This document shows positions 1 to 64,000 of a stretch of 64,000 nt of DNA, piece by piece (position 1 is the first letter of the stretch; each line of letters starts with the position of its first letter). The stretch is taken from contig JAJVIH010000047.1 in NCBI GenBank assembly GCA_022072125.1, positions 1 to 64,000 on the forward strand, read 5' to 3'. Position numbers and translations under genes: made by a program. The notes below the pieces were generated by a model. The model was not told the origin of the DNA. It ran no database searches and worked only from the letters and a program-made list of their open reading frames with translations. This DNA is from Myxococcota bacterium (GTDB taxonomy: Bacteria; Myxococcota; JAJVIH01).

Positions 1-90
1 CCGAGGGGGATGAACGCGGGAAGAATCGTCCCTTCACGGGGATGCGCGCCGTCGAGCGGGTAAGCACAGCGGCGTGTGCGGATGCGCCAC

Positions 91-124
91 TCAAAAAAAT
101 CCCCGCGTGGAATCACGCGGGGAT
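91..124 (-). terminator. Rho-independent terminator, distal of a tandem pair
   Basis: A perfect 11-bp stem (99-109 with 114-124) closes a 4-nt loop. Read on the minus strand it is followed by a run of six to seven T (complement of 92-98). It lies 110 bp downstream of the minus-strand lipoprotein stop and behind a second terminator. Confidence 0.8.
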
Positions 125-160
125 GAAGCGGGAGGCGCGAAGGCCGGATGGGCGCACACA

Positions 161-194
161 GAAAAGCCCCTGGACCATCAGGTCCAGGGGCTTT
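161..194 (-). terminator. Rho-independent terminator of the lipoprotein gene
   Basis: A perfect 14-bp stem (163-176 with 181-194) closes a 4-nt loop. On the minus strand it is followed by a short T-rich tail (TTTTCTG). It lies 40 bp downstream of the lipoprotein stop codon at 234. Confidence 0.85.
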
Positions 195-233
195 CCGGGA
201 GGAACACGCGGCCAAGGCCGCGAATCTTGCGAA

Positions 234-1325
234 TTACGGACGGGGACGGCCGAAGGACAGAATGACAACGCCGTCGGCGATGCCTTCGATATTCAGTTCA
301 CCGGCCTTCATCCACTTGCCGCCGGAATTGCCGCCGGCGACGACCTTCATCTGGCCCGCGCCGATGTCAATCGCCGCGTAGGTCGAATCCTTGTTGGAAG
401 CGCTGCGGGTCGGATCCGGCTGCGGGCTGTCGGTGTTGCCGTTGAAGTAGGTCAGCTTGGTGGGACGCTTGGTCATGCCGACGATGGCGTTCTCCAAGCG
501 GTTGAACGCGCAGTCACGGATGGTGCCCGCCACCGCGCCGTTGCCCTTCTTCACGCCCGAGGGCACGCCGGCGACGATCGGGATGAGCTTGTAGGTGCTC
601 TCCGCGATGATGTTCGCGTCGGTCCACTCGTTGTTCAGCTTGAGGTCCGCGGCCTTGTCAGCCGGGAAGTACATGTTGAACTGACGGGTGGTCACGAAAC
701 CGGCGCCCTTGGTCTCGAAAACCAGCAGGGTGTTGGTCGGCACGCCCTTGACCGCGTATTTGCCCTTGTTGCCGCATTTGTCGTCGGCGTCCAGGGTGGC
801 GGTGACGGTGGTGATCTTCTCCAGATCATCCCAGTTCTTGCCCGCCTCGTACTTGCGGATTTCCAGGGTCACGCCGTCGGTGTTGGCGTCCAGGCCGAAT
901 ACGTTGATGCAGCCTTCCGCGTCCGCCTTGTCGGGCCCCGCGGGCTTGGCCGGCTTGTTTTCGTTGCAGGCCAGATCGACCGGCTGGCCGTCCTCGCGCT
1001 TGAGGTCGGCGTCCGCCTTGCCCAGGCACACGCTGAGGGTGCAGGTTTCTCCCGCCTGGCAGTCGCCATCCGACTTGCAGCCGTCAACCGGGGGAGGAGG
1101 TTCGGTGTCTCCACCGCCGCCGCCATCCGCGGGAGGCGCGGCGTCCGATCCGCCGCCGGTGTCCGCGGCTCCACCGCCATCCGCGGGAACGGAGGCGTCG
1201 GTGCGCGTTGCGGAACCGTCGCTGGTGGTTCCTGCATCGGTTTTCGAGTCGCTGCTGCACGCGGCGATAGCCAGAACCGCCGCAATCGCGAACAGTTCCG
1301 CTGCGAACTTGGTCGTCTTCAACAT
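234..1325 (-). CDS. Lipoprotein with Asp/Gly-rich stalk and carboxypeptidase-regulatory-like end
   Basis: The 363-residue product has a lipoprotein signal peptide with lipobox LAIAAC, so Cys23 would be acylated. Next comes a low-complexity Asp/Gly/Ala/Pro/Thr stalk to about residue 80, then a short Cys-rich stretch (CKSDGDCQAGETC). The C-terminal two thirds is beta-rich; its last ~100 residues (GNGAVAGTIRDCAFNRLENA onward) resemble the carboxypeptidase-regulatory-like fold common in myxobacterial surface lipoproteins, though this is a weak resemblance. An AAGGAG-like ribosome site lies about 8 nt before the ATG. The gene is monocistronic, bounded downstream by two terminators. The function is unknown; a cell-surface role is inferred from the lipobox and stalk. 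Confidence 0.85.
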   Translation of the reverse strand: MLKTTKFAAELFAIAAVLAIAACSSDSKTDAGTTSDGSATRTDASVPADGGGAADTGGGSDAAPPADGGGGGDTEPPPPVDGCKSDGDCQAGETCTLSVCLGKADADLKREDGQPVDLACNENKPAKPAGPDKADAEGCINVFGLDANTDGVTLEIRKYEAGKNWDDLEKITTVTATLDADDKCGNKGKYAVKGVPTNTLLVFETKGAGFVTTRQFNMYFPADKAADLKLNNEWTDANIIAESTYKLIPIVAGVPSGVKKGNGAVAGTIRDCAFNRLENAIVGMTKRPTKLTYFNGNTDSPQPDPTRSASNKDSTYAAIDIGAGQMKVVAGGNSGGKWMKAGELNIEGIADGVVILSFGRPRP

Positions 1326-1407
1326 CAGGGTCTCTCCTTCAGGGTCAAAAAGCCATCCAGGAACGGACAGCAGCCGTTGACATCATGGGTAGCCTTGAAA
1401 AGGTGCG

Positions 1408-1438
1408 ATAACATGAATCCCCTCCCTTGAAAAGTCAA
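1408..1438 (-). promoter_or_regulatory. Possible sigma70-like promoter of the lipoprotein gene
   Basis: On the minus strand TTGACT (1433-1438) and TGTTAT (1408-1413) are separated by 19 bp, about 85 bp upstream of the lipoprotein ATG. The spacer is longer than the ideal 17 bp, so this is a weak call. Confidence 0.3.
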
Positions 1439-1470
1439 CCTTTGGGGCGGATCGCCGGACGGCGGAAAAA

Positions 1471-2340
1471 TCAACCCGCGGCGGCGCGCCGTTCCAGCCA
1501 GGTCTTGATCGCCAGCGACACCAGCGCCATCAGCACCAGCACGCTCGACACGGCGAAGGAGGCGGTGAACTGATAATCGTTGTACAGCACTTCCACATGC
1601 AAGGGAACGGTGTTGGTCTGTCCGCGAATATGTCCCGACACCACGGACACCGCGCCAAACTCGCCCATGGCCCTGGCGGTGCATAGCACCACGCCGTACA
1701 GCAATCCCCAGCGGATATTCGGCAGCGTGACCCGCCAGAAGGTCTGCCAGCCGGAGGCCCCCAGCAGGACCGCCGCCTCCTCTTCCTCCTTGCCCTGGGC
1801 GGTCATCAACGGAATCAGTTCGCGCGCCACGAAGGGAAAGGTGACAAACACCGTGGCCATGACCAGCCCGGGCACGCTGAACAGGACTTTCATCCCCCAC
1901 TTGTCCAGCAAGGACCCCATCCAGCCGCCGCGGCCAAATAGCAGCACGAACACCATTCCCGAGATCACCGGCGAGATGCTGAAGGGGAGATCAATCAGGG
2001 TGATCAACACCTGCTTGCCGGGAAACCGGAACTTGCTGATCACCCAGGCGGCGCTGACGCCGAAGAGGGTGTTCAGCGGCACGGCGATCGCCACGGTGAT
2101 CAGCGTGAGGCGGATGGCCGACAAGGCGTCCGGTTCGGTGATCGCCTCGAAGTAGAGGCCGGCGCCTTCCTTCATGGCTTCGTAAAACACGGCGGCGACT
2201 GGGAGGGCCAGGAAAAGCCCGGCGAATCCGATGGCCGCGGCCAGCAGAAGACGGCGCGCCCAGGCGGGTTCCTGGATGCGGCGCGGGCCCTCGTGGGCCG
2301 GGCCGCGGGCGCGGAATGATCTCGCCGGACCGCCAGCCAT
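1471..2340 (-). CDS. cysW: Sulfate/thiosulfate ABC transporter permease CysW
   Basis: The 289-residue inner-membrane permease has six predicted transmembrane segments and the binding-protein-dependent transport fold. The EAA loop that docks the ATPase is visible ([20 protein letters not shown]), as is the CysW-typical [19 protein letters not shown] stretch. It pairs with CysT to form the membrane channel for sulfate or thiosulfate import. It starts 3 nt after the cysT stop, so the two are one transcript. Neither the ATPase gene cysA nor a periplasmic binding-protein gene (sbp/cysP) follows; a lipoprotein gene does. The partners must be encoded elsewhere. The Arg/Pro-rich first ~25 residues are atypical, and a slightly later start is possible. 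Confidence 0.92.
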
Positions 2341-2343
2341 CCG

Positions 2344-3165
2344 TCAGGCCTCCAGGCTCCGCTGCGACCAGGCTTGCAGCTTGTTGATGGCGAAGAGCAG
2401 CACGAAGGAAACGGCCAGCATCACCGAGGCGATGGCGGTGGCGGCGGGGTAATCGAACTGCTCCAGCCGGGTCATGATCAGCAGCGGCGCAATCTCGGTT
2501 TTCATGGGCATGTTGCCGGAAATGAACACCACCGAGCCGTATTCCCCCACCGCCCGCGCGAAGGACAGGGCGAATCCCGTCAACAGGGCCGGCCACAACC
2601 CCGGCAGAATGACGCGGATGAACGTCTGCCAGCGGTTGGCGCCCAGCATCAGCGCGGCTTCCTCGATTTCCGGGCTGAGGTCCTCCAGCACCGGCTGCAC
2701 GGACCGGACCACGAAGGGCAGGCCGACGAAGATCATCGCCACCATCACCCCCAGCACGGTGTAGGCGACCTTGATTCCCAGGGGCGCCAGCAGGCCGCCC
2801 AGCCATCCCGAGGGAGCGAACAGGGCCGTCAGGCTGATGCCGGCCACGGAAGTCGGCAGGGCGAAGGGCAAATCCACCATGGCGTCGAGCAGGCGGCGGC
2901 CGGGAAATTCATAGCGCACCAGCGCCCAGGCCAGCAGCAATCCAAAAAACAGGTTCACCGCCGCGCCCGCGATGGCCGCGCCGAAGCTCAGCCAGAAGGC
3001 GTGCAACGCCCTGGGGGATGTCACCACCGCCAGGTACTGATCCCAGGTCAGTTCGGCGGTCTTGAAGACCAGGCTGATCAGCGGCAACACCACCAGCATC
3101 CCCAGGTAGAGGAGCGTCAGGCTCATGCCGCTGTTGAATCCAGGCAGGATGGATCGGCTGTACAT
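2344..3165 (-). CDS. cysT: Sulfate/thiosulfate ABC transporter permease CysT (CysU)
   Basis: The 273-residue inner-membrane permease is the CysT half of the sulfate ABC transporter. Recognisable elements are the DLPFALPTSVAGISLTALF segment, the EAA loop (EIEEAALMLGANRWQTF) and ARAVGEYGSVVFISGNMP. It has six predicted membrane spans. It is the first gene of a two-gene cysT-cysW unit. About 270 bp of non-coding sequence, AT-richer near 3195-3230, separates it from the carbonic anhydrase gene and probably carries its promoter. No sulfate-assimilation enzyme is visible nearby. Confidence 0.93.
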   Translation of the reverse strand: MYSRSILPGFNSGMSLTLLYLGMLVVLPLISLVFKTAELTWDQYLAVVTSPRALHAFWLSFGAAIAGAAVNLFFGLLLAWALVRYEFPGRRLLDAMVDLPFALPTSVAGISLTALFAPSGWLGGLLAPLGIKVAYTVLGVMVAMIFVGLPFVVRSVQPVLEDLSPEIEEAALMLGANRWQTFIRVILPGLWPALLTGFALSFARAVGEYGSVVFISGNMPMKTEIAPLLIMTRLEQFDYPAATAIASVMLAVSFVLLFAINKLQAWSQRSLEA

Positions 3166-3434
3166 GGTTCTTCCCGGGCCGTTATTTATCCCGCCCCGGA
3201 TAATTTTTCCATATTCCGATAGATTTTAGGTGAAATTGGCCGCCTGGCGGTTGGACGGGTTGGCATGGCCTGAATGATCGCTGGCCCGCGTCCGTTGAAC
3301 TTGAGGCGCTCATCGTCCAGGGCGAATCCTGGATGACGAACCCGCGGCGGGCCCGGGAAGTTTCTCCAGATGTGAAACCGGCGCGCCATGCCGCCGCCGC
3401 CGGCGCGGGAACGCCCGGATCCGCTCAACCGGGG

Positions 3435-4088
3435 CTAGGCGCCGTGCAGGCTCATGCGCAACTGCGGCGTGAAAAACTCCTGGGCCTTTTTGTTGGAGTC
3501 CAGCCCCACCACCAGTTCCTGCAGCAGGCCGGAGTGCAGGTCATAGACCACGCCATGCAGCAACGGCCGCGGCCCTTTATCCCACGCCTGCTGGACCACG
3601 GGGGTTTGCGACAGGTTGTAGACCTGCTCCAGCACGTTCAACTCCACAATCCGCTTGAAGCGCTCCTCGTCGCCGCCCATGCCTTCGAGCGCGTGCCGGT
3701 TCAGGCGGATGATGTTGCGGATGCCGCCGATCCAGTAGTCCACCAGGCCGTGAAACGGCTCGGCCATGGCGGCCCTGACGCCGCCGCATCCATAGTGCCC
3801 GCAAACAATCACATGCTTGATGTCCAGCACTTCCACGCCGTACTGCAAGACCGAGAGCACGTTGAGGTCCGCCGGCTGAACCTGGTTGGCGATATTCCGG
3901 TGAACGAACATCTCCCCCGGCTCCGTTCCGGTGATCACCTCGGCGGGGGCGCGGCTGTCGGAACATCCAATGAAGAGGAAGGTGGGCTGTTGCCCTTTCG
4001 ACAGCTTGTCGAAATACCCCGGATCGCTTTCAACGATCTTTTTCACCCACTCGCGGTTGTTGGCCATGATGCGGCGGTAATTTTCCAT
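3435..4088 (-). CDS. Beta-class carbonic anhydrase
   Basis: This 217-residue cytosolic zinc enzyme interconverts CO2 and bicarbonate. The beta-class signature is complete: Cys42-x-Asp44-x-Arg46 in GCSDSRAP, and His98-x-x-Cys101 in HYGCGG. The length is typical. It starts 10 nt after the SulP transporter stop, so the two are almost certainly co-transcribed. Pairing of SulP transporters with carbonic anhydrase is a known arrangement for inorganic-carbon uptake, which argues that the neighbouring transporter carries bicarbonate. Confidence 0.95.
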   Translation of the reverse strand: MENYRRIMANNREWVKKIVESDPGYFDKLSKGQQPTFLFIGCSDSRAPAEVITGTEPGEMFVHRNIANQVQPADLNVLSVLQYGVEVLDIKHVIVCGHYGCGGVRAAMAEPFHGLVDYWIGGIRNIIRLNRHALEGMGGDEERFKRIVELNVLEQVYNLSQTPVVQQAWDKGPRPLLHGVVYDLHSGLLQELVVGLDSNKKAQEFFTPQLRMSLHGA

Positions 4089-4097
4089 GTTCCCTCG

Positions 4098-5702
4098 TCA
4101 GTGTCCGGAAGGTTTGCCGCCGGGCAGCGACGGCACTCCGACCAGGCGCAGGTCCACGCCGCGTTCTTTCATCAGCCCGGCGTAGGTATGGATGAGTTCC
4201 AGAATGTCGTAGTCAATATGCGCGGTGCGGCGGGCGTCCAGTTCGACCCGGCTGCCTGGCGGAAACGATTCCAGCATGTTGGCCAAGGCGGCCTTGTTCA
4301 GAAAGCTCAGGTGAACCGGCAGGATGAAACGCTGCAACACGCTGCCCGGGGGACCAATCGGAATCAGCACGGGCGAACGGGAATGCCGCAACAGGATGAC
4401 GCCGCCGCCGATAAACAGGCCAATCAGGATGCCCACCAGCAAATCGGTCAGCAGAATCGAAACAATGGTCAGCGTGAACGGCAGCCAGTGCCACCACCCG
4501 ATGCGGGCCATCTCCCGGTAGAGCGAAGGCGGGGACAGCTTGAAGCCGGTGTGAATGAGAATCGCGGCGAGGGCGGACAGGGGAATCAGGTTGAGCGCGC
4601 CGGGGATCAGCAACACGAACACGAGCAGCCAGATTCCGTGCAGCACGGCCGACAGCCGCGTCCGGCCGCCTGCGTTCACATTGGCGGAACTGCGCACAAT
4701 CACGCCGGTGAGCGGCAAACCGCCCAGCAGTCCGGCGAGGAAATTGCCCGCGCCCTGGGCGACAAGCTCCCGGCTGGGCGGCGAGGTGCGTTTCCATGGA
4801 TCCAGGCGGTCGGTCGCTTCCAGGCTCAACAGCGACTCCAGGCTCGCGACCAGGCCAATCGTAAACGCCGCGCTCCAGACTTTCGGATTGGCGAACGCGC
4901 TGAAATCCGGGCGCACCACCGCGCCGAAAAACCCAAGAGGGCCGCCGCTTGAAGGCATGGCGACCAGATGTTCCGGCTGAACCATCAGATCGGATCCGAG
5001 GGCGCGGAACAGGGCGTTGAGCCCAATGCCCAGCAACACGACAAACAACCCGGCGGGAAAACGCCGGATTTTCGCGCTGGGAATTTTCGGCCACAGAAAC
5101 AACAACGCCAGCGACAGCAGACCAATGATGGTGGCGCCGGCATGGGTGGCGCCGAATGCATGGGCGATGGCGGTGAAGGTGTTCTCGTGGTTTTCCTGGT
5201 CAAACGCGGTGTCGCCAAAATAATCGGCGTCGTATCCGACCAGATGCACGGCCTGTTTGAGAATCAGGGTCAGTCCGATGGCGGCCAGCATGCCGCGCAT
5301 GACATCGGTGGGGAAATAGAACTTGATGACGCCGGCCTTCAACAGCCCCATCACGATCTGGAAAACCCCCGCCAGGGCGACGGCGGGAAGAAAAATCTCG
5401 AATCCTCCGAGTTCGGAGATGGATGCATAGACAATGGTGACAAGGCCGGCCGCGGGTCCGCTCACCATGAGCTGGGACCCGCTTAGGAAGGGAACGACCA
5501 GGCCGCCAATGATGCCCGCCACCAGGCCGGAAGTCAGCGGCGCGCCGGATGCATGGGCGATGCCCAGGCAGAGCGGCAACGCCACCAGCGCCACAACGAT
5601 GGAGGCGGCGGCGTCTTCGCGGGCGTATGCGAACCATCCTCCAGCCACGGGGGGGCTGGATACCTCGGCGATGGCGCGCGCGGAAGGGGCGGTCACACTC
5701 AT
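4098..5702 (-). CDS. SulP-family anion transporter, probably bicarbonate
   Basis: The 534-residue inner-membrane protein has the SulP fold with many hydrophobic spans from about residue 30 to 425. It is followed by a short STAS-like cytoplasmic domain at about 450-525 (VELDARRTAHIDYDILELI). SulP proteins move sulfate, bicarbonate or other small anions. The carbonic anhydrase gene 10 nt downstream favours bicarbonate (BicA-like), but the cysT/cysW genes farther on leave sulfate open. A TTGACA element lies upstream. The start ATG at 5702 fits the N-terminal length of the family. Confidence 0.9.
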   Translation of the reverse strand: MSVTAPSARAIAEVSSPPVAGGWFAYAREDAAASIVVALVALPLCLGIAHASGAPLTSGLVAGIIGGLVVPFLSGSQLMVSGPAAGLVTIVYASISELGGFEIFLPAVALAGVFQIVMGLLKAGVIKFYFPTDVMRGMLAAIGLTLILKQAVHLVGYDADYFGDTAFDQENHENTFTAIAHAFGATHAGATIIGLLSLALLFLWPKIPSAKIRRFPAGLFVVLLGIGLNALFRALGSDLMVQPEHLVAMPSSGGPLGFFGAVVRPDFSAFANPKVWSAAFTIGLVASLESLLSLEATDRLDPWKRTSPPSRELVAQGAGNFLAGLLGGLPLTGVIVRSSANVNAGGRTRLSAVLHGIWLLVFVLLIPGALNLIPLSALAAILIHTGFKLSPPSLYREMARIGWWHWLPFTLTIVSILLTDLLVGILIGLFIGGGVILLRHSRSPVLIPIGPPGSVLQRFILPVHLSFLNKAALANMLESFPPGSRVELDARRTAHIDYDILELIHTYAGLMKERGVDLRLVGVPSLPGGKPSGH

Positions 5703-5735
5703 GGATCACTCAGGGTGGTATAATGGGCTCTCACT

Positions 5736-5763
5736 GAATTAAGCAGAGGCGCGCCCGTGTCAA
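5736..5763 (-). promoter_or_regulatory. Candidate sigma70-like promoter for SulP/carbonic anhydrase
   Basis: On the minus strand a perfect TTGACA (5758-5763) is followed after 16 bp by TAATTC (5736-5741). The -10 match is poor. It lies about 35 nt upstream of the SulP ATG, in a local AT-rich patch. Confidence 0.4.
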
Positions 5764-5920
5764 CCCACGCCCGCACGAAAAAGTCTCACCATCAGGGAAG
5801 ATTGCGGGAGCAGGGAACGGCCCGTCCGCCGCCATGCTTTTTGTTGGCCTTTCTTCCCGGCGTTTCGCGGACCCAACCCCCGCCCGGCATATTCACGCGC
5901 CATTCCGCGGCCCCGCCCTT

Positions 5921-5962
5921 GCCTGCACAACAGGGAGGAAAATTCATGGCCATCTTGATCGC
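5921..5962 (+). repeat. Interspersed repeat-like block, copy A
   Basis: The ordered blocks AACAGGGA (5929-5936), TTCATG (5943-5948) and ATCTTGATCGC (5952-5962) recur in the same order at 61192-61231. The preceding TTGCCTGCACAAC resembles TTGCCTGCGCAAC at 20770-20782. Other positions have diverged, so this looks like a decayed non-coding repeat. Confidence 0.4.
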
Positions 5963-6184
5963 TCAACCGCGTCCGCCGCCCGCCTGCCCGTCGCCGCGGG
6001 GCGGGGAGAGGGACAGTTATCGCGGCGCGGCGATCAAAAAAGTCATGTGGGCATGGCGGCGCTCCCGCACGTTTCCCCCCTCCTCCGTTCACGCAAGCGA
6101 TAGGGATGGGCGCCGCCCCCGCGCAGGCGCGCGATTCGCTCGATTCATGACGCGCGAAATGACCGGATCGGGAGCGAAAGGAAG

Positions 6185-6202
6185 GAAACCGCGTCCGGTT
6201 TC
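6185..6202 (-). terminator. Possible terminator overlapping the stop codon of the 1037-residue gene
   Basis: On the minus strand GAAACCG and CGGTTTC form a 7-bp stem with a 4-nt loop (6185-6191 with 6196-6202), followed by a pyrimidine-rich CTTCCTTTC. The stem includes part of the stop codon. Confidence 0.4.
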
Positions 6203-9200
6203 AGGCGCCCATTTTCAGGCGGTTGAGGGTATTGACCCGTTCGTTGGCGCCCGAATCGGACAGGGTCGGGTCCTTGGCCGGCAGCGAGGTGATTTGCAGG
6301 GACGGATTGGCCCGCACTTCCTGAACCCAGGTCAGCACATGGTGGTGCAGCATGGCCTTGGTGAACGGGTCATCCGCCCGCAGCAACTCCCAGACATGGG
6401 TGGGGGTTTTGGCCTCGAAGCCGCGGAAGACCATGCGTCCGGCGTTGTGAAACACCAGCGGCGCGAGCCGGGGATCATCCCGGCGCAGGGAGACAACCAG
6501 TTTCAGATCCTTGCGGAGGAAAAAAAACTTCTCGCGGATTTCCGGCGCCAGTTTTTCCCATTGAATTTCCCTGTACATATGCAGATAGAGGGCGACGGAC
6601 TCGCGGATGAACTGTTGCAGACCCTCCTCTGAAATCGCCTCGCCCTGGTTGTAGATGTCGGTTTGCAGCTCCAGCATGTCGGCGTGCCCGCCGCCGCCGC
6701 GCAGGGCGGTTTTCAGGTCCGCGTGGATGCGCTCCCTCACGCCGTCCGCGAACTGGCGGAGCAGCGCCTCGTCGGGGGCGGCCTGCAGGGAAGCCAGCTT
6801 GCTTTGGAGATCGCTGGGCAGGTTCAGGCTGAACGCCTGTCCGACATAACAGCGGAAGGGGAGCGTCAGCTTGTGGTTGCCGGTGCGGTTCTGGGTTTCC
6901 TTCAACAGCGCGTTGATGCGATCCATGACCGATGCGGCGCGGCCGGTGCCGCGCGCGGCTTCGTTGATCTTTTCCCCGATGGCCACGTTCACCTTGCCGA
7001 ACAGGGGGTCGAACATGCTCACCATCTCGGCGGCGGCGCCGAAACTGATGAACAGCCCCGACTCGATGCCAAAGCCCTTGATGGCCTTGATCTCCTGTTC
7101 GCGCAGGTCGTCAATGATCCGGAGTTGCGATTCAAACTGGACCCTCCGGGTATCGCAGTCCCGCAGAATGGCGTTCGCGTTTTCACTGAGAGTGGCCGCC
7201 CACTGCTGTATCAACGGCGCGGGGACGGCGTCTTGCAAAATGCCATCCACCTCCTGGTATTGCACCGCCAGTTTGCGCGCCTCGGCCTGCTTGAATTCGG
7301 CGCGGTGCTGGTACTCCATGGCCTTGGCGGGATCGGTTTCGGCCTGCGCCGCCTTCCGCATCAACGAACATTCCGCGAAGATCGACCGGCCCTTCTCCTG
7401 ATAATAGGCCTTGATGGCGGCGCCCAGTTCGTGAACCGGCATCTGGGAAAACCGGTCCGCCTCCGCCTGCGCCGCGCCCGCGGTGGCGTAGAGTTCGGCG
7501 AGGTCCCTTTCCAGCCTGGCCTTGCGCGCGTCAAATTCCTGGTTGACCCGCTTGATGGCCTCGTCGTCGGAGACCAGCGTGGAGCTCTGGTTCAGGCGTT
7601 CTTCATACTGGCGGGCGATCTGCTGGATATCGCGCGCCAGGTGGATCAGCGAAGTCACCGACCCCGCGAACAGGGCGGCGTCGCCGATCAGGTTGTTGAG
7701 TTGCACGTTGGGCGGACCGCCCGGCGTGGCGGAAGCGGCGTATTTCTTGGCCGCGGCGATGATGGGCTCGTAGAAGTTGGTTTTCAGGAAATCGGCCATC
7801 ACCACTTCCTTGGCCCGGAAGGTGCGCTTGGTGAAGCCTTTCAGGTCAATAAACAACTGGCCGGAGGTCTTCTCTTCCGCCTTTTTCAGCATCGGCAGGT
7901 TGTCATCGGCGATGCGGTACAGGCGCCCGCTTTCATATTCCTGGATGATCGCCTGAAGCCCGACGGTCTGCCGGCGGTTTTCGTAATGCTCCAGGCTGGA
8001 GACCGCGAGGCCGGTCATGTCCTGATCCAGCATGAACAGGACGCCGCGCTGGACGTGGCGCTCGATCAGTTCATCCTCGTTCGGACCCTTGCGGACCTTG
8101 AACAGGCCGCGGCTGTAGCTTTCCAGGAAGTCTTCCAGTTCGGAGAGCAGGACGCCGCGCTGGGCTTCAAAAATCTTGCCTTCCGCCTTCTCCCGTTCGG
8201 ACTTCACGAATTCGTGGAATTTGCCGAAATCCTTTCCTTCCAGCAGAAGTCCGGCGATCAGGTCCGATTCCTTCAGCAGGTCCGAGAGCTTGCGGTTGAA
8301 GTCCCACTGGAAATCGTTGAAGGACAGAAAGGGCAGCGCGCAATCACGAAATCCCGCCACGTGGGCGTCGCGGATGAATCCGGAGAACTCCTTTTTGCGC
8401 CCCTGGATCCCGCTCGCGGCGGCGCCAATGGCCTTGTCCACCTCGCGCGGGTTGATCTTCAGTTCGCGCAGCAGCTTTTCCAGCGACTCAACCGCTTCCT
8501 CCGAAATTCCATAGGGGTTGAGATCAAGCTGAACAATCTTGCGCCGGATGGCGACCAGCGTGGGGGGGGTGGTCACGGCGAACAGTTCGGCCTCCGTCTG
8601 GTTGATATCCAGCGGGGCGCGCCGCGCGGTCAGGGTGGTGGTGATGTCAATGGCCGCCGCTTCCAGCAGGGTCTGCAGGCAGTATCCCAGCGTCCGCTCG
8701 ACCTTTTCGTAGCTGAGGCCCTTGATGGGAACCCGCGAGTTGGCCTCCTTGTGCTGGGCCATCAGCTTCACCATGCTGATGTGGGCCAGATAGAGGTAGG
8801 GCGCGCCATCCTGCGTGGTGACCATCTGATTGGCCACGTGCGCGTAGAGTTTCTTGACCTCGGTCAGGAACGCCTTGCCCTGGCCTTCCGGACCCAGCCA
8901 GCAGTCCAGAATGGCGGCGTCCACGTGCGGATCGCCCGCGAGGATGCGCCGCGCCGCGTGGGCTTCCGCGGATTCTCCCGTGAAGTAGCGCAGTTCCATG
9001 GTGGCGGGCTTCAGCTTGGTCCTGAACGCCCAGGGGTATTTTTGCTCCAGGCTGTCGGGGGCGCCGTTGCGGCGGCCCAGCAACAGCACAAGCTGGGTGA
9101 CCACCCGCTGGCCCAGTTCCTCGTATTTGTCGGCGAGCGAATAGGGGATGCGCGCGTCCGCCAGGGATTCGCCGAGCCGGAAGGGAAACGCATCGGCGAA

Positions 9201-9314
9201 CTGGTTGAACAGATCGGCGAGGGAGATATTCCGGCCCGCGCAGAGCTTGCTCACCCGGCGATAGTAATCCAGGCGATCACTCGCTTTATGATCCGTGGCT
9301 GCCGCGAACTTCAT
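6201..9314 (-). CDS. Large protein with an interrupted class III nucleotide-cyclase-like domain
   Basis: The 1037-residue product has no signal peptide or membrane span. Residues 486-551 and 745-790 together read like a class III adenylate/guanylate cyclase. FIDLKGFT (488-495) matches the first metal-Asp strand, with Asp490. LIGDAALFAG (542-551) matches the second metal-Asp hairpin, with Asp545. GFGIESGLF (747-755) matches the RIGIHTG strand. IGEKINEAARG (779-789) matches IGDxVNxAAR, with Asn784 and Arg788 at the transition-state spacing. About 150 extra helical residues, partly coiled-coil, interrupt the domain between LIGDA and GIESG. The usual substrate-selecting position seven before Asn784 is Val777, which is atypical. 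The flanking ~480 N-terminal and ~250 C-terminal residues are unrecognised and helix-rich. The gene overlaps the preceding CAP-domain gene by 4 nt. Cyclase activity is unproven; a degenerate signalling domain is equally possible. Confidence 0.75.
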   Translation of the reverse strand: MKFAAATDHKASDRLDYYRRVSKLCAGRNISLADLFNQFADAFPFRLGESLADARIPYSLADKYEELGQRVVTQLVLLLGRRNGAPDSLEQKYPWAFRTKLKPATMELRYFTGESAEAHAARRILAGDPHVDAAILDCWLGPEGQGKAFLTEVKKLYAHVANQMVTTQDGAPYLYLAHISMVKLMAQHKEANSRVPIKGLSYEKVERTLGYCLQTLLEAAAIDITTTLTARRAPLDINQTEAELFAVTTPPTLVAIRRKIVQLDLNPYGISEEAVESLEKLLRELKINPREVDKAIGAAASGIQGRKKEFSGFIRDAHVAGFRDCALPFLSFNDFQWDFNRKLSDLLKESDLIAGLLLEGKDFGKFHEFVKSEREKAEGKIFEAQRGVLLSELEDFLESYSRGLFKVRKGPNEDELIERHVQRGVLFMLDQDMTGLAVSSLEHYENRRQTVGLQAIIQEYESGRLYRIADDNLPMLKKAEEKTSGQLFIDLKGFTKRTFRAKEVVMADFLKTNFYEPIIAAAKKYAASATPGGPPNVQLNNLIGDAALFAGSVTSLIHLARDIQQIARQYEERLNQSSTLVSDDEAIKRVNQEFDARKARLERDLAELYATAGAAQAEADRFSQMPVHELGAAIKAYYQEKGRSIFAECSLMRKAAQAETDPAKAMEYQHRAEFKQAEARKLAVQYQEVDGILQDAVPAPLIQQWAATLSENANAILRDCDTRRVQFESQLRIIDDLREQEIKAIKGFGIESGLFISFGAAAEMVSMFDPLFGKVNVAIGEKINEAARGTGRAASVMDRINALLKETQNRTGNHKLTLPFRCYVGQAFSLNLPSDLQSKLASLQAAPDEALLRQFADGVRERIHADLKTALRGGGGHADMLELQTDIYNQGEAISEEGLQQFIRESVALYLHMYREIQWEKLAPEIREKFFFLRKDLKLVVSLRRDDPRLAPLVFHNAGRMVFRGFEAKTPTHVWELLRADDPFTKAMLHHHVLTWVQEVRANPSLQITSLPAKDPTLSDSGANERVNTLNRLKMGA

Positions 9315-10975
9315 TTGGCGGTGCTCCCGAATATCAGGACAATCCAGTACAGACTGGATCCCTGACCTGGACCTTCTCCATACGCCACGCCTGCTCCGAT
9401 ACGGTTGAACGATTGGGACGAGAGATTCTTCGAGGACAGGACTTTTTTCAAATCTGGAGAGACATGGATGTCAATAGACGCATTATGAATCACTTTGGCT
9501 TCCTCGAAGACCTCGTCGAACCAGTGCGGCGGCACCCTCACCTGCCCCGGTTCCGGGTGCAGTTCGCGCAACCGCCCGGCGAAACGCGCGGCCAGATTGC
9601 TCAGCACGGCGGACTCCTCCAGCGGAACCAGCCCGCGGGAGCGCCGCGCATCATCCACCATGCGGAAAATCGCCTCGCGGGCCTTGCCGGCGGAGGCCTG
9701 GCCGTCGCCGGGTTGAATCGCCACGAAGGTCACGAGATAAAACTCCCGCCCGCCTTCCGGCGGGACCAGCCCGACCCCGGCCTTGTTCATGCGGTCATCC
9801 AGCAACAGGGCGCGATGCCCGGGCGACTCCAGAATGCCGGCGAGGGCGTTTTCCAGGGTGGGATGGCGGGCGACGTTTTCCCCCGCGAAACGGAAGCCGA
9901 TTTTCTCCTCGCGCAGCCGCGCGGCCAGATCGCCGGTGACGGGGGACTGGTGCCCGAAAAAGCCCTGCTTCGCCATGTCCGCGCAATGGGCGCGCGCCAC
10001 TTGATCCAGCAGCGGATCGCGGTGGAAGGCCGGCAGGCCATACATGCGGCGGAAGCGGTTGACCGCTTCAAACAGGCGGTCCTCCGGGGGGAGCGGGGTT
10101 TCGCCGCCGCCATCCTCCTTCAGAAGCTGGCTGGCCGGAGAATCCCTTGGCGGAGCCTCATCCGCGCCCACCGCCACGGGGAAGAGGTTGGTGACCGTCA
10201 GCCCGCCGGAGGTCCGCGCCACCAGTTCGATGCGGTGAACGCCCCGCGCCGGCAATTCAACATCGGCGGTGAAAACGCGGCCGTTGATCTCCGCCGCCGC
10301 CATCCGCTCGACCGAACCATCGGGGCGGGTGACAAACACCGAGGGATCCGACACCGACAGCCCCATCTGGCCATGCAGCCGCACTGAACCCGGTTCCGGC
10401 AGGCGGCGGGGCAGGGGGCGCAGGCGGATGTATTCGCGCATGAACAGGACGGCGACCAGCGTCACCCCATCGCGGTTGACCGCGGCGCCCGAGGCGTAGC
10501 CGCGTTTTTCCAGGCTTTTGTCCCGGCTTTCCATCCACTGGCCGGCGACGCCCTGGAACAAACCGGGCCGGGTATGGGCGACGATCATGGGCAAGATGTC
10601 GGCATGGGACAGCCCCCAGCGCCAGCAGATCTGCTGCAACAGGGCGTCGGGCGCCTCCGGCGTGATCAGGCGCCCGTCTTCCACGCGAACCTCTTCCAGC
10701 AGGGCTTCCGCGAGCGCGCGCGCCGCCGGCCGGATCCGTTCATCCAGCGCCGCGCCGCCGGTTTTCAGCCGGACAAGATGGGACTGGATGGCCGCATCGG
10801 CGGCCCGTTCGGCCTTGCTGGCGGCCACCCGGGCGGCGGGGTCTTCATAACGGGCGGGCGGTTTGATTTCTGGAGGCTGCGCCCGCGCCGCCGCGGCCAG
10901 AGACAACAGAATGGCCGCTCCCAGGCCGATGAGGGCGGGCGTACGAAGCAGGCGGACTGGCGGAATCAAACCCAT
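9311..10975 (-). CDS. Exported protein with tandem CAP/SCP domains
   Basis: The 554-residue product has an N-terminal signal peptide or anchor (hydrophobic residues 14-31, then ARAQ). Residues 190-270 look like a beta-sandwich. Residues 298-420 form a clear CAP (SCP/PR-1) domain with the usual His and Glu positions: His342 in FFGHQSP, Glu366 in AGENVA and His387 in ESPGHR. A second, more degenerate CAP-like unit spans about 434-552 (IFRMVDDARRSRGLVPL ... NRIGAGVAYGEG). Bacterial CAP proteins are secreted and their roles are mostly unknown. Its stop overlaps the start of the 1037-residue cyclase-like gene (ATGA-type, 9311-9314), so the two are translationally coupled and probably act together. 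Confidence 0.85.
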   Translation of the reverse strand: MGLIPPVRLLRTPALIGLGAAILLSLAAAARAQPPEIKPPARYEDPAARVAASKAERAADAAIQSHLVRLKTGGAALDERIRPAARALAEALLEEVRVEDGRLITPEAPDALLQQICWRWGLSHADILPMIVAHTRPGLFQGVAGQWMESRDKSLEKRGYASGAAVNRDGVTLVAVLFMREYIRLRPLPRRLPEPGSVRLHGQMGLSVSDPSVFVTRPDGSVERMAAAEINGRVFTADVELPARGVHRIELVARTSGGLTVTNLFPVAVGADEAPPRDSPASQLLKEDGGGETPLPPEDRLFEAVNRFRRMYGLPAFHRDPLLDQVARAHCADMAKQGFFGHQSPVTGDLAARLREEKIGFRFAGENVARHPTLENALAGILESPGHRALLLDDRMNKAGVGLVPPEGGREFYLVTFVAIQPGDGQASAGKAREAIFRMVDDARRSRGLVPLEESAVLSNLAARFAGRLRELHPEPGQVRVPPHWFDEVFEEAKVIHNASIDIHVSPDLKKVLSSKNLSSQSFNRIGAGVAYGEGPGQGSSLYWIVLIFGSTAK

Positions 10976-11262
10976 GAAACGGAGCGGCGTGGTGGTGAAG
11001 AAATGGCTCCCGCACCCGGACGCCTGAAATTATCCCCGCGGACGGACTTTCCAAAATTTTTGGGGCGTTCTACAACCGCCCCGCCAGGCTGGCGGAGCGC
11101 CGGAACGGGAATGGTCTCCGGGACGCCATGGCCGCGACAGGCCGGGTGTGATGTTCCAGGCGGTCCGCCGCGCCAAACGGTCTTGCGCCGGGCGAAAGGA
11201 ATCCGGCGGGCGCGGAAAGCGCCAGGGAACGCCTCTTTCGCGGCCGGAACGGAATTCATCCG

Positions 11263-12228
11263 ATGACCCGCTATTTCATCACCGGCGCCGCCGGCTTTAT
11301 CGGTTCGAGCGTGGGCGTGCGCCTGCTGGGCGAAGGCCATGAGGTCGCCGGGTTCGACAATTTCGACCCCTACTACGCGCGCGCGCTCAAGGACCACAAC
11401 ATCGAACTGCTGCGCGCCGCCGGAAATTTCTCCCTGGTCACCGGCGACCTGCGCGACCGCGGCGCCGTGATCGAATCCGTCGCCCGCGCCGCGCCGGAAG
11501 TGGTGATTCACATCGCCGCGAAGGCGGGGGTGCGGCCTTCCATCCAGGATCCGCAGGGATACCACGACGTGAATGTGATGGGAACCCTGCACCTCTTCGA
11601 CGCCTGCAAAGCCGCGGGCGTGAAGAACGTGGTCTTCGCCAGTTCATCCTCCGTGTATGGCGACGAAAGCCCCGTCCCCTTCGACGAGGCGTCTCCCTGC
11701 GACCGGCCGCTCTCTCCCTACGCCGCCACCAAGCGCGCGGGCGAACTGCTGGCACATACCTACGCGCACCTGCATGGCATGAACATCACCTGCCTGCGTT
11801 TCTTCACGGTCTACGGACCGCGCCAGCGGCCGGAAATGGCGATCGCATACTTCACCCGGCTGATTGACCAGGGCAAGGCGGTTCCAATCTTCGGCGACGG
11901 AAACAGCGAACGCGACTACACCTACGTGGACGACATCGTGGATGGCGTGCTGGCCGCCGCCTGCACCAGCCATGGCTTTCGCGTGTTCAACCTGGGCAAT
12001 TCGGCCACCATTCCGCTCACGCGCGTGGTGACGGAAATTTCAACCGCCCTTGGCAAACCGGCCCTGATCGAGCGCCTGCCGCCGCAGCCGGGCGACGCCC
12101 GCCGCACCTGCGCCAGCATCCAGCGCGCCCGTGAGGCCCTGGGGTACAATCCGCAAACTCCCTTCCGCGACGGCGTCCGCAAATATGTCTCCTGGTACCT
12201 GAAGGAAGGCCGGAAGCTGGAGCCATGA
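11263..12228 (+). CDS. NAD-dependent nucleotide-sugar epimerase (UDP-glucuronate 4-epimerase-like)
   Basis: This 321-residue cytosolic extended short-chain dehydrogenase has the NAD-binding GAAGFIG (8-14), the SSSSVYG segment (127-133) and the catalytic Tyr153-xxx-Lys157 (SPYAATK). FDNFDPYYAR near residue 31 and RFFTVYGPRQRPEMA near 195 are characteristic of UDP-glucuronate 4-epimerase-type enzymes, which supply precursors for surface polysaccharide. It heads a run in which each following gene starts inside the stop of the one before (rluD, rlmI). That partnership with RNA-modification genes looks like compaction rather than function. A 287-bp divergent intergenic region to the CAP gene probably holds promoters for both directions. 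Confidence 0.9.
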   Translation: MTRYFITGAAGFIGSSVGVRLLGEGHEVAGFDNFDPYYARALKDHNIELLRAAGNFSLVTGDLRDRGAVIESVARAAPEVVIHIAAKAGVRPSIQDPQGYHDVNVMGTLHLFDACKAAGVKNVVFASSSSVYGDESPVPFDEASPCDRPLSPYAATKRAGELLAHTYAHLHGMNITCLRFFTVYGPRQRPEMAIAYFTRLIDQGKAVPIFGDGNSERDYTYVDDIVDGVLAAACTSHGFRVFNLGNSATIPLTRVVTEISTALGKPALIERLPPQPGDARRTCASIQRAREALGYNPQTPFRDGVRKYVSWYLKEGRKLEP

Positions 12229-13211
12229 ACCCGGAAGGAGAGCTTCGCCAGATGACCGTGGGCCCCGGACTGGAGGGCCGCCGCCTCGACGCGGTGCTGG
12301 CGGAACTGCTCGGCGATGTCACGCGCAGCCGGGTGCGCGGCCTGATGGAGGGCGGCCGCGTGAGCGTCAACGGCGCGGCGCGCAAGCCCGCCTACAAGGT
12401 GCGCCAGGGCGACGTGGTGGAACTGGTGATTCCTCCGCCACCGCCCATGGAGCCGGTTCCCCAGCCCATTCCCATTGATATCCTTTACCAGGATGACGCG
12501 CTGGCGGTGATCAACAAGCCGCCCGGCCTGGTCGTTCACCCCGCCGTGGGAAACCCGGACAACACGCTGGTCAACGCGCTGGTCTACCATTTCAATGAAC
12601 TCGCCGAAGACGGCGCCGGCGGCGAGGCGCGCCCCGGTTTGGTGCACCGGCTGGACAAGGACACCTCCGGCGTCATGGTGATTGCGAAGAATGAAAAATC
12701 ACACGCGAAGTTGTCCAACGCCTTCAAGGACCGCCGGGTCTCCAAGGAATATCTCGCGGTGGTGTATGGAACCCCCTACCCCGCCAAGGGCGTGTGGGAC
12801 ACCTTCTTCGGGCGGAGCCCCAGCGATCGCAAAAAATTTTCCTCGCTGGTGCGCGAGGGCAAGCGCGCCATCACCCGCTACGAAACCATTCTGGAGGCTG
12901 GCGGACTCTCCGCGCAGCGCATTGATCTGGAAACCGGACGCACCCACCAGATTCGCGTCCACTTCGCCGACCACAATCATCCCGTGGTCGCGGATACGCA
13001 ATACGGCTCGCCGCGGCGGGTCAATTCGGTGACCCATCCGGAACTCCGGGAACTGGTGAGGGGCGTGACGCGCCAGTTGCTGCACGCGCGCAAGCTGTCC
13101 TTTCCCCATCCGGTCAACGGCGTGGAGATGACCTTTGAAGCGCCGTTGCGCGAAGACATGGCCGCCGTGCTGGATCTGATGGAACACATCCGGCGGGAGG
13201 AGAAGAAATGA
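12225..13211 (+). CDS. rluD: 23S rRNA pseudouridine synthase, RluD/RluC family
   Basis: The 328-residue enzyme isomerises uridine to pseudouridine, in RluD's case in helix 69 of 23S rRNA. An S4 RNA-binding domain lies at residues 18-70 (RLDAVLAELL ... QGDVVEL). The catalytic domain carries HRLDKDTSG (141-149), with catalytic Asp144, and the ETGRTHQIRVH motif near residue 228. Its ATG overlaps the epimerase stop (ATGA at 12225-12228). The assignment to RluD rather than RluC rests on the layout and best-fit motifs and is not certain. Confidence 0.9.
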   Translation: MNPEGELRQMTVGPGLEGRRLDAVLAELLGDVTRSRVRGLMEGGRVSVNGAARKPAYKVRQGDVVELVIPPPPPMEPVPQPIPIDILYQDDALAVINKPPGLVVHPAVGNPDNTLVNALVYHFNELAEDGAGGEARPGLVHRLDKDTSGVMVIAKNEKSHAKLSNAFKDRRVSKEYLAVVYGTPYPAKGVWDTFFGRSPSDRKKFSSLVREGKRAITRYETILEAGGLSAQRIDLETGRTHQIRVHFADHNHPVVADTQYGSPRRVNSVTHPELRELVRGVTRQLLHARKLSFPHPVNGVEMTFEAPLREDMAAVLDLMEHIRREEKK

Positions 13212-14392
13212 GCGGATTGTGGCCGCAACCCTGGGCCGGAGCGGTGATCAGCCGGCGTGGCGCGGACCGCCTGAAAACCGGGCACCCGTGGATTTACCGC
13301 AGCGATATCGAGGAGCCGCCGCCAGAATCGAGCCAGGGCTGCCCGGTGCTGGCGAAAACCGCCCGCGGACGTCCGCTGGGGGTGGCGCTGTACTCCCGGC
13401 ATTCGCAAATCGCCCTGCGTTTCGTGGACGGGCTGGAGCCGGGCCGCGCGGAGGAGTGGCTGGCCGCCTCCCTGCGGACCGCCTGCGAGGCGCGCGCGCC
13501 CTTTGCGGAACAGACGGCCGCACGGCTGGTTCACGCCGAATCCGACAACCTGCCGGGGTTGATTGTGGATCGCTATGGCCCCGTGGCGGCGGCGCAAACC
13601 AATTGCGCGGCCATGGAGCACGCCAAACCGTTCATCGCGGACTGGCTGGCGGCCCTGCCTGGCGTCTCGTGCGTGGCGGAGCGCAATGATTCCGCCACCC
13701 GCTCGCTGGAAGGGCTGGAGCGGGTCAGGGGGGTGTTGCGCGGCGCCCTTCCGGAAGAAGTGGTGATCACGGAAGGCGGCGCGCGGTTTCCGGTGGATAT
13801 TCTCCAGGGCCAAAAGACCGGGGCCTTTCTTGATCACGCCCGCAACCGCGCCCGGTTTTCCGCGCTGACCTTTGGCGACGCCCTCGACGCCTTCGCCTAC
13901 GAGGGGTGGCTCTCCGTGCAGGCGGCGGCGCGGGCGAAGCGGGTGGCGGCGGTGGATGGCTCGGCCCATGCGGTGGAGCGCATCCGGTCCAACGCCCGGC
14001 TCAACCAGCGCGATAACGTCGAAGCGGTGGAAAGCAATGTCTTTGATTACCTGCGGCAGTGCGATTTGAGCGGCATCCGCTTTGATTCCATCGCGCTGGA
14101 CCCTCCCGCGTTCGCGCGCACCCGCGACACGGCGGAAAAAGGCGCGGCGGGATACAAGGAAATCAACCTGCGGGCGCTGAAAATCATCCGGCCGGGGGGC
14201 CTGTTCATGACCACCAGTTGCTCTCATCATTTGAGCCGCGCTGATTTTGAAGCGGTGGTGGCGGCGGCCGCCGCCGATGCGCGCCGCCGCGTGACGGTGA
14301 TTGAGATCCTGTCGCAGGCGCCCGATCATCCGGTGCGGCTGAATTTTCCGGAATCGTTTTATCTCAAGGGCCTGCTCTGCCGCGTGACCTGA
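13208..14392 (+). CDS. rlmI: RlmI-like 23S rRNA m5C methyltransferase
   Basis: The 394-residue class I SAM-dependent methyltransferase begins with a PUA-like domain (about 10-75, RGADRLKTGHPWIYRSDI). It contains the family motifs GQKTGAFLDHARNR (201-214), DPPAF (298-302) and TTSCSHH (335-341). Cys338 is the likely catalytic nucleophile. RlmI methylates C1962 in E. coli 23S rRNA. The gene overlaps rluD by 4 nt. A hairpin follows directly after the stop. Confidence 0.88.
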   Translation: MSGLWPQPWAGAVISRRGADRLKTGHPWIYRSDIEEPPPESSQGCPVLAKTARGRPLGVALYSRHSQIALRFVDGLEPGRAEEWLAASLRTACEARAPFAEQTAARLVHAESDNLPGLIVDRYGPVAAAQTNCAAMEHAKPFIADWLAALPGVSCVAERNDSATRSLEGLERVRGVLRGALPEEVVITEGGARFPVDILQGQKTGAFLDHARNRARFSALTFGDALDAFAYEGWLSVQAAARAKRVAAVDGSAHAVERIRSNARLNQRDNVEAVESNVFDYLRQCDLSGIRFDSIALDPPAFARTRDTAEKGAAGYKEINLRALKIIRPGGLFMTTSCSHHLSRADFEAVVAAAAADARRRVTVIEILSQAPDHPVRLNFPESFYLKGLLCRVT

Positions 14393-14425
14393 GGGAGAAA
14401 CACCAGCGGGACGGACGTTTCTCCC
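14393..14425. terminator. Hairpin between convergent genes
   Basis: GGGAGAAAC (14393-14401) pairs perfectly with GTTTCTCCC (14417-14425) across a 15-nt loop, directly after the rlmI stop and 50 bp before the end of the convergent lipoprotein gene. There is no U-run, so its efficiency as a terminator is uncertain. Confidence 0.4.
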
Positions 14426-14474
14426 CCCGCGCGGGAGGCCATGCGGCCTTCCTCTTCAGCCCGCCGGAACCAGG

Positions 14475-15323
14475 CTATTTCTTCGCTTCCCAGGTTCCGT
14501 CCGCCTTGGCCTTCTTGACCAGGGTCCCGCCGCCAGTCTGGACGATATTCCATTTGCCGTTCTTGAATTCAATGGTGTTCGGGTCGTAATCTCCGGTGAT
14601 ATCGCCCTCGAAATTGTATGGAATGCCGAAGACGCGGACCGATCCATTGAGGATCTTGCCCTTGAAGGTCACGCAATCAAACTCGCCGGTGAGTTCCGCC
14701 TGGAATTTCGAGTTGGCGGTCGCCACGCCGCTCAGCTTGCCGCCGGTGACGCTGCATTTCCCGGTCGAGGGATCTTCCACCAGGTTGAACTCCAGCGTGC
14801 CGTCAATCTTCGTGTCGTTGCTGGAGCTGATGTACAGAATCCCCTTGAACCCGCCCTTGTACAGGCCAATCAGGCATTGCGGGCCGCTTCCCGTGGGCTG
14901 GCTGGGAAAATTGCTGCCGCAGACGCCGGAGGAAATCACCGGTCCCGTATCCGGGTTGGGAACGGGAGTCACATCCTCTCCGGCGTCCGGACCACTGTCT
15001 TCCGGCGGGGTTCCCGCGTCCGGATCAACCGCGGTATCCGGATCGCCGCTGGAATCCTCCGCGGAGCCGCCGTCATCCTCCGTGGCGGCGTCCTTTTTGG
15101 CGTCCTGAAGCGGATTGCCGGACTCCGGACCCGCATCCCCGGAAGTTCCCGCATCATCCGGAGATTCCTGCCCCGCGCCAGTATCCATGACGCCAGCCGC
15201 GCCGGTATCCGGCGTCTTCTTGCCGCCGCCCGCATCGGGCCCCACCACGACAAATCCCTCGCCGCCGCATGCAGCCGCCAGGCTGGCCAGAACCGCCGCA
15301 ATCCAGAATATCCGGTTTTTCAT
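14475..15323 (-). CDS. Lipoprotein with long Asp/Gly/Ala-rich stalk
   Basis: The 282-residue product has a lipobox ending in LAAAC, with Cys19 as the acylated residue. A low-complexity stalk of Asp, Gly, Ala, Pro and Thr runs to about residue 130. A compact beta-rich C-terminal domain of ~150 residues follows, with four Cys that could form two disulfides (VCGSNF, QCLIGLY, GKCSVTG, FDCVTFKG). No family was recognised. The stalk composition matches the other lipoproteins of this window. It is transcribed divergently from the Ig/propeller lipoprotein. Confidence 0.82.
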   Translation of the reverse strand: MKNRIFWIAAVLASLAAACGGEGFVVVGPDAGGGKKTPDTGAAGVMDTGAGQESPDDAGTSGDAGPESGNPLQDAKKDAATEDDGGSAEDSSGDPDTAVDPDAGTPPEDSGPDAGEDVTPVPNPDTGPVISSGVCGSNFPSQPTGSGPQCLIGLYKGGFKGILYISSSNDTKIDGTLEFNLVEDPSTGKCSVTGGKLSGVATANSKFQAELTGEFDCVTFKGKILNGSVRVFGIPYNFEGDITGDYDPNTIEFKNGKWNIVQTGGGTLVKKAKADGTWEAKK

Positions 15324-15536
15324 GGAACTCTCCTTCGCCGCCCCGACAATCAGGCGATTCTTTCAACACTCAGGACACAGCCTAACCTGATTCGGTTATT
15401 ATGACAGATTCCAATTCCGGGGACAATGGGCGGACCCGGCTGATGACCCGGCGCGATGACGAAATTCCAACCGGATTGATCGTTCAATCTGGTTGCGTGA
15501 AGTCCGCCGGGAGGCAAAACCCGAACCAGCCCCGGA

Positions 15537-15565
15537 TTGCACAGCCAGCCGGCGCATGGTATTCT
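15537..15565 (+). promoter_or_regulatory. Candidate sigma70-like promoter of the Ig/propeller lipoprotein
   Basis: TTGCAC (15537-15542) and TATTCT (15560-15565) are separated by exactly 17 bp, about 50 bp upstream of the ATG. The predicted transcription start falls at about 15571, at the beginning of a perfect hairpin. Confidence 0.45.
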
Positions 15566-15569
15566 GATT

Positions 15570-15595
15570 GGACATTCAACGGGTGCTGAATGTCC
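15570..15595. promoter_or_regulatory. Perfect inverted repeat at the predicted transcript 5' end
   Basis: GGACATTCA (15570-15578) and TGAATGTCC (15587-15595) form a perfect 9-bp dyad with an 8-bp spacer. It sits just downstream of the candidate -10 box and ~20 bp before the start codon. It could be an operator or a 5' mRNA stem-loop. Confidence 0.5.
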
Positions 15596-15616
15596 ACTTG
15601 AATCGAGGGTTGCGAG

Positions 15617-18442
15617 ATGACCATTCGCGCGCTGGCATTGTTCCTGGCCATTTCTGGAGTTCTGTCCCTGGGTGGCTGTGGCGGTGAAGCCACGGCGCCG
15701 CCGCCCGGCTCTCCGCCGGAAGAAGACGCTGGAGAAGGTCCCGGGGAGGACGCGGGTGAAAGCGACGCCAAGCCATCGGACGCGGGCGCCAAGGACGCCG
15801 CGAAAGACTCCGGGACCGGCAATGATGGCGGCAAGGACGCAGGCGCCGAAGACAAGGGGATCCCCGATACCGCGGAAGAAGACACCGCCGCCCCGGACAC
15901 CGGCAGACCTGACGCCGATGTTCCCGATACCGGTCCGGCGGACACCGCCCCGCCCGACAACGCCCCCGCCGACGTGGGCCCGCCGGACACCGGAACTCCC
16001 GACACCGCGCCGGCGGATACAGGCCCCGCCGATACGGGCTCCCAGGACACCGGAGCCACCACGCCGGGAAAAGGCGTTCCTCGTGTCACCATTGAGTTGC
16101 CGCGCCCGCGGTCATTCATCAAACGCGGCGCCGAACTGGATTTCCGCGGAACCGCCGAGGATGACGAAGACGGCATCATCACCGAGAATTTCCGCTACCG
16201 CTGGTCTTCCAGCGTGGATGGGCCCATCGGCATTGGCCGCGTGCTGCAAAAGGGCACGCTGGCGACCGTGGGCAGGCATACCATCACCCTGACGGTCGAG
16301 GACAGCGCGGGCAACAAGGGATCGGCTTCGGTGGATGTCACCGTCAGCGACAAGGTTCCGCCGGTGGTCAATATCATCAAGCCCGCGGATGGTTCGTTCG
16401 TGAAAGCGGGCGACGAGGTGAAATTCGAGGCCGACGTGACCGATCCCGAGGACCCCACGGCGGGCAGCGGCGCCTTTGGATATGAATGGATATCCTCCCT
16501 GGGAGACCAGTTGCCGGTGGGCAATGGCGTGATCGGCCGGCTGACCAGCATCGGCGTTCACACCATCACCCTGACGGTGACCAACAGCCGCGACAAACGC
16601 CAGGGCAGCGGATTCATCAGTCTGGAAGTGGGCACGGATTATCCGCCGGATGTCTATATCACCGCCCCGAAGGAGAACGCCCGCTTCTACTCAGGCGAGG
16701 AAGCCGCGCTGGAAGGCTTGGTCAAGGACGCCGAGGACGGCGACAACCCAGCCAATTACACCTACGTCTGGAGTTCCGACAAGGAAGGCGAACTGGGCAA
16801 ACAGCGCGTGCTCAAGGCGCCGCTCAAGACCGTTGGGGTCCAGACCCTGACCTTCAGCGTGACCGACGCCGCCAACCGCAAGCGGTCGAAAAGCATCAAG
16901 GTGGAGGTGCTGAACAACACGGCGCCCACCGCCAAGATCCTCAAACCGAAGGATGGGTCGCGGGTCAACCAGGGCGAGCCGGTGTTTTTTGAAGGCGAGG
17001 CCTCCGATCCGGAAGAGGGGCCGCTCAGCGGCGGCGCGCTCAAGTGGATCAGCGACAAGGCCGGTGAACTGGGCCGCGGGGCCACGGTCAGCGTGGCCAA
17101 CCTGCCCGCCGGCGTGAACAACATCAGCTTCGAGGCGACCGACCGCGGCAAGCTGAGCGCCCGCGCCCGCGTGGCGGTGGTCATCAACGGCGCGCCGGTG
17201 GTGAAGATCGTCAACCCGGCGGAGCCGAAGAAGGAAATCACGGAAGGACAAAACGTGGCCCTGTCGGGAACCGTTTCCGACGACGTGGATCAGGGCCTGA
17301 AGGGATCGTGGTTCACTTCCACCGCCGAGGCGCCCATCAAGGCGGGCGACAACAACGCCAGCTACAACAATGTCCCCGCCGGCAAACACCGCATCCTGTT
17401 CGAAGCGGTGGACAAGGAAAACGCGGTGGGCCGGGCGTATCTGGATGTCATCGCCAAAAAAGCCACGGGACAGCTCTACGAAACCTATTCCGGACTGCTG
17501 CAATCGGCCAGCTACCGGGATCACGCTTCGTGGACCAACGGCCAGATCCTGCTGGCCACGGACCAGGGCCTGTTCGAATTCAATCCGAACAACAGCAAGT
17601 TCTTCCTGAGCCAATTCAGCAACAGCGATCCGAAATCCATCAATTCCAACAACGTGCTGGCGATTGATGCGGTGGTGAAGAGCGGTCCGCTCGCCGGACC
17701 CTCGCTGTTCGTGGCGGGAACCTCGCAGGGCGCCTGGGTCTGCAAGGTCGCGGGAGATGGAACCTCCGATTGCGCCCGCATCTCGCAGGGCGCCGGTTCG
17801 CTGCCCAACAACGAGGTCCGGGCGGTGCGCGCGCGCGGCGATGAATTTCTCGCCGGAACGCCGGATGGGCTCGCGCTCATCAACGGCGCCCAGCAGAAAG
17901 TCACCAAAACCTGGACCAAGGCCCAGGGGCTCATCAGCAACACCGTCACCTCGCTGGCGCTGGACCCCCAGAACAACGCCTGGATCGGCACCGACGCGGG
18001 GCTGTGCAAGCTGACCTTCGCCGGCGCCGGGCAGCCGGAAAAATTCGACTGCTTCAGTTCGACCAGCACCAGCAACGGGTTGCCCTCGGACAAGATCAAC
18101 GCGGTGGCCCACGCCAACAACACGGTGTGGGTGGCCACGGATGAAGGCCTGACCCGTTATGATCCCGCGGCGGCGAACAACAAGTGGATGACCTTCACCA
18201 AGGACCTTCACGGCCTCCCCTCGGACAAAATCCGTTACCTGGAATCCGGTCCCGAGAAGGAAGTCTGGGCGGCCACCCCCTTCGGCGCCGCCCGCGTCAT
18301 GTTTGTCAACGGACGCCTGCACATGACCGTGTTCAACCGGGACGACCTCGCCAACGAAAACATCTTCATGATCCGGGCGGTGTCGGCCACCACCAAATGG
18401 TTCGGCACGGACAAGGGGCTCATCCGCTACAACGGCAAATAG
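15617..18442 (+). CDS. Lipoprotein with five Ig-like domains and a beta-propeller
   Basis: The 941-residue product has a lipobox (LSLGGC, Cys21), then an Asp/Gly/Pro/Thr stalk with PDTG/ADTG repeats to about residue 150. Five consecutive PKD/Ig-like modules of ~90 residues follow to about 620; each opens with a PxVxIxxP-type strand and closes with an HTITLTV-like strand. The C-terminal ~320 residues are a propeller with 'two-component regulator propeller'-like blades (NNEVRAVRARGDEFLAGTPD, TVTSLALDPQNNAWIGTDAG, DKIRYLESGPEKEVWAATPF). No kinase or output domain follows. It is probably anchored in the outer membrane and exposed to bind a ligand or partner. A strong terminator follows the stop. 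Confidence 0.88.
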   Translation: MTIRALALFLAISGVLSLGGCGGEATAPPPGSPPEEDAGEGPGEDAGESDAKPSDAGAKDAAKDSGTGNDGGKDAGAEDKGIPDTAEEDTAAPDTGRPDADVPDTGPADTAPPDNAPADVGPPDTGTPDTAPADTGPADTGSQDTGATTPGKGVPRVTIELPRPRSFIKRGAELDFRGTAEDDEDGIITENFRYRWSSSVDGPIGIGRVLQKGTLATVGRHTITLTVEDSAGNKGSASVDVTVSDKVPPVVNIIKPADGSFVKAGDEVKFEADVTDPEDPTAGSGAFGYEWISSLGDQLPVGNGVIGRLTSIGVHTITLTVTNSRDKRQGSGFISLEVGTDYPPDVYITAPKENARFYSGEEAALEGLVKDAEDGDNPANYTYVWSSDKEGELGKQRVLKAPLKTVGVQTLTFSVTDAANRKRSKSIKVEVLNNTAPTAKILKPKDGSRVNQGEPVFFEGEASDPEEGPLSGGALKWISDKAGELGRGATVSVANLPAGVNNISFEATDRGKLSARARVAVVINGAPVVKIVNPAEPKKEITEGQNVALSGTVSDDVDQGLKGSWFTSTAEAPIKAGDNNASYNNVPAGKHRILFEAVDKENAVGRAYLDVIAKKATGQLYETYSGLLQSASYRDHASWTNGQILLATDQGLFEFNPNNSKFFLSQFSNSDPKSINSNNVLAIDAVVKSGPLAGPSLFVAGTSQGAWVCKVAGDGTSDCARISQGAGSLPNNEVRAVRARGDEFLAGTPDGLALINGAQQKVTKTWTKAQGLISNTVTSLALDPQNNAWIGTDAGLCKLTFAGAGQPEKFDCFSSTSTSNGLPSDKINAVAHANNTVWVATDEGLTRYDPAAANNKWMTFTKDLHGLPSDKIRYLESGPEKEVWAATPFGAARVMFVNGRLHMTVFNRDDLANENIFMIRAVSATTKWFGTDKGLIRYNGK

Positions 18443-18465
18443 CCCGCGAATCCCATGGTCATCCG

Positions 18466-18500
18466 CCGGGACGGCTGGACTGGCCGTCCCGGTTTTTTTT
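18466..18500 (+). terminator. Strong Rho-independent terminator
   Basis: CCGGGACGGC (18466-18475) pairs perfectly with GCCGTCCCGG (18483-18492) over a 7-nt loop and is followed by eight T (18493-18500). It ends the Ig/propeller lipoprotein transcript and separates it from the convergent DUF692 cassette. Confidence 0.93.
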
Positions 18501-18517
18501 CACCGGAAGTCCGGGTT

Positions 18518-18730
18518 TCAGGCAGGCGGAGGTTTCCGGGGATCTGCTTCCTGTTTGGGTTCGCCGCGCGCGGCGGCGGTTTCCGCGCGGTGTTTCAACA
18601 CCTGCCGGACCGCTTCGATCCGCGCGGGATCAAATCCCGGCGGCGGAGGCGCGCCGCGCAACAGCGCGCGCAGCAGGATGGCGTGCCGTTCCTCCAGGCG
18701 GGCCCGGCGTGGATCGTGTTCAGGCGGCAT
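18518..18730 (-). CDS. Small SCO6045-like partner of the DUF692 enzyme
   Basis: This 70-residue protein starts inside the end of the DUF692 gene (11-nt overlap), with GGGAG about 8 nt before its ATG. Residues 11-50 (LEERHAILLRALLRGAPPPP, then GFDPARIEAVRQVL) resemble, from memory, the short helical domain of SCO6045-like proteins that accompanies or is fused to DUF692 enzymes. The usual longer C-terminal part is missing, replaced by a Lys/Pro/Glu-rich tail. DUF692 enzymes such as MbnB and TglH need a small partner (MbnC, TglI) for substrate recognition; this gene is the natural candidate here. The family call is tentative, but the coupled position is clear. Confidence 0.7.
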   Translation of the reverse strand: MPPEHDPRRARLEERHAILLRALLRGAPPPPGFDPARIEAVRQVLKHRAETAAARGEPKQEADPRKPPPA

Positions 18731-19550
18731 GGGCGTGTCTCCCGGCCTGCTCCAGCACGGCCCGGATGCTGGCCAGTTCCGATTGCAGTTCGTCCGCGGT
18801 GGTGAAATTGGCGTCCCGCTCCAGGATCACCACGGGAGGCGTGACGCGCTTCGCCAGCAGCTTCAGCAGTTCCAGCGATGTATGACCGAGCGGATGGGCG
18901 TGCGTGTCGTGCCACAGCCCGCCGCGCAGGTGTCCGCCCGCCATATGCGTGCTGCGCAGGCGGCGGAGCGGCAGGCGATCCAGATATTCCGCCGCGTTCC
19001 ATCCGTGGTTGACGGTCCCCGCGTGCAGGTTCGACAAATCCAGCAGCAGACCGCAGTCCGTGCGCTCCAGCAGTTCATGCAGAAACGACGGCTCGTCCAT
19101 CTCCGGATCGGGCCATTCCACCAGGGACGCGATATTTTCCAGCGCCAGCGGAACCGGAAGCGCGCGCCGGGCCATCAGCACGTTTTCGATCAGGATATCC
19201 AGTTGCTCGCGCGTGCGCGGCAGCGGCAGCAGATGCCCGGAATCGAGTCCGCCCGCGCGCACCAGCGCCACATGCTCGCTGACAAAGGGCGCCTCCAGAA
19301 GCTCCACGACCCTCGCCAAGTGATCCAGCCTGCGCCTGTCCGGCGGCTGCGCCCCACCCAACGACAGCGAGAGCCCATGCACGAGGATGGTCATGCCGCG
19401 GCCGCGCAACTCCATCAGCGCGGGAGGAGGATGATCCGGATTCACATTCTCCGCGATGACCTCGGTGACGCCGATCTCCGGCGAACTGGCCAGCAGCCAG
19501 GCCGTCTCGGGCCGCCAGGACAGCCCCACCGCCGGCGCGGGAGAACTCAA
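18720..19550 (-). CDS. DUF692 (MbnB/TglH-type) multinuclear iron enzyme
   Basis: The product (276 residues from TTG 19550) shows the whole DUF692 TIM-barrel pattern: HGLSLSLGG (His58), VSEHVAL (His93), HLLPLPRT, LALENIASL (Glu138), CGLLLDLSNLHAG (Asp171, Asn174), THMAGGH (His202), HDTHAHP (His214-His217) and VILERD (Glu244). Characterised relatives use two or three irons and O2 to rebuild Cys residues in peptides, for example the methanobactin oxazolone/thioamide made by MbnB and the Cys beta-carbon excision by TglH. I chose TTG 19550 because GGAGG lies 6 nt upstream and the TTGA overlaps the stop of the upstream gene. A GTG at 19586 would add 12 Arg/Trp-rich residues translated from the tail codons of the upstream gene. 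The cassette context suggests it modifies the upstream protein's Cys tail. Confidence 0.88.
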   Translation of the reverse strand: MSSPAPAVGLSWRPETAWLLASSPEIGVTEVIAENVNPDHPPPALMELRGRGMTILVHGLSLSLGGAQPPDRRRLDHLARVVELLEAPFVSEHVALVRAGGLDSGHLLPLPRTREQLDILIENVLMARRALPVPLALENIASLVEWPDPEMDEPSFLHELLERTDCGLLLDLSNLHAGTVNHGWNAAEYLDRLPLRRLRSTHMAGGHLRGGLWHDTHAHPLGHTSLELLKLLAKRVTPPVVILERDANFTTADELQSELASIRAVLEQAGRHAHAA

Positions 19551-20500
19551 TCCCCGCCTCCGCAACCACCCCCACAGCCGCCGCACCCCGAACTGCCGCT
19601 ATCGCCGCCGCTGTCTCCGCCGGAACTGGAGCCGCAACTGCTGCCCGTGCTGCTAGCGGAGGAGTTGTCCAACGTCCGCTGCTGTTGAGGATGCATATAT
19701 CCGCCCAACCGCTCGAACATCAGCGGCATGGAGGCCGCGAAGATGGCGGGTCCGAATAACCCCGCCGCCAGCGCCATGTCATTGGCCGATAACATGGAGG
19801 GTTTGGTCTCCGCGGTGGTTTTCAGGGATTTCAACCCGCTGCTCCAGCGCCGCAGTTCCTTTTCCAGCCTGCCGGGCATGCCCACGGCGGAACGCCGCAG
19901 AAACAGCATCAGACAGAAGGCGATGAAGGCGAGCGCCGCCAAAAAGCCGACCGGCTTGTCGCGCTCGACCCCCACGATGATTTTCAGCACCCCCGCGATG
20001 ACCACGGGCGCGAAGATCGCCGTGGCCGCCCAGGCGGCGGCTCTGCTTTTGGCCGGAGAAACCCAATAACCTTTTTCCATCAGTCCCTGGAGCAGCCGCG
20101 TGTTGTGATTGGCCACGTGAACGATGATTTTGTTCACGTCCAGTCCCTCTGGCTCCCGGAGCAAGCGGTTGTGGATATCAAGTTCCAGGTAGTGGGCGCC
20201 GCCATGGGGCGCTCGCGGCCCTTTGCGGATGACTTCCTCTCCCTCCTTCGCTTCCGCCATGCCGGCATGGGTCATACCGGCCATCAACGCCTGGGCCAGC
20301 CCCGGCGATCCACGCAACAACCAGGCGGCTTCGTAAGGCGACAGCCGGGAGACGCCCGAACCGTCCGCCGATCCGGCCTCGACGATCTTGTTGCGGATGT
20401 AGCGGGCGGCCAGGAATCCAATGATCAGCGAGCAGATGTACAACTGGAGAAAAACGGGGCCCGGCAGGTCAAAGGGAAAGGCGGGAAGCAGTCCGTCCAC
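19547..20500 (-). CDS. TIGR04222-like membrane protein with Cys/Gly-rich C-terminal tail
   Basis: The 317-residue protein begins FPFDLPGPVFLQLY after about 8 residues. It has one N-terminal membrane span, then a soluble segment with LSPYEAAWLLRG, which resembles the TIGR04222 domain. Two spans follow (about 154-176 and 184-202), with a weaker hydrophobic stretch near 244-260. The last ~40 residues are Ser/Gly-rich with four Cys: SSCGSSSGG, then SSGCGGCGGGCGGGD at the very end. As I recall, TIGR04222 proteins commonly end in such tails and sit next to DUF692 genes. GTG 20500 is preferred because AGAGGA lies 5 nt before it and it gives a family-like N-terminus; an upstream GTG at 20533 is possible. 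It is probably the substrate or scaffold of the DUF692 enzyme. Confidence 0.82.
   Translation of the reverse strand: MDGLLPAFPFDLPGPVFLQLYICSLIIGFLAARYIRNKIVEAGSADGSGVSRLSPYEAAWLLRGSPGLAQALMAGMTHAGMAEAKEGEEVIRKGPRAPHGGAHYLELDIHNRLLREPEGLDVNKIIVHVANHNTRLLQGLMEKGYWVSPAKSRAAAWAATAIFAPVVIAGVLKIIVGVERDKPVGFLAALAFIAFCLMLFLRRSAVGMPGRLEKELRRWSSGLKSLKTTAETKPSMLSANDMALAAGLFGPAIFAASMPLMFERLGGYMHPQQQRTLDNSSASSTGSSCGSSSGGDSGGDSGSSGCGGCGGGCGGGD
19557..19561 (-). promoter_or_regulatory. Ribosome binding site deciding the DUF692 start
   Basis: GGAGG on the minus strand lies 6 nt upstream of TTG 19550. It is embedded in the Gly codons of the membrane protein's tail. The TTG overlaps the upstream TGA (TTGA, 19550-19547), which indicates coupled translation. 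Confidence 0.6.
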
Positions 20501-20953
20501 GGGGGTCCTCTTGCGGGGCAAGACCTTCCCCACCGCCGCGGCGCGCAGGGGGTTGGTTGTTGGATTTATTCATCATAGGAGATGCGGCCGCTCCCTGCCA
20601 ACCAGGGCGGGGGATATCGCCATTTCCCGGTTTTGCAATGGGGCGGCGCCAACAGGATCGGTATTGCTTTCACGCCGGGATTGTGAATCCGGCCATTCCC
20701 TTCCGCGTATTCACCGCCGCTTCACGCCCCTTTTCTTGATCGCATGCCGCGAACCTTCTCCCTCTCCACTCGATTGCCTGCGCAACCGGGGGGGAGCGGC
20801 GAGGCGTGGCCGCACCGGATGATTTCGCGGAACCGCCGCGCGGCGAACCGGACGGGCTTCGTTTTCGCCGCCGCGCTCATGCCATCCCGGGGTATCCGCC
20901 GGTTGACGTATGCGTGTTGATCCTGGAACCCGAAAGGACTACAACGCCCCGCC
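20501..20953. other. Divergent intergenic region, no gene seen
   Basis: About 450 bp lie between the divergent DUF692 cassette and the kinase gene. It should carry promoters for both directions, but I see no convincing -35/-10 pair. It contains a repeat-like block at about 20734-20795. No open frame here looks coding. Confidence 0.55.
20734..20795 (+). repeat. Interspersed repeat-like block, copy C
   Basis: TCTTGATCGC (20734-20743), CTTCTCCCTCTCC and TTGCCTGCGCAAC followed by a G-run recall blocks in the intergenic regions at 5921-5962 and 61175-61260, but the order differs. The CCCTCTCC and GGGGGGGAG parts could pair as an imperfect hairpin. Confidence 0.3.
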
Positions 20954-22789
20954 ATGACAGAGGCGCAGGCTCAATTTGAAGCCCGTCCGTTCGGGAAATA
21001 TCTGCTCCTGAACCGGATCGGCAAAGGGGGCATGGCCGAGATTTTCTTCGCCAAAACCCAGGGACCCGAGGAATTCGAGAAATTCCTGGTCATCAAGCGC
21101 ATCCTGCCCAGCTACGCCGCCGACTCGAATTTTGTCAGCCAGTTTATTGATGAGGCGCGCATCGCCTCAACCCTGACACACAAGAATATCGTGCAGGTTT
21201 TCGACATGGGTCAGGCGGGCGGCGAGTACTATATCGCCATGGAATACGTGGACGGCCGCGACCTCCGCGACGTGCTGCGCACCTGCATCCAGAAGGAAAA
21301 ACCCATCAGCACGGCGGCCGCCGCCTATGTCACGGCGGAAATTCTGCAGGGACTTTCCTACGCGCACCGCAAGGTGGATTACTACAAGCGCAACCTGAAC
21401 ATCATCCACCGCGATATCAGCCCGCAGAACGTGCTCGTGTCCTATGAAGGCGAGGTCCGCATCACCGACTTCGGCATCGCCAAGGCCTCCACCAAAATCA
21501 CCGAGACGCGGGAAGAAGGCCGCCTGGTCGGCAAACTCTCGTACATGTCGCCCGAGCAGGCGCGTGCGACGGTGGTGGACGCCCGCACCGACATCTATTC
21601 CACCGGCATCATTTTCTGGGAGCTATTGACCTGCCACAAATGCTTCCACGCGGAGAACCAGCAGGAACTGCTGCGGAAGCTCAAGAATCCCGAGGCGCCG
21701 CCGCCTTCGTCGTTCAACCCCAATGTGCCGAAGGCCTTCGATGAAATCGCGCTCAAGGCGCTGCAGCCGGACCGCGACAAGCGCTACCAGACGGCGGATG
21801 AATTCCTGAAGGATATGTACCAGGCCGCGTCGGAACTGGGGCTCAGCCTCACGCCCATGGAACTGAGCGGATTCATGCATGGAATCTACGGCGACGAGGC
21901 CGCGCACAAGCGCTCGCGCATTTACTCCGTGCGGGAAATCCAGCGCCGCAAGGACATGCTTTCGTTCACCGGGGATGACGGCGAGACCATGACCAACCTG
22001 GCGCAGCCGAAAACCGCGCGCTTCGAGGGGCTGGAAACCAGCAGGTCCGCCGGGGAGGCTGACGCGGAAGAGAAAGACACGGCCGATCGCACCGCCAACC
22101 AGACCGCGGATATTCCCGCCGCGGAAACAGGAAAAAAAATCCCCCGGCGGTGGATTGGCTTCGCGGTTCTGGCCGCCGCCGCGATCGCCGGGGCGGCGTG
22201 GATGATCCGGCCCTCCGGAGAATCCGGGATCACGGCCCCCGCGGTTTCGCCAAAACGCGCGGACGCGCCCTTGCAACAGCAGAGCGCCGGAGCGAATCCC
22301 GCGGCTGGGCAGGCGCTGCCGCCAGTGGCGGCGGTGGTTGAACCTGCGCAGCGCGAGCCGGTGAGGAAATCCGTCGCGGCGCCGGGAGGGGGCAAGGGCG
22401 CCTACCAGACGGAGTTGGAGCAGACGCAAAAATCCCTCGCCGCCGCGGGTCTGCTGAAAGGCGACTGCGAGGTCTGTGATGATCGCATCCAGGAAGCCAA
22501 ATCCCTCGCCGCCAGCGAGAAGTACCCGGAAGCGCGCGCGGCGCTGAAAAAAGCCCAGGAAGCCATTGACGGGCAAAAGGTGGATCGTCCGCTGGTGGAG
22601 GCCAAATTCAGACGCCTGAAAAGCCGCCTGGAACGCCTGTCCATCGAAGGCGACAGCGCCGGCAAGATGCGCGAACTGGAAAAGGAAATCCTGGAGATCA
22701 TCCTGCGCAAGCAGGACTGGTCCGCCGCCAACCAGCGCATCAATGAAGCCATGCGCATCCTCGATCATTCCCTGCGCGCGAGCGAATGA
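20954..22789 (+). CDS. Membrane-anchored Ser/Thr protein kinase
   Basis: The 611-residue protein is a Hanks-type (PknB-like) kinase. The kinase domain spans about 14-295 with the Gly-rich loop GKGGMAE (23-29), Lys48, Glu67, catalytic HRDISPQN (Asp154) and DFG (172-174); SPE (199-201) marks the APE position. The catalytic set is complete, so it should be active. A ~100-residue acidic linker leads to a single membrane span (400-418). The extracytoplasmic part (419-611) is Ala/Pro-rich, then helical, with CEVCDDRIQEAKSLAASEKY starting a TPR-like section. The topology suggests that an envelope signal controls a cytoplasmic kinase. The gene precedes an ECF sigma gene by 77 bp. Confidence 0.92.
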   Translation: MTEAQAQFEARPFGKYLLLNRIGKGGMAEIFFAKTQGPEEFEKFLVIKRILPSYAADSNFVSQFIDEARIASTLTHKNIVQVFDMGQAGGEYYIAMEYVDGRDLRDVLRTCIQKEKPISTAAAAYVTAEILQGLSYAHRKVDYYKRNLNIIHRDISPQNVLVSYEGEVRITDFGIAKASTKITETREEGRLVGKLSYMSPEQARATVVDARTDIYSTGIIFWELLTCHKCFHAENQQELLRKLKNPEAPPPSSFNPNVPKAFDEIALKALQPDRDKRYQTADEFLKDMYQAASELGLSLTPMELSGFMHGIYGDEAAHKRSRIYSVREIQRRKDMLSFTGDDGETMTNLAQPKTARFEGLETSRSAGEADAEEKDTADRTANQTADIPAAETGKKIPRRWIGFAVLAAAAIAGAAWMIRPSGESGITAPAVSPKRADAPLQQQSAGANPAAGQALPPVAAVVEPAQREPVRKSVAAPGGGKGAYQTELEQTQKSLAAAGLLKGDCEVCDDRIQEAKSLAASEKYPEARAALKKAQEAIDGQKVDRPLVEAKFRRLKSRLERLSIEGDSAGKMRELEKEILEIILRKQDWSAANQRINEAMRILDHSLRASE

Positions 22790-22866
22790 TTTAACCTGCT
22801 CCGCCGCGCGGGTGTCCCCTGCATGAAAACGCCTGGACAGGCTGGAAACGCCAGTCCGGAGCCGCC

Positions 22867-23436
22867 GTGAGGGCCATGACTCTTCCTTCCCGCACAGACA
22901 GCGAACTGGTTCGCCTGACCCGGGAAGGAGATGAGTCCGCCTTCGTGGAGTTGGTCCGCCGCTACCAGGACATGTCCGTCCGGGTGGCCATGCGGGTGGT
23001 GGGAGACTGGGATGACGCCATGGATGTCGCGCAGCATGCATTCGTCAGGGCGCACGCGCGCCTGGACCAGCTCGACGATGGCTCGTCATTCCGCGGCTGG
23101 CTGCTGCAAATCGTGCGCAACCTGGCGCGCAATTTCCTGCGCGACGCCGCCCGCCGCCGTCAGCGGCACCGGCTCTACGAGGATGAACGGCTTCGCGCGG
23201 CGGAGGAAGGGGGCGGCCCGCCGCCGCTGGAAGAACGCGAACGGCGGATCATCCGCGAAGCGATCGCCCGCCTGCCCGAACGGCAACGCGAGGTGGTTTC
23301 GCTGCGGATTGACGGAGAGTGTTCCTTCGGCGAGGTGGCGCGGCTGCTCGGCATCTCCGAAGTGGCGGCGCGGGTGAATTTTCACCACGCCATCACGCGC
23401 CTCAAACAGGAGTTGCCCGGGCTGAAATCCAACTGA
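22867..23436 (+). CDS. ECF-type RNA polymerase sigma factor
   Basis: The 189-residue sigma factor has region 2 at about 20-90 (FVELVRRYQDMSVRVAMRVV, DAMDVAQHAFVRA, FRGWLLQIVRNLARNFLRD) and region 4 at about 125-182 (RLPERQREVVSLRIDGECSF, then GEVARLLGISEVAARVNFH). GGAG lies 5 nt before the GTG start at 22867; an ATG at 22876 is the alternative. It is followed 9 nt later by a membrane anti-sigma candidate and then a CpxP-like periplasmic protein, making an envelope-stress regulon in miniature. Confidence 0.92.
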   Translation: MRAMTLPSRTDSELVRLTREGDESAFVELVRRYQDMSVRVAMRVVGDWDDAMDVAQHAFVRAHARLDQLDDGSSFRGWLLQIVRNLARNFLRDAARRRQRHRLYEDERLRAAEEGGGPPPLEERERRIIREAIARLPERQREVVSLRIDGECSFGEVARLLGISEVAARVNFHHAITRLKQELPGLKSN

Positions 23437-23445
23437 AGCACAGTC

Positions 23446-24054
23446 ATGAACAAAACACCGGTGGAACATCCCTGGTCTGAGGAAGAAACCATCTCCTGGC
23501 TGACCGATTACGCATTGGGAACCCTCGTGCCGGGCGACCGCGAGCGCGTGGAGAACTGGCTGGCCCAGGATGAATCCCGCCGCGAACTGCTGGATGACAT
23601 CCGCCGATCCCTCGCGCAGATCACGGAAACACCGCCGTGGACCCTCGCGGAACGGAATGACTTCAGCCAGCGCGTGATGCGCGATGTCCGCATGACCCGG
23701 CTGGAAACCCGGGAACTCCGCAACGTCCCGCCGCCGGTTCCGCTTTTCAGGCGCCCGTGGTTTGTATCGCTGACCAGCGCCGCCTGCGCCGCCGTGGTTG
23801 TGATGATGGTGATGAAGCCCGGACCGCGGCCTGCCAACGCGCCCGTGGCGGCGCCCGCCGCGGAACTGGAGACAGCGGAGGAGGACGCCAGCGAAAACTG
23901 GAGCGCATGGTTCGACATGCTGTCGTATGACCCGGCGGATGATCCTTTTGGAATGGAATGGAGCCTGGGCGTCCATACGGACAACAGTTCTCCGGACAAT
24001 GGAGAGAGCGGAGAAACCGGCGATCTGGATCAGGAATGGTTCCTGGACCTCTGA
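23446..24054 (+). CDS. Probable anti-sigma factor (zinc-less) with one membrane span
   Basis: The 202-residue protein has a cytoplasmic helical N-terminus (WSEEETISWLTDYALGTLVP), which resembles the start of anti-sigma domains, then one membrane span at 105-123. The remaining ~80 residues are acidic and extracytoplasmic. The zinc-binding HxxxCxxC motif of ZAS-type anti-sigma factors is absent. The role is inferred from its position directly behind an ECF sigma gene and its topology. Confidence 0.75.
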   Translation: MNKTPVEHPWSEEETISWLTDYALGTLVPGDRERVENWLAQDESRRELLDDIRRSLAQITETPPWTLAERNDFSQRVMRDVRMTRLETRELRNVPPPVPLFRRPWFVSLTSAACAAVVVMMVMKPGPRPANAPVAAPAAELETAEEDASENWSAWFDMLSYDPADDPFGMEWSLGVHTDNSSPDNGESGETGDLDQEWFLDL

Positions 24055-24079
24055 TCGCGATTTCATCAAGGAGCATGCA

Positions 24080-24703
24080 ATGAAATCTCTGGCGGCAATG
24101 GGAATGGTGTTGGCGGCGGCGGCGGCGATGACCCCGCATTCAGCGATGGCGGAACCCGGGCGTGGAAAGGCGATGCGTGAAGGGCCGCGCCATGGGCCTC
24201 CGCCCGATATGGAAGGGAAGGAAATGCGCGCGCCGCGCTTCTGCTCCATGGAGCCCAAGCCGGCGATGATCGAACGCATGCGCAAACGCATGGCCATGGG
24301 ACGCACGCTCAAGGTGTCCGGGGCGCTGGACCTGAACGAGGCCGACGCGCTCAAACTGTCGAAGATCTTCGGCAAATACGACGAGGAGCGTTTCGCCATC
24401 CGCATGGAGCAGCGCAAGCACCTGTGCGCCATCTACAAGCTCTTCGAGGAGAACGCCGCCGATGAGAAGGCCTATGCCGCCGCGGTGGATGGCATGCTGG
24501 CCGCGCGCAAGAAGCTCCAGGACATGCAGCAGCGTGAAATCGCCGAACTGCGCACGCAACTGACGCCGAAGCAGCAGGCGCGGTTGATGCTGGCGATTCC
24601 GGAAATGATGCGCGAAGCCATGAAACTGCATGGCAAGGGCAAGTGGGGGCGCCATGGCGGCGGCTGGGGGCCGCCGGAAGACGGCGATGCGGGCGAGGAA
24701 TGA
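24080..24703 (+). CDS. CpxP/Spy-like periplasmic protein
   Basis: The 207-residue protein has a signal peptide ending at AMA (about 23-25), then a Met/Arg/Lys-rich helical body with an LTPKQQARL motif like the LTxxQ of Spy/CpxP and heavy-metal resistor (CnrR/ZraP-type) proteins. These periplasmic proteins buffer misfolded proteins or metals and feed back on stress signalling. A His/Gly-rich C-terminus (KWGRHGGGWG) could bind metal. The start at 24080 is supported by AAGGAG 6 nt upstream and by the signal peptide. The gene ends the sigma/anti-sigma operon before a strong terminator. Confidence 0.82.
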   Translation: MKSLAAMGMVLAAAAAMTPHSAMAEPGRGKAMREGPRHGPPPDMEGKEMRAPRFCSMEPKPAMIERMRKRMAMGRTLKVSGALDLNEADALKLSKIFGKYDEERFAIRMEQRKHLCAIYKLFEENAADEKAYAAAVDGMLAARKKLQDMQQREIAELRTQLTPKQQARLMLAIPEMMREAMKLHGKGKWGRHGGGWGPPEDGDAGEE

Positions 24704-24726
24704 CCGTCATCTCCCCGCCATGATGC

Positions 24727-24758
24727 AAAACTCCGGGCGGCGGCGCCCGGAGTTTTTT
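24727..24758 (+). terminator. Rho-independent terminator of the sigma/anti-sigma operon
   Basis: AAAACTCCGGGC (24727-24738) pairs perfectly with GCCCGGAGTTTT (24745-24756) across a 6-nt loop and is followed by a T-run. It lies about 25 bp after the CpxP-like gene. Confidence 0.93.
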
Positions 24759-24808
24759 CTGTCGCGGCTATCCGGCGGATTGCGGCGGTTGAGGCGCCGC
24801 CATGAAGT

Positions 24809-25549
24809 TCACGCCCGGGCCCTGGCGGGGACCAGGGATGCCTGGCCTGCGAGCAGTTTTTGCGCCTGTTCCGACGCCACCTGACGGGCGACATTGAACA
24901 GTTTGCCCGCCGCGCCGGGAGCCATCCGCAATTGCACGGCGATCGCTCCGTCCGCCGTGTAGATGGTGGGAATGCGCAGGATATCCATCACCCCCACGCC
25001 GTAAACCTGCTGCTTCAGCAATTCACGGATGGCGTCCATGCGGTTCAGGTGCAGCCGGAATACGCCGCTGTGCAGTTCCTCGACCACCGGCTCGCCGCTG
25101 CTGGATTTGGCCGACATGGCGCGCTTGAGCAGTTTGCCCGGCAGGTTGCCATCCACCCGGCTTTGCGTTCCCGCAATCTCGACCGCGATGGGACCATCCA
25201 CGCGGAAGTCAATCAGGATGGCGGATTTCGACGCCTCGACCCGCAGCAACTGCACCGACAGCTTGATCTGAGCGGCCTCTCCCATCAATTCGGTCTGGGC
25301 GTCGAGGGCGATGGCGCGGCGCGACAGCCCCAGATGAATATTGTTCATGCGGCGCGACCCGCCGCCCATCTTGCCCAGCGCGCGGTTCAGCGTGGATTCC
25401 GACAGGCGCAATTCCCCCCGTTTCACTGAGTTCAGCGACTGGTCGCGCAGGAACGGCATGATCATGGGGTTGATGGCGTTGAGTTTCTGTTCGACGCGCT
25501 CTTCGGCCTGGCGGCGCAACTCAGGCGGGATGATGGACAGCAGGTTCAT
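24809..25549 (-). CDS. Conserved-looking protein of unknown function
   Basis: The 246-residue soluble protein has no signal peptide or membrane span. An N-terminal helical part (PPELRRQAEERVEQKLNAIN) is followed by a beta-rich centre (AQIKLSVQLLRVEASKSAIL) and a helical C-terminus. The alternation of basic and hydrophobic strands vaguely suggests a lipid- or membrane-associated fold, but I recognise no family. Start 25549 has AGGAG 5 nt upstream; the in-frame ATG at 25582 is less likely. It stands alone, convergent with the sigma operon and divergent from the MopE-repeat gene. Confidence 0.7.
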   Translation of the reverse strand: MNLLSIIPPELRRQAEERVEQKLNAINPMIMPFLRDQSLNSVKRGELRLSESTLNRALGKMGGGSRRMNNIHLGLSRRAIALDAQTELMGEAAQIKLSVQLLRVEASKSAILIDFRVDGPIAVEIAGTQSRVDGNLPGKLLKRAMSAKSSSGEPVVEELHSGVFRLHLNRMDAIRELLKQQVYGVGVMDILRIPTIYTADGAIAVQLRMAPGAAGKLFNVARQVASEQAQKLLAGQASLVPARARA

Positions 25550-25808
25550 GTCGGCTCCTTTGCTCTGAACCGGAATTTTCATGTTAGCACGCGCCGCCGC
25601 CTGACTCTATACGCAGCGCGTCAATAGGGCGCCCGCCAGCCGCCCTCCGTTCGATATCCCGCCAAATGGCGTGGAAAGCCCTTCCGCCGTGACAGCCGGG
25701 ATCCATTCCGGCAACCACTTGACCGATGCCGTGACACCCGCCAATGAAGTATGATAATCTCATTAAAGTCACCCGGACTGCACCTTTTGCACAGAGGTGG
25801 GGGGCATC

Positions 25809-28800
25809 ATGCAGACGAAATATCTTTGGCGGATTGGAATCCTCACCCTGGCGGCCGCGGCGGGAACGGGTTGGGGCTCCGAGGCGCTGGCGCAGCAATG
25901 CGAGCGCCCCAACATGCTGATTCTGCTCGACAAATCGGGCTCGATGACAGAGAACGACAAGTGGGGCCAGGCGAAATCCGCCATTGATCGCATCCTCTCA
26001 TCCCACGGCTCCAAAATCCGTTTTGGGCTCTGGCTGTTTCCCCAGGGATGGGAATGCGGCGCCGGCTCGGTCAACGTCGGCATCGGCGACAACACGGCTT
26101 CGGCCATCCGCAGTTTCCTCGCTTCCGCCCGCGCCGACGGCTCCGCCACCCCCATTGGTCCCGCGCTGAACGCGGTGCGCGGCTACGGCGCCCTCAACGA
26201 CGGCAGCCGCCGCAATTTCGTCCTGCTCATTACCGATGGCAAGAACAATTGCTCCAACGGCGAGCCGGTCAGCGCCGCGCAAGCGCTGTTCAACCAGGGC
26301 ATCAAGACCTATGTCGTCGGTTTTGGCCGCGACGTGGACGCCACATCCCTGCGCCGCACCGCCCAGGCCGGCGGCACCAACGACTACTATCAAGCGGACA
26401 ACAGCACCCAGATCAACAACGCGCTGAACGCCATCGCCGTGGATGCGACCACGGAAGTCTGCGACAACAAGGACAACGACTGCGACGGCCAAGTGGACGA
26501 GGGCGTCACCCAGTCCTGCTCCACCGCCTGCGGCCCCGGGACCCAGACCTGCAGCAACGGCAGCTTCGGCGCCTGCACCGCAACCCAGCCCCAGCAGGAA
26601 ATCTGCGACGGCCGCGACAACGACTGCGACGGCCAGATTGACGATAACCTGACGCGCGCGTGTTCCTCTTCCTGCGGCAGCGGTTCCGAACGCTGCGTCA
26701 ACGGCTCCTGGCAGGGGTGCAGCGCCAGCCAGCCAGGCCCCGAAGTCTGCGACGGCCGCGACAACGACTGCGACGGCCAGATTGACGAAGGTCTGACCCG
26801 CAATTGCTCCACCGCCTGCGGTTCGGGAACCGAAACCTGCGGCAACGGCGTATGGGCCAATTGCACCGCGAGAAAACCCGCCAATGAACTGTGCAACGCG
26901 CTCGACGACGACTGCGACGGGCTGGTGGATGAAGGACTGTCCCGCGCATGTTCCTCCTCCTGCGGCGGCGGAACGGAAACCTGCTCCCAGGGCATCTGGT
27001 CCGGCTGCAACGCCGCCCAGCCCCAGCCAGAAACCTGCAACGGCCAGGATGACGACTGCGACGGCGTGGTGGATGACAACCTGACCCGCAACTGCGGCAA
27101 CCAGTGCGGCGCGGGCATCGAGCGCTGCACGGCCGGCGTCTGGGGCTCCTGCTCCCAGACGGGACCGCAGCCGGAAACCTGCAACGGCCAGGATGACGAC
27201 TGCGACGGCCAGATTGACGAAAGCCTGACCCGCAACTGCTCCACCATCTGCGGGACCGGAACCGAGACTTGCAACGGCGGCGCCTGGGTCAACTGCACCG
27301 CCAAAAAACCCTCCACCGAAATCTGCGACAACGTGGACAACGACTGCGACGGCAAAGTGGACGAAGAACTTGTCCGCGTGTGCGTCAACGCCTGCGGCAA
27401 GGGCGAAGAGGTCTGCTCCGCCGGCAAATGGGGTCAATGCTCCGTCCAGCCCAAGCCCGAAGTCTGCAATGGCCAGGACGATGACTGCGACGGCGATACC
27501 GATGAACTGCTGACCCGCGATTGCCAGACCGTGTGCGGCAAGGGCAAGGAGACCTGCAAGAACGGCCTGTGGGAAAATTGCTCCGCCCAGAAGCCCACCG
27601 ACGAAGTCTGCGACGGCAAGGACAACGACTGCGACGGTCAGATTGACGACAATCCGGTGGACATCGGCAGTTCGTGCCAGATCAACAACGCCTTCGGCCC
27701 CTGCAAGGAAGGCAAACAGATTTGCAAGGGAGGAGGACTGGCCTGCGAGGCGGTCAAGAAACCCGAGGCCGAAACCTGCGACAATGTGGACAACGACTGC
27801 GACGGCCAGACCGACGAGTCCCTGACCCGCCAATGCGAAAGCAAATGTGAAAAGGGCACGGAGACCTGCATCAAGGGCTTCTGGGAAAACTGCACCGCCC
27901 GGCTGCCCACGGAAGAGCAGTGCAACGGCTCCGACGACAACTGCGACGGCAAGATTGACGAAGGCGATCCCCAGGGCGGCAAGGCCTGCGAAACCGGCCA
28001 GCTCGGCTTCTGCAAGGGCGGCGTCGAATCCTGCCAGGGCGGTATTCTGGTCTGTGTTTCCAACCATCAGCCGCGCGCGGAAATCTGCAACGGCCTGGAC
28101 GACGATTGCGATGGTCAGGTGGACGAAGGCGACCTGGGCGAAGGCGGTCCGTGTTCGACCGGCCAGAAGGGCATCTGCGGCAAGGGCAAGCAAAGCTGCG
28201 AGGGCGGCATTGTCTCGTGCGCCCCCCTCAACAAGGGAACCACCGAGCAGTGCAACGGCCTGGATGACGACTGCGACGGCCAGATTGATGAAGGCGTGGC
28301 CAACCAGTGCGGCTTCTGCGGAGCCAACCCCCAGGAAGTCTGCGATGGCAAGGACAACGACTGCGACGGCGTTCCGGACAACGACGCCCCCTGCCCCAGC
28401 GGCCAGTTCTGCATCCGCGGCGAATGCGTGCGCAAATGCGCCACTTCCGAGTGCCCCACCGGCAAGGTCTGCACCACCCTCAACAACGACAAGTTCTGCA
28501 TCTCCAAATGCGCCGATGTCATCTGTCCGGTGGGTGAAGTCTGCAACGAGGCCAGCGGCAAATGCGAAAACCCCTGCGGCTCCTGCCCGCCGGGAGAGGC
28601 GTGCAAAAACGGCAAATGCCAGCCCAACGACTGTTATGTGGTCGGCTGCGCCACCGGCGAGACCTGCATCAATGGCGTCTGCGAGAAGGACCCCTGCCAC
28701 AACGTCTTCTGCAAGGGCGGCGAATTCTGCCGCGCCGGCAAATGCACGCCTTCCTGCTCGCGGGTGTCCTGCGCCCCCGATGAAACCTGCGTGGACGGCG

Positions 28801-29375
28801 CCTGCAAACCCAATCCCTGCGCGCTGGTGGAATGCAAGGCGGGGCAGCGCTGCTCGGATGGCAAATGCGAAAAGGACCTCTGCGACGGGGTGACCTGTTC
28901 GGCGGGCCGCAAATGCAAGGATGGCCAGTGCGCCGACGATCCTTGCAACACCATCACCTGCGGTCCGAAAGAGACCTGCTCCAACGGGCAATGCCTGAGC
29001 GTGCTGAATCCGGACGCGCCGCCGCCCGATGGCGAGGACGGGGCCTCCACTTCCAACCCGGACGCGGGCGGCTCCACGGGCGAGGAAGGGGATACGGGCG
29101 CCCAGTCTGGCGGCGGCAATGACGCGGCCAGGCCAGGCGGCGGTTCTTCCCCGGATGATGATGATGACGGCGATCCCGCCGCCACCGGCGGCCGCACCAC
29201 CACCACCAAGAAGAAGGATGCGGGAACGGGCGCCGCGGATGAATCCCCGCTCGGTCAGGTTCCGGAGAACTGCGGATGCAGCGCGGGCCGTCCCGCGGGA
29301 GAATCCGGCGGATGGCTGTGGTTGGCCATGGCGGGCGCCGCCATGATGATGCTGCGCCGCCGCCGGTTGTTCTGA
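25809..29375 (+). CDS. Surface protein: VWA domain, 14 MopE-type repeats, MYXO-CTERM tail
   Basis: The 1188-residue exported protein has a signal peptide (1-29, ending ALAQQ). A von Willebrand A domain (about 33-212) carries MIDAS residues Asp41/Ser43/Ser45 in LLDKSGSM, Thr114 and Asp143 (ITDGKNN). Next are 14 copies of the MopE-like motif ExCDxxDNDCDGxxDE (about 216-860), each followed by a Cys-containing spacer. Then come several ~35-residue Cys repeats of the CPxGExCxxGxC kind, and a Ser/Gly/Asp-rich stalk. The final part (ENCGCSAGRPAGE, hydrophobic WLWLAMAGAAMMM, RRRR) matches a MYXO-CTERM sorting tail, which points to surface anchoring in Myxococcota. The repeats probably bind Ca or Cu. 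A role in adhesion or cell contact is inference. ATG 25809 gives a clean signal peptide; a GTG at 25797 is possible. Confidence 0.92.
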   Translation: MQTKYLWRIGILTLAAAAGTGWGSEALAQQCERPNMLILLDKSGSMTENDKWGQAKSAIDRILSSHGSKIRFGLWLFPQGWECGAGSVNVGIGDNTASAIRSFLASARADGSATPIGPALNAVRGYGALNDGSRRNFVLLITDGKNNCSNGEPVSAAQALFNQGIKTYVVGFGRDVDATSLRRTAQAGGTNDYYQADNSTQINNALNAIAVDATTEVCDNKDNDCDGQVDEGVTQSCSTACGPGTQTCSNGSFGACTATQPQQEICDGRDNDCDGQIDDNLTRACSSSCGSGSERCVNGSWQGCSASQPGPEVCDGRDNDCDGQIDEGLTRNCSTACGSGTETCGNGVWANCTARKPANELCNALDDDCDGLVDEGLSRACSSSCGGGTETCSQGIWSGCNAAQPQPETCNGQDDDCDGVVDDNLTRNCGNQCGAGIERCTAGVWGSCSQTGPQPETCNGQDDDCDGQIDESLTRNCSTICGTGTETCNGGAWVNCTAKKPSTEICDNVDNDCDGKVDEELVRVCVNACGKGEEVCSAGKWGQCSVQPKPEVCNGQDDDCDGDTDELLTRDCQTVCGKGKETCKNGLWENCSAQKPTDEVCDGKDNDCDGQIDDNPVDIGSSCQINNAFGPCKEGKQICKGGGLACEAVKKPEAETCDNVDNDCDGQTDESLTRQCESKCEKGTETCIKGFWENCTARLPTEEQCNGSDDNCDGKIDEGDPQGGKACETGQLGFCKGGVESCQGGILVCVSNHQPRAEICNGLDDDCDGQVDEGDLGEGGPCSTGQKGICGKGKQSCEGGIVSCAPLNKGTTEQCNGLDDDCDGQIDEGVANQCGFCGANPQEVCDGKDNDCDGVPDNDAPCPSGQFCIRGECVRKCATSECPTGKVCTTLNNDKFCISKCADVICPVGEVCNEASGKCENPCGSCPPGEACKNGKCQPNDCYVVGCATGETCINGVCEKDPCHNVFCKGGEFCRAGKCTPSCSRVSCAPDETCVDGACKPNPCALVECKAGQRCSDGKCEKDLCDGVTCSAGRKCKDGQCADDPCNTITCGPKETCSNGQCLSVLNPDAPPPDGEDGASTSNPDAGGSTGEEGDTGAQSGGGNDAARPGGGSSPDDDDDGDPAATGGRTTTTKKKDAGTGAADESPLGQVPENCGCSAGRPAGESGGWLWLAMAGAAMMMLRRRRLF
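26454..28385 (+). repeat. Fourteen coding repeats of the MopE-type metal-binding motif
   Basis: The DNA encodes 14 copies of Cys-(Asp/Asn)-x-x-Asp-(Asn/Asp)-(Asp/Asn)-Cys-Asp-Gly at mostly ~50-residue spacing, with longer spacers in the second half. Several copies (around 26610, 26745, 27050 and 27190) are nearly identical at the nucleotide level, so recent duplication or recombination is likely. Confidence 0.85.
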
Positions 29376-29397
29376 ATCCGCCGCCGCGATGAACCCC

Positions 29398-29430
29398 ACA
29401 GGGCCGGATGCAAATCCGGCCCTGTTTATT
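29398..29430 (+). terminator. Rho-independent terminator of the VWA/MopE gene
   Basis: ACAGGGCCGGAT (29398-29409) pairs perfectly with ATCCGGCCCTGT (29414-29425) around a GCAA tetraloop and is followed by a T-rich TTATT. It lies about 22 bp after the stop codon. Confidence 0.9.
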
Positions 29431-29560
29431 CAGGAAAAAGGCCGGAAGTCTGGCGAAACCGGCGCGGGTGTTTCCCACCGGGAAATTGCTTGCCTGTGTG
29501 GAGGGACTCTGGTATGGCTTCCCGGCTTTACCGCCCAAACCGGCGTTTTGATTGACCATT

Positions 29561-29983
29561 GTGCAGCATTTGATTCTACAAATTGTTGTCGCGCAGAGCC
29601 CATCGCCTGCCACTGGCTGCGGCAGACCCGAAGACCTCATCCTGTTTGTGCTCATCGGCGTGGTCTTCTGGTTCTTCCTGATCCGTCCGGAGAACAAGCG
29701 CCGCCAGGAGCATGAGAAGCTGCTGGCCGGGCTGAAAAAGGGCGACGCGGTGGTGACGGAGTCGGGGATTCTGGGAAAGATCGTCTCCATCTCCAACGCC
29801 ATCGCCGTGCTGGAAGTCGCGGACAAGGTGAAAATCAGCGTGCTGCGCAGCAAAATCGCCGGTTTGCAATCGGCCGAGGCGGTGACCAAGGAAATGGAGT
29901 CACAGGACAGCAGCGGCAAGAAGGACGCCGCCGAAAAATCAACGGACAAGGACAAGAAGGACGAGAAGGCCAAATCCGCCTGA
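29561..29983 (+). CDS. yajC: Sec translocase accessory subunit YajC
   Basis: The ~140-residue protein has one membrane span (DLILFVLIGVVFWFFLIRPE) with the YajC hallmark FLIRPENKRRQEH. A small basic/beta domain (LKKGDAVVTESGILGKIVSI) and a Lys/Asp-rich tail follow. YajC associates with SecD-SecF in the inner membrane. The start is uncertain: GTG 29561 is used here; TTG 29552 and TTG 29570 are also in frame and none has a good ribosome site. The gene leads the yajC-secD-secF cluster. Confidence 0.92.
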   Translation: MQHLILQIVVAQSPSPATGCGRPEDLILFVLIGVVFWFFLIRPENKRRQEHEKLLAGLKKGDAVVTESGILGKIVSISNAIAVLEVADKVKISVLRSKIAGLQSAEAVTKEMESQDSSGKKDAAEKSTDKDKKDEKAKSA

Positions 29984-30059
29984 TCCATCCATTGTGGATC
30001 GTGATCCGGGAAAGGCCGGACACGCCCTCCGTCCAGAAACCCCAAGGGAGTAGCAGACC

Positions 30060-32036
30060 ATGCCAGGCGCCTGGTGGTACCGGTTTTCAATTGTTGTCGC
30101 ATCGGTGTTCTTCGCCGTCATGGCGCTCATCGCCACCTTTGCGTTCGGCGACAAAAGCGCCGAGGAAATGCCCGGCTGGCTGCCCGAGGTCTTCCACCGG
30201 AAAATCTCACTGGGGCTGGACCTGCAGGGCGGCATGCACCTCATCCTGCAAGCCAAGATTGACAAGGCCATCAACGACAAGCTGGACGCCATCGCCGACA
30301 CCATTGTCGAGGATCTGAAGGCCGCCAAAAAGGGCGAGGGAGTCAAATGGTCCGCCGTGGACAACTTCCGGCGGATTGATTTCCCCACCGCGGAGGCCAA
30401 GGACTACGCGATCAAGGAACTGATGCCGAGGTACGGCCGCGTCAACAAATACGAGGAGACCGCCACCAGTTTCAAAATCGGCTTCACCGACGACGAGCGC
30501 AACGCCTACGGCGAAGACGTGATGAAGAAGATCGTCGAAACCCTGAACAACCGCATTGATGAGTTCAACGTGAAGGAGTCCAAGGTCGGCCGCCGGGGCC
30601 GCGATCAGATCATCGTGGAGTTGCCGGGCATTTCCGAAACGAAGGACCTGCTTCAGGTTGAAGAAGAAATGAAGAAAACCTTCGGCCCCGCCCTGACCCG
30701 CTACGGTCTGCTGGGCGAAGGCGGCGACAAGGCGATGGGCTACTTCACCCGCAAGGTGACCCGCGCGGAAATCCAGGCGGTGTTCAACCGCACGCGCATC
30801 GGCCTTTCGGATGTCACCTGCACGGGGCCCGATGACAACTACGCCTGCACCCTGATGCTGCAATCGCTGGCGAAAAAGCGCTTCGGCACGACCGCCCGCC
30901 TGGAGTTCCGCATGGTGAATGACGAGGCGACGCCGCTCAAGGACCTGGAAGGCAAGCTGCCGGCGGGCGTCGAATACGCAATGGGCCGTTATCAAAAGCC
31001 CGACGGCGGATCCACATCCTACGAATACGTCACCGCCAAAAACCGGGATGTCCTGGAGAGCTTTCTGCGCGACAGCGCGCTGGTCAAGCCGCCGGACGGT
31101 TACGAATATCTGGTTGAAACCGACAAGGACAATATCGGCGAAACGGTGTACCGCAGCGTGCTGGTGACCAAAACCGTCGCGCTGACCGGCGACACCATCA
31201 ACGACGCCCGGGTGGCGCAGGACACCGACAACATGGGGGGATATTTCGTCAGTCTCTCCTTCGACGCCACGGGCGCGCGGGTGTTTGAAGAACTGTCAGG
31301 CAGGAATATCGGCAAACGCATGGCGATCATCCTGGACAACACCGTGCAGTCCGCCCCGGTTTTCCAGGCGCGCATTGGCGGCGGACAGGCTCGCATCACC
31401 CTGAACAGCGACATCTCGCTGGAACGCTCCCTGCAGGACGCCCAGGACCTGGCCGCGGTGCTGCGCGCGGGCTCGCTGCCGGCGGACGTGGAGGTCATCT
31501 TCAAGCGCGAAGTCGGTCCCTCGCTGGGCGACGACTCCATCAAAGCGGGCATACAATCAATCGTGGTGGGCGCGGCGCTGGTCTTCATCTTCACGGTGAT
31601 TTACTACAAGCTCAGCGGGATGGTGGCGGTGCTGATGCTCATCCTCAACATCGGGTTGATTCTCGCCTGCATGGCGCTGTTTGAAGCCACGCTGACTCTC
31701 CCCGGCATGGCGGGACTGCTGCTCACCCTGGGCATGGCGGTGGACGCCAGCATCATCATCAACGAGCGCATCCGCGAGGAGATCGCGGCGGGCCGCGGTC
31801 CCAGACAAGCGGTGACCCTGGGGTATGAAAAGGCCTTCAGCGCCATTTTCGACGCCAACATCACCACCCTGCTTGCAGCCATCATCCTTTACCAGTACGG
31901 CACCGGTCCCATCCGCGGGTTCGCGGTGACCCTGTCCATCGGCATTTTCACCACCATGTTCACGGGGGTTTCAGCTTCCCGCCTGTTCATGGACTACATG
32001 GCGAACAACCGGGGCGATAAGCCTCTGAGCATCTGA
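30060..32036 (+). CDS. secD: Protein translocase subunit SecD
   Basis: The 658-residue RND-type membrane protein uses the proton-motive force to pull secreted proteins through the Sec channel. The first membrane span is at about 8-28, then LGLDLQGGMHLIL (the conserved D1 motif near residue 45) and a large periplasmic region. DGSIKAG-like (DDSIKAGIQSIVVGAAL) and AVDASIIINERIREE motifs fall in the C-terminal bundle of five spans. The periplasmic domain is longer than in E. coli between residues 100 and 300. It lies between yajC and secF. Confidence 0.96.
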   Translation: MPGAWWYRFSIVVASVFFAVMALIATFAFGDKSAEEMPGWLPEVFHRKISLGLDLQGGMHLILQAKIDKAINDKLDAIADTIVEDLKAAKKGEGVKWSAVDNFRRIDFPTAEAKDYAIKELMPRYGRVNKYEETATSFKIGFTDDERNAYGEDVMKKIVETLNNRIDEFNVKESKVGRRGRDQIIVELPGISETKDLLQVEEEMKKTFGPALTRYGLLGEGGDKAMGYFTRKVTRAEIQAVFNRTRIGLSDVTCTGPDDNYACTLMLQSLAKKRFGTTARLEFRMVNDEATPLKDLEGKLPAGVEYAMGRYQKPDGGSTSYEYVTAKNRDVLESFLRDSALVKPPDGYEYLVETDKDNIGETVYRSVLVTKTVALTGDTINDARVAQDTDNMGGYFVSLSFDATGARVFEELSGRNIGKRMAIILDNTVQSAPVFQARIGGGQARITLNSDISLERSLQDAQDLAAVLRAGSLPADVEVIFKREVGPSLGDDSIKAGIQSIVVGAALVFIFTVIYYKLSGMVAVLMLILNIGLILACMALFEATLTLPGMAGLLLTLGMAVDASIIINERIREEIAAGRGPRQAVTLGYEKAFSAIFDANITTLLAAIILYQYGTGPIRGFAVTLSIGIFTTMFTGVSASRLFMDYMANNRGDKPLSI

Positions 32037-32048
32037 CGGAATCCGGCC

Positions 32049-33218
32049 ATGCAATTACTGACCAACACCAATTTCGATTTTGTCGGCAAGCGCCGGTTTT
32101 TCGCCGCCTTCTCCGTGGTGGGGGCGGTCATCTCCTTTGTGCTGCTGTTCTATCCCGGAATGAACTACGGCATTGATTTCGAGGGCGGCACCGAAATGCA
32201 GATCCGTTTCGGCAAATCCGTCGAAACCGACCAGTTGCGCGCCAGCCTGACCCGGTTTGGCCTGCAGAAGGCGGACCCCGTCACGGTGGATGGCAGCAAC
32301 AACACCCGCTACGTTGTCCGCATGGAGAGCTATTCCACGGTGGACGCGGCGACCATCGGCAAAATCAAGGAAGGCATCCGCGGGAAATACCAGTCTGATC
32401 TGACCCGCCTGGATATCAACGAGGAATCGGGAGAGAAATACGAGGCCAAACTGCGGCGCGACGCCACCCCCGATGAATTCAACAGCATTTTCACCGCCGC
32501 GGGCGTCACCAACGCGCGGGTGGAGTGTTTGGGATCGGCCCCGTCGGTGACCTGCAAAGCGGAACTGCCCGGCCTGCCGGAAAAGCTCATCGAACACCTG
32601 CGCAAGGATCTGGGCGATCCCGGGGTGATCAGCGAGGGCGTTGAATCGGTCAGCGCCCAGATTGGCCAGCAACTGATCCAGGATGGTTTCTGGGCGGTGG
32701 TGTTCTCGGTCATTGGCATCCTGATTTATATCCTGATCCGCTTCGACATGCGGTTCGCGCCTGGCGCCGTGGTGGCGACCGTCCATGACACCCTGATGAC
32801 CCTGGGCATCCTTGTGATCTCGCGGGTCGAATTCAACATGACGGTGCTCGCCGCCATGTTGACCATCGTCGGGTATTCCATCAACGACACCATTGTGGTG
32901 TTTGACCGTATCCGTGAAAACCTCCAGCGTTTCGGCTCCATGGGAATCGCCGAGGTGATCAACCGCAGCATCAACGAAACCCTGAGCCGGACCATCATGA
33001 CCGGCTGCACGACCCTGGTCGCCACCTTCGCCCTGATGTTTTTCGGCGGCGAAACCCTGTTCGGATTTGGCTTCGCCATGACTTTTGGGATAATTGTGGG
33101 TACATATAGTTCAATCTATATTGCAAGCCCGGTTATTATCTATCTGGAAGAGCAGTTTGGCGAACAAAAGTCCGCTGGAGTGAAGGCAGGCGGTGCGCAG
33201 GGCAAGGCGGCGACATGA
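32049..33218 (+). CDS. secF: Protein translocase subunit SecF
   Basis: The 389-residue partner of SecD has six predicted spans. It carries GIDFEGGTEMQIRF near residue 40 (the SecF D1 motif) and the conserved VVFDRIRENL and SINETLSRTIMT motifs. Its periplasmic domain (about 45-200) is longer than usual. It starts 12 nt after secD and is followed by recJ, which begins 15 nt later. Confidence 0.96.
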   Translation: MQLLTNTNFDFVGKRRFFAAFSVVGAVISFVLLFYPGMNYGIDFEGGTEMQIRFGKSVETDQLRASLTRFGLQKADPVTVDGSNNTRYVVRMESYSTVDAATIGKIKEGIRGKYQSDLTRLDINEESGEKYEAKLRRDATPDEFNSIFTAAGVTNARVECLGSAPSVTCKAELPGLPEKLIEHLRKDLGDPGVISEGVESVSAQIGQQLIQDGFWAVVFSVIGILIYILIRFDMRFAPGAVVATVHDTLMTLGILVISRVEFNMTVLAAMLTIVGYSINDTIVVFDRIRENLQRFGSMGIAEVINRSINETLSRTIMTGCTTLVATFALMFFGGETLFGFGFAMTFGIIVGTYSSIYIASPVIIYLEEQFGEQKSAGVKAGGAQGKAAT

Positions 33219-33233
33219 TGAGGCGTGTTCCTT

Positions 33234-35018
33234 ATGAGAAAAACGTGGGAAGTTGATTCCATTCCCGGCCATGACGTTGATCTTCTCTGCAATGAACTGA
33301 AGCTGCGGCGGGCCACCGCCCGGGTTCTGATCAACCGCGGCATCCGCCATCCCGACGCAGCCTCCCATTTCCTCAACGCCGGGCTCGACAAAATGAGCAA
33401 TCCCGGCCTGATGTGCGACATCGGACCCGCCGCCGCCCGTATCGTCAGGGCCATCCGCAACAAGGAATTGATCGCCATCTACGGCGACTACGACGTGGAT
33501 GGGGTCACCTCCACCGCCATCCTGACCCTGTTCATCCGCTCGGTCGGCGGACGGACGGATTATTGCATTCCCCGGCGCCTGACCGAGGGATACGGGCTGA
33601 ACCGCGACCGCGTGAAGGATATCGCCTCGCGGGGAACCCGCCTGATGATCACCGCCGACTGCGGCATCTCCAGCCACGCGGAAATCGCGCTGGCCGCCGA
33701 ATTGGGGATGGAGACCATCGTGCTGGATCACCACCAGCTTCCCGAGGTGCTGCCGAAATGCGTCGCGGTGATGAATCCACACCGCCCGGATTGCAAATTC
33801 CCGACCAAGGACCTGTGCTCCGCGGGCATCGCCTTCTGCCTGATCACGGAACTGCGCAAACAACTCCGCGAGATTGGCCACTTCACCGAGGGCCAGGAGC
33901 CTCGCCTGCGCGACTACATGGACCTGGTGGGCCTGGGAACCATCGGCGACGTGGTTCCCATGATCGGCGACAACCGCATCTTCGTGAAATACGGATTGCG
34001 CGAGATCGCCAAATCCACCCGCCCTGGCGTGCGCGCGCTGATGGACGTGGCCGGATACCCCATGCAGGGAGTAAATACGGGAACCGTCGCGTTCAAACTG
34101 GCGCCGCGCATCAATGCGGCGGGCCGCATGGGCGAGGCCGAGCGGGCCGTGCGCCTGCTCACCACCGACAGTTATCCGGAGGCGCTGCGCATCGCCCGCG
34201 AACTGGACGAAGACAACCGCCGCCGCCAGGCTATCGAGCAGGACATCGTCTTCCGCGCCATCCGGCAGATTGATTCCAGCGAAGAGTACCTGAACGCTCC
34301 CGCGCTGGTGGTCTCCGGACAGGATTGGCACCAGGGCGTGATTGGGATTGTCGCCGCCCGCCTGGTGGAGCGCTACCACCGCCCGGTGTTCGTGATCAGC
34401 GATGACGGGAGATCGGGAAAAGGCAGCGGACGCTCCATACCCGGTTTCCATCTCTACAAGGCGCTGCGCAACTGCGACGATCTGCTGACCCAATACGGCG
34501 GCCACGAAATGGCGGCGGGGCTCAGCATTGACAGCGATTCGATTGAGGACTTCCGCAAGGCCTTTGAGTATTTCGCCCAGCGCGAACTGGGACGCAATCC
34601 GCCCCAGCAGGTGCTGAAGCTGGACGGCCACGTGACCTGCGCCGAGATTGACATTCCCTGGGTGGAGGAATTGTTGCAATTGGGTCCTCATGGCCCTGGC
34701 AACCGCGAACCGACTTTTGGAATCGCGGACGCCAACGTGCGCAACAAATGGCTGGTTTCCAATGGCCGTCACCTCAAGCTGACGCTGGATGACGGCACCG
34801 GCAGCCACGACGCCATTGGATTCAAACTCGCGCGTCACCTGGATCGCATTGATGGTCCGGTCTCCGTCGCCTACTACCCGGAGTTGAACCGTTTCCGGGG
34901 CAACGTCACCGTTCAGCTCAAAATCAAGGATTTGAAGTTTGGCGACGCCCGCGACACCGCAGCCGCCAATCCCTCCGCCTGGGAGCCCGAGGAACTGGAT
35001 CAGGATACGGCGTATTAA
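33234..35018 (+). CDS. recJ: Single-strand-specific 5'-3' exonuclease RecJ
   Basis: The 594-residue DHH-superfamily nuclease degrades single-stranded DNA 5' to 3' in recombination and mismatch repair. The metal-binding motifs are visible: IYGDYDVDGVTSTA (motif I), TADCGIS (motif II), VLDHHQLPE (motif III, DHH) and GLGTIGDVVPM (motif IV). GRSIPGFHLYKAL and GGHEMAAGLSI mark the DHHA1 domain. ATG 33234 is preferred; a GTG at 33225 also lies in frame. It is closely behind secF, so it may share that transcript. Confidence 0.95.
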   Translation: MRKTWEVDSIPGHDVDLLCNELKLRRATARVLINRGIRHPDAASHFLNAGLDKMSNPGLMCDIGPAAARIVRAIRNKELIAIYGDYDVDGVTSTAILTLFIRSVGGRTDYCIPRRLTEGYGLNRDRVKDIASRGTRLMITADCGISSHAEIALAAELGMETIVLDHHQLPEVLPKCVAVMNPHRPDCKFPTKDLCSAGIAFCLITELRKQLREIGHFTEGQEPRLRDYMDLVGLGTIGDVVPMIGDNRIFVKYGLREIAKSTRPGVRALMDVAGYPMQGVNTGTVAFKLAPRINAAGRMGEAERAVRLLTTDSYPEALRIARELDEDNRRRQAIEQDIVFRAIRQIDSSEEYLNAPALVVSGQDWHQGVIGIVAARLVERYHRPVFVISDDGRSGKGSGRSIPGFHLYKALRNCDDLLTQYGGHEMAAGLSIDSDSIEDFRKAFEYFAQRELGRNPPQQVLKLDGHVTCAEIDIPWVEELLQLGPHGPGNREPTFGIADANVRNKWLVSNGRHLKLTLDDGTGSHDAIGFKLARHLDRIDGPVSVAYYPELNRFRGNVTVQLKIKDLKFGDARDTAAANPSAWEPEELDQDTAY

Positions 35019-35379
35019 CGGGCCGCCGGACGCATCGCCTGCCCGTGGATGGGCCGCTCCATGCTCACGGCGGCGTTGCGCGGCGACCGCTTCCCGCCCC
35101 CTCCGCCGTTCCATCACCACAATACGCATCCGGCGCCGCCGGCGCTCAAATCCCAACCCGCGCCTGTTCCGGTTGATCCGGCCCGTTCGTCTGACGGGGC
35201 GGATCACATGGGCCAGGCCGCATGGAACGTGTAATCCGCCCCATCCGGCGCCGCGCGCCAGGCCATCCAGAACACATGGGGATATATCCGTATGTATCCG
35301 GCGATGCCTGTCCGCCATCTACACCGCGGCGCCGCGGGGCGGTCTGGCTCCCGGCGGCTGGTTATGATAGCTCCCGCCC
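35019..35379. other. Intergenic region without a gene
   Basis: The 361 bp between recJ and the aminotransferase gene contain no convincing frame. The notable element is an imperfect inverted repeat at 35196-35242. AT-richer sequence at about 35277-35305 and 35360-35375 (GGTTATGATAG) may belong to the aminotransferase promoter. Confidence 0.5.
35196..35242. repeat. Inverted repeat, 13-bp arms
   Basis: GGGGCGGATCACA (35196-35208) pairs with TGTAATCCGCCCC (35230-35242) at 12 of 13 positions around a 21-nt loop. It could be a structured RNA or a terminator without a U-run after recJ, or a protein-binding dyad. Confidence 0.45.
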
Positions 35380-36552
35380 ATGGACGAGTTCTACAGAATC
35401 AAACGTCTTCCTCCCTATGTCTTCGCAGCGGTCAATGAAATGAAATATCGCGCCCGCGTGCGCGGCGAGGACATCATTGACTTTGGCATGGGCAATCCCG
35501 ACGGGGCCACCCCGCAGCCCATCGTGGACAAGCTGGTGGCCGCCGCGCAGGACCCGCGCAACCACCGGTATTCCCAGTCGAAAGGCATCCGCGGGCTGCG
35601 CAAGGCCATGGCGGGCTGGTATCAGCGCCGCTTCAACGTCGAACTGGACCCGGAGACCGAAGTGGTCGTGACCCTCGGCTCCAAGGAAGGCCTGTCACAC
35701 CTGCTGATGGCGGTGATTGGTCCCGGCGAAGCGGTGCTGGTTCCCAACCCGACCTATCCCATTCACGCCTATGGCGTGGTGCTGGCGGGCGGCGATGTCA
35801 TCAACGTCTTCCACAAGGAGGAAGTGGATTTCTTCGCCGAACTCAAGTCCGCCTACCTGCGGACCTGGCCCAGGCCCCGGCTGCTCATCCTGAATTTCCC
35901 CCACAACCCCACCACCGCGACGGTGGAGGCCGGGTTCTTTGAACAGGTGGTCGCCTTCGCCAGGGAGAATGATCTGCTGGTGATTCACGATCTCGCCTAC
36001 GCCGACATCGCTTTCGACGGCTACTCGCCGCCGTCGTTCCTCGCGGCGCCGCACGCGCGCGACGTAGGAGTGGAGTGTTTCACCCTGTCCAAATCCTACA
36101 ATATGCCGGGATGGCGCGTGGGCTTTGTCTGCGGCAACGCGCGCATGGTTCACGCGCTGTCGCGGCTCAAGAGTTACCTGGACTACGGAATGTTCCAGCC
36201 CATCCAAATCGCCTCCACGGTGGCGCTGAATGAGATGGACGAGGAACCTCCCAAGATCAGCCGCCTGTACCAGGAGCGCCGCGACGTGCTGATTGACGGC
36301 CTGCGCCGCATCGGCTGGACGGTTCCGCCGCCCAAGGCCACCATGTTTGTCTGGGCGAAAATCCCGGAACCCTTCCGCGCCATGGGCTCGCTGGAGTTTT
36401 CGAAAATGCTGGTGGAAAAGGCCAAGGTAGCGGTGGCGCCGGGCGTTGGTTTCGGCATGGCGGGGGACGAATATGTCCGCTTCGCCCTGGTGGAAAACGA
36501 GCAGCGCGTCCGCCAGGCGGTGCGCGGCCTCAAAACGGCGTTGGGCGGGTGA
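35380..36552 (+). CDS. alaC: AlaC-like PLP-dependent aminotransferase
   Basis: The 390-residue fold-type I aminotransferase is closest by eye to AlaC (glutamate-pyruvate aminotransferase). It has MGNPDGATP near the N-terminus, [11 protein letters not shown] (Asn176), [12 protein letters not shown] (Asp204, Tyr207) and [13 protein letters not shown] with the PLP Lys238. It starts at ATG 35380 and stands apart from its neighbours by 361 bp upstream and ~110 bp downstream. A role in LL-diaminopimelate or another transamination cannot be excluded. Confidence 0.9.
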
Positions 36553-36661
36553 TTCACACTGGCGCCGCTTCTGTCCCGGCGGCGCCGGATCGTCTCCCGC
36601 CGGAGCAGTGGAATGACCTGGCTGAATTGCGGATGAACAACCGCCTCCTATACTCGCCGAG

Positions 36662-37690
36662 ATGACGCAGCCGCATTTCAGAACAGCCATCCTGCTGCTC
36701 AACCTGGGCACGCCCACGGCCCCGGAAAGCGGTCCCGTGCGCGCCTACCTGGAGGAGTTTCTCAGCGATCCGCGGGTGCTGGATATTCCCGCGCCGGCGC
36801 GCTGGGCCCTGCTCAATCTGGTCATCCTGCCGCGCAGACCGGCGGCCTCGGCGGAGGCGTACCGGAAAATCTGGACGCCGCTGGGCTCCCCCTTGCTGGT
36901 GGAAGGACACAAGCTGACCCGGGCGCTGCGCAGGGAAATGCCCAACACCAGCATAGAACTGGCGATGCGCTACGGCCAGCCCTCCATTCCCAGCGTGATG
37001 GAACGGCTGATGCGGGAGCGGATTGACCGGCTGATCGTGGCCCCGCTGTATCCCCAGTATTCGTCGGCCTCCACGGGCTCCTCGCTGGAAAGGGTGATGG
37101 ACCTCATCCGCGGCGAATGGAATATCCCCGCCATCTCGGTCCTGCCGCCTTTTTACGACCATCCGGCCTTCATCGCCGCCTGGAAGGATATCGCCGGGCC
37201 GCTGCTGCATTCCTTCCAGCCCGATCATGTGCTGCTCAGCTACCACGGTCTGCCCGAGCGCCATGTCAGGAAAAGCGATCCCACCCGGGGACATTGCCTG
37301 GTGCGGGGCGGCTGCTGCGACGCCATCACGGCGGACAACCAGTACTGTTACCGGGCGCAGTGTTTCTCCACCAGCCGCGCGCTCAAACGCGCCCTGGAAC
37401 TGGAGGCGGCGAAGGTGACGGTATGCTTCCAGTCCCGGCTGACCCGCGACCCATGGCTGACCCCCTTCACCGACAAGGTGCTGGAGGAGTTGCCCGCGCG
37501 CGGAGTGAAACGCCTCGCCGTGTTGTGCCCGGCCTTTGTCGCCGACTGCCTGGAGACGCTGGAGGAGATCGGCATGCGCGCCCGCGACGATTTCCGCGCG
37601 GCGGGGGGGGAGGACCTGATGCTCACGCCTTCGCTGAACGATCATCCGTCCTGGGTGCGCGCTCTCGCCCAAATGCTGCGGGAAATCTGA
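36662..37690 (+). CDS. hemH: Ferrochelatase with internal Cys cluster
   Basis: The 342-residue enzyme inserts iron into protoporphyrin or coproporphyrin, the final steps of haem synthesis. LNLGTP opens the protein; LSYHGLPERH holds the catalytic His195. Five Cys fall within 23 residues (Cys212, 218, 219, 229, 234), where most ferrochelatases have none. An internal-Cys [2Fe-2S] class has been described for Myxococcus and Bdellovibrio ferrochelatases, as I recall, and this matches it. Downstream genes make and mature cytochrome c, so haem supply and use are clustered. Confidence 0.94.
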   Translation: MTQPHFRTAILLLNLGTPTAPESGPVRAYLEEFLSDPRVLDIPAPARWALLNLVILPRRPAASAEAYRKIWTPLGSPLLVEGHKLTRALRREMPNTSIELAMRYGQPSIPSVMERLMRERIDRLIVAPLYPQYSSASTGSSLERVMDLIRGEWNIPAISVLPPFYDHPAFIAAWKDIAGPLLHSFQPDHVLLSYHGLPERHVRKSDPTRGHCLVRGGCCDAITADNQYCYRAQCFSTSRALKRALELEAAKVTVCFQSRLTRDPWLTPFTDKVLEELPARGVKRLAVLCPAFVADCLETLEEIGMRARDDFRAAGGEDLMLTPSLNDHPSWVRALAQMLREI

Positions 37691-37885
37691 TCGCCGCTTC
37701 CACCGCCGGAGCGGCTTCCGCTTTTCCCATGCCGGATACCCACAATGGGGGATTGCGAACCTGCCGCGAACGCGGGTGAGCCGGGATGGCCGCAACCAGC
37801 GGCGCACGGGCGGATGACCTCATGCCGTGAACGGCGAAAAGCACAAATCCGGCGTCCGGTCCCCCCCCTGCGGAGTTTGCCCGGG

Positions 37886-38419
37886 ATGGGGCGCTGTGCT
37901 AGTTCCCTGCGCGCCGTGAACTGGACAGGCCGTATCACCGCACCGCTTGGATTCGCTATCTCCGCCCTGGTTTTTGGGGCGGTGGCGTGGATGGGCGCGC
38001 GCGAATCGGGCGCCTCCGGCCTGAGCCAGGATGAATTCGCCGGTCCGGAGACCTGCCGTTCCTGCCACCAGGCGGAGTACGAGTCCTGGGCGCGCAGCCC
38101 CCATGCCCGCGCCACCAACAGCCTGCCGGAGAACGCCCGGCGCGATCCCCGCTGCCTGCGCTGCCACGCCACTTCGGTGGAACAGAACCTGCTGGGGGTT
38201 TCGTGCGAGGCTTGCCACGGGGCGGGAAAATACTATTGGCCCAGCTACGTGATGCGCGACCGCGAACTGTCGCGTCTGGTGGGTCTCCGGGATCAATCCC
38301 CGGAGACCTGCAAGACCTGCCACACCGCGGATGCGCCGTCGCTGGAGCCCTTCGACTATGACAAGGCCTGGCGTCAAATCGCACACGGCAAAAAAAGCCA
38401 GGCGCCCGCCGGCAAGTGA
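37886..38419 (+). CDS. Membrane-anchored tetrahaem cytochrome c (c554-like)
   Basis: The 177-residue protein (from ATG 37886) has one N-terminal anchor or signal (about 19-37). Four CxxCH haem sites follow at residues 57-61, 90-94, 107-111 and 142-146. The FAGPETCRSCHQAEYESW opening is typical of cytochrome c554-type modules. It should face the periplasm and carry electrons; the partner is unknown. It lies 9 nt before resB, so the cytochrome and its haem-attachment machinery are co-transcribed. The start is uncertain, with GTG 37916 as an alternative. Confidence 0.85.
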   Translation: MGRCASSLRAVNWTGRITAPLGFAISALVFGAVAWMGARESGASGLSQDEFAGPETCRSCHQAEYESWARSPHARATNSLPENARRDPRCLRCHATSVEQNLLGVSCEACHGAGKYYWPSYVMRDRELSRLVGLRDQSPETCKTCHTADAPSLEPFDYDKAWRQIAHGKKSQAPAGK

Positions 38420-38428
38420 GTCCGCACC

Positions 38429-40135
38429 ATGAGTTCGCCCGCGCTGGACAACCAGACCGCGCTTCCGGTTCGCCGCCGCGAATCCGCCGTGGACGTCATC
38501 TGGCGCATTTTCTGTTCGCTGAAGCTGGCGATCTTCCTGATCGCCGCCATTGCCGCCGCCAGCGTGGCCTCGACCTTCATCCTGCAGAACAAACCCATTG
38601 AAGAACTCAAGGCGGTTTATTCCGGACAGGCCTATTTCATCTTCCGGCAACTGGGCCTGTTCGACATCTTTCATTCCACCTGGTTCGTATTCCTCGTGGT
38701 GTTGCTGGCGCTCAACCTGATCGCCTGCTCCATCGAACGTTTTCCGCTGATCTGGAGGCTGATGCACCTGTACGGCGACAATCCTTCCGAAAAGGATTTG
38801 CGCCGCCAGAAATTCACCGCCGAAGTCACCGTGCCGGACGCCGCCCTGCGGGTGGAGGAACTGGCCGCGCTTGGCAGGCAACGGTTCGACCGCGATCCGG
38901 TGATCACGCGCCGCGAGGATGGCGTGACCATCGTCTCGTTCGAGAAACACCGCTGGGGCCGGACGGGCGTATATGGCATCCATGTCTCCCTGCTTGTGAT
39001 CTTTTATGGAGCGCTGGTGGGAAATCTGTGGGGATTCGAGGGTCTGATCTCCATCCCCGAAGGTTCGACCGTGGACAACTTCGTGCTGATTTCGCGGATA
39101 GGCAACGAGATCGAGCGCAAGCTGGGCTTTGAAATCCGCTGCAACGACTTTGACTTGCAGCGTTTCTCCAACGGCTCGCCAATGGCCTTCAAATCCAGCC
39201 TGTCGGTCTTTCAGAACGGTCAGAAGGTCAAGGAGCAGGTGATTGATGTCAACGAACCCCTGGAATGGGGCGGCATGACCTTTTACCAGTCGTCCTACGT
39301 GGAATTGGGGGCCCGGCCGGCCATGGAGTTCACCGCCAGGAATGGCTCTGGAGAACTTCAGCAATACCGTCTCTTCGCCAACTCGCTGTTCCACCTGCCA
39401 GGGGATGAACGCCTGTCGCGGGTGACCGGATTCAGCCCCGATTACCGGCAGATGGGGCCGGCCCTGATGTTCACCGTCAACGCCGATGGCGGGGAGTCCG
39501 GGACTTGGACGGTCTTCGACGGCTTCACTTCACGGGACAAGCTGAAGATCGAGGTCATCAATACCGCCGCCAACACCGGCGAAACCAAATCGGCGGCGCT
39601 GGACGGCGTGATCGCGAAGGACGGCGATGTGGAATGGGTGGTTTACGCCTATAAAGAGGATCGCGAGGGCCTGGGACCCGCGGTCCGGCTGGCGGCGCGC
39701 GAGCCCGGCGGCGAAATGACCATGCGCTGGATTTACCAGAACCACCCCAGACTGGACGCCCTGGCGCATCCGGACAGCAAACTGCGTTTTGTCTTTCATG
39801 GCCGGGAAGAGACCGCTTCGCCTTGGAGCTTCGCCGGGCTGGCGATGACGCAGGACCAGGCCTTCGCCACTGGCATCCAGATGGCGCGGGAGCCGGGGGC
39901 GCGCATTGTGCTGGTGGGTTTTGTCATGTTCATGGTTGGCTTGGCGGTGACCTGGCTGATGTCGCACCGCCGGGTCTGGTTGCGCATCGAAGGGGATCAG
40001 GTATTCGTGTCCGGCAATACGCACCGGTATCCGGGCGCGTTTGGCGAATGGTTTGATGGTCTGTGCGACGAACTGGCGGCCTTGGGCGGCAAGCCCGCCG
40101 CCGTTTCCGCGGAGACCCCGGAGAAAACGGCATGA
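38429..40135 (+). CDS. resB: Cytochrome c biogenesis protein ResB (System II)
   Basis: The 568-residue membrane protein has the ResB layout. There are spans near 29-50 ([20 protein letters not shown]), 85-105 and 185-205, a large extracytoplasmic region, and a final span near 490-510. With CcsA it forms the haem-delivery and attachment complex for c-type cytochromes. [17 protein letters not shown] and similar stretches match the family's extracellular domain. Its stop overlaps the ccsA start (ATGA). Confidence 0.92.
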
Positions 40136-41727
40136 CTTCCCTTCCCTCCAGTGATGTCAGCATGGGATTTTTCGCGGCGGCGCTGGGGTTTTATGTGCTG
40201 GCGTTCTGCTTCTACCTGGCCTTGATCACCCGCGAGGGCCGGGGCTGGCTGGCGAAGGCCGCCACCTTCGCCGCATGGGGCGGCGTCGCCGCGCACGGTC
40301 TGGGCCTGCTGCGCCGCTGGTACGAGGCCGGCGCCGACGTGGTGCATGAGTACACGCTGGCGCGCGGCCATGCCCCCGAGGGTCCGGAGTTGTTCTGGCG
40401 CTGGATCGGCCACCCTCCGTGGACCAACCTGTTTGAAAGCCTGGTGTTTTTCTGCTTCGGCATGATGATCGTCTGGGCGGTGCTGGACCGGAAATTCCAG
40501 GTCAAGATCAGCGGTTTGTTCTCCACCGGCGTGGCCATCACCGCGCTGGGGCTGGCCTTCATCGCCCCGGGACGGGAAATCCAGCCGCTGGTGCGGGCGC
40601 TGCGCTCGGGTTGGCTGCTGATTCACGTCCTGTTCGCCTCGCTGGCCTATCCGCTGTTCCTGACCGCCGCGGTGTTCAGCTTCTTCTACATCATCAAAAC
40701 CCGGGTCTCCCGGGAGGCCCAGGGCATTGTGCTGGCGCTGATCGCGGTGGGCATCCTCCTGGCCGTGGGGCGGGGAACCACCTTCGTCACCGATGGGTAT
40801 TACATGACCCTGCGGGCCGATTACGAGGTTCCGCAGTTTCGCATGGTGCGCGAGCGCCTCCCAGACGGGCGTTTCGTGGAGAAGGAAGTGCGCGAGGTCA
40901 AAACCATCGCCGACAAGTTCCGCTACACCGTCAAGGCTCCCCACGCCAGCGGCCAGGGCAAAATTGACAAGGACATTCCCCTGGCGGTCAAGGTCAGCGG
41001 CGTTCCCTGGCTGATCGGCGGATCACTGGCGGGCTTCGCCGCCGCCATCGGCCTGTTTTTCGCGGCGCGGCGTTCAGGCGCGGAAAAACTGGCGGCGTGG
41101 GGAAGACACGCCTTCGCCGCCGCGTCGGCGCTGTTCACCGGCGTGTTGGGGATGATCGTCGCGCGCGCGTTCGGCAACCCCAATGTCAACCGCGCCAAAC
41201 TGCCCGAATTCATCGCCGAGGACAGCGCCCGCAAATTCAACGCCGCCGGTCTCGATTTCTCCGTCCACAACATGGATTTCGTGAAGCGGGTGTACCTGTC
41301 GTTGCAGTCCAATCCCTATGATCTGGCGCTGCTGCTGCTGACCTGGGTTTTCCTCGCCTTCTTTGTCTATTACCAGTACCGGCCGGAGAAGGTGGAAGCC
41401 GCCCTGCCCGACGCCAAAAAGCTCGATGTCATGTCGTACAAGATCATCCTGGCGGCGTTTCCGCTGATGGCCATGCTGCTGGCCACCGGCGCGGTCTGGG
41501 CCCATGTGTCGTGGGGGCGTTATTGGGGCTGGGACCCCAAGGAAACCTGGGCGCTCATCACCTGGTTTGTGTACGCCATCTACCTGCACGCGCGCATCAC
41601 CCATGGCTGGGTGGGCAAACCCTCGGCGCTCATCGCCATCGCGGGCTTCGCTGTGGTGGTGTTCACCTACATGGGCGTCAACCTGGGTTTGACCGGCGAG
41701 GGCCTGCACGTATATGGCAACGGGTGA
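40132..41727 (+). CDS. ccsA: Cytochrome c biogenesis protein CcsA/ResC, unusually long
   Basis: The 531-residue polytopic protein has the haem-handling WWD signature [13 protein letters not shown] (461-473), and candidate haem-ligand His residues at 56, 165 and around 457/491. CcsA proteins are usually ~300-400 residues; here about 240 residues (190-430) are inserted between the first membrane bundle and the WWD part. The insert contains further hydrophobic spans (about 196-213, 291-310, 328-345, 397-415) and hydrophilic loops with [14 protein letters not shown]. It starts inside the resB stop, and engB starts inside its own stop (TGATG). Confidence 0.92.
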
Positions 41728-42332
41728 TGCCCGCATACAAGATAGACAATATCGCCCGCGCCCATCATCCCGGACAGTTTCCGCGGCACGCCCTGCCGGA
41801 AGTGGCGTTCGCCGGCGCTTCCAATGTGGGCAAATCCTCCCTGCTCAATGCGTTGACCGGTCTGCGCAAAAACGCCGCCCGCGTCTCCGCCACCCCCGGA
41901 CGCACCCAGGACATCGCCTTCTACGCCGTCGAGGGGAAGCTCTGCCTGGTGGATTTGCCCGGTTTCGGCTTCGCACAGGTCTCCCGCGAGACACGCGACG
42001 ACTGGGACCGCCTGATCCAGTCCTATTTCAAAGGCCGTGAAAACCTGAAGCTGGCCTGCCTGCTGATGGACTGCCGCCGCCCCCCAGCGGAACGGGACCG
42101 TGCGGTGCTTGACTGGCTGACGGAAAGCGAAATTCCCACCGCCATCGTGCTGACCAAGATGGACAAACTGCCCAAAAACCGGCGTGACAACGAGGTGCGC
42201 CGCTTTGAAAAGCTGCTGGAACTGGAGCCGGACACCATCATCCCCGTGTCGGCGCAGAACCGCGAGGGCGTGGACGACCTCTGGGGCGTCATCCTCGATC
42301 AGTGCGGGGTCAAACTGAGCCGCGGACGTTGA
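41727..42332 (+). CDS. engB: Ribosome biogenesis GTPase EngB (YihA/YsxC)
   Basis: The 201-residue GTPase has all G motifs: GASNVGKSS (30-38, G1), SATPGRT (G2), DLPGFGF (G3), TKMD (G4) and VSAQN (G5). It assists assembly of the large ribosomal subunit and is usually essential. ATG 41727 overlaps the ccsA TGA and gives the standard family length. It is the fourth gene in the cytochrome-biogenesis run, probably by operon compaction. Confidence 0.95.
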   Translation: MPAYKIDNIARAHHPGQFPRHALPEVAFAGASNVGKSSLLNALTGLRKNAARVSATPGRTQDIAFYAVEGKLCLVDLPGFGFAQVSRETRDDWDRLIQSYFKGRENLKLACLLMDCRRPPAERDRAVLDWLTESEIPTAIVLTKMDKLPKNRRDNEVRRFEKLLELEPDTIIPVSAQNREGVDDLWGVILDQCGVKLSRGR

Positions 42333-42461
42333 AGCTCAAGGACGGGGGCGATGATCATCTTTCTGGCTGCATTCATCCAACCGTCTAGCCCCGCGACGCC
42401 GGACCCGGTTCAGGATGATCCGGTTGCATGGTTCGCACGCCCCGGCGCAGGAAAAGACAAC

Positions 42462-43205
42462 ATGCTCCGCCCGCTGACGCCGCGCCGGACGCCTTTCCTC
42501 CGGAGGAGCGCCGCCCTGGCCGCCGCCTTTCCGCTGGCGGCGATGTGGGCTGTTTCCGCCCCCGCCGCCGCGCAAAATGGCGAGGGGATTGTGCTCGACC
42601 GGATGGCGGCCCGCGTGGCCGGACAGGTCATTACCGTACGGGAGGTGGAGGCCGAGGCGCGCGTGCTCATCGCCTGGGAGAAGCCCGCGAAAGCGCTGGC
42701 GGAGCCCAAACCGAAAATTCTCGACAAAACGCTGCGCTGGCTGACCGATCAGCACCTGATTTACGATCAGGCCACGCGGCTCAAGATATCCCCGGGCTCC
42801 AGCGACGCGGTGGATGAACGAATGAAACAGTTTCAGGGCCTGTTCGGCGGCGCGGTGGAATACCGGAATTTTCTCGCGCGATCAGGGCTTTCCAGAGCCG
42901 AACTGCGCAACATCATCTCGCGCGATCTGACAGTGGAGAATTACTCGATCCATTACCTGCGCTCGCGGCTGCGCGTGACCCGCGAGGACATTGACGAATA
43001 CCTGCGGCGCAATCCGGAAGCCTTTCGCGGCAATACCAACACCCAGTTTATCCAAAAAGTCGTGGCCAACCGCATCGTGATGGAGCGAAAGTCCCGCGCG
43101 CGCGAGGAAATCCTGTCGCGGCTGCGCGAGAAGAATCCGCCCGAATACTTCGTGGACTTCCTGCAGCGCGGCCTGGTGCGCGATCAGAAGGAGACGCCGC
43201 ATTGA
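42462..43205 (+). CDS. Exported SurA-like chaperone without a PPIase domain
   Basis: The 247-residue product (ATG 42462) has a signal peptide ending APAAAQ. A helical region then looks like the SurA N-terminal domain (VLDRMAARVAGQVITVREVE, later LRWLTDQHLIYDQATRLKIS). No parvulin domain follows; the C-terminal helix is short. SurA-type proteins guide outer-membrane proteins through the periplasm. AGGAAA lies ~8 nt before the ATG; an ATG at 42351 would give an unlikely leader. Its stop overlaps the TTG of rimI. Confidence 0.75.
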   Translation: MLRPLTPRRTPFLRRSAALAAAFPLAAMWAVSAPAAAQNGEGIVLDRMAARVAGQVITVREVEAEARVLIAWEKPAKALAEPKPKILDKTLRWLTDQHLIYDQATRLKISPGSSDAVDERMKQFQGLFGGAVEYRNFLARSGLSRAELRNIISRDLTVENYSIHYLRSRLRVTREDIDEYLRRNPEAFRGNTNTQFIQKVVANRIVMERKSRAREEILSRLREKNPPEYFVDFLQRGLVRDQKETPH

Positions 43206-43687
43206 CCCCAGAGGGCGCCCCTGGCTTCATCATCCGTCCCGCTGCCCGGGAAGACGTGCCGTCCGTGGCGGCGATTGAATCGCGGGTGTTCGTGGGCGGA
43301 TGGTCGCCGGTCATGTTCGAAATGGAACTCGAAGCCGGCGATGGATATTTTCTGGTGGCGGAGACCGGCGGCGTCATCGCAGGATACGTGGTCTATCGCC
43401 TGAATCCCGAGGAAGCCTGGCTGCTGGAACTGGCGGTGTCTCCGGAATTCCGGCGCAAGGGGCTGGGACGGGAATTGCTGAGGCGTTTTATCTCGGCCGC
43501 CCGGGAATCGGGCGCGCGCCAGGCGATTCTGGAGGTTCGCACCGGCAGCGCACCGGCGATTTCCCTGTACGAAAACGCGGGATTTCAGCGTATGGGCATG
43601 CGCAGGAATTATTATTCAGCCACCGGCGAGGATGCGTATGTCATGGGACTGAACCTGGTCGGGCAGGCGGCCGGGGTTGGCGGGTGA
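43202..43687 (+). CDS. rimI: Ribosomal-protein alanine N-acetyltransferase RimI
   Basis: The 161-residue GNAT enzyme has IIRPAAREDVPSVAAIE at the start, an acetyl-CoA loop RRKGLGRELL and the typical LEVRTGSAPAISLYENAGF followed by YY. RimI acetylates the N-terminus of ribosomal protein S18. The TTG start is supported by its overlap with the preceding TGA (TTGA, 43202-43205) and by AAGGAG ~9 nt upstream. Confidence 0.88.
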   Translation: MTPEGAPGFIIRPAAREDVPSVAAIESRVFVGGWSPVMFEMELEAGDGYFLVAETGGVIAGYVVYRLNPEEAWLLELAVSPEFRRKGLGRELLRRFISAARESGARQAILEVRTGSAPAISLYENAGFQRMGMRRNYYSATGEDAYVMGLNLVGQAAGVGG

Positions 43688-43757
43688 TTTCCAGCGGAGA
43701 AATCCCTGCTCATGGGGGTGGTTGAGAACGCAGCTCTCCAAACGTAGCATCCGCATC

Positions 43758-44045
43758 ATGCAACATCAGATCCAACACCAGCATGGTCACAATCACGGCA
43801 GTTTTTTCATCGCGGAAAATGGGGTGCGCGTGGCGGAACTGAACTATCGCATGGATGGCGGCGCGGCCCTGCTCCTGCATACCTTCGTGGATCCCTCCCT
43901 GCGCGGCGGCGGAGTGGGCATGCTGCTGATCGAGGCCGCGGTGGACTGGGCGCGCCGCGAAAACAAAAAATTGGTCCCCGTATGCTCCTACGCGCATTGG
44001 GCGTTCTCACGCCGCCCGGACTTTTCCGGCGTGCTGGAGAAGTAA
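43758..44045 (+). CDS. Small GNAT-like protein (YjdJ/COG2388 type)
   Basis: This 95-residue protein belongs to the short GCN5-related acetyltransferases. FIAENGVRVAELNYRMDGGA is followed by HTFVDPSLRGGGVGMLLIEA, with the acetyl-CoA loop RGGGVG, and LVPVCSYAHWAFSRRPDF at the end. An unusual His/Gln-rich N-terminus (MQHQIQHQHGHNHG) might bind metal. ATG 43758 is the best start. The gene ends 26 nt before the convergent SGNH hydrolase gene. Confidence 0.85.
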   Translation: MQHQIQHQHGHNHGSFFIAENGVRVAELNYRMDGGAALLLHTFVDPSLRGGGVGMLLIEAAVDWARRENKKLVPVCSYAHWAFSRRPDFSGVLEK

Positions 44046-44071
44046 TCCGGGGTTCTCCCCCTCCCCGGCAT

Positions 44072-45106
44072 TCAGGGTTTCTCCGCCGGGTTTTGCGCCA
44101 GGCGGGACACCGGCGCCGTGAGGTGATCGGCTATCCACACATGGCCTGCCGGGTTGGGGTGATAATGGTCGTCCGGATGAAGCTGGAAATCCGGATTTTC
44201 CGCCAGGCAATCGCGGCCCAGCACGACAAGCGGAACGCCCTCGCGGATCAAGCCTTCGCTCACGCGCTGCTGGAAGCGCCGGCAGCGATCCAGATCGCGG
44301 ATCTGCTCCGGATGCGGACGCCCGAAAAACGGCAGCAGAATCACCAGCACGCGCATCCCGGCGGCGCGCATGGCGGCCGGAGCATGGATGGCGGCGTCCA
44401 CCGATCGCGCGGAGACATCCCATTCATCCACGTCACCAGGCATGACCGCGCGGCTGATCAGGGTTTGCAGAAAACGCGATCGCCACCACAGACCGGTCAA
44501 CGGCATTGGCCGGTACAGCGGACCATCCGGGGAATCCACCGGACGCCAGACGGCGTTTTCTCCCGCCACCAGCATGAGGGCGGGATCAGCGTCGTTGGGA
44601 CACAGGCTGAATACGGCGGCGTGGCCTTTCAATCCCGAAGATCGCCATGCCGCCAGCCATTGCTGCGGATTGGAGCCCGGCTGCCCGAGGTTGATGGATT
44701 CCACCGCCAGACCATCCCGGCGCAACCGGTCCTCGACCAGATTTTCGTAGGTTTCCGTGCGGCGCACTCCCGCCCCGGCGGCGACGGAATCACCGGACCA
44801 CAGAATGCGGAACACGCCTTGGGGCGGATCGTCTTCGACGGGGATATCCACATCGAACAGGCCGCGGCGGTTGACCCCGCAGGCGTTGGCTTTCCAGCGC
44901 CAGCCGGCCGGCTGGTTCTCCAGCACCTCGACGCATTCCGGCTCGGTCAATTCGATATACGCTGGACGGTCCACGCCCGCGAAACGGAAGGCCAGTTCGC
45001 CGGCGAGAACAAACCACAAGGGAATCAAGGCGATCAGGATGAAACGGAACCAGAATCTCCGCCGCCGGTTCACGGGCTTGTCCTGCGGGAGCGGGGCCGT
45101 CTCCAT
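44072..45106 (-). CDS. Membrane-anchored SGNH/GDSL hydrolase
   Basis: The 344-residue protein has one N-terminal span (about 19-40), with the rest extracytoplasmic. ILWSGDSVAAG carries the nucleophile Ser107, NLGQPGSN the Gly block, and HPDDHYHPNPAGH (near 315) the Asp-x-x-His pair. Such enzymes remove O-acetyl or other ester groups, often from cell-wall or surface polysaccharide. It follows rarA by 6 nt, so it is the last gene of a four-gene minus-strand unit. The substrate is unknown. Confidence 0.85.
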   Translation of the reverse strand: METAPLPQDKPVNRRRRFWFRFILIALIPLWFVLAGELAFRFAGVDRPAYIELTEPECVEVLENQPAGWRWKANACGVNRRGLFDVDIPVEDDPPQGVFRILWSGDSVAAGAGVRRTETYENLVEDRLRRDGLAVESINLGQPGSNPQQWLAAWRSSGLKGHAAVFSLCPNDADPALMLVAGENAVWRPVDSPDGPLYRPMPLTGLWWRSRFLQTLISRAVMPGDVDEWDVSARSVDAAIHAPAAMRAAGMRVLVILLPFFGRPHPEQIRDLDRCRRFQQRVSEGLIREGVPLVVLGRDCLAENPDFQLHPDDHYHPNPAGHVWIADHLTAPVSRLAQNPAEKP

Positions 45107-45112
45107 GCGGGA

Positions 45113-46486
45113 TCAGTCTTCACCGGTTCCGGGTTGCTCCTCAGGCGGAGGGGACTGCAACCCGGCCATGCGCCGGCGGATGGCCTGCTCCTCCCCGCTT
45201 TCCGAAGGCTGGTAAATGCAGCCCGGCTGGAGCGGATCGGGCAGGTGGTTTTCCTTCACATAGTGGCCGCTGTAGTTGTGCGGATATTTGTATCCCGCGC
45301 CATAACCAAGGTCTTTCATGAGCGAGGTGGGGGCGTTGCGCAGGTGTTTGGGGACAGGCAGCGCGCCATGTTCCTTCACGATTTCGCGCGCGGCCTTGTA
45401 GGAGGCGATGGTGGTGTTGGATTTGGGGGCGGTGGCGAGAAACGCGGCGCATTGGCTCATGGGCAACACGCCCTCGGGCATTCCAACAAACTCGAAGGCC
45501 TGCAGGGTCGAAACCGCCAGCGTCAACGCGCGCGGATCGGCGTTGCCGATATCCTCGGCGGCGAAGATCACCATGCGGCGGATCAGGAAAAGCGGGTCTT
45601 CTCCCGCCTCAAGCATGCGGACCATATAGTAGATGGCGGCGTCCGGGTCCGAACCGCGCATGCTTTTGATGAAGGCGCTGATGGTGTTGTAGTGCTCCTC
45701 GCCGCTTTTGTCGTAGAGCAGCGACTGTTTTTGCGCGGCGAAGCGCGCCTCTTCCGGCCCGATCACGGGGTTTTTGCGCCCCCGCGCGAAGCGGGCGGCG
45801 GTCTCCAGCGCGTTCAGGGCGCGGCGGCCATCGCAGCCGGCCAGTTGCACCAGCGCATCCAGTCCCTCCGGAGAAAGCGTGACGCCCCACGTCCCCAGGC
45901 CGTTGGCTTCATCGGCGAGGGCGCGCTCGATCAGCATGCGGATGGCCTCCGGCGTCAGCGGGTTGAGCACCAGCACCCGCGCCCGCGACAGCAACGCACC
46001 GTTTACATAGAAGGACGGATTCTCCGTGGTCGCGCCCGCGAGGGTGACCGTCCCCCGCTCGACGTGGGGGAGAAGGGCGTCCTGCTGGCCCTTGTTGAAC
46101 CGGTGGATTTCATCAATAAAGAGGAGCGTACGCTGCTGGTGGTAGCGGCGGCGATCGGCGGCGTCCTGCACGGCGGCGCGAATCTCCGCCACTCCCGCGT
46201 TGACGGCGGAGAGGGTGACCAACTGGTAGCCGGCGCTGGCGGCCAGCAGGGATGCGATGGTGGTTTTTCCGGTTCCCGGCGGCCCCCACAGAATCAGACT
46301 GGGCAGAGTTCCGGATGCGACGGCGCGGGCGAGAAAGCCATCGTGGCCCGTCAGGTGATCCTGCCCGGCCACGGCTTCCAGGGTGCGCGGGCGCATGCGT
46401 TCGGCCAGCGGAATATCGTCGCGCCGTCCGTCAGCCGCGGCGTCGAAGAGATTGGATTCCTGCTGGCGTCCAGGCCGGAGTTTCAT
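45113..46486 (-). CDS. rarA: Replication-associated recombination protein RarA (MgsA)
   Basis: The 457-residue AAA+ ATPase of the clamp-loader family acts at stalled replication forks. Walker A is GPPGTGKT (68-75) and Walker B DEIH (125-128); the RarA C-terminal region has [17 protein letters not shown] and [12 protein letters not shown]. It is in a tight minus-strand run behind the 767-residue membrane protein (18-nt gap). Confidence 0.95.
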
Positions 46487-46504
46487 TCGAGGTCTTCCAC
46501 GATC

Positions 46505-48808
46505 CTATAAATACCCCCATTTGCGGCGGAGAAACCACTCCACGCCAAGGCACGCAGCGATCAGCGCGAGGAATATCCACGTATTCCACAGGGGATGATG
46601 CTCCTTGCGATCCACGCGGGCGATCTCCGGATCCAGAAGCGGCAGGCGATCCAGCGAACCATCCGGCAACGGCTGATACACCCCGCCGCTGGCGCGGGCG
46701 ATGGCCTCCAGCACATCTGGGCGCGGCGCCACCCGCTGCATCTCCCGGGAAGCCGGGCGTACGATCAGCACATCCTCGGCTTCGCCCAGCGCCTCGCCCT
46801 TGAGCGAAGCCGCGGCGCGGATGCGCGCCGCGCCAGGTGATTTGGCTTCCCACGACAGGCGGGCGCGTCCATCGGGACCGGTTTGCAATTCCTTGACGAA
46901 GGGATCTCCCTCCGGCGGCGTGATGGTGAGGCGGATATCCGCGCCCGGGGCGGGGTGATAGCTGCGATCCAGCGCGAGAATATCCACTCCGGCGGGCTCG
47001 TTGATATCCACCTCGGGTTTGTCGAGGGAGATGACCACGGGCGCCAGATCGGGATCGCGGATCAGCCAGCGGATGGCGTTGGCCCAGAAGGCGTCGTAGA
47101 GGCGCGCCTCGGCGGCGGCGTTGTCCCCGTTGAAGGCCCAGCGCCAGAGAGCATCCATGCCGATGGCCAGCACACGGCCTTTTCCCGCCTCGCGCACCGA
47201 CACCACCGGCATGGGCGCTCCGCCCGCCTGCAGGGTGGGGTGTTCGAGCAGCGCGATTCCGCCCGGACGCAGCGCGCCCACGATATTGACTCCCGGCATG
47301 GCGGGCAATTTCATCCAACCATCCGGACCGCCGGGGATATTCAGGTTGGTGATGGGGTGATTGCGCCCGGCCTGGGTGGGCCGCGGGTGGAAATCCGCGT
47401 CGGTGTCGGCGGCGCTGAAGGGCAACTCGACCGGCAACAGATCGCCCACGGCGGTCATGGCGTATTGGCCGTTGGCGAAGCTGCGCGGCCCGCCGATCAT
47501 GACGAATCCTCCCCCATCCTCGCGCACGAACCGGGCCACGTTCGCGAGGTACTGCTTCATCTGGTACGGGCCGTAATCAAAGTTGTGGAAGATCACCAGA
47601 TCGAAGGTTTTGAGTTGCTGGGTGAACAGTTCGCGGGTCGGAAACTGGATGAGCGAAATCTCCCGCTCGGGAATGCTGAAGTCGTCGTCGGTGGTGCGCA
47701 GGATGTAGAACGAGATCAGGTCCACGTTGGGGTTGCGGGTCAGGTGCTGGCGCAAAAACCGGGTGTCCAGCGAGGTCGCGCCCGCCACGTGCAGCACCCG
47801 CACCTTGTCGCGGATGATCTTGATGCTGAAGTTCCGCACGTTGTTGCCGGGAACCGCATCGCCGCTGACCACCGGCGTGCGCACCGTATAGACAAACTTG
47901 CCCGCGCGCTGCGGGGCCACGCTGAACTTCACGGTTTCCTTGCGCCGTCCTTCTCCCAGCAACACCTCGCGGGTGGCCAGCAGCGCGCCATCCTCCAGCA
48001 GTTCAACGGGTATCTGGCCGCGGATGGCGCCGTGGGCCTCGATCTCCGCCTCGATCTCCATGGTGTTGCGCACGAAGGCGAAGTCATCGGCCGCCACCCG
48101 GGAGATGGCCAGATCGGTGAACACCCCGCCCGCGCCCGCGCCAAATGACGACACCGGAGCCTTCAGGCGATCCAGGACGCCTTTCAGTTCTCCCGGCAAT
48201 TCGCCGTTGGGCGAGGGCTCCCACGCGGCCAGTTTTTCGTTGTCGGCCCCGTCGCTGTAGATGATCACGCCGGACAGCTTCCGTCCTGAGGTGTCGTTGG
48301 CGGCTTCGGCCAGCCCAGCGAGAAGATCCGTGGTGTTGCCGGCGGGATTGACTTCCGGATTCCCGCTGGAGCTTTTCACCGGACGCGAGGAGAAACGCCA
48401 GGTTTCCACCACGAAGCGGTTGCGCAGTGCATCCCACTGGCTGGCGTTCCGGTCGAAGTGATCGCGCACCTGGGCGATGCGCGAGGCCTGACCCGCCGCC
48501 GCGGGCAGTTCCATGCTGCGGGATTCATCCAGCAGCACCACCAGCCGGTTTTTGATGTGGGTGATGCGCTGAAGGGTCAGCGCCGGCTCGCATACGGCCA
48601 GCACCAGCAAGACAATCGCGGCGATCCGCAGGGCGGCGAGGCCCGCGAAGCGCCGGGGCGTACGCAAATCGCGAACGCCGCGCAACGACCAGACAATGGC
48701 CGCAAGACCGGCGGCCGCCACGAAGAACAGCGCCCAGGGCGGCAGTTCCGACAGCAGGCTGAACTTCCAGTCGTTGTACAGTTCCGGATGATCGGTGAAG
48801 AACTGCAT
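46505..48808 (-). CDS. VWA/glutamine-amidotransferase-like membrane protein
   Basis: The 767-residue protein has N-terminal spans at about 25-41 and 57-74 and a C-terminal span near 740-757. A VWA-like domain follows the second span, with the DxSxS pattern Asp94-Ser96-Ser98 (LLDESRSM) and IIYSDGADN. Residues ~340-590 resemble the class I amidotransferase-like fold of this family (VRVLHVAGATSLDTRFLRQ, DGGGFVMIGGPRSFANGQY), without an obvious catalytic Cys. Such proteins usually occur with MoxR, DUF58 and DUF4159 genes; here only the DUF4159 gene is present, 9 nt upstream. Function unknown, probably envelope-related. Confidence 0.85.
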   Translation of the reverse strand: MQFFTDHPELYNDWKFSLLSELPPWALFFVAAAGLAAIVWSLRGVRDLRTPRRFAGLAALRIAAIVLLVLAVCEPALTLQRITHIKNRLVVLLDESRSMELPAAAGQASRIAQVRDHFDRNASQWDALRNRFVVETWRFSSRPVKSSSGNPEVNPAGNTTDLLAGLAEAANDTSGRKLSGVIIYSDGADNEKLAAWEPSPNGELPGELKGVLDRLKAPVSSFGAGAGGVFTDLAISRVAADDFAFVRNTMEIEAEIEAHGAIRGQIPVELLEDGALLATREVLLGEGRRKETVKFSVAPQRAGKFVYTVRTPVVSGDAVPGNNVRNFSIKIIRDKVRVLHVAGATSLDTRFLRQHLTRNPNVDLISFYILRTTDDDFSIPEREISLIQFPTRELFTQQLKTFDLVIFHNFDYGPYQMKQYLANVARFVREDGGGFVMIGGPRSFANGQYAMTAVGDLLPVELPFSAADTDADFHPRPTQAGRNHPITNLNIPGGPDGWMKLPAMPGVNIVGALRPGGIALLEHPTLQAGGAPMPVVSVREAGKGRVLAIGMDALWRWAFNGDNAAAEARLYDAFWANAIRWLIRDPDLAPVVISLDKPEVDINEPAGVDILALDRSYHPAPGADIRLTITPPEGDPFVKELQTGPDGRARLSWEAKSPGAARIRAAASLKGEALGEAEDVLIVRPASREMQRVAPRPDVLEAIARASGGVYQPLPDGSLDRLPLLDPEIARVDRKEHHPLWNTWIFLALIAACLGVEWFLRRKWGYL

Positions 48809-48817
48809 GGCGCGGGG

Positions 48818-49564
48818 CTAGCGTCTCCGCCGCAGAATGAAGGGCAGGTGAACCTGGTCGTCCTTGTAGTGCAGGCAGGTTGTGTACATCACCACGTTCA
48901 CGCCCATGCGGAAGGCCATTTCACGCTGGGCCTGGCCGCCGGGACTGACATCGTAACGCCACACGCCAAATTCATCGCGCTCCCAGGCCCCCGTCATGTC
49001 GTTGTGGCTGAACAGCACCGCCAGGCGGCCGTCGGCCTCCATGCACTCCATCCAGGGTTTGCGCAGGGTGCGGCCCGGCTGGGTCGAAATCAGGTAGAAG
49101 GTCTTGTACAGCACATGCTCGCGCTTGAGTTCCGTGATGGGAATATCCGGCAACACACGGGCCATTTCGCGTTTCATCGCCCCCACGAAGACATCGGCGG
49201 CGCCATCCACCACCAGCAGTCCGCCGCCGCCAAGCCAGCGCCTCAGGTTGCGGATTTCCTCGTCGTTGAAGGGCTGGATATCCATGGAGCCGGTGGCGAA
49301 GGCCAGGGCGCTCTGGAACAACCGCGGCGAATCCGGCGCGGCGTCGAGATAGTCGCCTGCCGGGTCCACGCTGGTGCGGTGGATCAGTTCGGCCGCCAGC
49401 CGCCGCAGCGCGGAAGGCCGGGAGCCCGGATCGCCGCCCCGGTACATCAGTCGCGCCAGCACCAGCCGGTTTTTGTTTCCAAAAGCCCGGGCGCTTCCCG
49501 GAGCGGCGGCAAGTCCCAGCGAGAGCGCGGCTGCGCCCAAAAATTCCCTGCGCTTCATCGCCAC
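48818..49564 (-). CDS. DUF4159 protein with Tat-type signal
   Basis: The 248-residue protein has an N-terminal twin-arginine signal (MKRREFLGAAALSLGLAAA). The DUF4159 body is then recognisable: LVLARLMYRGGD, DIQPFNDEEIRNLRRWLGGG, LFSHNDMTGAW and the C-terminal MGVNVVMYTTCLHYKDDQVH. The fold relates to class I amidotransferases but its function is unknown. It is the first gene of the unit that continues with the VWA-type membrane protein, rarA and the SGNH hydrolase. Confidence 0.88.
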   Translation of the reverse strand: MAMKRREFLGAAALSLGLAAAPGSARAFGNKNRLVLARLMYRGGDPGSRPSALRRLAAELIHRTSVDPAGDYLDAAPDSPRLFQSALAFATGSMDIQPFNDEEIRNLRRWLGGGGLLVVDGAADVFVGAMKREMARVLPDIPITELKREHVLYKTFYLISTQPGRTLRKPWMECMEADGRLAVLFSHNDMTGAWERDEFGVWRYDVSPGGQAQREMAFRMGVNVVMYTTCLHYKDDQVHLPFILRRRR

Positions 49565-49699
49565 TGGTTATAATTCGCGCCCGCTTATCCAGCAACGGAA
49601 GGGGCCGGGAAACGGCCGGATTCGCCCGTGGCGGGAATCACGCCCATGGGAGAAGGCTTTCCGCGGCGGTTGCGGGCCGCTGATCCGGGAAGGCGCGAA

Positions 49700-49737
49700 G
49701 GGAAACCCGGAGGTGGAAACCAGCCCTCCGGCTTCCC
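49700..49737 (-). terminator. Imperfect hairpin after the aldehyde dehydrogenase gene
   Basis: GGGAAACCCGGAGG (49700-49713) pairs with CCTCCGGCTTCCC (49725-49737) with one internal mismatch/bulge. It begins ~13 bp after the stop codon. There is no clear U-run, so termination is likely but unproven. Confidence 0.4.
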
Positions 49738-49749
49738 TATCCTTTCCGG

Positions 49750-51312
49750 CTATTTCCCACCCTTGCGGGCGAGTTCCTGCACGGCCTTGGTCCGGCGGGA
49801 CAGGACGCCCAGCAGCTTCGGAATCACCATCAAGCTGCCGCGGGATTTCTCCGCCACCAGACCCGCGAATTCCGCCAGATCGGCGTTGGCCGGAAACCAC
49901 CAGGGATCCGGCTGGTTGTTGGAATCCATCAGCACAGTCCGCCGCCGGACAAAGGTATGGTAGGCATGCACGCTCGCCGCCACGCCCGGGCCCGTGTCGC
50001 GCACCCCTGTCCATGGCGTGAAGGCGTTGGTCCCCAGAAAAGAATGGTTGTTGACATAGACCACGCCCGCGTGAATCCGGCGGGCCAGAGCCGCGCCGCG
50101 CTCCAGGTTGCTGGTCCAGACGCTGCCGTTCAGCCCGTAAACCGTGGAATTGGCGTGGGCGATGGCCTGTTCCGCATCCTTGACCCTTATCACCGCCGCG
50201 ACGGGGCCAAAGGTTTCATCGGTGATGATCCTCATCTCGTGAGTGCAGTGATCGAGAACCGTGGGTTCAAAGCCGCAGCCCTTGCCGGTCCGCTTGCCTC
50301 CGCACAGCAGTTTGGCGCCCTTGGCCATCGCGTCCGCCACATGCTCCTCGACGATGCGAACCTGGCGCTCGTTCTGCAGCGGCCCCATGTCGGTGGGTTC
50401 GGCGGCGGCGCCCGCCACGGTCAACGAGGACGCCACCACGGTCAGCCGGCGGACAAATTCGTCCGCGATGGCGTCCTCCACGTAGATGCGCTCAATGCTG
50501 GAACAGTCCTGTCCGGTGTTGAACATGGACCACTGGGCGACGCCGATCACCGTGCGGTCCAGGTTGCAATCGGCCAGAACAATGGCGGGGTCCTTGCCGC
50601 CCAACTCCACCGAACAGGGGATGAGGCGCTTTCCGGCGGCGGCGGCGACCTTGCGGCCGGTGGCGACGGAACCCGTGAAAACAATCGCGTCAATGTCGGA
50701 TTCCAGCAGCGCGGCCCCCGCCTCTCCACCGCCCTGAAGCAGTTGCACCAGCCCGCCGGGCAGAAACTCCACGCAACGTTCGTACAGCCATGCCCCGGTG
50801 CGCGGCGTATATTCGGACGGTTTCATGATCACGCCGTTTCCGGACAGCAGGGCCGGAAACAGCGACTTGTAAAAATTGGACAGCGGGTAATTCCACGGCG
50901 CGATGATCCCCACCACCCCCCGCGGAACCGCCTCCGTCACCCCGCTCTTGCCGGGAAAATTGAGCCTGGACAGCGGAAGCTTTTCCGGCGCCAGGGCCTT
51001 TCTGGCGACCTTGACCGCGTCGCGGGCGTATTCCAGCACAAAAATGACCTCGGCCATCTGGCTTTGCACGGGGCCGCGGCCGGTTTCCTCGTGAATAATG
51101 GCCGCGATCTCCTCCCGCCGCCGCAGGATGGCCTCCGCCATGGCGGTGACCTGGCTGGCGCGCTGGTCCAATGGCGCGGACGCCCACCCTGCCGCCGCCT
51201 GGCGGCTGGCGGTGATTTGGGCGGTAAGCCCTTCCAGGGGGGTGGCGCGGACCTCCGGCAGGGGATGTCCATCCACGGGGGAAGCAACGGCGAACGGGGC
51301 GGTTGTGGTCAT
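49750..51312 (-). CDS. NAD(P)-dependent aldehyde dehydrogenase
   Basis: The 520-residue enzyme oxidises an aldehyde to the acid. Motifs: APWNYPL (Asn141), MKPSEYTP (Lys164), VELGGKD (Glu236) and FNTGQDC (catalytic Cys270). The style resembles succinate-semialdehyde-type family members, but the substrate cannot be told. The C-terminus is ~40 residues longer than usual (from QPDPWWFPANADLAE). AAAGG lies before the ATG. It diverges from the zinc-ribbon/TPR gene over only 80 bp. Confidence 0.92.
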   Translation of the reverse strand: MTTTAPFAVASPVDGHPLPEVRATPLEGLTAQITASRQAAAGWASAPLDQRASQVTAMAEAILRRREEIAAIIHEETGRGPVQSQMAEVIFVLEYARDAVKVARKALAPEKLPLSRLNFPGKSGVTEAVPRGVVGIIAPWNYPLSNFYKSLFPALLSGNGVIMKPSEYTPRTGAWLYERCVEFLPGGLVQLLQGGGEAGAALLESDIDAIVFTGSVATGRKVAAAAGKRLIPCSVELGGKDPAIVLADCNLDRTVIGVAQWSMFNTGQDCSSIERIYVEDAIADEFVRRLTVVASSLTVAGAAAEPTDMGPLQNERQVRIVEEHVADAMAKGAKLLCGGKRTGKGCGFEPTVLDHCTHEMRIITDETFGPVAAVIRVKDAEQAIAHANSTVYGLNGSVWTSNLERGAALARRIHAGVVYVNNHSFLGTNAFTPWTGVRDTGPGVAASVHAYHTFVRRRTVLMDSNNQPDPWWFPANADLAEFAGLVAEKSRGSLMVIPKLLGVLSRRTKAVQELARKGGK

Positions 51313-51392
51313 TTGAAACCTTTCATCGGCAAATTTTACTTGCTGGGGGCGGGGGTGCTACGGTTGCCGCCAAATCCAATCGCAGGTTCGCG

Positions 51393-54300
51393 ATGAAAAT
51401 CAAATGTCCCGGCTGTAGCGCCGAATACAATATTGACACCAACCGCATCAGTGCATCGGGGATCACCATCAAGTGTCCCAAATGCCTCACCTCATTCATG
51501 GTGATGAAGGATGCGCAGCCCGGGGAGCCCCCTCCCCCACCGCCCCCCCCGCCGCCGCCGCAAGCATCCGCACCGACCATGTCGCAGATGAATATGCCCG
51601 CGCCGAACATGACGGCGTCATCCCTGCCCAGCGTGAATAAGGCGGGCGGTTCGTTTGATTTCGATTTCGATTTTGACGCGGGCAACACCGCGGCCGGCAA
51701 CGCCGCGACGGCGTCCGGCATGAATACCTCCCCGGACTCCTTCACCCTGGATATCCCCAAGGGCGCCGCCCCGCTCAACATCGCGGGCTCTGACGACGCC
51801 ACCGCCGTGGGCATGGTTCCGCCGGTTCCACCCGCCGGCGCCCCCGCCGCCGCTCCTGGTTCGGCCGAACGGCCGGTGTCCATGCCGGGCGGCGCTTCCA
51901 AACGGTATCAAATCCGGCGCCGCAACGGGAAGGTGTACGGTCCGTTCGATTTGAACACCATCCGCGAGATGCTCAAAAAGGGCGAACTGTCGGGAAATGA
52001 AGACGCCTCGCTCAACGGCAGCACCTGGCAACCGCTGGCGCTGATCCCCGAGTTGGCGCAGGCGGTGGCCGCCGCCGGCGGCATTCAGGAAGAGATGGCC
52101 GCCAGTTCCGCGAAAAGCGGCGGCCTGGATATGGCCGCCCTGCTGGACAAGGTCCGCGACATCCCGAAAAAATTCCTGATCATCGGCGGCGGCATCGTCG
52201 TGGCGGCCATCGCGGTTCCGGTGGTGATGAGCCTGATTCCGGATACGCCGGACGAGCCGCCCCCAGCCCCGGTCAAGACGGAAAAGCCCTTTGGCCTGGA
52301 GGAAGCGCGGACCCTCTATGGCAGGGATGAATTCGCGGCGTACAAGACCCTCACCGAAAAGCTGAAGCCGGCGGGCGTTCCCGAAAAGGCCCTGCTGTTG
52401 CATGCCCGCCTGTTTCTCGCCCGCCACTTCAACGAGCAGGACAAGGACTCCCTCAACTCGGCGGAAGGTTTGTTCAACGCCCTCAAAGGCGAGCAGCAGC
52501 CGGACGCCTTCGCGGTGTCGGCGCTGGCTCATTATCTGCTGTTCAAGGGATCGCTGGCGGAGGCGGAGCAATTCGCCGCCGCCGCGGAAAAAGCCGATTC
52601 CTCCCTGGTCGAGCCCGCGCTGGTCATGGCGGAAACCCTCGCGGCCGCCGGAAAGCCCAACGAAGCGGATGCGGCGTTCAAACGCGCTCTCAAGGCCAAG
52701 CCCGATTCCCTGGCCGCCGGCTCCCGTTACGCCAGCTTCCTGGCCTCCCAGAAGCGCTTCGAGGAAGCCGAAAAGGAATACCGCCGCATCGTCTCCGCCA
52801 GTCCGCGCCACATCACTTCCGTCACCGCGCTGATCAACGTTTTGGCGATGAATGGCAAGGTGGAGGACGCGGTCAAGCTTTCGGGCGAGTTGTTGAGCAA
52901 ATCGAAGGAGCTTTCCCTGCGCGAGGCCAACGACATCCGGCTGGCGCTTTACAAGGTGCTGCGGCGCACCAACGACAACGAGGGCGCCCTGAAGGTGCTG
53001 GAAGAGGCCGCCCAGGCGGATCCCCGCGACGTGCGCATCCTCAATTCGTTGGGCAAAACCTACATGTCCCTGCGCCGTTACCAGGAGGCGTCCAATCAGT
53101 TCACCCGGGCCGCCACCCTCAAGGGCGATGACGTGACAGCGCAGGTGGGCAAGGTCGAATCGGCCATTGAACTGAACAAACTCGACGAGGCCTCGGCGCT
53201 GGTGGAGACCGCCCTCGCCAAAAATCCCAAGGACTGGCGGTTGTACCGCGCCCGCGCCGCCCTGCAGTCGCGCTGGGGCAAGCGCAGCAACGCCATCCTC
53301 GACTACGAAAAGGCCATCGAACTCAATCCGAAGGCCATGCGGCCGCGAATCAACCTGATCGAACTGTATCTGGAGGTGGAAGATTTCGAAAAGGCGGTCG
53401 CCGCCCTCAACAAGGCGCGGGAAATCTCTCCCGATTCTCCCCTGGTGCAGGTCATGCAGGCGGAAATCCTGCTGCGCGGTCAGGGCGAAGGACGCATTGA
53501 CGCCGCCCTGGCCGAGGTCAAGAAGGCGCTCAAGAGCAACCCCTACAACACCCGCGGACGTTATACCCTGGGCCGCCTGTTGCTGGAGAAACAGGACTAC
53601 AAAAACGCCCACGATGCATTCATCACCGTGGAAAAGCTGGACCCGCAGTTCCCCGGGATCGAGCGCATGAAGGGCGAGTCCCTGATCGGCCTGAAGGAAT
53701 ACGACAAGGCCGTCGAGGTGCTGACCGCGTCCCTCAAAAAGACCAACCCCGGCAAGGAAGAAGCGGTGGTCTATGGGCTGATCGCCCGCGCCTACATCGA
53801 AAAAGGCGATATCCCCACCGCCGAAGATCTGATCACCAAGGCGGTCACCCTCGACAAGACCAACACGGAAAACCTGTACTGGCAGGGCGTGATGTACATC
53901 CGCAAGAAGGATTACAAAAGCGCCGCCGAATCGCTGGAGACGGCCATCCAGTTCAACGGCAAAATCGCCAAATACCATTTTGAGCGCGGGCGCGCGTACG
54001 AAGAGATGCGCGACATGCCCACCGCCCTGGCTTCGTTCCAGAAAGCCCTGCAGATCAACGACGCCAACGCATTTTACCACGAGCATTACGGCGATGCGCT
54101 GGTGCTGGTGGGTAAGCCGGCGGAAATCCGGCTGGCGGCGAAATCCTACCTGCGCGTGGCGGAACTGCAGCCCGAGCGCGTGGATATCTGGGTGAAGCTG
54201 GGCGATCTGGCCCGCGACGCCAGCAACGCACAGGAATCCCTCGACTACTACCAGCGCGCCTACAAAATGAACAGCGCATGGACCGACGAGCGCAAGGGCA

Positions 54301-54545
54301 ACCTGAACGCGCGCATTGGCGCCGCCTATTTCACCCTGGAGAAATACGAGGAGTCCTATGACTATCTGCAGCGTTCGCTGAAGCTGAACCCCAATATCGC
54401 CGAGGTGTATTACCACCTGGGATTCATCTTCAAACGCCGGAAGGACATCGCCAACGCCAGGAAAAGCTTCCAGAACTTCCTCACCCTCGCACCGGAGGAT
54501 TTCCGCGCGCCCGAGGCCCAGGAAGAGCTGCGAAAACTCCGCTGA
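51393..54545 (+). CDS. Zinc-ribbon / GYF-like / TPR membrane protein
   Basis: The 1050-residue protein starts with an MJ0042-type zinc ribbon (Cys5, Cys8, Cys28, Cys31). A Pro-rich spacer with a run of about 11 prolines (46-55 region) and a Gly/Asn/Ala-rich low-complexity part follow. A GYF_2/DUF4339-like unit lies at about 171-216 (YGPFDLNTIREMLKKGELSG), then a single span (260-280). From about 300 to the end there are around 20 TPR-like helical repeats, placing the repeat superhelix across the membrane from the zinc ribbon. Such proteins are frequent in myxobacteria as scaffolds. ATG 51393 puts the zinc ribbon at the N-terminus, so I prefer it to the upstream ATG at 51303. Its stop overlaps the trmJ start. 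Confidence 0.88.
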   Translation: MKIKCPGCSAEYNIDTNRISASGITIKCPKCLTSFMVMKDAQPGEPPPPPPPPPPPQASAPTMSQMNMPAPNMTASSLPSVNKAGGSFDFDFDFDAGNTAAGNAATASGMNTSPDSFTLDIPKGAAPLNIAGSDDATAVGMVPPVPPAGAPAAAPGSAERPVSMPGGASKRYQIRRRNGKVYGPFDLNTIREMLKKGELSGNEDASLNGSTWQPLALIPELAQAVAAAGGIQEEMAASSAKSGGLDMAALLDKVRDIPKKFLIIGGGIVVAAIAVPVVMSLIPDTPDEPPPAPVKTEKPFGLEEARTLYGRDEFAAYKTLTEKLKPAGVPEKALLLHARLFLARHFNEQDKDSLNSAEGLFNALKGEQQPDAFAVSALAHYLLFKGSLAEAEQFAAAAEKADSSLVEPALVMAETLAAAGKPNEADAAFKRALKAKPDSLAAGSRYASFLASQKRFEEAEKEYRRIVSASPRHITSVTALINVLAMNGKVEDAVKLSGELLSKSKELSLREANDIRLALYKVLRRTNDNEGALKVLEEAAQADPRDVRILNSLGKTYMSLRRYQEASNQFTRAATLKGDDVTAQVGKVESAIELNKLDEASALVETALAKNPKDWRLYRARAALQSRWGKRSNAILDYEKAIELNPKAMRPRINLIELYLEVEDFEKAVAALNKAREISPDSPLVQVMQAEILLRGQGEGRIDAALAEVKKALKSNPYNTRGRYTLGRLLLEKQDYKNAHDAFITVEKLDPQFPGIERMKGESLIGLKEYDKAVEVLTASLKKTNPGKEEAVVYGLIARAYIEKGDIPTAEDLITKAVTLDKTNTENLYWQGVMYIRKKDYKSAAESLETAIQFNGKIAKYHFERGRAYEEMRDMPTALASFQKALQINDANAFYHEHYGDALVLVGKPAEIRLAAKSYLRVAELQPERVDIWVKLGDLARDASNAQESLDYYQRAYKMNSAWTDERKGNLNARIGAAYFTLEKYEESYDYLQRSLKLNPNIAEVYYHLGFIFKRRKDIANARKSFQNFLTLAPEDFRAPEAQEELRKLR

Positions 54546-55378
54546 TGCCCCAGCGGCCCGGACAGCCCTCTGGCCCGGTTCATGGCTACGCCTTCGAGCC
54601 GCCCGCGCTCCTGAAACACCTGCGCGTGGTGGTTGTGGAGCCCCACCATGGCGGGAATGTGGGGGCGATCGCCCGCGCCATGAAGAACTTCGGATTCAGC
54701 CGCCTCACCCTGGTGGGCGCGCATGAGGATTTCCGCCACGCGGAAATGTTGCGCATGGCCGTCGCCGCCGCCGACATCGTTGAATCCCGCGCCGAAGCCT
54801 CCTCGCTGGAGGAGGCGGTCAACGGCTGCATCCTGTCGGTGGGAACCACCAGCAGACTCGTCAAACACCGTTCTCCCGCACGCCCTCCGGAAGAAGCCGC
54901 CCGCGCTCTTGCGGAGGCGCTGGCGCACGGCGACGCGGCCCTGGTGCTGGGACCGGAATTCCGCGGTCTGAGCGACGAGGAACTGGATTTGTGCGGAATG
55001 ATCAGCGCCATCCCCGCCGCCAGCGCGCAACCCAGCCTGAACCTGTCCCAGGCCGCGTGCATTTATCTGCACGAAATCCAGCGCGCCGCCGCCCCGGCCC
55101 CAGCGCCCTTTCCCGGGTGGGATCCCCCCGCGCCGGCGGGGGAACAGTTGCGTTTTATCCAGCGGCTGGAGGAAACCCTGTTCGCCATCGGCTATCTGCG
55201 TTCCAAACGGGAGCAGGGATACCTGCGCAAACTGCGGGACCTGGTCTTCCGGCTGGGTCCAGACCGTTACGAACTGGATGTGCTGTATGGCGTGCTCAAG
55301 CAGATGCGCCATGCCGCCGGGCGGCCGCTCGACCGGCGGAAATCCCATGTCCCGTCCGGGGACCCGGGACCTGACTGA
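54545..55378 (+). CDS. trmJ: TrmJ-like tRNA 2'-O-methyltransferase (SpoU/SPOUT)
   Basis: The 277-residue SPOUT enzyme has the family blocks VVVEPHHGGNVGAIARAMKN (about 30-50), LVLGPEFRGLSDEEL (near 137) and PSLNLSQAACIYLHEI (near 165). TrmJ methylates the ribose at position 32 of tRNAs. Its ATG overlaps the stop of the TPR gene (TGATG). A C-terminal helical extension (QRLEETLFAIGYLR) is also TrmJ-like. Confidence 0.9.
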   Translation: MPQRPGQPSGPVHGYAFEPPALLKHLRVVVVEPHHGGNVGAIARAMKNFGFSRLTLVGAHEDFRHAEMLRMAVAAADIVESRAEASSLEEAVNGCILSVGTTSRLVKHRSPARPPEEAARALAEALAHGDAALVLGPEFRGLSDEELDLCGMISAIPAASAQPSLNLSQAACIYLHEIQRAAAPAPAPFPGWDPPAPAGEQLRFIQRLEETLFAIGYLRSKREQGYLRKLRDLVFRLGPDRYELDVLYGVLKQMRHAAGRPLDRRKSHVPSGDPGPD

Positions 55379-55472
55379 AAACGCCCCTGCCACGCCACAC
55401 TTCGCCGGAATGTGATACCTGTCATTTGAATGGATGCGGTGGAATGGGCATAGTCGGCGAACTCTCCTCCGG

Positions 55473-56654
55473 ATGGAATTCATGATGGTGGTTCCTGGAC
55501 TCGAATGCCTGCTCGAACGTCAGCGCGGCTTGGTGGCGGGCAAGCGCGTGGCCCTGCTCGTCAATCCCACGGCCATCACACGGCGGTTTGAACATGCGGC
55601 GGATCTCTGGCGGCGCTCTTCCGATCTCGGGCTGGAGGTGATCTTCGGGCCGGAGCACGGCGCATTCGCCACCGCGCAGGACATGATTCCGGTGGAGGGC
55701 GAGCAGGCCCATGCCCCGGTGGTGTCGCTGTACGGCGACTCGCTGGAGAAATGTTATCCGCCGGAAGAATGGATGAAGCGGGTCCACGCCGTGGTCTATG
55801 ACATCCAGGACGTGGGAAGCCGTTACTACACCTTTGTCGCCAGCCTGCTGATGACCATGGAAATCGCCCAGAAAACCGGCGCGGAGGTGATCGTCTGCGA
55901 TCGCCCCAACCCGGTTTCGGGACTGTACCCGGAAGGCGGAAAAATCGAGACCGGTTTCGAGTCCTTCGTGGGGTATGTGAGCATCGCCCAGCGCCACGCC
56001 ATGACGGCGGGTGAAATCGCATCCCTGTTCCGCGACCGCAAGACGCCGCAATGCCGCCTGACTGTGGTGGAAATGGAGGGATACCGCCGGCGGATGTTCT
56101 TTGGCGACACCGGGCTGCCGTGGGTCATGCCTTCACCCAACATGCCCACGCCGGACACCGCCCTGGTCTATCCGGGCATGTGCCTCGTGGAAGGCACGAA
56201 CCTGTCGGAAGGCCGCGGAACCACCCGCCCATTTGAAATCACGGGCGCGCCCTGGATCAACGGAGAACTGCTGGCGAGGGGACTCAACGAACTGAATTTG
56301 CCGGGCGTGTTTTTCCGCCCGCTTTCATTTTCGCCCACCTTCCAGAAGCATGCGGGCGAGTTGTGCGGGGGCGTGCAGCTTCACGTCACGGACCGGGAGA
56401 AATTCCGTCCTTTCGCGGCGGGGCTGGCGCTCATCCGCCAGGCGCGCCAGATGTGGCCCGATCAGTTCCGCTGGCGCACCGCGAGATATGAATTCGTGGA
56501 GGATATCCCCGCCTTTGATTTGCTGGCGGGCAATTCCTGGTGCCGCGCCATGATTGACGCCGGAGAACCCCTGGATCGTATCGTGGATCGTTTTCAGTCC
56601 GATCTGCCGTTGCTGGAGGCCGAACGGCGGCATTACCTGCGGTATCCCGAATGA
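55473..56654 (+). CDS. namZ: DUF1343 / NamZ-like exo-N-acetylmuramidase
   Basis: The 393-residue protein (ATG 55473) has the DUF1343 blocks: LVNPTAITRRFEHAADLW, IFGPEHGAFATAQ, VVYDIQDVGSRYYTF, VCDRPNPVSG and VEGTNLSEGRGTTRPFE. NamZ releases terminal N-acetylmuramic acid from cell-wall glycan chains (GH171). No clear signal peptide is present, unlike many homologues, so it may act on imported fragments or be exported otherwise. It overlaps the next gene by 4 nt (ATGA) and heads a four-gene run. Confidence 0.9.
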   Translation: MEFMMVVPGLECLLERQRGLVAGKRVALLVNPTAITRRFEHAADLWRRSSDLGLEVIFGPEHGAFATAQDMIPVEGEQAHAPVVSLYGDSLEKCYPPEEWMKRVHAVVYDIQDVGSRYYTFVASLLMTMEIAQKTGAEVIVCDRPNPVSGLYPEGGKIETGFESFVGYVSIAQRHAMTAGEIASLFRDRKTPQCRLTVVEMEGYRRRMFFGDTGLPWVMPSPNMPTPDTALVYPGMCLVEGTNLSEGRGTTRPFEITGAPWINGELLARGLNELNLPGVFFRPLSFSPTFQKHAGELCGGVQLHVTDREKFRPFAAGLALIRQARQMWPDQFRWRTARYEFVEDIPAFDLLAGNSWCRAMIDAGEPLDRIVDRFQSDLPLLEAERRHYLRYPE

Positions 56655-59197
56655 AACAGAACCAGACCGGCGACTTCCACAAGCAGATGGGCCTCGCGCT
56701 GGCGCTGACGCTGGCGTTCGCCGCCGCCGCGCGCGCGCAACAGCCGCCGGTGGATGAAGCCGCCGCGCCGCCGCCGCCGGCGATTGCGTTATCCCCCGCC
56801 AGCCCGGCCAGCGCGGCCACTCCGTCCGCCGCCGCCGCGCCCAGGGAGCCGACCAAATATTTTTCGTTGCCGGTATTTCTCGCGGGCGGCGTTTCGGGTT
56901 CTTTCGGCGACTCCACCTGCCGCGCCTCCCGGGACAAATACACGGATTTCTCCCAACTCGTGGTGGACATCCGCAACCGCCAGAAGACCACCATCAAGTC
57001 ATATGGAACCGCCGCTCCGGTGATCATCACCGGCGATCTCGGCGGGCCGGGAAGCATTTCCCGCTATGGACTCAATGAAATGGATGCGGGTCCGGACCTG
57101 CTGGCCACGGCGGTGGCCCGCATGTTGCCGACCCTGGTTGGGGTGGGAAACAAGGATTTGCTCATCCGTCCCCGCGCCATCACCCGTTTCGCCCAGGCGC
57201 TGCGGGCGCGGAAAATCCATTACGGCTCGGCGAACATGGAATGCGACCAGGAGCGGAAAAACCTGTGCGGGGAGGAATACCACTCCCATGTGCTGGTGAA
57301 TTACCCCGGCATCAACGTCGGGTTTTTCGCCCTGCAGGCGGAGGATCTGCATGAGAAGATTGATCCCGCCTATCTGGAGGGAATCCAGTTCGCCGATCCC
57401 GCCAAAGCGGGCGACAGAACCGCCGCCCGCCTGCGCAAAATGGGCGCCAGCCTGGTCATCGCCGTGGTCCACCAGGGCAATGAACCCGGCGCCGATTCAA
57501 ACCTGATCAGCCTGGCGCGCAAGCTGGGTCCCGATGTGGATGCGATCTTCACCGACACCCTGGCGCCCGACGCCGCCACCTACGTGCAGGCGCGCATCTC
57601 CCGCCCTGAAGGCCCCATCCTGGTGGTCGGAGCGCCCGTCAATTACGATACCTGGTTCACCCTGGGTTTGATGGTGTCCAAGAGCGGCCCGCGGGCCATC
57701 CTGCACGACGTTCTGGTGACCCAGCAAAAGGTGGAAAGCGATCTCCCCCGCGACCCCCAGGTGGAAAAGGCCGTGCAGGAGGTCCGCGCCAGTTACTGCG
57801 GGCTGTACGGCAAAAACCTGCCCAACAGCGCGGTTGGCAAACCAATGACGCGCGAACGCTTCCTCAACCTCCTGCTGGAGGTCATGCGCACGGAAGCCAG
57901 GGCGGAAGTCGCCGTGGTGAATCGCGGGGTGCTCAGCAGTTCCGATGTTTTCCCGGTGACTGACGCCCTCCGCTACGACGACATCTTCCGCGCGCTGCCG
58001 TTTCCGAACCAGGTGGTGCGCTACCGGGCGCTGGGATCCGATTTGCGGGGCTACTGGGCCGCGGACAAGGGCAAGGAATCCGGTAAGCGCGATCTGCTGT
58101 TCGCGGGTCTCTCCGAGCGCAACGGCGCGCTGGTGGTCAATGGCCGTCCGCTCAACGATGACCAGACCTATTCGATCACCACGATTGACTATCTCGCCCG
58201 CGGCGGCGACAGCGCCTTTGGCTCCGTTTCCGGGTATGAAACCGCCGGAGAAGGAAAATTCCTGCGCGATCTGGTGATTGACTATTTCACCGTCCGGGAC
58301 CAGGCCCCCTTCACCCGCGTCCGGGATGAATTTCCCGACTACTGGAACCTCCCCCACTGGACCTTTGCTTCCATCGTGGACGCCTCCTACAGCACGGTGA
58401 AATTCTCCAATCTGGCGGGATACCGGGATATCCGCATACCGCCATCGGAAAGCACCACCATCGAGGGAACCCTCGACACCTCGCTCAACATGAACACCCG
58501 CGCCCATGGCTGGACCAACCGCTTGGTGCTGCGTTACGCCACCACCATCACCCCGGGCGTCAACGAGGAGGGCGAGGAAGAAGACATCCTGATCGAAACC
58601 TCCGATGTCATCCAGTATGATACGGCGTACCAGTTCCGCTATTTCCGCGACACGCTGGGAGACGGCCGGTGGCAGATTCCGGTTCTGGTGGCGGAAAGCC
58701 GCATCCAGACCGAGTTCACCGAGCGCGAGCCCTTCGTGGAGGGAGAAGAGGTTTTCCGGCAGTTCATCATCAACGCCATCGGCGGCGTGCTCTGGGAGTT
58801 TGGAACCATCGCCAACCTGCGTATCGGCGCCGGCATTGACCGCGAGGTGTTCAATCCGGACGCGCGTTACCGCCTGCTGCTCGCCGCCAACGCGCGCCTG
58901 TTCCGGCTTTCGCAGCCATTGTTCCTGAGTTCCCAGGTCTACCTGCAGTCCGAAGCCGACTACCGCTGGAAAGATCCTGGTGGTGACGACCGGCACGAGA
59001 TCATCTCCATCACCAGCCTGGGCGTGACGCTGTTTGGCCCGCTGGAGTTGTTCACTGCTTTCGACTACTTTGGCCTGCGGGCCCTGGGGCCGTGGGCGGA
59101 GATGCAGGATATTGACGAGGTCGGACGCTTCGCCCACCGCGTGGACCTGCAGGCGGGCCTGCGCCTCGACCTGTCGGCCTGGATGCAGACTTTCTGA
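56651..59197 (+). CDS. 5'-nucleotidase-like protein fused to an outer-membrane-like barrel
   Basis: The 848-residue exported protein (signal peptide ending ARAQ, ~30) has a Pro/Ala linker. Residues ~70-350 form a degenerate metallophosphatase-like domain, and ~375-545 a good 5'-nucleotidase C-terminal domain (VVNRGVLSSSDVFPV, YDDIFRALPFPNQV, DYLARGGDSAFG). The last ~280 residues alternate aromatic and polar strands and end in ...WMQTF, a terminal Phe like outer-membrane barrel proteins. The catalytic set is eroded: Asp129 (ITGDL), Asn167 (VGNKDL, where the family has GNHE) and His274 remain, but the DxH and GHxH ligands are gone. It may be a binding rather than a hydrolysing protein. It overlaps namZ by 4 nt and precedes the guanidino-enzyme gene by 9 nt. 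Confidence 0.78.
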   Translation: MKQNQTGDFHKQMGLALALTLAFAAAARAQQPPVDEAAAPPPPAIALSPASPASAATPSAAAAPREPTKYFSLPVFLAGGVSGSFGDSTCRASRDKYTDFSQLVVDIRNRQKTTIKSYGTAAPVIITGDLGGPGSISRYGLNEMDAGPDLLATAVARMLPTLVGVGNKDLLIRPRAITRFAQALRARKIHYGSANMECDQERKNLCGEEYHSHVLVNYPGINVGFFALQAEDLHEKIDPAYLEGIQFADPAKAGDRTAARLRKMGASLVIAVVHQGNEPGADSNLISLARKLGPDVDAIFTDTLAPDAATYVQARISRPEGPILVVGAPVNYDTWFTLGLMVSKSGPRAILHDVLVTQQKVESDLPRDPQVEKAVQEVRASYCGLYGKNLPNSAVGKPMTRERFLNLLLEVMRTEARAEVAVVNRGVLSSSDVFPVTDALRYDDIFRALPFPNQVVRYRALGSDLRGYWAADKGKESGKRDLLFAGLSERNGALVVNGRPLNDDQTYSITTIDYLARGGDSAFGSVSGYETAGEGKFLRDLVIDYFTVRDQAPFTRVRDEFPDYWNLPHWTFASIVDASYSTVKFSNLAGYRDIRIPPSESTTIEGTLDTSLNMNTRAHGWTNRLVLRYATTITPGVNEEGEEEDILIETSDVIQYDTAYQFRYFRDTLGDGRWQIPVLVAESRIQTEFTEREPFVEGEEVFRQFIINAIGGVLWEFGTIANLRIGAGIDREVFNPDARYRLLLAANARLFRLSQPLFLSSQVYLQSEADYRWKDPGGDDRHEIISITSLGVTLFGPLELFTAFDYFGLRALGPWAEMQDIDEVGRFAHRVDLQAGLRLDLSAWMQTF

Positions 59198-59206
59198 AGC
59201 AACGCC

Positions 59207-60145
59207 ATGAACCTGAAAGACACTCCCGTATTCCTGATGAGTTACCCGCCGCGCGGATGGCGCATCACCGGCGGCAAGAATTTCCGTTCGGCCGGACGCA
59301 AATCACCCAGCCCCGCCGGGGCCCTGCGCGAATGGATGGCGCTGGCCGGCTCCATCCAGGCCCTGGGCGGAGAGATCATCGTCATGGCGCCGCCGGAAGG
59401 ACAAACCCTGACGGGCATGATGTACACGGCGAACGCGGGCGAGTTTTCCATGTTCCGCGATCAGCCGCTGTTCCTGATCTCGAACATGAGCGTGGCGCAC
59501 CGCAAGGCCGAGGCGGATGTCATCGAAGCCTTTTGGAAACGGGCGGGAGTTCCGGTCTGGCGGATAGAAAGCATCTGGGAGGGGCAGGCCGATATCTGCC
59601 GCCTGCCTCACGGTCTTGTGTACACTTACGGCCCCCGCTCGGAGGAAGCCTTCTGCAACGAGGTGGCGCCGCATCTCAAGGGCAACAACGCCATCCGGGT
59701 TCCCCTGGTGGATCCGTTTTTTCACGGCGATCTGGCTCTCAACTGCCTCACCCGCAAGGATGGAAGCGCGCTCGTTCTGATTTGCCCGGACGCCTTCGAC
59801 GGCGATGGCTGCGAAACGGTGCGGGAATTCTGCGAAGGGTTCGTGGAGGTGCTGGAAATGTCCAAGGCCGACGCGCTGGAATACGCGGGCAACGCCCTGT
59901 GCGTGAACGGAACCCTGTTGTTGCCTTCGGGCGTGTCTGAATCCCTGGCCGATCAGGTGCGCGCGCGCGGCATCGCCGTTCAGCGCCTGCATTTTGACGA
60001 ACTGCTGGGCAAGGGCGGCGGCGGACCGCGTTGTCTGGTCAATGAACTGCGCGAGTTCCCGGAGATTGACGATTCCTTCCTGTACCGTACCCAGCGGACA
60101 GCCATCGAAGCGCTGGCGAATACCTATCCATCCGCCGCCGAATGA
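59207..60145 (+). CDS. Guanidino-modifying enzyme (dimethylargininase/arginine deiminase-like)
   Basis: The 312-residue pentein-fold protein has the family's catalytic His173 in FFHGDLALNC and Cys276 in GGGGPRCLVNEL, with MMYTANAGEF (Asn75) and EGQAD (125-129). In arginine deiminases and dimethylargininases the last motif is usually EGGD, so a one-residue difference here could alter substrate choice. The reaction would hydrolyse the guanidine of arginine or a derivative to citrulline plus amine or ammonia. It overlaps the alpha/beta hydrolase gene by 4 nt. Confidence 0.85.
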   Translation: MNLKDTPVFLMSYPPRGWRITGGKNFRSAGRKSPSPAGALREWMALAGSIQALGGEIIVMAPPEGQTLTGMMYTANAGEFSMFRDQPLFLISNMSVAHRKAEADVIEAFWKRAGVPVWRIESIWEGQADICRLPHGLVYTYGPRSEEAFCNEVAPHLKGNNAIRVPLVDPFFHGDLALNCLTRKDGSALVLICPDAFDGDGCETVREFCEGFVEVLEMSKADALEYAGNALCVNGTLLLPSGVSESLADQVRARGIAVQRLHFDELLGKGGGGPRCLVNELREFPEIDDSFLYRTQRTAIEALANTYPSAAE

Positions 60146-61080
60146 ACGGCTGGGTCGAGGATTACGTCCGCGGTTACGACGGCGTCCGGCTGCGCTACTC
60201 GGTGCAGGGCCATGGGGAGCCCGCCCTGGTGTTGTGCGACGGTCTCGCCTGCGACGGCTTCGCCTGGAAATACCTGAAGCCGGAGCTGTCTCCCCACCAC
60301 CGCATCATCCACCCGCATTATCGCGGGCATGGCCTGTCGGGCATGCCCGAGGACCATTCCCATTTCAACATCCCCGATTTCGCCCGCGATATCCTGTCGG
60401 TGATGGACGCGGCGAAACTGCGCAAATCGGTGCTGATCGGCCACAGCATGGGCGTGCAGGTCTGCCTGGAGTTTCACCGCCTGTATCCCGATCGGGTGCT
60501 GGGTCTCATTCTATGCTGCGGACCCTTTGAAACGCCGTTGCATACCTTTCAGGGCACCCACCTGGCCGAACTGGCGTTTCCCTTCGTCAAGCGGGTGGGC
60601 CTGCGTTTTCACAAGCCGCTGGCGGCGCTGGCGAGACAGGTGTTTCCCACCAGCCTCGCCTACCACGCGACGCTGATGAGCGAGGCCAACCCCAACCTGG
60701 TCAAGCGCGAAGACATCATGCCCTATTTCGATCATTTGGCGCGCATGGATCCGCGGGCGTTTTTCCGCTCGCTGGAAGGCGCGCAAAAGCACAGCGCCCG
60801 CGATCACCTGCCCGAAGTGGACGCGCCCACGCTGATCATCGCCGCCGAGCAGGATAAATTCACCCCGCTGGCGCTATCGGAGGAAATGCACCAGAGCATC
60901 CGCAACTCCGAGATGCTGATTCTTCCCGGCGGCAGCCATGTGGCGCCGGTGGAGTTTCCGGAGTTGATGAACCTGCGCATCACGGAATTTTTGCGCCGCC
61001 ATTTCGGCGGCATGCGCGCCAAACTCCAGCACCTGCACGCGCACGGCGTCCAGAAGCCTGGCGCCCGCGACAGCGATTGA
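60142..61080 (+). CDS. Alpha/beta hydrolase
   Basis: The 312-residue cytosolic-looking hydrolase has the oxyanion/nucleophile elbow LIGHSMG (Ser102), acid Asp238 (AEQDKFTPL) and His266 (GGSHVAPVE), a full catalytic triad. RGHGLSGMP near 61 is typical of the family, with a cap domain between about 130 and 220. It is the last gene of the namZ operon. The substrate (ester, lactone or amide) is unknown. Confidence 0.9.
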   Translation: MNGWVEDYVRGYDGVRLRYSVQGHGEPALVLCDGLACDGFAWKYLKPELSPHHRIIHPHYRGHGLSGMPEDHSHFNIPDFARDILSVMDAAKLRKSVLIGHSMGVQVCLEFHRLYPDRVLGLILCCGPFETPLHTFQGTHLAELAFPFVKRVGLRFHKPLAALARQVFPTSLAYHATLMSEANPNLVKREDIMPYFDHLARMDPRAFFRSLEGAQKHSARDHLPEVDAPTLIIAAEQDKFTPLALSEEMHQSIRNSEMLILPGGSHVAPVEFPELMNLRITEFLRRHFGGMRAKLQHLHAHGVQKPGARDSD

Positions 61081-61383
61081 CGGTCTTCCGCCGCCAGCAG
61101 GGCGATTGGATCCGTGTCACGCCGCATGAGCGCCCTCCCCCTGCGCGGCGTCAACCCCGCCGCGATGGCCCGTCCGCTTTGTTGCGCAAACAACAGGGAA
61201 GGGATTTTCATGCTGATTTGATCTTGATCGCCCCATGACGATCTCATGCATCCCTCTCCCGGCCTTGCCGAGGAGAAGGAGAAGCCGCGATCAGGCGGCA
61301 GGGCGGCTCCAACGAAACCATCCCCAACAAAAAGATATCGCGGAGCGGCGCGATGGAGGTTCGGGCGGGCGGCCGCCATCCGC
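61081..61383. other. Intergenic region with decayed repeat, no gene seen
   Basis: The 303 bp between the convergent hydrolase and fadL genes hold no gene. A repeat-like block at 61175-61231 resembles intergenic copies elsewhere. A following TCTCCCGGCCTTGCCGAGGA stretch could form a hairpin. Confidence 0.55.
61175..61231 (+). repeat. Interspersed repeat-like block, copy B
   Basis: AACAGGGA (61192-61199), TTCATG (61207-61212) and ATCTTGATCGC (61221-61231) repeat in the same order as at 5929-5962, preceded by a palindromic TTGCGCAA-type core (about 61182-61189). Confidence 0.4.
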
Positions 61384-62697
61384 TCAGAAAAACACGGTGA
61401 CGTTGGTGTTGAGGAATCCCACGTGCGAGGAATAATCGCCGCTGGCGGGCGGGGAGTTTTCGCTCGTGGCGATGGTTTTGGGCAGGAAGAAAATGTGGTT
61501 GTAGCCCGCGTTCAGTTCCAGCATTTCCGTCATCCGCCAAATCGCGCCGCCCGCCACGCCAATCTTGAAACTGTCGAAGAGATCGGGCCCCATCCGCCCA
61601 TCGGGAATGGCGCCGTTCTCCGCCCCCGCGCCCAGGAAGATGGACAGGCTTTCCAGAATCCGGTAGCGGCCGCCGGCGCGGATATTGACGGCGTCATGCC
61701 AATCGGCGCGCTGCACCACGTCCGGAATGGCGAAGCCGCCGCCGCTGTTGTCCACCGTGATCCTGACCTCCTTGTACTGCCGCCAGGTCGCGTATTCGGA
61801 AATCAGCCTGAAGGTCCATTTCTCCCATGGCGACCAGGTCACTCCCGCGCGGATGGCCGCGGGCCAGGTCATGTTGAGCCGCGCCGGACGGGCCGGATCC
61901 TCGCCGCCCAGCAGGGTGCGGAACTGGTTGCGCGGCGGATAGAGTTTGATCTGGCCATCCAGATCCACATCCACCCAGGAGGTGAAGGACAGGCCGATTT
62001 GCAGGGTCTTGAGCGGCTCGGCCACCACGCCCACCGCCCAGCTATACGCCCAGCCGCTGAAATCCAGTTCGACGCGCCCCTCGTTGCCCGGCTCCTCGGG
62101 AGGAGGAGGCGGACCGTTGGTGAAACCGGGCACGAATTCGCCGAAATCCACCGCGCGGTAGGATTTCACCCCGCATTGGATGATGCTGAACGAACCGCCG
62201 GCGTGCAGCCATTCCACGGGAGTGATCACCAGCGCCGGCGTGATGTACATCCCCGTGATGCCGCCCCAGATGGATTGCCAGCGCTGCGCGCCGTTGGGGT
62301 TTTCCCACGCCGCGCGCGAGCCGAAGGGAAAATAAACCCCGATGCCGGCGGTCAGCCAGGGCAGGCCGAAATCGCTGGTCGCCGCCAGCATGGGCTGCAC
62401 GCTCAGGGTGGTCAGGGTTTCCCTGGCGAAACGGCGGCCCAGGGGGGCGGCGTATTCCGCGGTGGTGTCGCGGGTGAACGACGCCGAACGCAGGATGGTG
62501 TTGTTGTCGAGGTAGAGGGAAGTTCCGGAAATGCGTCCGATCGCGGCGGGATTCCAGAACAGGGATGAAGGCGAATTGGCGGTGGGCCCGGCGGTGTCGC
62601 CGCCGATTTTCGATATCAAAAAGCCGCTGGCGCGGGCGGGAACGGCGGACGTCAGCGCGCAGCAGATCAGCAGGGATTGCAACACCCGGACCTTCAT
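61384..62697 (-). CDS. FadL/OmpP1/TodX-family outer-membrane transporter
   Basis: The 437-residue protein has a signal peptide (to about 24, ARAS). The family opening SGFLISKIGGDTAGPTANSP is followed by SLFWNPAAIG, then beta-strands throughout, ending ...VTVFF with a terminal Phe. FadL-type barrels take up long-chain fatty acids or other hydrophobic compounds across the outer membrane. A Pro/Glu-rich loop (PPPPPEEPGNEGR) near the middle is atypical. Its ATG overlaps the stop of the upstream lipoprotein gene. Confidence 0.9.
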   Translation of the reverse strand: MKVRVLQSLLICCALTSAVPARASGFLISKIGGDTAGPTANSPSSLFWNPAAIGRISGTSLYLDNNTILRSASFTRDTTAEYAAPLGRRFARETLTTLSVQPMLAATSDFGLPWLTAGIGVYFPFGSRAAWENPNGAQRWQSIWGGITGMYITPALVITPVEWLHAGGSFSIIQCGVKSYRAVDFGEFVPGFTNGPPPPPEEPGNEGRVELDFSGWAYSWAVGVVAEPLKTLQIGLSFTSWVDVDLDGQIKLYPPRNQFRTLLGGEDPARPARLNMTWPAAIRAGVTWSPWEKWTFRLISEYATWRQYKEVRITVDNSGGGFAIPDVVQRADWHDAVNIRAGGRYRILESLSIFLGAGAENGAIPDGRMGPDLFDSFKIGVAGGAIWRMTEMLELNAGYNHIFFLPKTIATSENSPPASGDYSSHVGFLNTNVTVFF

Positions 62698-63362
62698 GGC
62701 GAGGCGTCTCCGGCGGGCGTCGCGGCGGCTCCATCGCCGGCGCCCGCGTCCGCGGCGGAAAAATCGCAGCGTGTTCCTTCCCGCACCGCACCGAAGGTTC
62801 CCTGCAACTCAATGGAAATGGGGCCATCCAGGCCGGTGATTCTGGCCTCTTTCAGCGCGAGTCCAATCAGGCCGCGAAAGCAGTTGCTGGTCAGAATCTG
62901 CGCGTCGAGGGTGATGTCCGCGTCAGCGTCCCCGGCGAGCATGGCGGAGAAGCTTTTGGGTATCTTCAGCCCGATGGCCGATCCCTTGAACGCGCCGGAG
63001 GCGGAAACCGCCGCGGGCTGGGCGAAACGCGGGCCGGAAGCCGATGGCTGGGACGGATCGCGCAACTCCGCGTCCACGGTGGCGGAGCCGGAGGAAATCT
63101 CGCCGCTTTGGGTCATCAATCCCAGGAATTTCGCCGGAATCGGCGCCTGGGGATCGGTGGGGTTGACGATCTCCCCCGTAATCACGAACGAACCGGTGAT
63201 ATTGGCGCCTTCGCTGGCCTGGCCATCGGGACGCTCCACGGCCGCCACGGGACCGAGCACTTCCCTGGGCGCGGGATTGGGCAGGTCCGACCCGGGCGGT
63301 GTTTCCGCGACGCAGGCGGCGACAGCCAGAAAACTGAACAATGGCGGAAGGAGTTGGCGCAT
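62694..63362 (-). CDS. Lipoprotein upstream of FadL
   Basis: The 222-residue lipoprotein (ATG 63362) has a lipobox ending LAVAAC. A short Pro/Ala-rich stretch precedes a beta-rich body with two Cys (SNCFRG, GTRCDFSA) and an Ala/Gly/Asp tail. The in-frame ATG at 63461 would add an Arg-rich 33-residue leader, so it is rejected. It is coupled to fadL by a 4-nt overlap. It might handle the ligand delivered by the barrel, but no family was recognised. Confidence 0.8.
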   Translation of the reverse strand: MRQLLPPLFSFLAVAACVAETPPGSDLPNPAPREVLGPVAAVERPDGQASEGANITGSFVITGEIVNPTDPQAPIPAKFLGLMTQSGEISSGSATVDAELRDPSQPSASGPRFAQPAAVSASGAFKGSAIGLKIPKSFSAMLAGDADADITLDAQILTSNCFRGLIGLALKEARITGLDGPISIELQGTFGAVREGTRCDFSAADAGAGDGAAATPAGDASP

Positions 63363-63503
63363 CGGTCTTCGGAGTCCGGGCTTCCGGTTGGGGATGCGCC
63401 AGTATTCCGCGCCCCTGGGTCTCCGGTCAAACCGGACCAAGTTCAATTTGGTCCGGACCACATGGCCACGCCCGGAATATCGCGCCGGAACGTTGCAGGG
63501 GGG

Positions 63504-64000
63504 CTATTTCCCCATTTTCAGGCTGCCGCCGTCATCTTCGGGCGGCGCGCCCTCGTCGCCCATTTTCATGCCGCCCAGCGAGGGAATCAGTTCGCGCAGA
63601 AAATCGGGAATGGCGTCAGCCTTGCGTTCGCCCGCAATGGCGTAACCCAGCAGGCGGATGAAGTCCGTGAGGCGTGGGCCGTCGTCATCCAGCAAGCCTG
63701 CCTGCATGTCGGTCCAGGAGGACTCCATGGATTCCAGATTCGCCTTGTGTTCCCTGGCCAGGGTGTCAAGGGCGTCGCGGATATGGAGAAAGCGGGACCA
63801 CGCGGCTTCGGCCGGCCCCTTGTAGGCGCGGACAACCATGGCGGCGAGCCAGACATCCAGATTCTGCTCTCCAAAGGTGGAAATATCTCCAGCCAGCTTT
63901 TTCAGGGAAGCTTCGTGCGCGTCCGCTTCGGCGGCGATCACGGTGAGGAATTTTTTCTGCTTCTCCAGTTCGTTGGCGACATTGCTCTTGAGCCGGGAGA
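63504..64000 (-). CDS. Helix-rich protein of unknown function, 5' part cut by the window edge
   Basis: The frame is open to the right edge, so the start lies beyond 64000; a GTG at 63941 is internal to an uninterrupted frame. The visible ~165 residues are mostly charged helix (LKSNVANELEKQKKF, then LAREHKANLESMESSW) ending with a Gly/Met/Asp-rich tail. No family was recognised. It lies 141 bp upstream of the lipoprotein gene on the same strand. Confidence 0.65.
   Translation of the reverse strand, partial: SRLKSNVANELEKQKKFLTVIAAEADAHEASLKKLAGDISTFGEQNLDVWLAAMVVRAYKGPAEAAWSRFLHIRDALDTLAREHKANLESMESSWTDMQAGLLDDDGPRLTDFIRLLGYAIAGERKADAIPDFLRELIPSLGGMKMGDEGAPPEDDGGSLKMGK

Follow-up and report, generated by a model that had tools for sequence, protein, structure and literature searches.

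Based on sequence conservation and a predicted structure, the gene at positions 6201-9314 on the reverse strand of the window (the whole 64,000-nucleotide stretch of a Myxococcota contig that was analysed) probably encodes a soluble, catalytically competent class III-type nucleotidyl cyclase of a divergent family, with an N-terminal helical region. In the AlphaFold model, the class III fold lies at residues 480-982 and is interrupted by three inserts.

The gene family and its distribution

The reading frame is open over 1037 residues. Relatives of the encoded protein occur in 15 of 58 near genomes and in 57 of the 195 genomes of the host phylum, usually as one copy per genome with some rows being fragments, and an alignment-based scan of genome contigs located 75 loci in named genomes, among them L091 and L094 of Archangium; a scan of genome contigs with the single protein gave 0 confirmed relatives. 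Because of this recurrence in near genomes, across the phylum and at the named-genome loci, we regard 6201-9314 as a real gene, in agreement with the 1037-residue protein of the original prediction. The identity of the relatives to the window protein is ~21-31%. Conservation was counted in an alignment of 76 rows, using at each position only the rows with a letter there. Four partial rows (L057, L105, L109 and L114) were left out before the tree and the core profile were made, and nine of the 75 loci, also partial, were left out of a further alignment (L051, L057, L084, L087, L088, L105, L109, L110 and L114). L109 is split over two ORFs and enters the 76-row alignment with its N-terminal half alone.

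The family is not recognised by the public profile libraries that we searched. With the single protein, neither NCBIfam nor the PDB sequences gave a useful match and a plasmid search returned nothing useful, while the family profile reached a best E of 0.045 among PDB sequences, to helical proteins. PF00211 was found at six places in the window's genome, none of them at 6201-9314, and was absent for 59 family members among the matches listed (25 of 54 families). In the mostly open-access literature searched, the family is undescribed.

Predicted fold and domain layout

In the AlphaFold model of the window protein (mean pLDDT 89.8), residues 480-982 form a complete class III cyclase homology domain, including the ferredoxin-like core that had been expected of it. 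VIA-align returned class III adenylyl or guanylyl cyclases as all of its best 50 entries (Z 14.8-16.9), and the alignment to P. aeruginosa CyaB matched 180 of 195 residues at an rmsd of 3.0, covering model residues 479-982. The top Foldseek match was Rv1625c, with many class III cyclases at probability 1.00 and none reaching E 0.001. GGDEF domains were considered as the nearest kind and dropped, since the best 50 VIA-align entries were all class III cyclases; rows for WzzB, ClyA and Tc-toxin in the fold tables were disregarded as long-helix matches.

Profile-profile comparison of residues 478-577 with 30 ordinary class III cyclases gave E 4.8e-8 and a score of 49.2, where 60 column shuffles reached at most 19.1; this region contains both putative metal-binding aspartates. 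The whole-core profile scored 52.1 against 22.0 in 60 shuffles and 13.3 when reversed. In the same comparison, segments 745-812 (15.8; shuffles 19.5) and 879-982 (20.4; shuffles 26.5) were each not above chance when taken alone, and the assignment of the second half of the domain therefore rests on the predicted structure and motif conservation. The weak sequence alignment of 745-812 favours another register, in which N784 and R788 are not the catalytic pair. The strand and helix positions in the model, where N784 and R788 sit on a helix directly after a strand, favour the register that makes them the pair; sequence profiles alone do not decide, and the choice of register is based on the motif and the secondary structure. 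The profile match anticipated for the gene was found: the core matches class III profiles. PF00211 does not detect the gene.

A search of Pfam with the single protein at E up to 10 gave weak coiled-coil models only (best E 0.024), which would fit a structural protein of helices or coiled coils whose likeness to a cyclase is accidental. We consider such a chance likeness scarcely credible, as it is contradicted by the Z of 16.9 over the full cyclase domain, by the significant profile match and by the invariant catalytic residues described below.

In the model, the cyclase domain is divided into four segments, all encoded on the reverse strand. Segment 1 (residues 480-577; 7584-7877) carries beta1, alpha1-2, the beta2-beta3 hairpin and alpha3, and segment 2 (748-792; 6939-7073) carries beta4, the arm, beta5 and alpha4. 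By the model and fold comparison, segment 3 (879-905; 6600-6680) comprises beta6 and alpha5, and segment 4 (952-982; 6369-6461) the final hairpin, GRMVFRGFE...VWELL, to which the profile comparison also contributes. Insert 1 (578-747; 7074-7583) places long helices (583-623, 627-658, 662-692 and 699-745) in the alpha3-beta4 loop, about 165-170 residues in total. The helical insert of ~150 residues described originally is thus real and lies between the second aspartate and the later elements, but it is longer than proposed. Its length varies across the family and it is nearly absent in several relatives. Insert 2 (793-878; 6681-6938) separates alpha4 from beta6, and the distance from R792 to N889 across it is 43-101 in the family, the half-row L109 excepted. 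Insert 3 has approximate limits (906-951; 6462-6599), placed by comparing the model strands with the class III pattern.

Two points of the original prediction have to be revised. The GIESG sequence (749-753) had been taken as the class III strand; the counterpart of the GIHxG strand is instead LFISFG (754-759), within a strand at 751-760. The cyclase part had been ended at ~790, but the structural alignments run over 479-982, with further interruptions at ~793-878 and ~906-951. Of the two flanks described as unrecognised, the C-terminal one consists mostly of the remaining cyclase domain, and the description holds for the N-terminal 470 residues, which have no recognised fold. This N-terminal region (residues 1-470; 7905-9314, reverse strand) is all-helical in its own model (pLDDT 92.2, pTM 0.92) and is presumed to be sensory or regulatory. 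Folded alone, it gave a best Foldseek E of 0.2, with probability <=0.25 among the matches listed, and a best VIA Z of 7.5 over 92 residues, below the level of unrelated helical models; such weak structural matching does not show a new fold. No membrane-like segment was found in the protein (best 19-residue mean 1.5).

Catalytic and base-reading residues

The residues named in the original prediction (D490, D545, V777, N784 and R788) were located by checking codons, and each is invariant in every relative that covers it. Asp490 (7845-7847, reverse strand, as for all residues here), the putative first metal-binding aspartate (Me1), is present in 74/74 rows, and Asp545 (7680-7682), the second (Me2), likewise in 74/74. 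Asn784 (6963-6965) and Arg788 (6951-6953) on alpha4, the predicted transition-state/ribose Asn and transition-state Arg, are each found in 75/75 rows. The chance that the four named core positions would all fall among the 24 invariant positions of 217 is 1.2e-4. Class III cyclases have a phosphate-binding basic residue near the last hairpin. Arg964 (6423-6425) occupies this position, that of the phosphate-binding Lys, where the alignment has K in 51, R in 19 and C, A and V in 1 each of 73 rows, so that 70 of 73 are basic.

The two substrate-specifying positions are altered, so that a second change joins the Val777 of the original prediction. The first, four residues before the second aspartate and Lys in adenylyl cyclases, is Asn541 (7692-7694; N in 71 and S in 3 of 74 rows), and the second, Asp or Thr in adenylyl cyclases, is Val777 (6984-6986; 75/75 rows). 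Among 30 ordinary cyclases of related genomes, 29 have Lys at the first position and all 30 have Thr, Asp or Gly at the second. Asn541/Val777 matches none of the known substrate-specifying pairs (Lys/Asp and Lys/Thr for ATP; Glu/Cys and Glu/Gly for GTP), a mismatch that is not decisive for membership, as the pair varies within class III.

The local spacing of these residues equals that of Rv1625c. For the latter, PMC4174876 gives distances of 4 from the base position to Me2, 7 from the second base position to the Asn and 4 from Asn to Arg, and the window protein has the same 4/7/4. One relative nearly without insert 1 shows ordinary class III spacing, the Me2-to-Asn distance being 72 in the insert-poor L104 (locus 662-3124), 72 in Rv1625c and 70-78 in the 30 ordinary cyclases. 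The Me1-to-Me2 distance is 53-57 in the family versus 44-45 in ordinary cyclases, corresponding to ~9-13 extra residues.

These residues bear on whether the domain is an enzyme. A class III fold that has lost catalysis could act in regulation or as a receptor by binding a nucleotide or a cyclic nucleotide, in keeping with the change of both base-selecting residues relative to known cyclases and with the large inserts that adjoin the active site in the model. However, some loss of the Asp pair and of Asn/Arg would be expected under binding alone, and they are invariant at ~21-31% identity; we therefore consider a binding-only role unlikely. Judged from the alignment, an active cyclase is more likely than a domain that only binds, since the metal and transition-state residues are fully conserved. 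The original proposal of a new cyclase architecture, or of a cyclase fold reused for binding, is supported, with both a core and a profile match found.

Relation to known cyclases, proposed activity and meaning

The closest known proteins are bacterial class III adenylyl cyclases (Rv1625c, CyaC, CyaB and Ma1120), which share with the window protein the fold over 480-982, the two metal aspartates, the Asn/Arg pair, the basic residue at the phosphate-Lys position and, for Rv1625c, the 4/7/4 spacings. The window protein differs from them by its three inserts, by Asn/Val in place of Lys/Asp or Lys/Thr, by the 9-13 additional residues that its family has between the metal aspartates, and by escaping PF00211. 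Extra helices in the same alpha3-beta4 loop are described in the available text on the trypanosome receptor adenylyl cyclases GRESAG4.1 and GRESAG4.3 (PMC6027212), whose delta-subdomain has 36 residues in two helices; the insert here is far longer, with up to ~165 residues, and has changed length repeatedly within the family, in a protein that appears soluble and without a receptor part. DUF2652 proteins are likewise bacterial, class III-like and divergent, and their substrate residues are altered; PMC4886424 describes them as single domains of ~250 residues with the Asn replaced in a mycobacterial set. The DUF2652 Pfam profile had no match at E up to 10 in the window protein of 1037 residues.

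In Pycsar PycC, too, a class III fold carries changed residues for reading the base, and a pyrimidine cyclase with a function related to the anti-phage PycC has to be weighed. According to the sections of PMC11224242 available, PycC has other residues in place of the purine-reading ones at these hairpin positions (F100, R142 and Q144 in EaPycC), and Asn reads uracil in other uridine-binding proteins; none of the Pycsar pairs reported in the same sections is Asn/Val. The window family, in contrast, has different residues, an N-terminal helical region and inserts, and PADLOC matched 0 families for the four members tested. Moreover, among the tight neighbours, which vary and of which a part was scanned for effector domains, no partner resembling PycTM or PycTIR was noticed. 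On these grounds a Pycsar-related function seems highly improbable.

In the window, the neighbours of the cyclase gene are CAP, SulP and carbonic anhydrase genes. The CAP-domain (PF00188) protein, with an N-terminal signal-like segment, is encoded upstream at 9311-10975 on the reverse strand and shares 4 bases (ATGA) with the start of the cyclase gene; this tight arrangement is found in the window and in 3 of the 75 related loci (L040, L042 and L045). No partner gene is conserved across the related loci, and the recurrent neighbours vary. Near the loci of other groups lie genes that we take, by look, to be purQ-like, MTAP-like, radical-SAM-like and glnA/glnB-like, and in L093, L096 and L098 a convergent 216-aa gene, presumably cNMP-binding-like, lies ~755-772 bases downstream.

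For the preferred reading, an active class III-type cyclase, two chains would pair head to tail. To each active site one chain would contribute Asp490 and Asp545 with two metal ions, and its partner would supply Asn784, Arg788 and Arg964 together with the base pocket; a nucleoside triphosphate would be closed there to a 3',5'-cyclic monophosphate. Base recognition would differ from that of ATP or GTP cyclases, given that Asn541/Val777, invariant or nearly so, stands where these have Lys/Asp or Glu/Cys. The helical region at the N-terminus and the alpha3-beta4 insert may set dimer geometry or receive an activating signal. Insert 1 and the N-terminal region vary freely among relatives while the catalytic residues stay fixed, and insert 1 is probably dispensable for the core chemistry, as every catalytic residue is kept in relatives that have next to none of it. 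It is possible, although we hold it only tentatively, that the product is neither cAMP nor cGMP but another cyclic nucleotide (e.g., a cyclic pyrimidine, or a modified nucleotide in cyclised form), made in an Asn/Val-read pocket gated by a helical module of repeatedly changed length, as a second-messenger branch of Myxococcota and allied bacteria.

Members occur in 57 of the phylum's 195 genomes, yet the libraries searched contain no model of the family, so that counts of cyclic-nucleotide signalling in these bacteria are probably too low. Natural long and nearly insert-free versions of one catalytic domain offer a ready system for studying regulation through the alpha3-beta4 loop, the same loop that carries the trypanosome delta-subdomain. 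Furthermore, no substrate code known to us accounts for Asn/Val in the base pocket, so that the product of the family, which may be a signal, is a matter for direct assay.

Family distribution and genomic setting

The cyclase-like protein, encoded by a 1037-residue open frame at window positions 6201-9314 (minus strand), belongs to a family that is both real and conserved. Searched with the protein itself, 15 of 58 related genomes contained relatives; the family profile detected the family in 57 of the phylum's 195 genomes, spread over 38 of 90 genera, and scanning the named genomes with the family alignment yielded 75 loci, mostly from Deltaproteobacteria and Myxococcota MAGs and also from two Archangium isolates (L091, L094) and Anaeromyxobacter. 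When the single protein was compared with Pfam, NCBIfam and PDB sequences, nothing useful was returned. It contains no membrane-like segment, the highest hydropathy mean over 19 residues being 1.5.

The start of the gene lies within the end of an upstream CAP-domain gene (9311-10975, minus strand; PF00188, E 1.5e-16), and this 4-base ATGA overlap suggests that both genes form a single transcript. The CAP/SCP-domain product is exported-looking, and its relatives lie tightly 5' of the family gene at loci L040, L042 and L045. Also on the minus strand, at 3435-5702, are a SulP-type anion transporter (PF00916) and an adjoining beta-type carbonic anhydrase (PF00484), which we take to serve bicarbonate uptake. 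Three lipoprotein-like proteins (234-1325, minus; 14475-15323, minus; 15617-18442, plus) carry long Asp/Thr/Gly/Pro-rich (PDTG-type) linkers following the signal region, the 941-aa one with additional repeat-like domains.

Cyclic-nucleotide signaling very likely exists in this organism, since its genome contains 21 cNMP-binding-domain places and six ordinary class III domains. No conserved partner gene of the family was found among neighbors at related loci, and the neighborhood therefore points to no particular receptor of the product. At L093 (10021-10671), L096 (6627-7277) and L098 (7762-8412), a minus-strand gene lies convergent to the family gene, 755-772 bases downstream; its 216-aa product presumably resembles a cyclic-nucleotide-binding-domain protein.

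The class III cyclase domain

The protein was modeled with AlphaFold2 from 67 family members (mean pLDDT 89.8, pTM 0.76), and the model indicates that it contains a class III cyclase domain. The top Foldseek match in the PDB was Rv1625c, an adenylyl cyclase from mycobacteria (probability 0.96, E 2.8e-3), with many class III cyclases below it at probability 1.00; no match reached E 0.001, as expected for a domain split by an insert. With VIA-align, class III cyclases made up all 50 of the 50 best entries, including human soluble guanylyl cyclase beta (Z 16.9, 177 residues, rmsd 2.7), P. aeruginosa CyaB (Z 16.8, 180/195 residues, rmsd 3.0) and CyaC (Z 16.6). The split class III cyclase-like domain of the original prediction is thus borne out by model and structural matches, and its main reading, a new cyclase architecture, is supported; its limit at residue 790 was wrong. 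The alignments cover residues 479-982, and the domain therefore continues past 790 with three inserts (about 578-747, 793-878 and 906-951), two more than foreseen.

PF00211, the profile to which the original prediction pointed, matched six places in the window's genome, the cyclase-like gene not among them. Compared with 30 ordinary class III cyclases of related genomes, taken with PF00211, family residues 478-577 scored 49.2 (E 4.8e-8; maximum of 60 column-shuffled templates 19.1), in an alignment that matches D490 and D545 to the class III metal-binding Asp pair. Sequence alone thus supports the first half of the domain. The whole core scored 52.1 (60 shuffles at most 22.0; reversed template 13.3). 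In the same comparison, residues 745-812 alone (15.8; shuffles 19.5) and 879-982 alone (20.4; shuffles 26.5) did not exceed shuffled templates, and it is the predicted structure that assigns them to the domain.

Residues D365, N372 and R376 of Rv1625c are presumably placed on beta5/alpha4. The model shows a strand at 773-779 followed directly by a helix at 781-789, and the spacings of 7 and 4 between V777, N784 and R788 equal those of the Rv1625c residues, whose numbers are given in PMC4174876. V777, N784 and R788 thus appear to occupy these places in the beta5-alpha4 arrangement. The weak sequence alignment of 745-812 favors another register, which would require a helix where the model shows a strand; the register adopted here follows the model.

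Residues 1-470 form an all-helical domain in a confident model (pLDDT 92.2, pTM 0.92), with no clear Foldseek (best E 0.2) or VIA match (best Z 7.5 over 92 residues). Few residues are invariant there (G48, P57, R323, G463, Y466); a sensing or regulatory role may be proposed.

Catalytic and base-selecting residues

Conservation was read from 76 rows (the protein plus 75 loci, with parts missing in L109 and L114) and is counted over rows with a letter. Asp occurs at D490 and at D545 in 74/74 rows each, and Asn at N784 and Arg at R788 in 75/75 each. A 67-row alignment has 24 invariant positions among the 217 of the core, and the chance that the four named positions all fall among them is 1.2e-4. 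Position 964, the predicted phosphate-binding site, is Lys in 51 rows, Arg in 19 and another residue in 3 (73 rows). It is Ala/Val in two Zymogenus-type relatives (L047, L050) and Cys in L071; all three may be altered or inactive members.

At the base-selecting positions, Val is present at 777 in 75/75 rows, and of 74 rows 71 have Asn at 541 and the other 3 have Ser. Judged from the alignments, this Asn/Val pair is a clear departure from ordinary cyclases, because the 30 compared carry Lys (29) or Arg (1) four positions before the second Asp and Thr (23), Asp (6) or Gly (1) seven before the Asn. Mutating the pair shifts substrate preference in Ma1120, as described in part of PMC4215837, and pyrimidine cyclases have different residues there, according to a section of PMC11224242; for these reasons neither ATP nor GTP should be presumed as the family's substrate. 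Unlike ordinary class III cyclases, which have 44-45 residues between the two metal Asp, the family has 53-57.

The helical insert and a proposed mechanism

The D545-G753 interval spans 40-54 residues in 7 of 72 rows, 82-90 in 6, 100-115 in 47 and 179-207 in 12. In the L104 relative the distance from second Asp to Asn is 72, equal to that of Rv1625c and within the 70-78 of the 30 ordinary cyclases. On a quick tree with many weak forks, from which insert columns were left out, the length classes require 12 changes (the short class 6); the helical module was thus gained, lost or resized several times while the catalytic residues stayed unchanged. Trypanosome cyclases likewise have additional helices in the alpha3-beta4 loop, a 36-residue delta-subdomain thought to be an allosteric site in the portion of PMC6027212 describing it; in this family the insert reaches four or five times that length.

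The analysis shows the fold and the conservation of the residues; dimerization, activity, substrate and regulation we infer as follows. Class III enzymes work as two copies paired head to tail, and two copies of this protein would pair likewise. D490 and D545 of one chain would hold two metal ions, while N784, R788 and R/K964 of the other would orient ribose and phosphates. An NTP would then be cyclized at a site shared by both chains, with residues 541 and 777 facing the base. The helical insert, on a loop beside the dimer arm, could pass on a signal or provide a docking site for a partner. The protein represents a divergent family within the class III cyclase-domain superfamily and a putative cyclase.

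Follow-up and report, generated by a model that had tools for sequence, protein, structure and literature searches.

In a stretch of 64,000 nucleotides from a Myxococcota genome, hereafter called the window, the gene of a membrane protein with a Cys/Gly-rich tail overlaps the gene of a DUF692/MNIO enzyme, and the question raised by this locus is whether the tail is the substrate of the enzyme. The operon belongs to an association already published, the proposal of the tail as substrate included: according to the main text of Antoine et al. 2025 (PMC12452194), genes for TIGR04222 proteins often adjoin MNIO genes, and many of these proteins have Ser/Gly-rich, Cys-bearing C-terminal tails and are possible MNIO substrates. 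As given there, TIGR04222 proteins account for about 40% of those candidate MNIO substrates in the survey that have no signal peptide, C-proximal Cys are missing in more than a quarter of TIGR04222 proteins, about a third of the genomes with a TIGR04222 gene have no MNIO, and the partners of the associated MNIOs are called 'PME-type 2'. The tail is considered likely to be periplasmic, as read from AlphaFold-based topologies of two members of the family. The Cys-Gly rule, the enzyme-partner fusion, the predicted cytoplasmic location of the tail, the co-occurrence in Streptomycetaceae and the truncated window partner, all described below, are not found in that main text. Literature searches found neither later work on TIGR04222 nor tests of any TIGR04222 protein as MNIO substrate.

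The operon and its three products

Three minus-strand genes, overlapping head to tail, encode from 5' to 3' the membrane protein, here called T, the DUF692/MNIO enzyme and a partner (Table 1). A preliminary description, made from the window alone, had reported a three-gene DUF692 cassette with a Cys/Gly-tailed membrane protein, which is borne out by ORFs, profile matches and the gene order in 28 further loci; the gene starts given there, within the stop codon of T for the enzyme and inside the enzyme gene for the partner, agree with those found here. The enzyme start is probably the TTG at 19550, which overlaps the stop codon of T in a junction reading GAT-TGA, with probable translational coupling. 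A divergent kinase gene lies in front of the operon. The plus-strand gene converging on it (15617-18442) encodes a lipoprotein-like protein with an Asp/Thr/Pro-rich linker, several PKD/Ig domains and regulator-propeller repeats; no other Cys-rich neighbour was seen beside the operon within the window.

Table 1. Features of the operon, in window coordinates
Feature	Position	Strand	Evidence and remarks
TIGR04222-domain membrane protein (T)	19547..20533	-	328 aa; NCBIfam TIGR04222 E 5.5e-29; AlphaFold model
T, alternative start	20500	-	GTG; start used in the preliminary description
TM segment 1 of T, residues 25-43	20405..20461	-	hydropathy; in 97% of 69 homologues; helix 25-53 in model
TM segment 2 of T, residues 171-189	19967..20023	-	hydropathy; in 93% of 69 homologues; model
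TM segment 3 of T, residues 194-212, then strongly basic stretch	19898..19954	-	hydropathy; in 100% of 69 homologues; model
Disordered Gly/Ser/Cys/Asp tail of T, residues 288-328, proposed MNIO substrate	19550..19672	-	low pLDDT, composition, Cys-Gly rule, codon use
DUF692/MNIO enzyme, longest ORF	18720..19586	-	PF05114 240.8 bits; ligand-type residues invariant
Partner, 70 aa	18518..18730	-	start within enzyme gene; alignment to homologues
Terminator hairpin, strong	18465..18493	+	13 pairs and T run; between converging plus-strand gene and operon
Sigma-70-like promoter match upstream of T	20572..20601	-	weak; 1 found, 0.5 expected by chance

The score of the enzyme against PF05114, for which the gathering score is 25, places it in the MNIO (DUF692) superfamily. 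Ten ligand-type residues (H70, H105, E150, N151, D183, N186, H214, D227, H229 and E256) are invariant in an alignment of 22 MNIOs and match those of TglH when aligned to PDB 8hci, in agreement with the full His/Asp/Glu/Asn set noted earlier. The enzyme scores below the cut-off of every curated MNIO equivalog matched (bits/cut-off: BufB 180/310; HvfB 138/360; ApyH 110/400; MbnB 49/325; ChrH 49/600), the nearest being the bufferin maturase BufB. In the model of a fused MNIO-partner homologue, the MNIO domain matches TglH and MbnB, the best PDB match being TglH (8hci, 8hi7).

Taken alone, the window partner has no family match, DUF2063 of Pfam included, and aligns solely with the N-terminal part of homologues of about 155 aa, at 33-43% identity. 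By these alignments, it appears to be a truncated member, corresponding to the N-terminal part, of the DUF2063-like (PME-type 2) partner family. Profile-profile comparison of the family with DUF2063 gave a weak match (E 2.1e-5, probability 53); comparison of the partner alignment with the single DUF2063 protein of the window genome gave nothing, and no PDB relatives were found by sequence profile. In the fused homologue model the partner domain is all-helical, and most of even this helical domain is missing from the window partner. The partner is linked to the enzyme by the many Streptomyces in which the two are fused into a single protein; with duplicates counted, the set contains 63 such ORFs.

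T scores 101.4 bits against the TIGR04222 domain (cut-off 43) and is a member of the family. Averaged over the 69 homologues, the net charge amounts to +1.4 at one end and +2.0 at the other end of the loop between TM segments 1 and 2, +0.2 in the hairpin and +3.8 after the third segment. In the AlphaFold model of T, with a mean pLDDT of 84.8, a fourth hydrophobic stretch is broken into several short helices, and residues from about 285 onward are disordered, with low pLDDT. The charge pattern and the model together lead to a predicted N-out/three TM/C-in topology, in which the tail faces the cytoplasm; this prediction contradicts the periplasmic placement in PMC12452194 and argues that the tail would lie within reach of the cytoplasmic enzyme. 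On the same grounds the orientation implied by a 'membrane-displayed' group, as the preliminary description had it, is probably wrong. It is considered unlikely that the tail is an MNIO substrate but periplasmic, modified before or during membrane insertion, as would follow from Antoine et al. The published topology reading favours this possibility, and bufferins are likewise exported after modification; against it, positive charges flank both the large loop and the region after the third TM segment in the 69 homologues, the model shows a fourth hydrophobic segment with a kink and of little length, and the cytoplasmic enzyme would need to act before the C-terminal tail crosses.

Comparison of the T fold with the PDB gave no match at E <= 0.001. 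A T homologue from another locus (L140:4053-4952) has a weak match to DUF2207_C (PF20990; E 0.011, below the curated cut-off), which hints at the origin of the TIGR04222 domain and is a point of likeness to the DUF2207_C membrane proteins, which are not known to be linked to MNIOs.

Composition rules in the Cys/Gly tail

T ends in ...GSSGCGGCGGGCGGGD, a tail with four Cys and a C-terminal Asp. Among homologues the tails are repetitive, Gly/Ser-rich and of varying length. In 127 distinct tails, Cys is followed by Gly in 601 of 724 cases (83%), as compared to 289 +/- 12, with a maximum of 322, after shuffling, and by Ser in 101. Cys-Cys was not found among the 724 tail Cys (63 expected), so that each of them is isolated, and Cys is never the last residue (14 such tails expected). 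The tail Cys had been placed near the terminus in the preliminary description, which is correct as to proximity, but no tail ends in Cys. TglH works on a C-terminal Cys; chemistry of this type was ruled out, since none of the tails has one.

Tail Ser is encoded by both AGY and TCN codons, Gly by all four of its codons and Cys by both TGC and TGT; the use of both Ser codon blocks and of four Gly codons indicates selection at the protein level. The repetitive, Gly/Ser-rich and length-variable character of the tails would also be expected of a neutral, functionless low-complexity sequence produced by GGC/TGC/AGC slippage. Such an origin is extremely improbable and was rejected on the mixed codons for Ser, Gly and Cys and on the dipeptide rule, with no Cys-Cys, no C-terminal Cys and Cys-Gly at twice the expectation.

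For FonB/FonC, which form 5-thiooxazoles, analysis of position-5 variants showed that after Cys only Gly or Ala is accepted, and that Ala, Arg or Thr before Cys is tolerated (PMC12668002). The T tails fit the flank rule of 5-thiooxazole-forming MNIOs. The Cys-Gly rule is identical in tails without a neighbouring MNIO and is thus not specific to MNIO neighbours; for this reason it supports the chemistry only when combined with the operon. Variant actinomycete tails (GGTSCASPQGARAGSCGGTADGCG) were observed at loci L282, L283, L286 and L288, where the MNIO gene is flanked on its other side by an additional Cys-rich ORF.

After the last Cys, the tail ends in Asp in the window and in 24 of the 28 further loci of the phylum, and in Ser in the other four. 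The prevalence of Asp bears on the possibility that the tail is the substrate of another chemistry or at another target, either with Cys being converted to oxazolone/thioamide or with the C-terminal Asp being oxidised in the manner of ApyH. GAT-TGA is in fact the commonest end of T genes followed by an MNIO gene (24 cases), though GGA-TGA would give a better ATG start, and the enzyme does match the ApyH profile, with 110 bits. Most actinomycete tails, however, have no C-terminal Asp, all curated MNIO profiles score below cut-off, with BufB above ApyH, and GAT may be there only to provide the TTG start that overlaps it; a different chemistry or target is regarded as distinctly unlikely.

Distribution of Cys tails and MNIO genes

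In a sample of 195 Myxococcota genomes, TIGR04222 was detected above cut-off in 32 and MNIO in 126. T adjoins MNIO, in the order T-MNIO-partner, at the 28 loci mentioned above; all of these T proteins bear a Cys tail, and the partner is present at 26 loci. One genome of the phylum (G055, 98% complete) encodes a Cys-tailed T, at locus L065, and has no MNIO match. At two further loci (L037:4311-5729 and L045:4962-6335) a Cys-tailed T is directly followed by the partner with no adjacent MNIO, the respective genomes carrying a T-MNIO pair elsewhere (L039 and L048). The window genome contains a second MNIO locus (L071, G000:C8:25000-40000; positions 6272-8209, minus strand), where an MNIO and a DUF2063 partner are encoded together with a precursor that is secreted and has KKCG/KECG repeats. 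This set is captophorin/oxazolin-like, and two MNIO systems thus coexist in the genome.

Outside the phylum, named genomes and samples of Streptomycetaceae and Planctomycetota were scanned, and the system was found in Streptomyces, Kitasatospora, Actinophytocola, Singulisphaera and other planctomycetes, and in an Obscuribacterales MAG. The order T-MNIO-partner is kept in the planctomycete, the Obscuribacterales and some actinomycete loci, and most Streptomyces have MNIO-partner-T. Nearby, Streptomyces often has another TIGR04222 paralogue, without a tail, as well as DUF4142 proteins. Loci L074, L101 and similar ones in Streptomyces encode MNIO-partner fusions with intact ligand residues and have either a tail-less TIGR04222 protein or none nearby. 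In Parafrankia colletiae, a 452-aa protein (L073:3547-4905) with no TIGR04222 match and with a Cys/Gly tail ending in Cys is encoded just upstream of an MNIO-partner fusion and may be a different carrier.

The 71 Streptomycetaceae genomes comprise 33 with MNIO and Cys-tailed T, 15 with MNIO only, none with Cys-tailed T only and 23 with neither (Fisher 8.6e-9); for those with any TIGR04222 protein the figures, in the same order, are 33, 11, 0 and 11 (Fisher 5.9e-6), both p-values being too small because the genomes are related. Only 14 changes of the Cys tail occur on a tree of 223 T domains, and an independent-pairs test at the gene level, correcting for the tree, gave no significant association of Cys tail with MNIO adjacency (median p 0.5, few changes). 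Where MNIO occurs without a Cys-tailed T (15 of the 48 MNIO-bearing Streptomycetaceae genomes), the fused enzymes keep their ligand residues, so that some other substrate or role must exist for this lineage of enzymes. Streptomyces bauhiniae is an example of a species with the fused enzyme and no Cys-tailed T. Conservation of the MNIO gene without Cys in the tail, which the preliminary description had taken as an argument against its own proposal, is hence found in this Streptomycetaceae lineage and not in the phylum of the window. When neighbours of the MNIO-partner fusions were clustered in search of another substrate, antisense frames merged into one giant cluster.

The role of the tail Cys as MNIO substrate, proposed in the preliminary description, is supported by the conserved operon, the enzyme-partner fusion, the Cys-Gly pattern and the fact that Streptomycetaceae lacking an MNIO have no Cys tails, and is weakened by the 15 genomes just described. 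The opposite reading, by which T is not a substrate, its Cys tail binding metal or iron-sulphur or serving, with its thiols free, to dock the enzyme, and the target of the MNIO-partner pair is a different protein, is fairly unlikely. It would account for the fusions found without any Cys-tailed T, for the Cys-tailed T of G055, for T and partner at L037 and L045 without an adjacent MNIO and for the non-significant tree-corrected test, but leaves aside the absence of Cys tails from MNIO-less Streptomycetaceae, the tight overlap of the T and enzyme genes and the lack of any other Cys-rich candidate among the operon's neighbours in the window.

Proposed model and comparison with known systems

In the model preferred here, T is a small integral membrane protein with a disordered C-terminal tail that reaches into the cytoplasm; the Cys of this tail, every one of them lying in a [Ser/Gly]-Cys-[Gly/Ser] site, would be oxidised in situ by the MNIO and its DUF2063-like partner. 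By analogy with captophorins and bufferins, the product would most likely be 5-thiooxazoles, each Cys losing 4 Da, and the result would be a membrane-tethered metal-binding strand, probably for copper, and not an excised peptide. Modification of the tail, its kind and its role in metal binding are what we infer from the data; taken as a whole, from the cytoplasmic tail to 5-thiooxazole-type modification by MNIO and partner and metal binding, the model is tentative, its probability being put a little below one half. A more specific version, in which an uncleaved, cytoplasm-facing 5-thiooxazole array on a polytopic protein would form a metal-binding brush on the inner membrane face, made with a minimal RRE-less partner, is rather unlikely. 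Modification of the tail in place, if it occurs, would carry MNIO chemistry beyond secreted peptides into membrane proteins and would provide membrane-bound metal ligands of a new kind; those Streptomyces that have an MNIO but no Cys tail point to substrates still unrecognised.

Among known systems, the TIGR04222-MNIO clusters of Antoine et al., as described in their main text, share with the window operon the membrane family, the enzyme superfamily, the Cys/Gly/Ser tails and, as far as the weak DUF2063 match of the partner family indicates, the PME-type 2 kind of partner. With its C-proximal Cys tail and adjacent MNIO gene, the window operon falls within the candidate substrate subset described there. 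It differs from those clusters in the tail, placed in the periplasm there and predicted to be cytoplasmic here, and in the partner, which in the window has only 70 aa.

The captophorin and bufferin systems (FonABC, HvfABC, BufABC) resemble the window operon in combining an MNIO with a partner that is of DUF2063 type or, in the window, probably so, and in having several Cys placed before a small residue. Their precursors are small and secreted, with a Sec signal peptide, whereas T is polytopic and does not belong to this class. Their partners are PME1 (DUF2063-RRE) proteins, and the window partner, truncated and with no DUF2063 Pfam match, differs from the RRE-bearing PME1 partners used by known 5-thiooxazole enzymes, a difference that speaks against the proposed model. 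TglHI of Pseudomonas syringae and MbnBC have in common with the window enzyme the TIM-barrel iron enzyme fold and the ligand-type residues, but differ from the operon in gene context and substrates.
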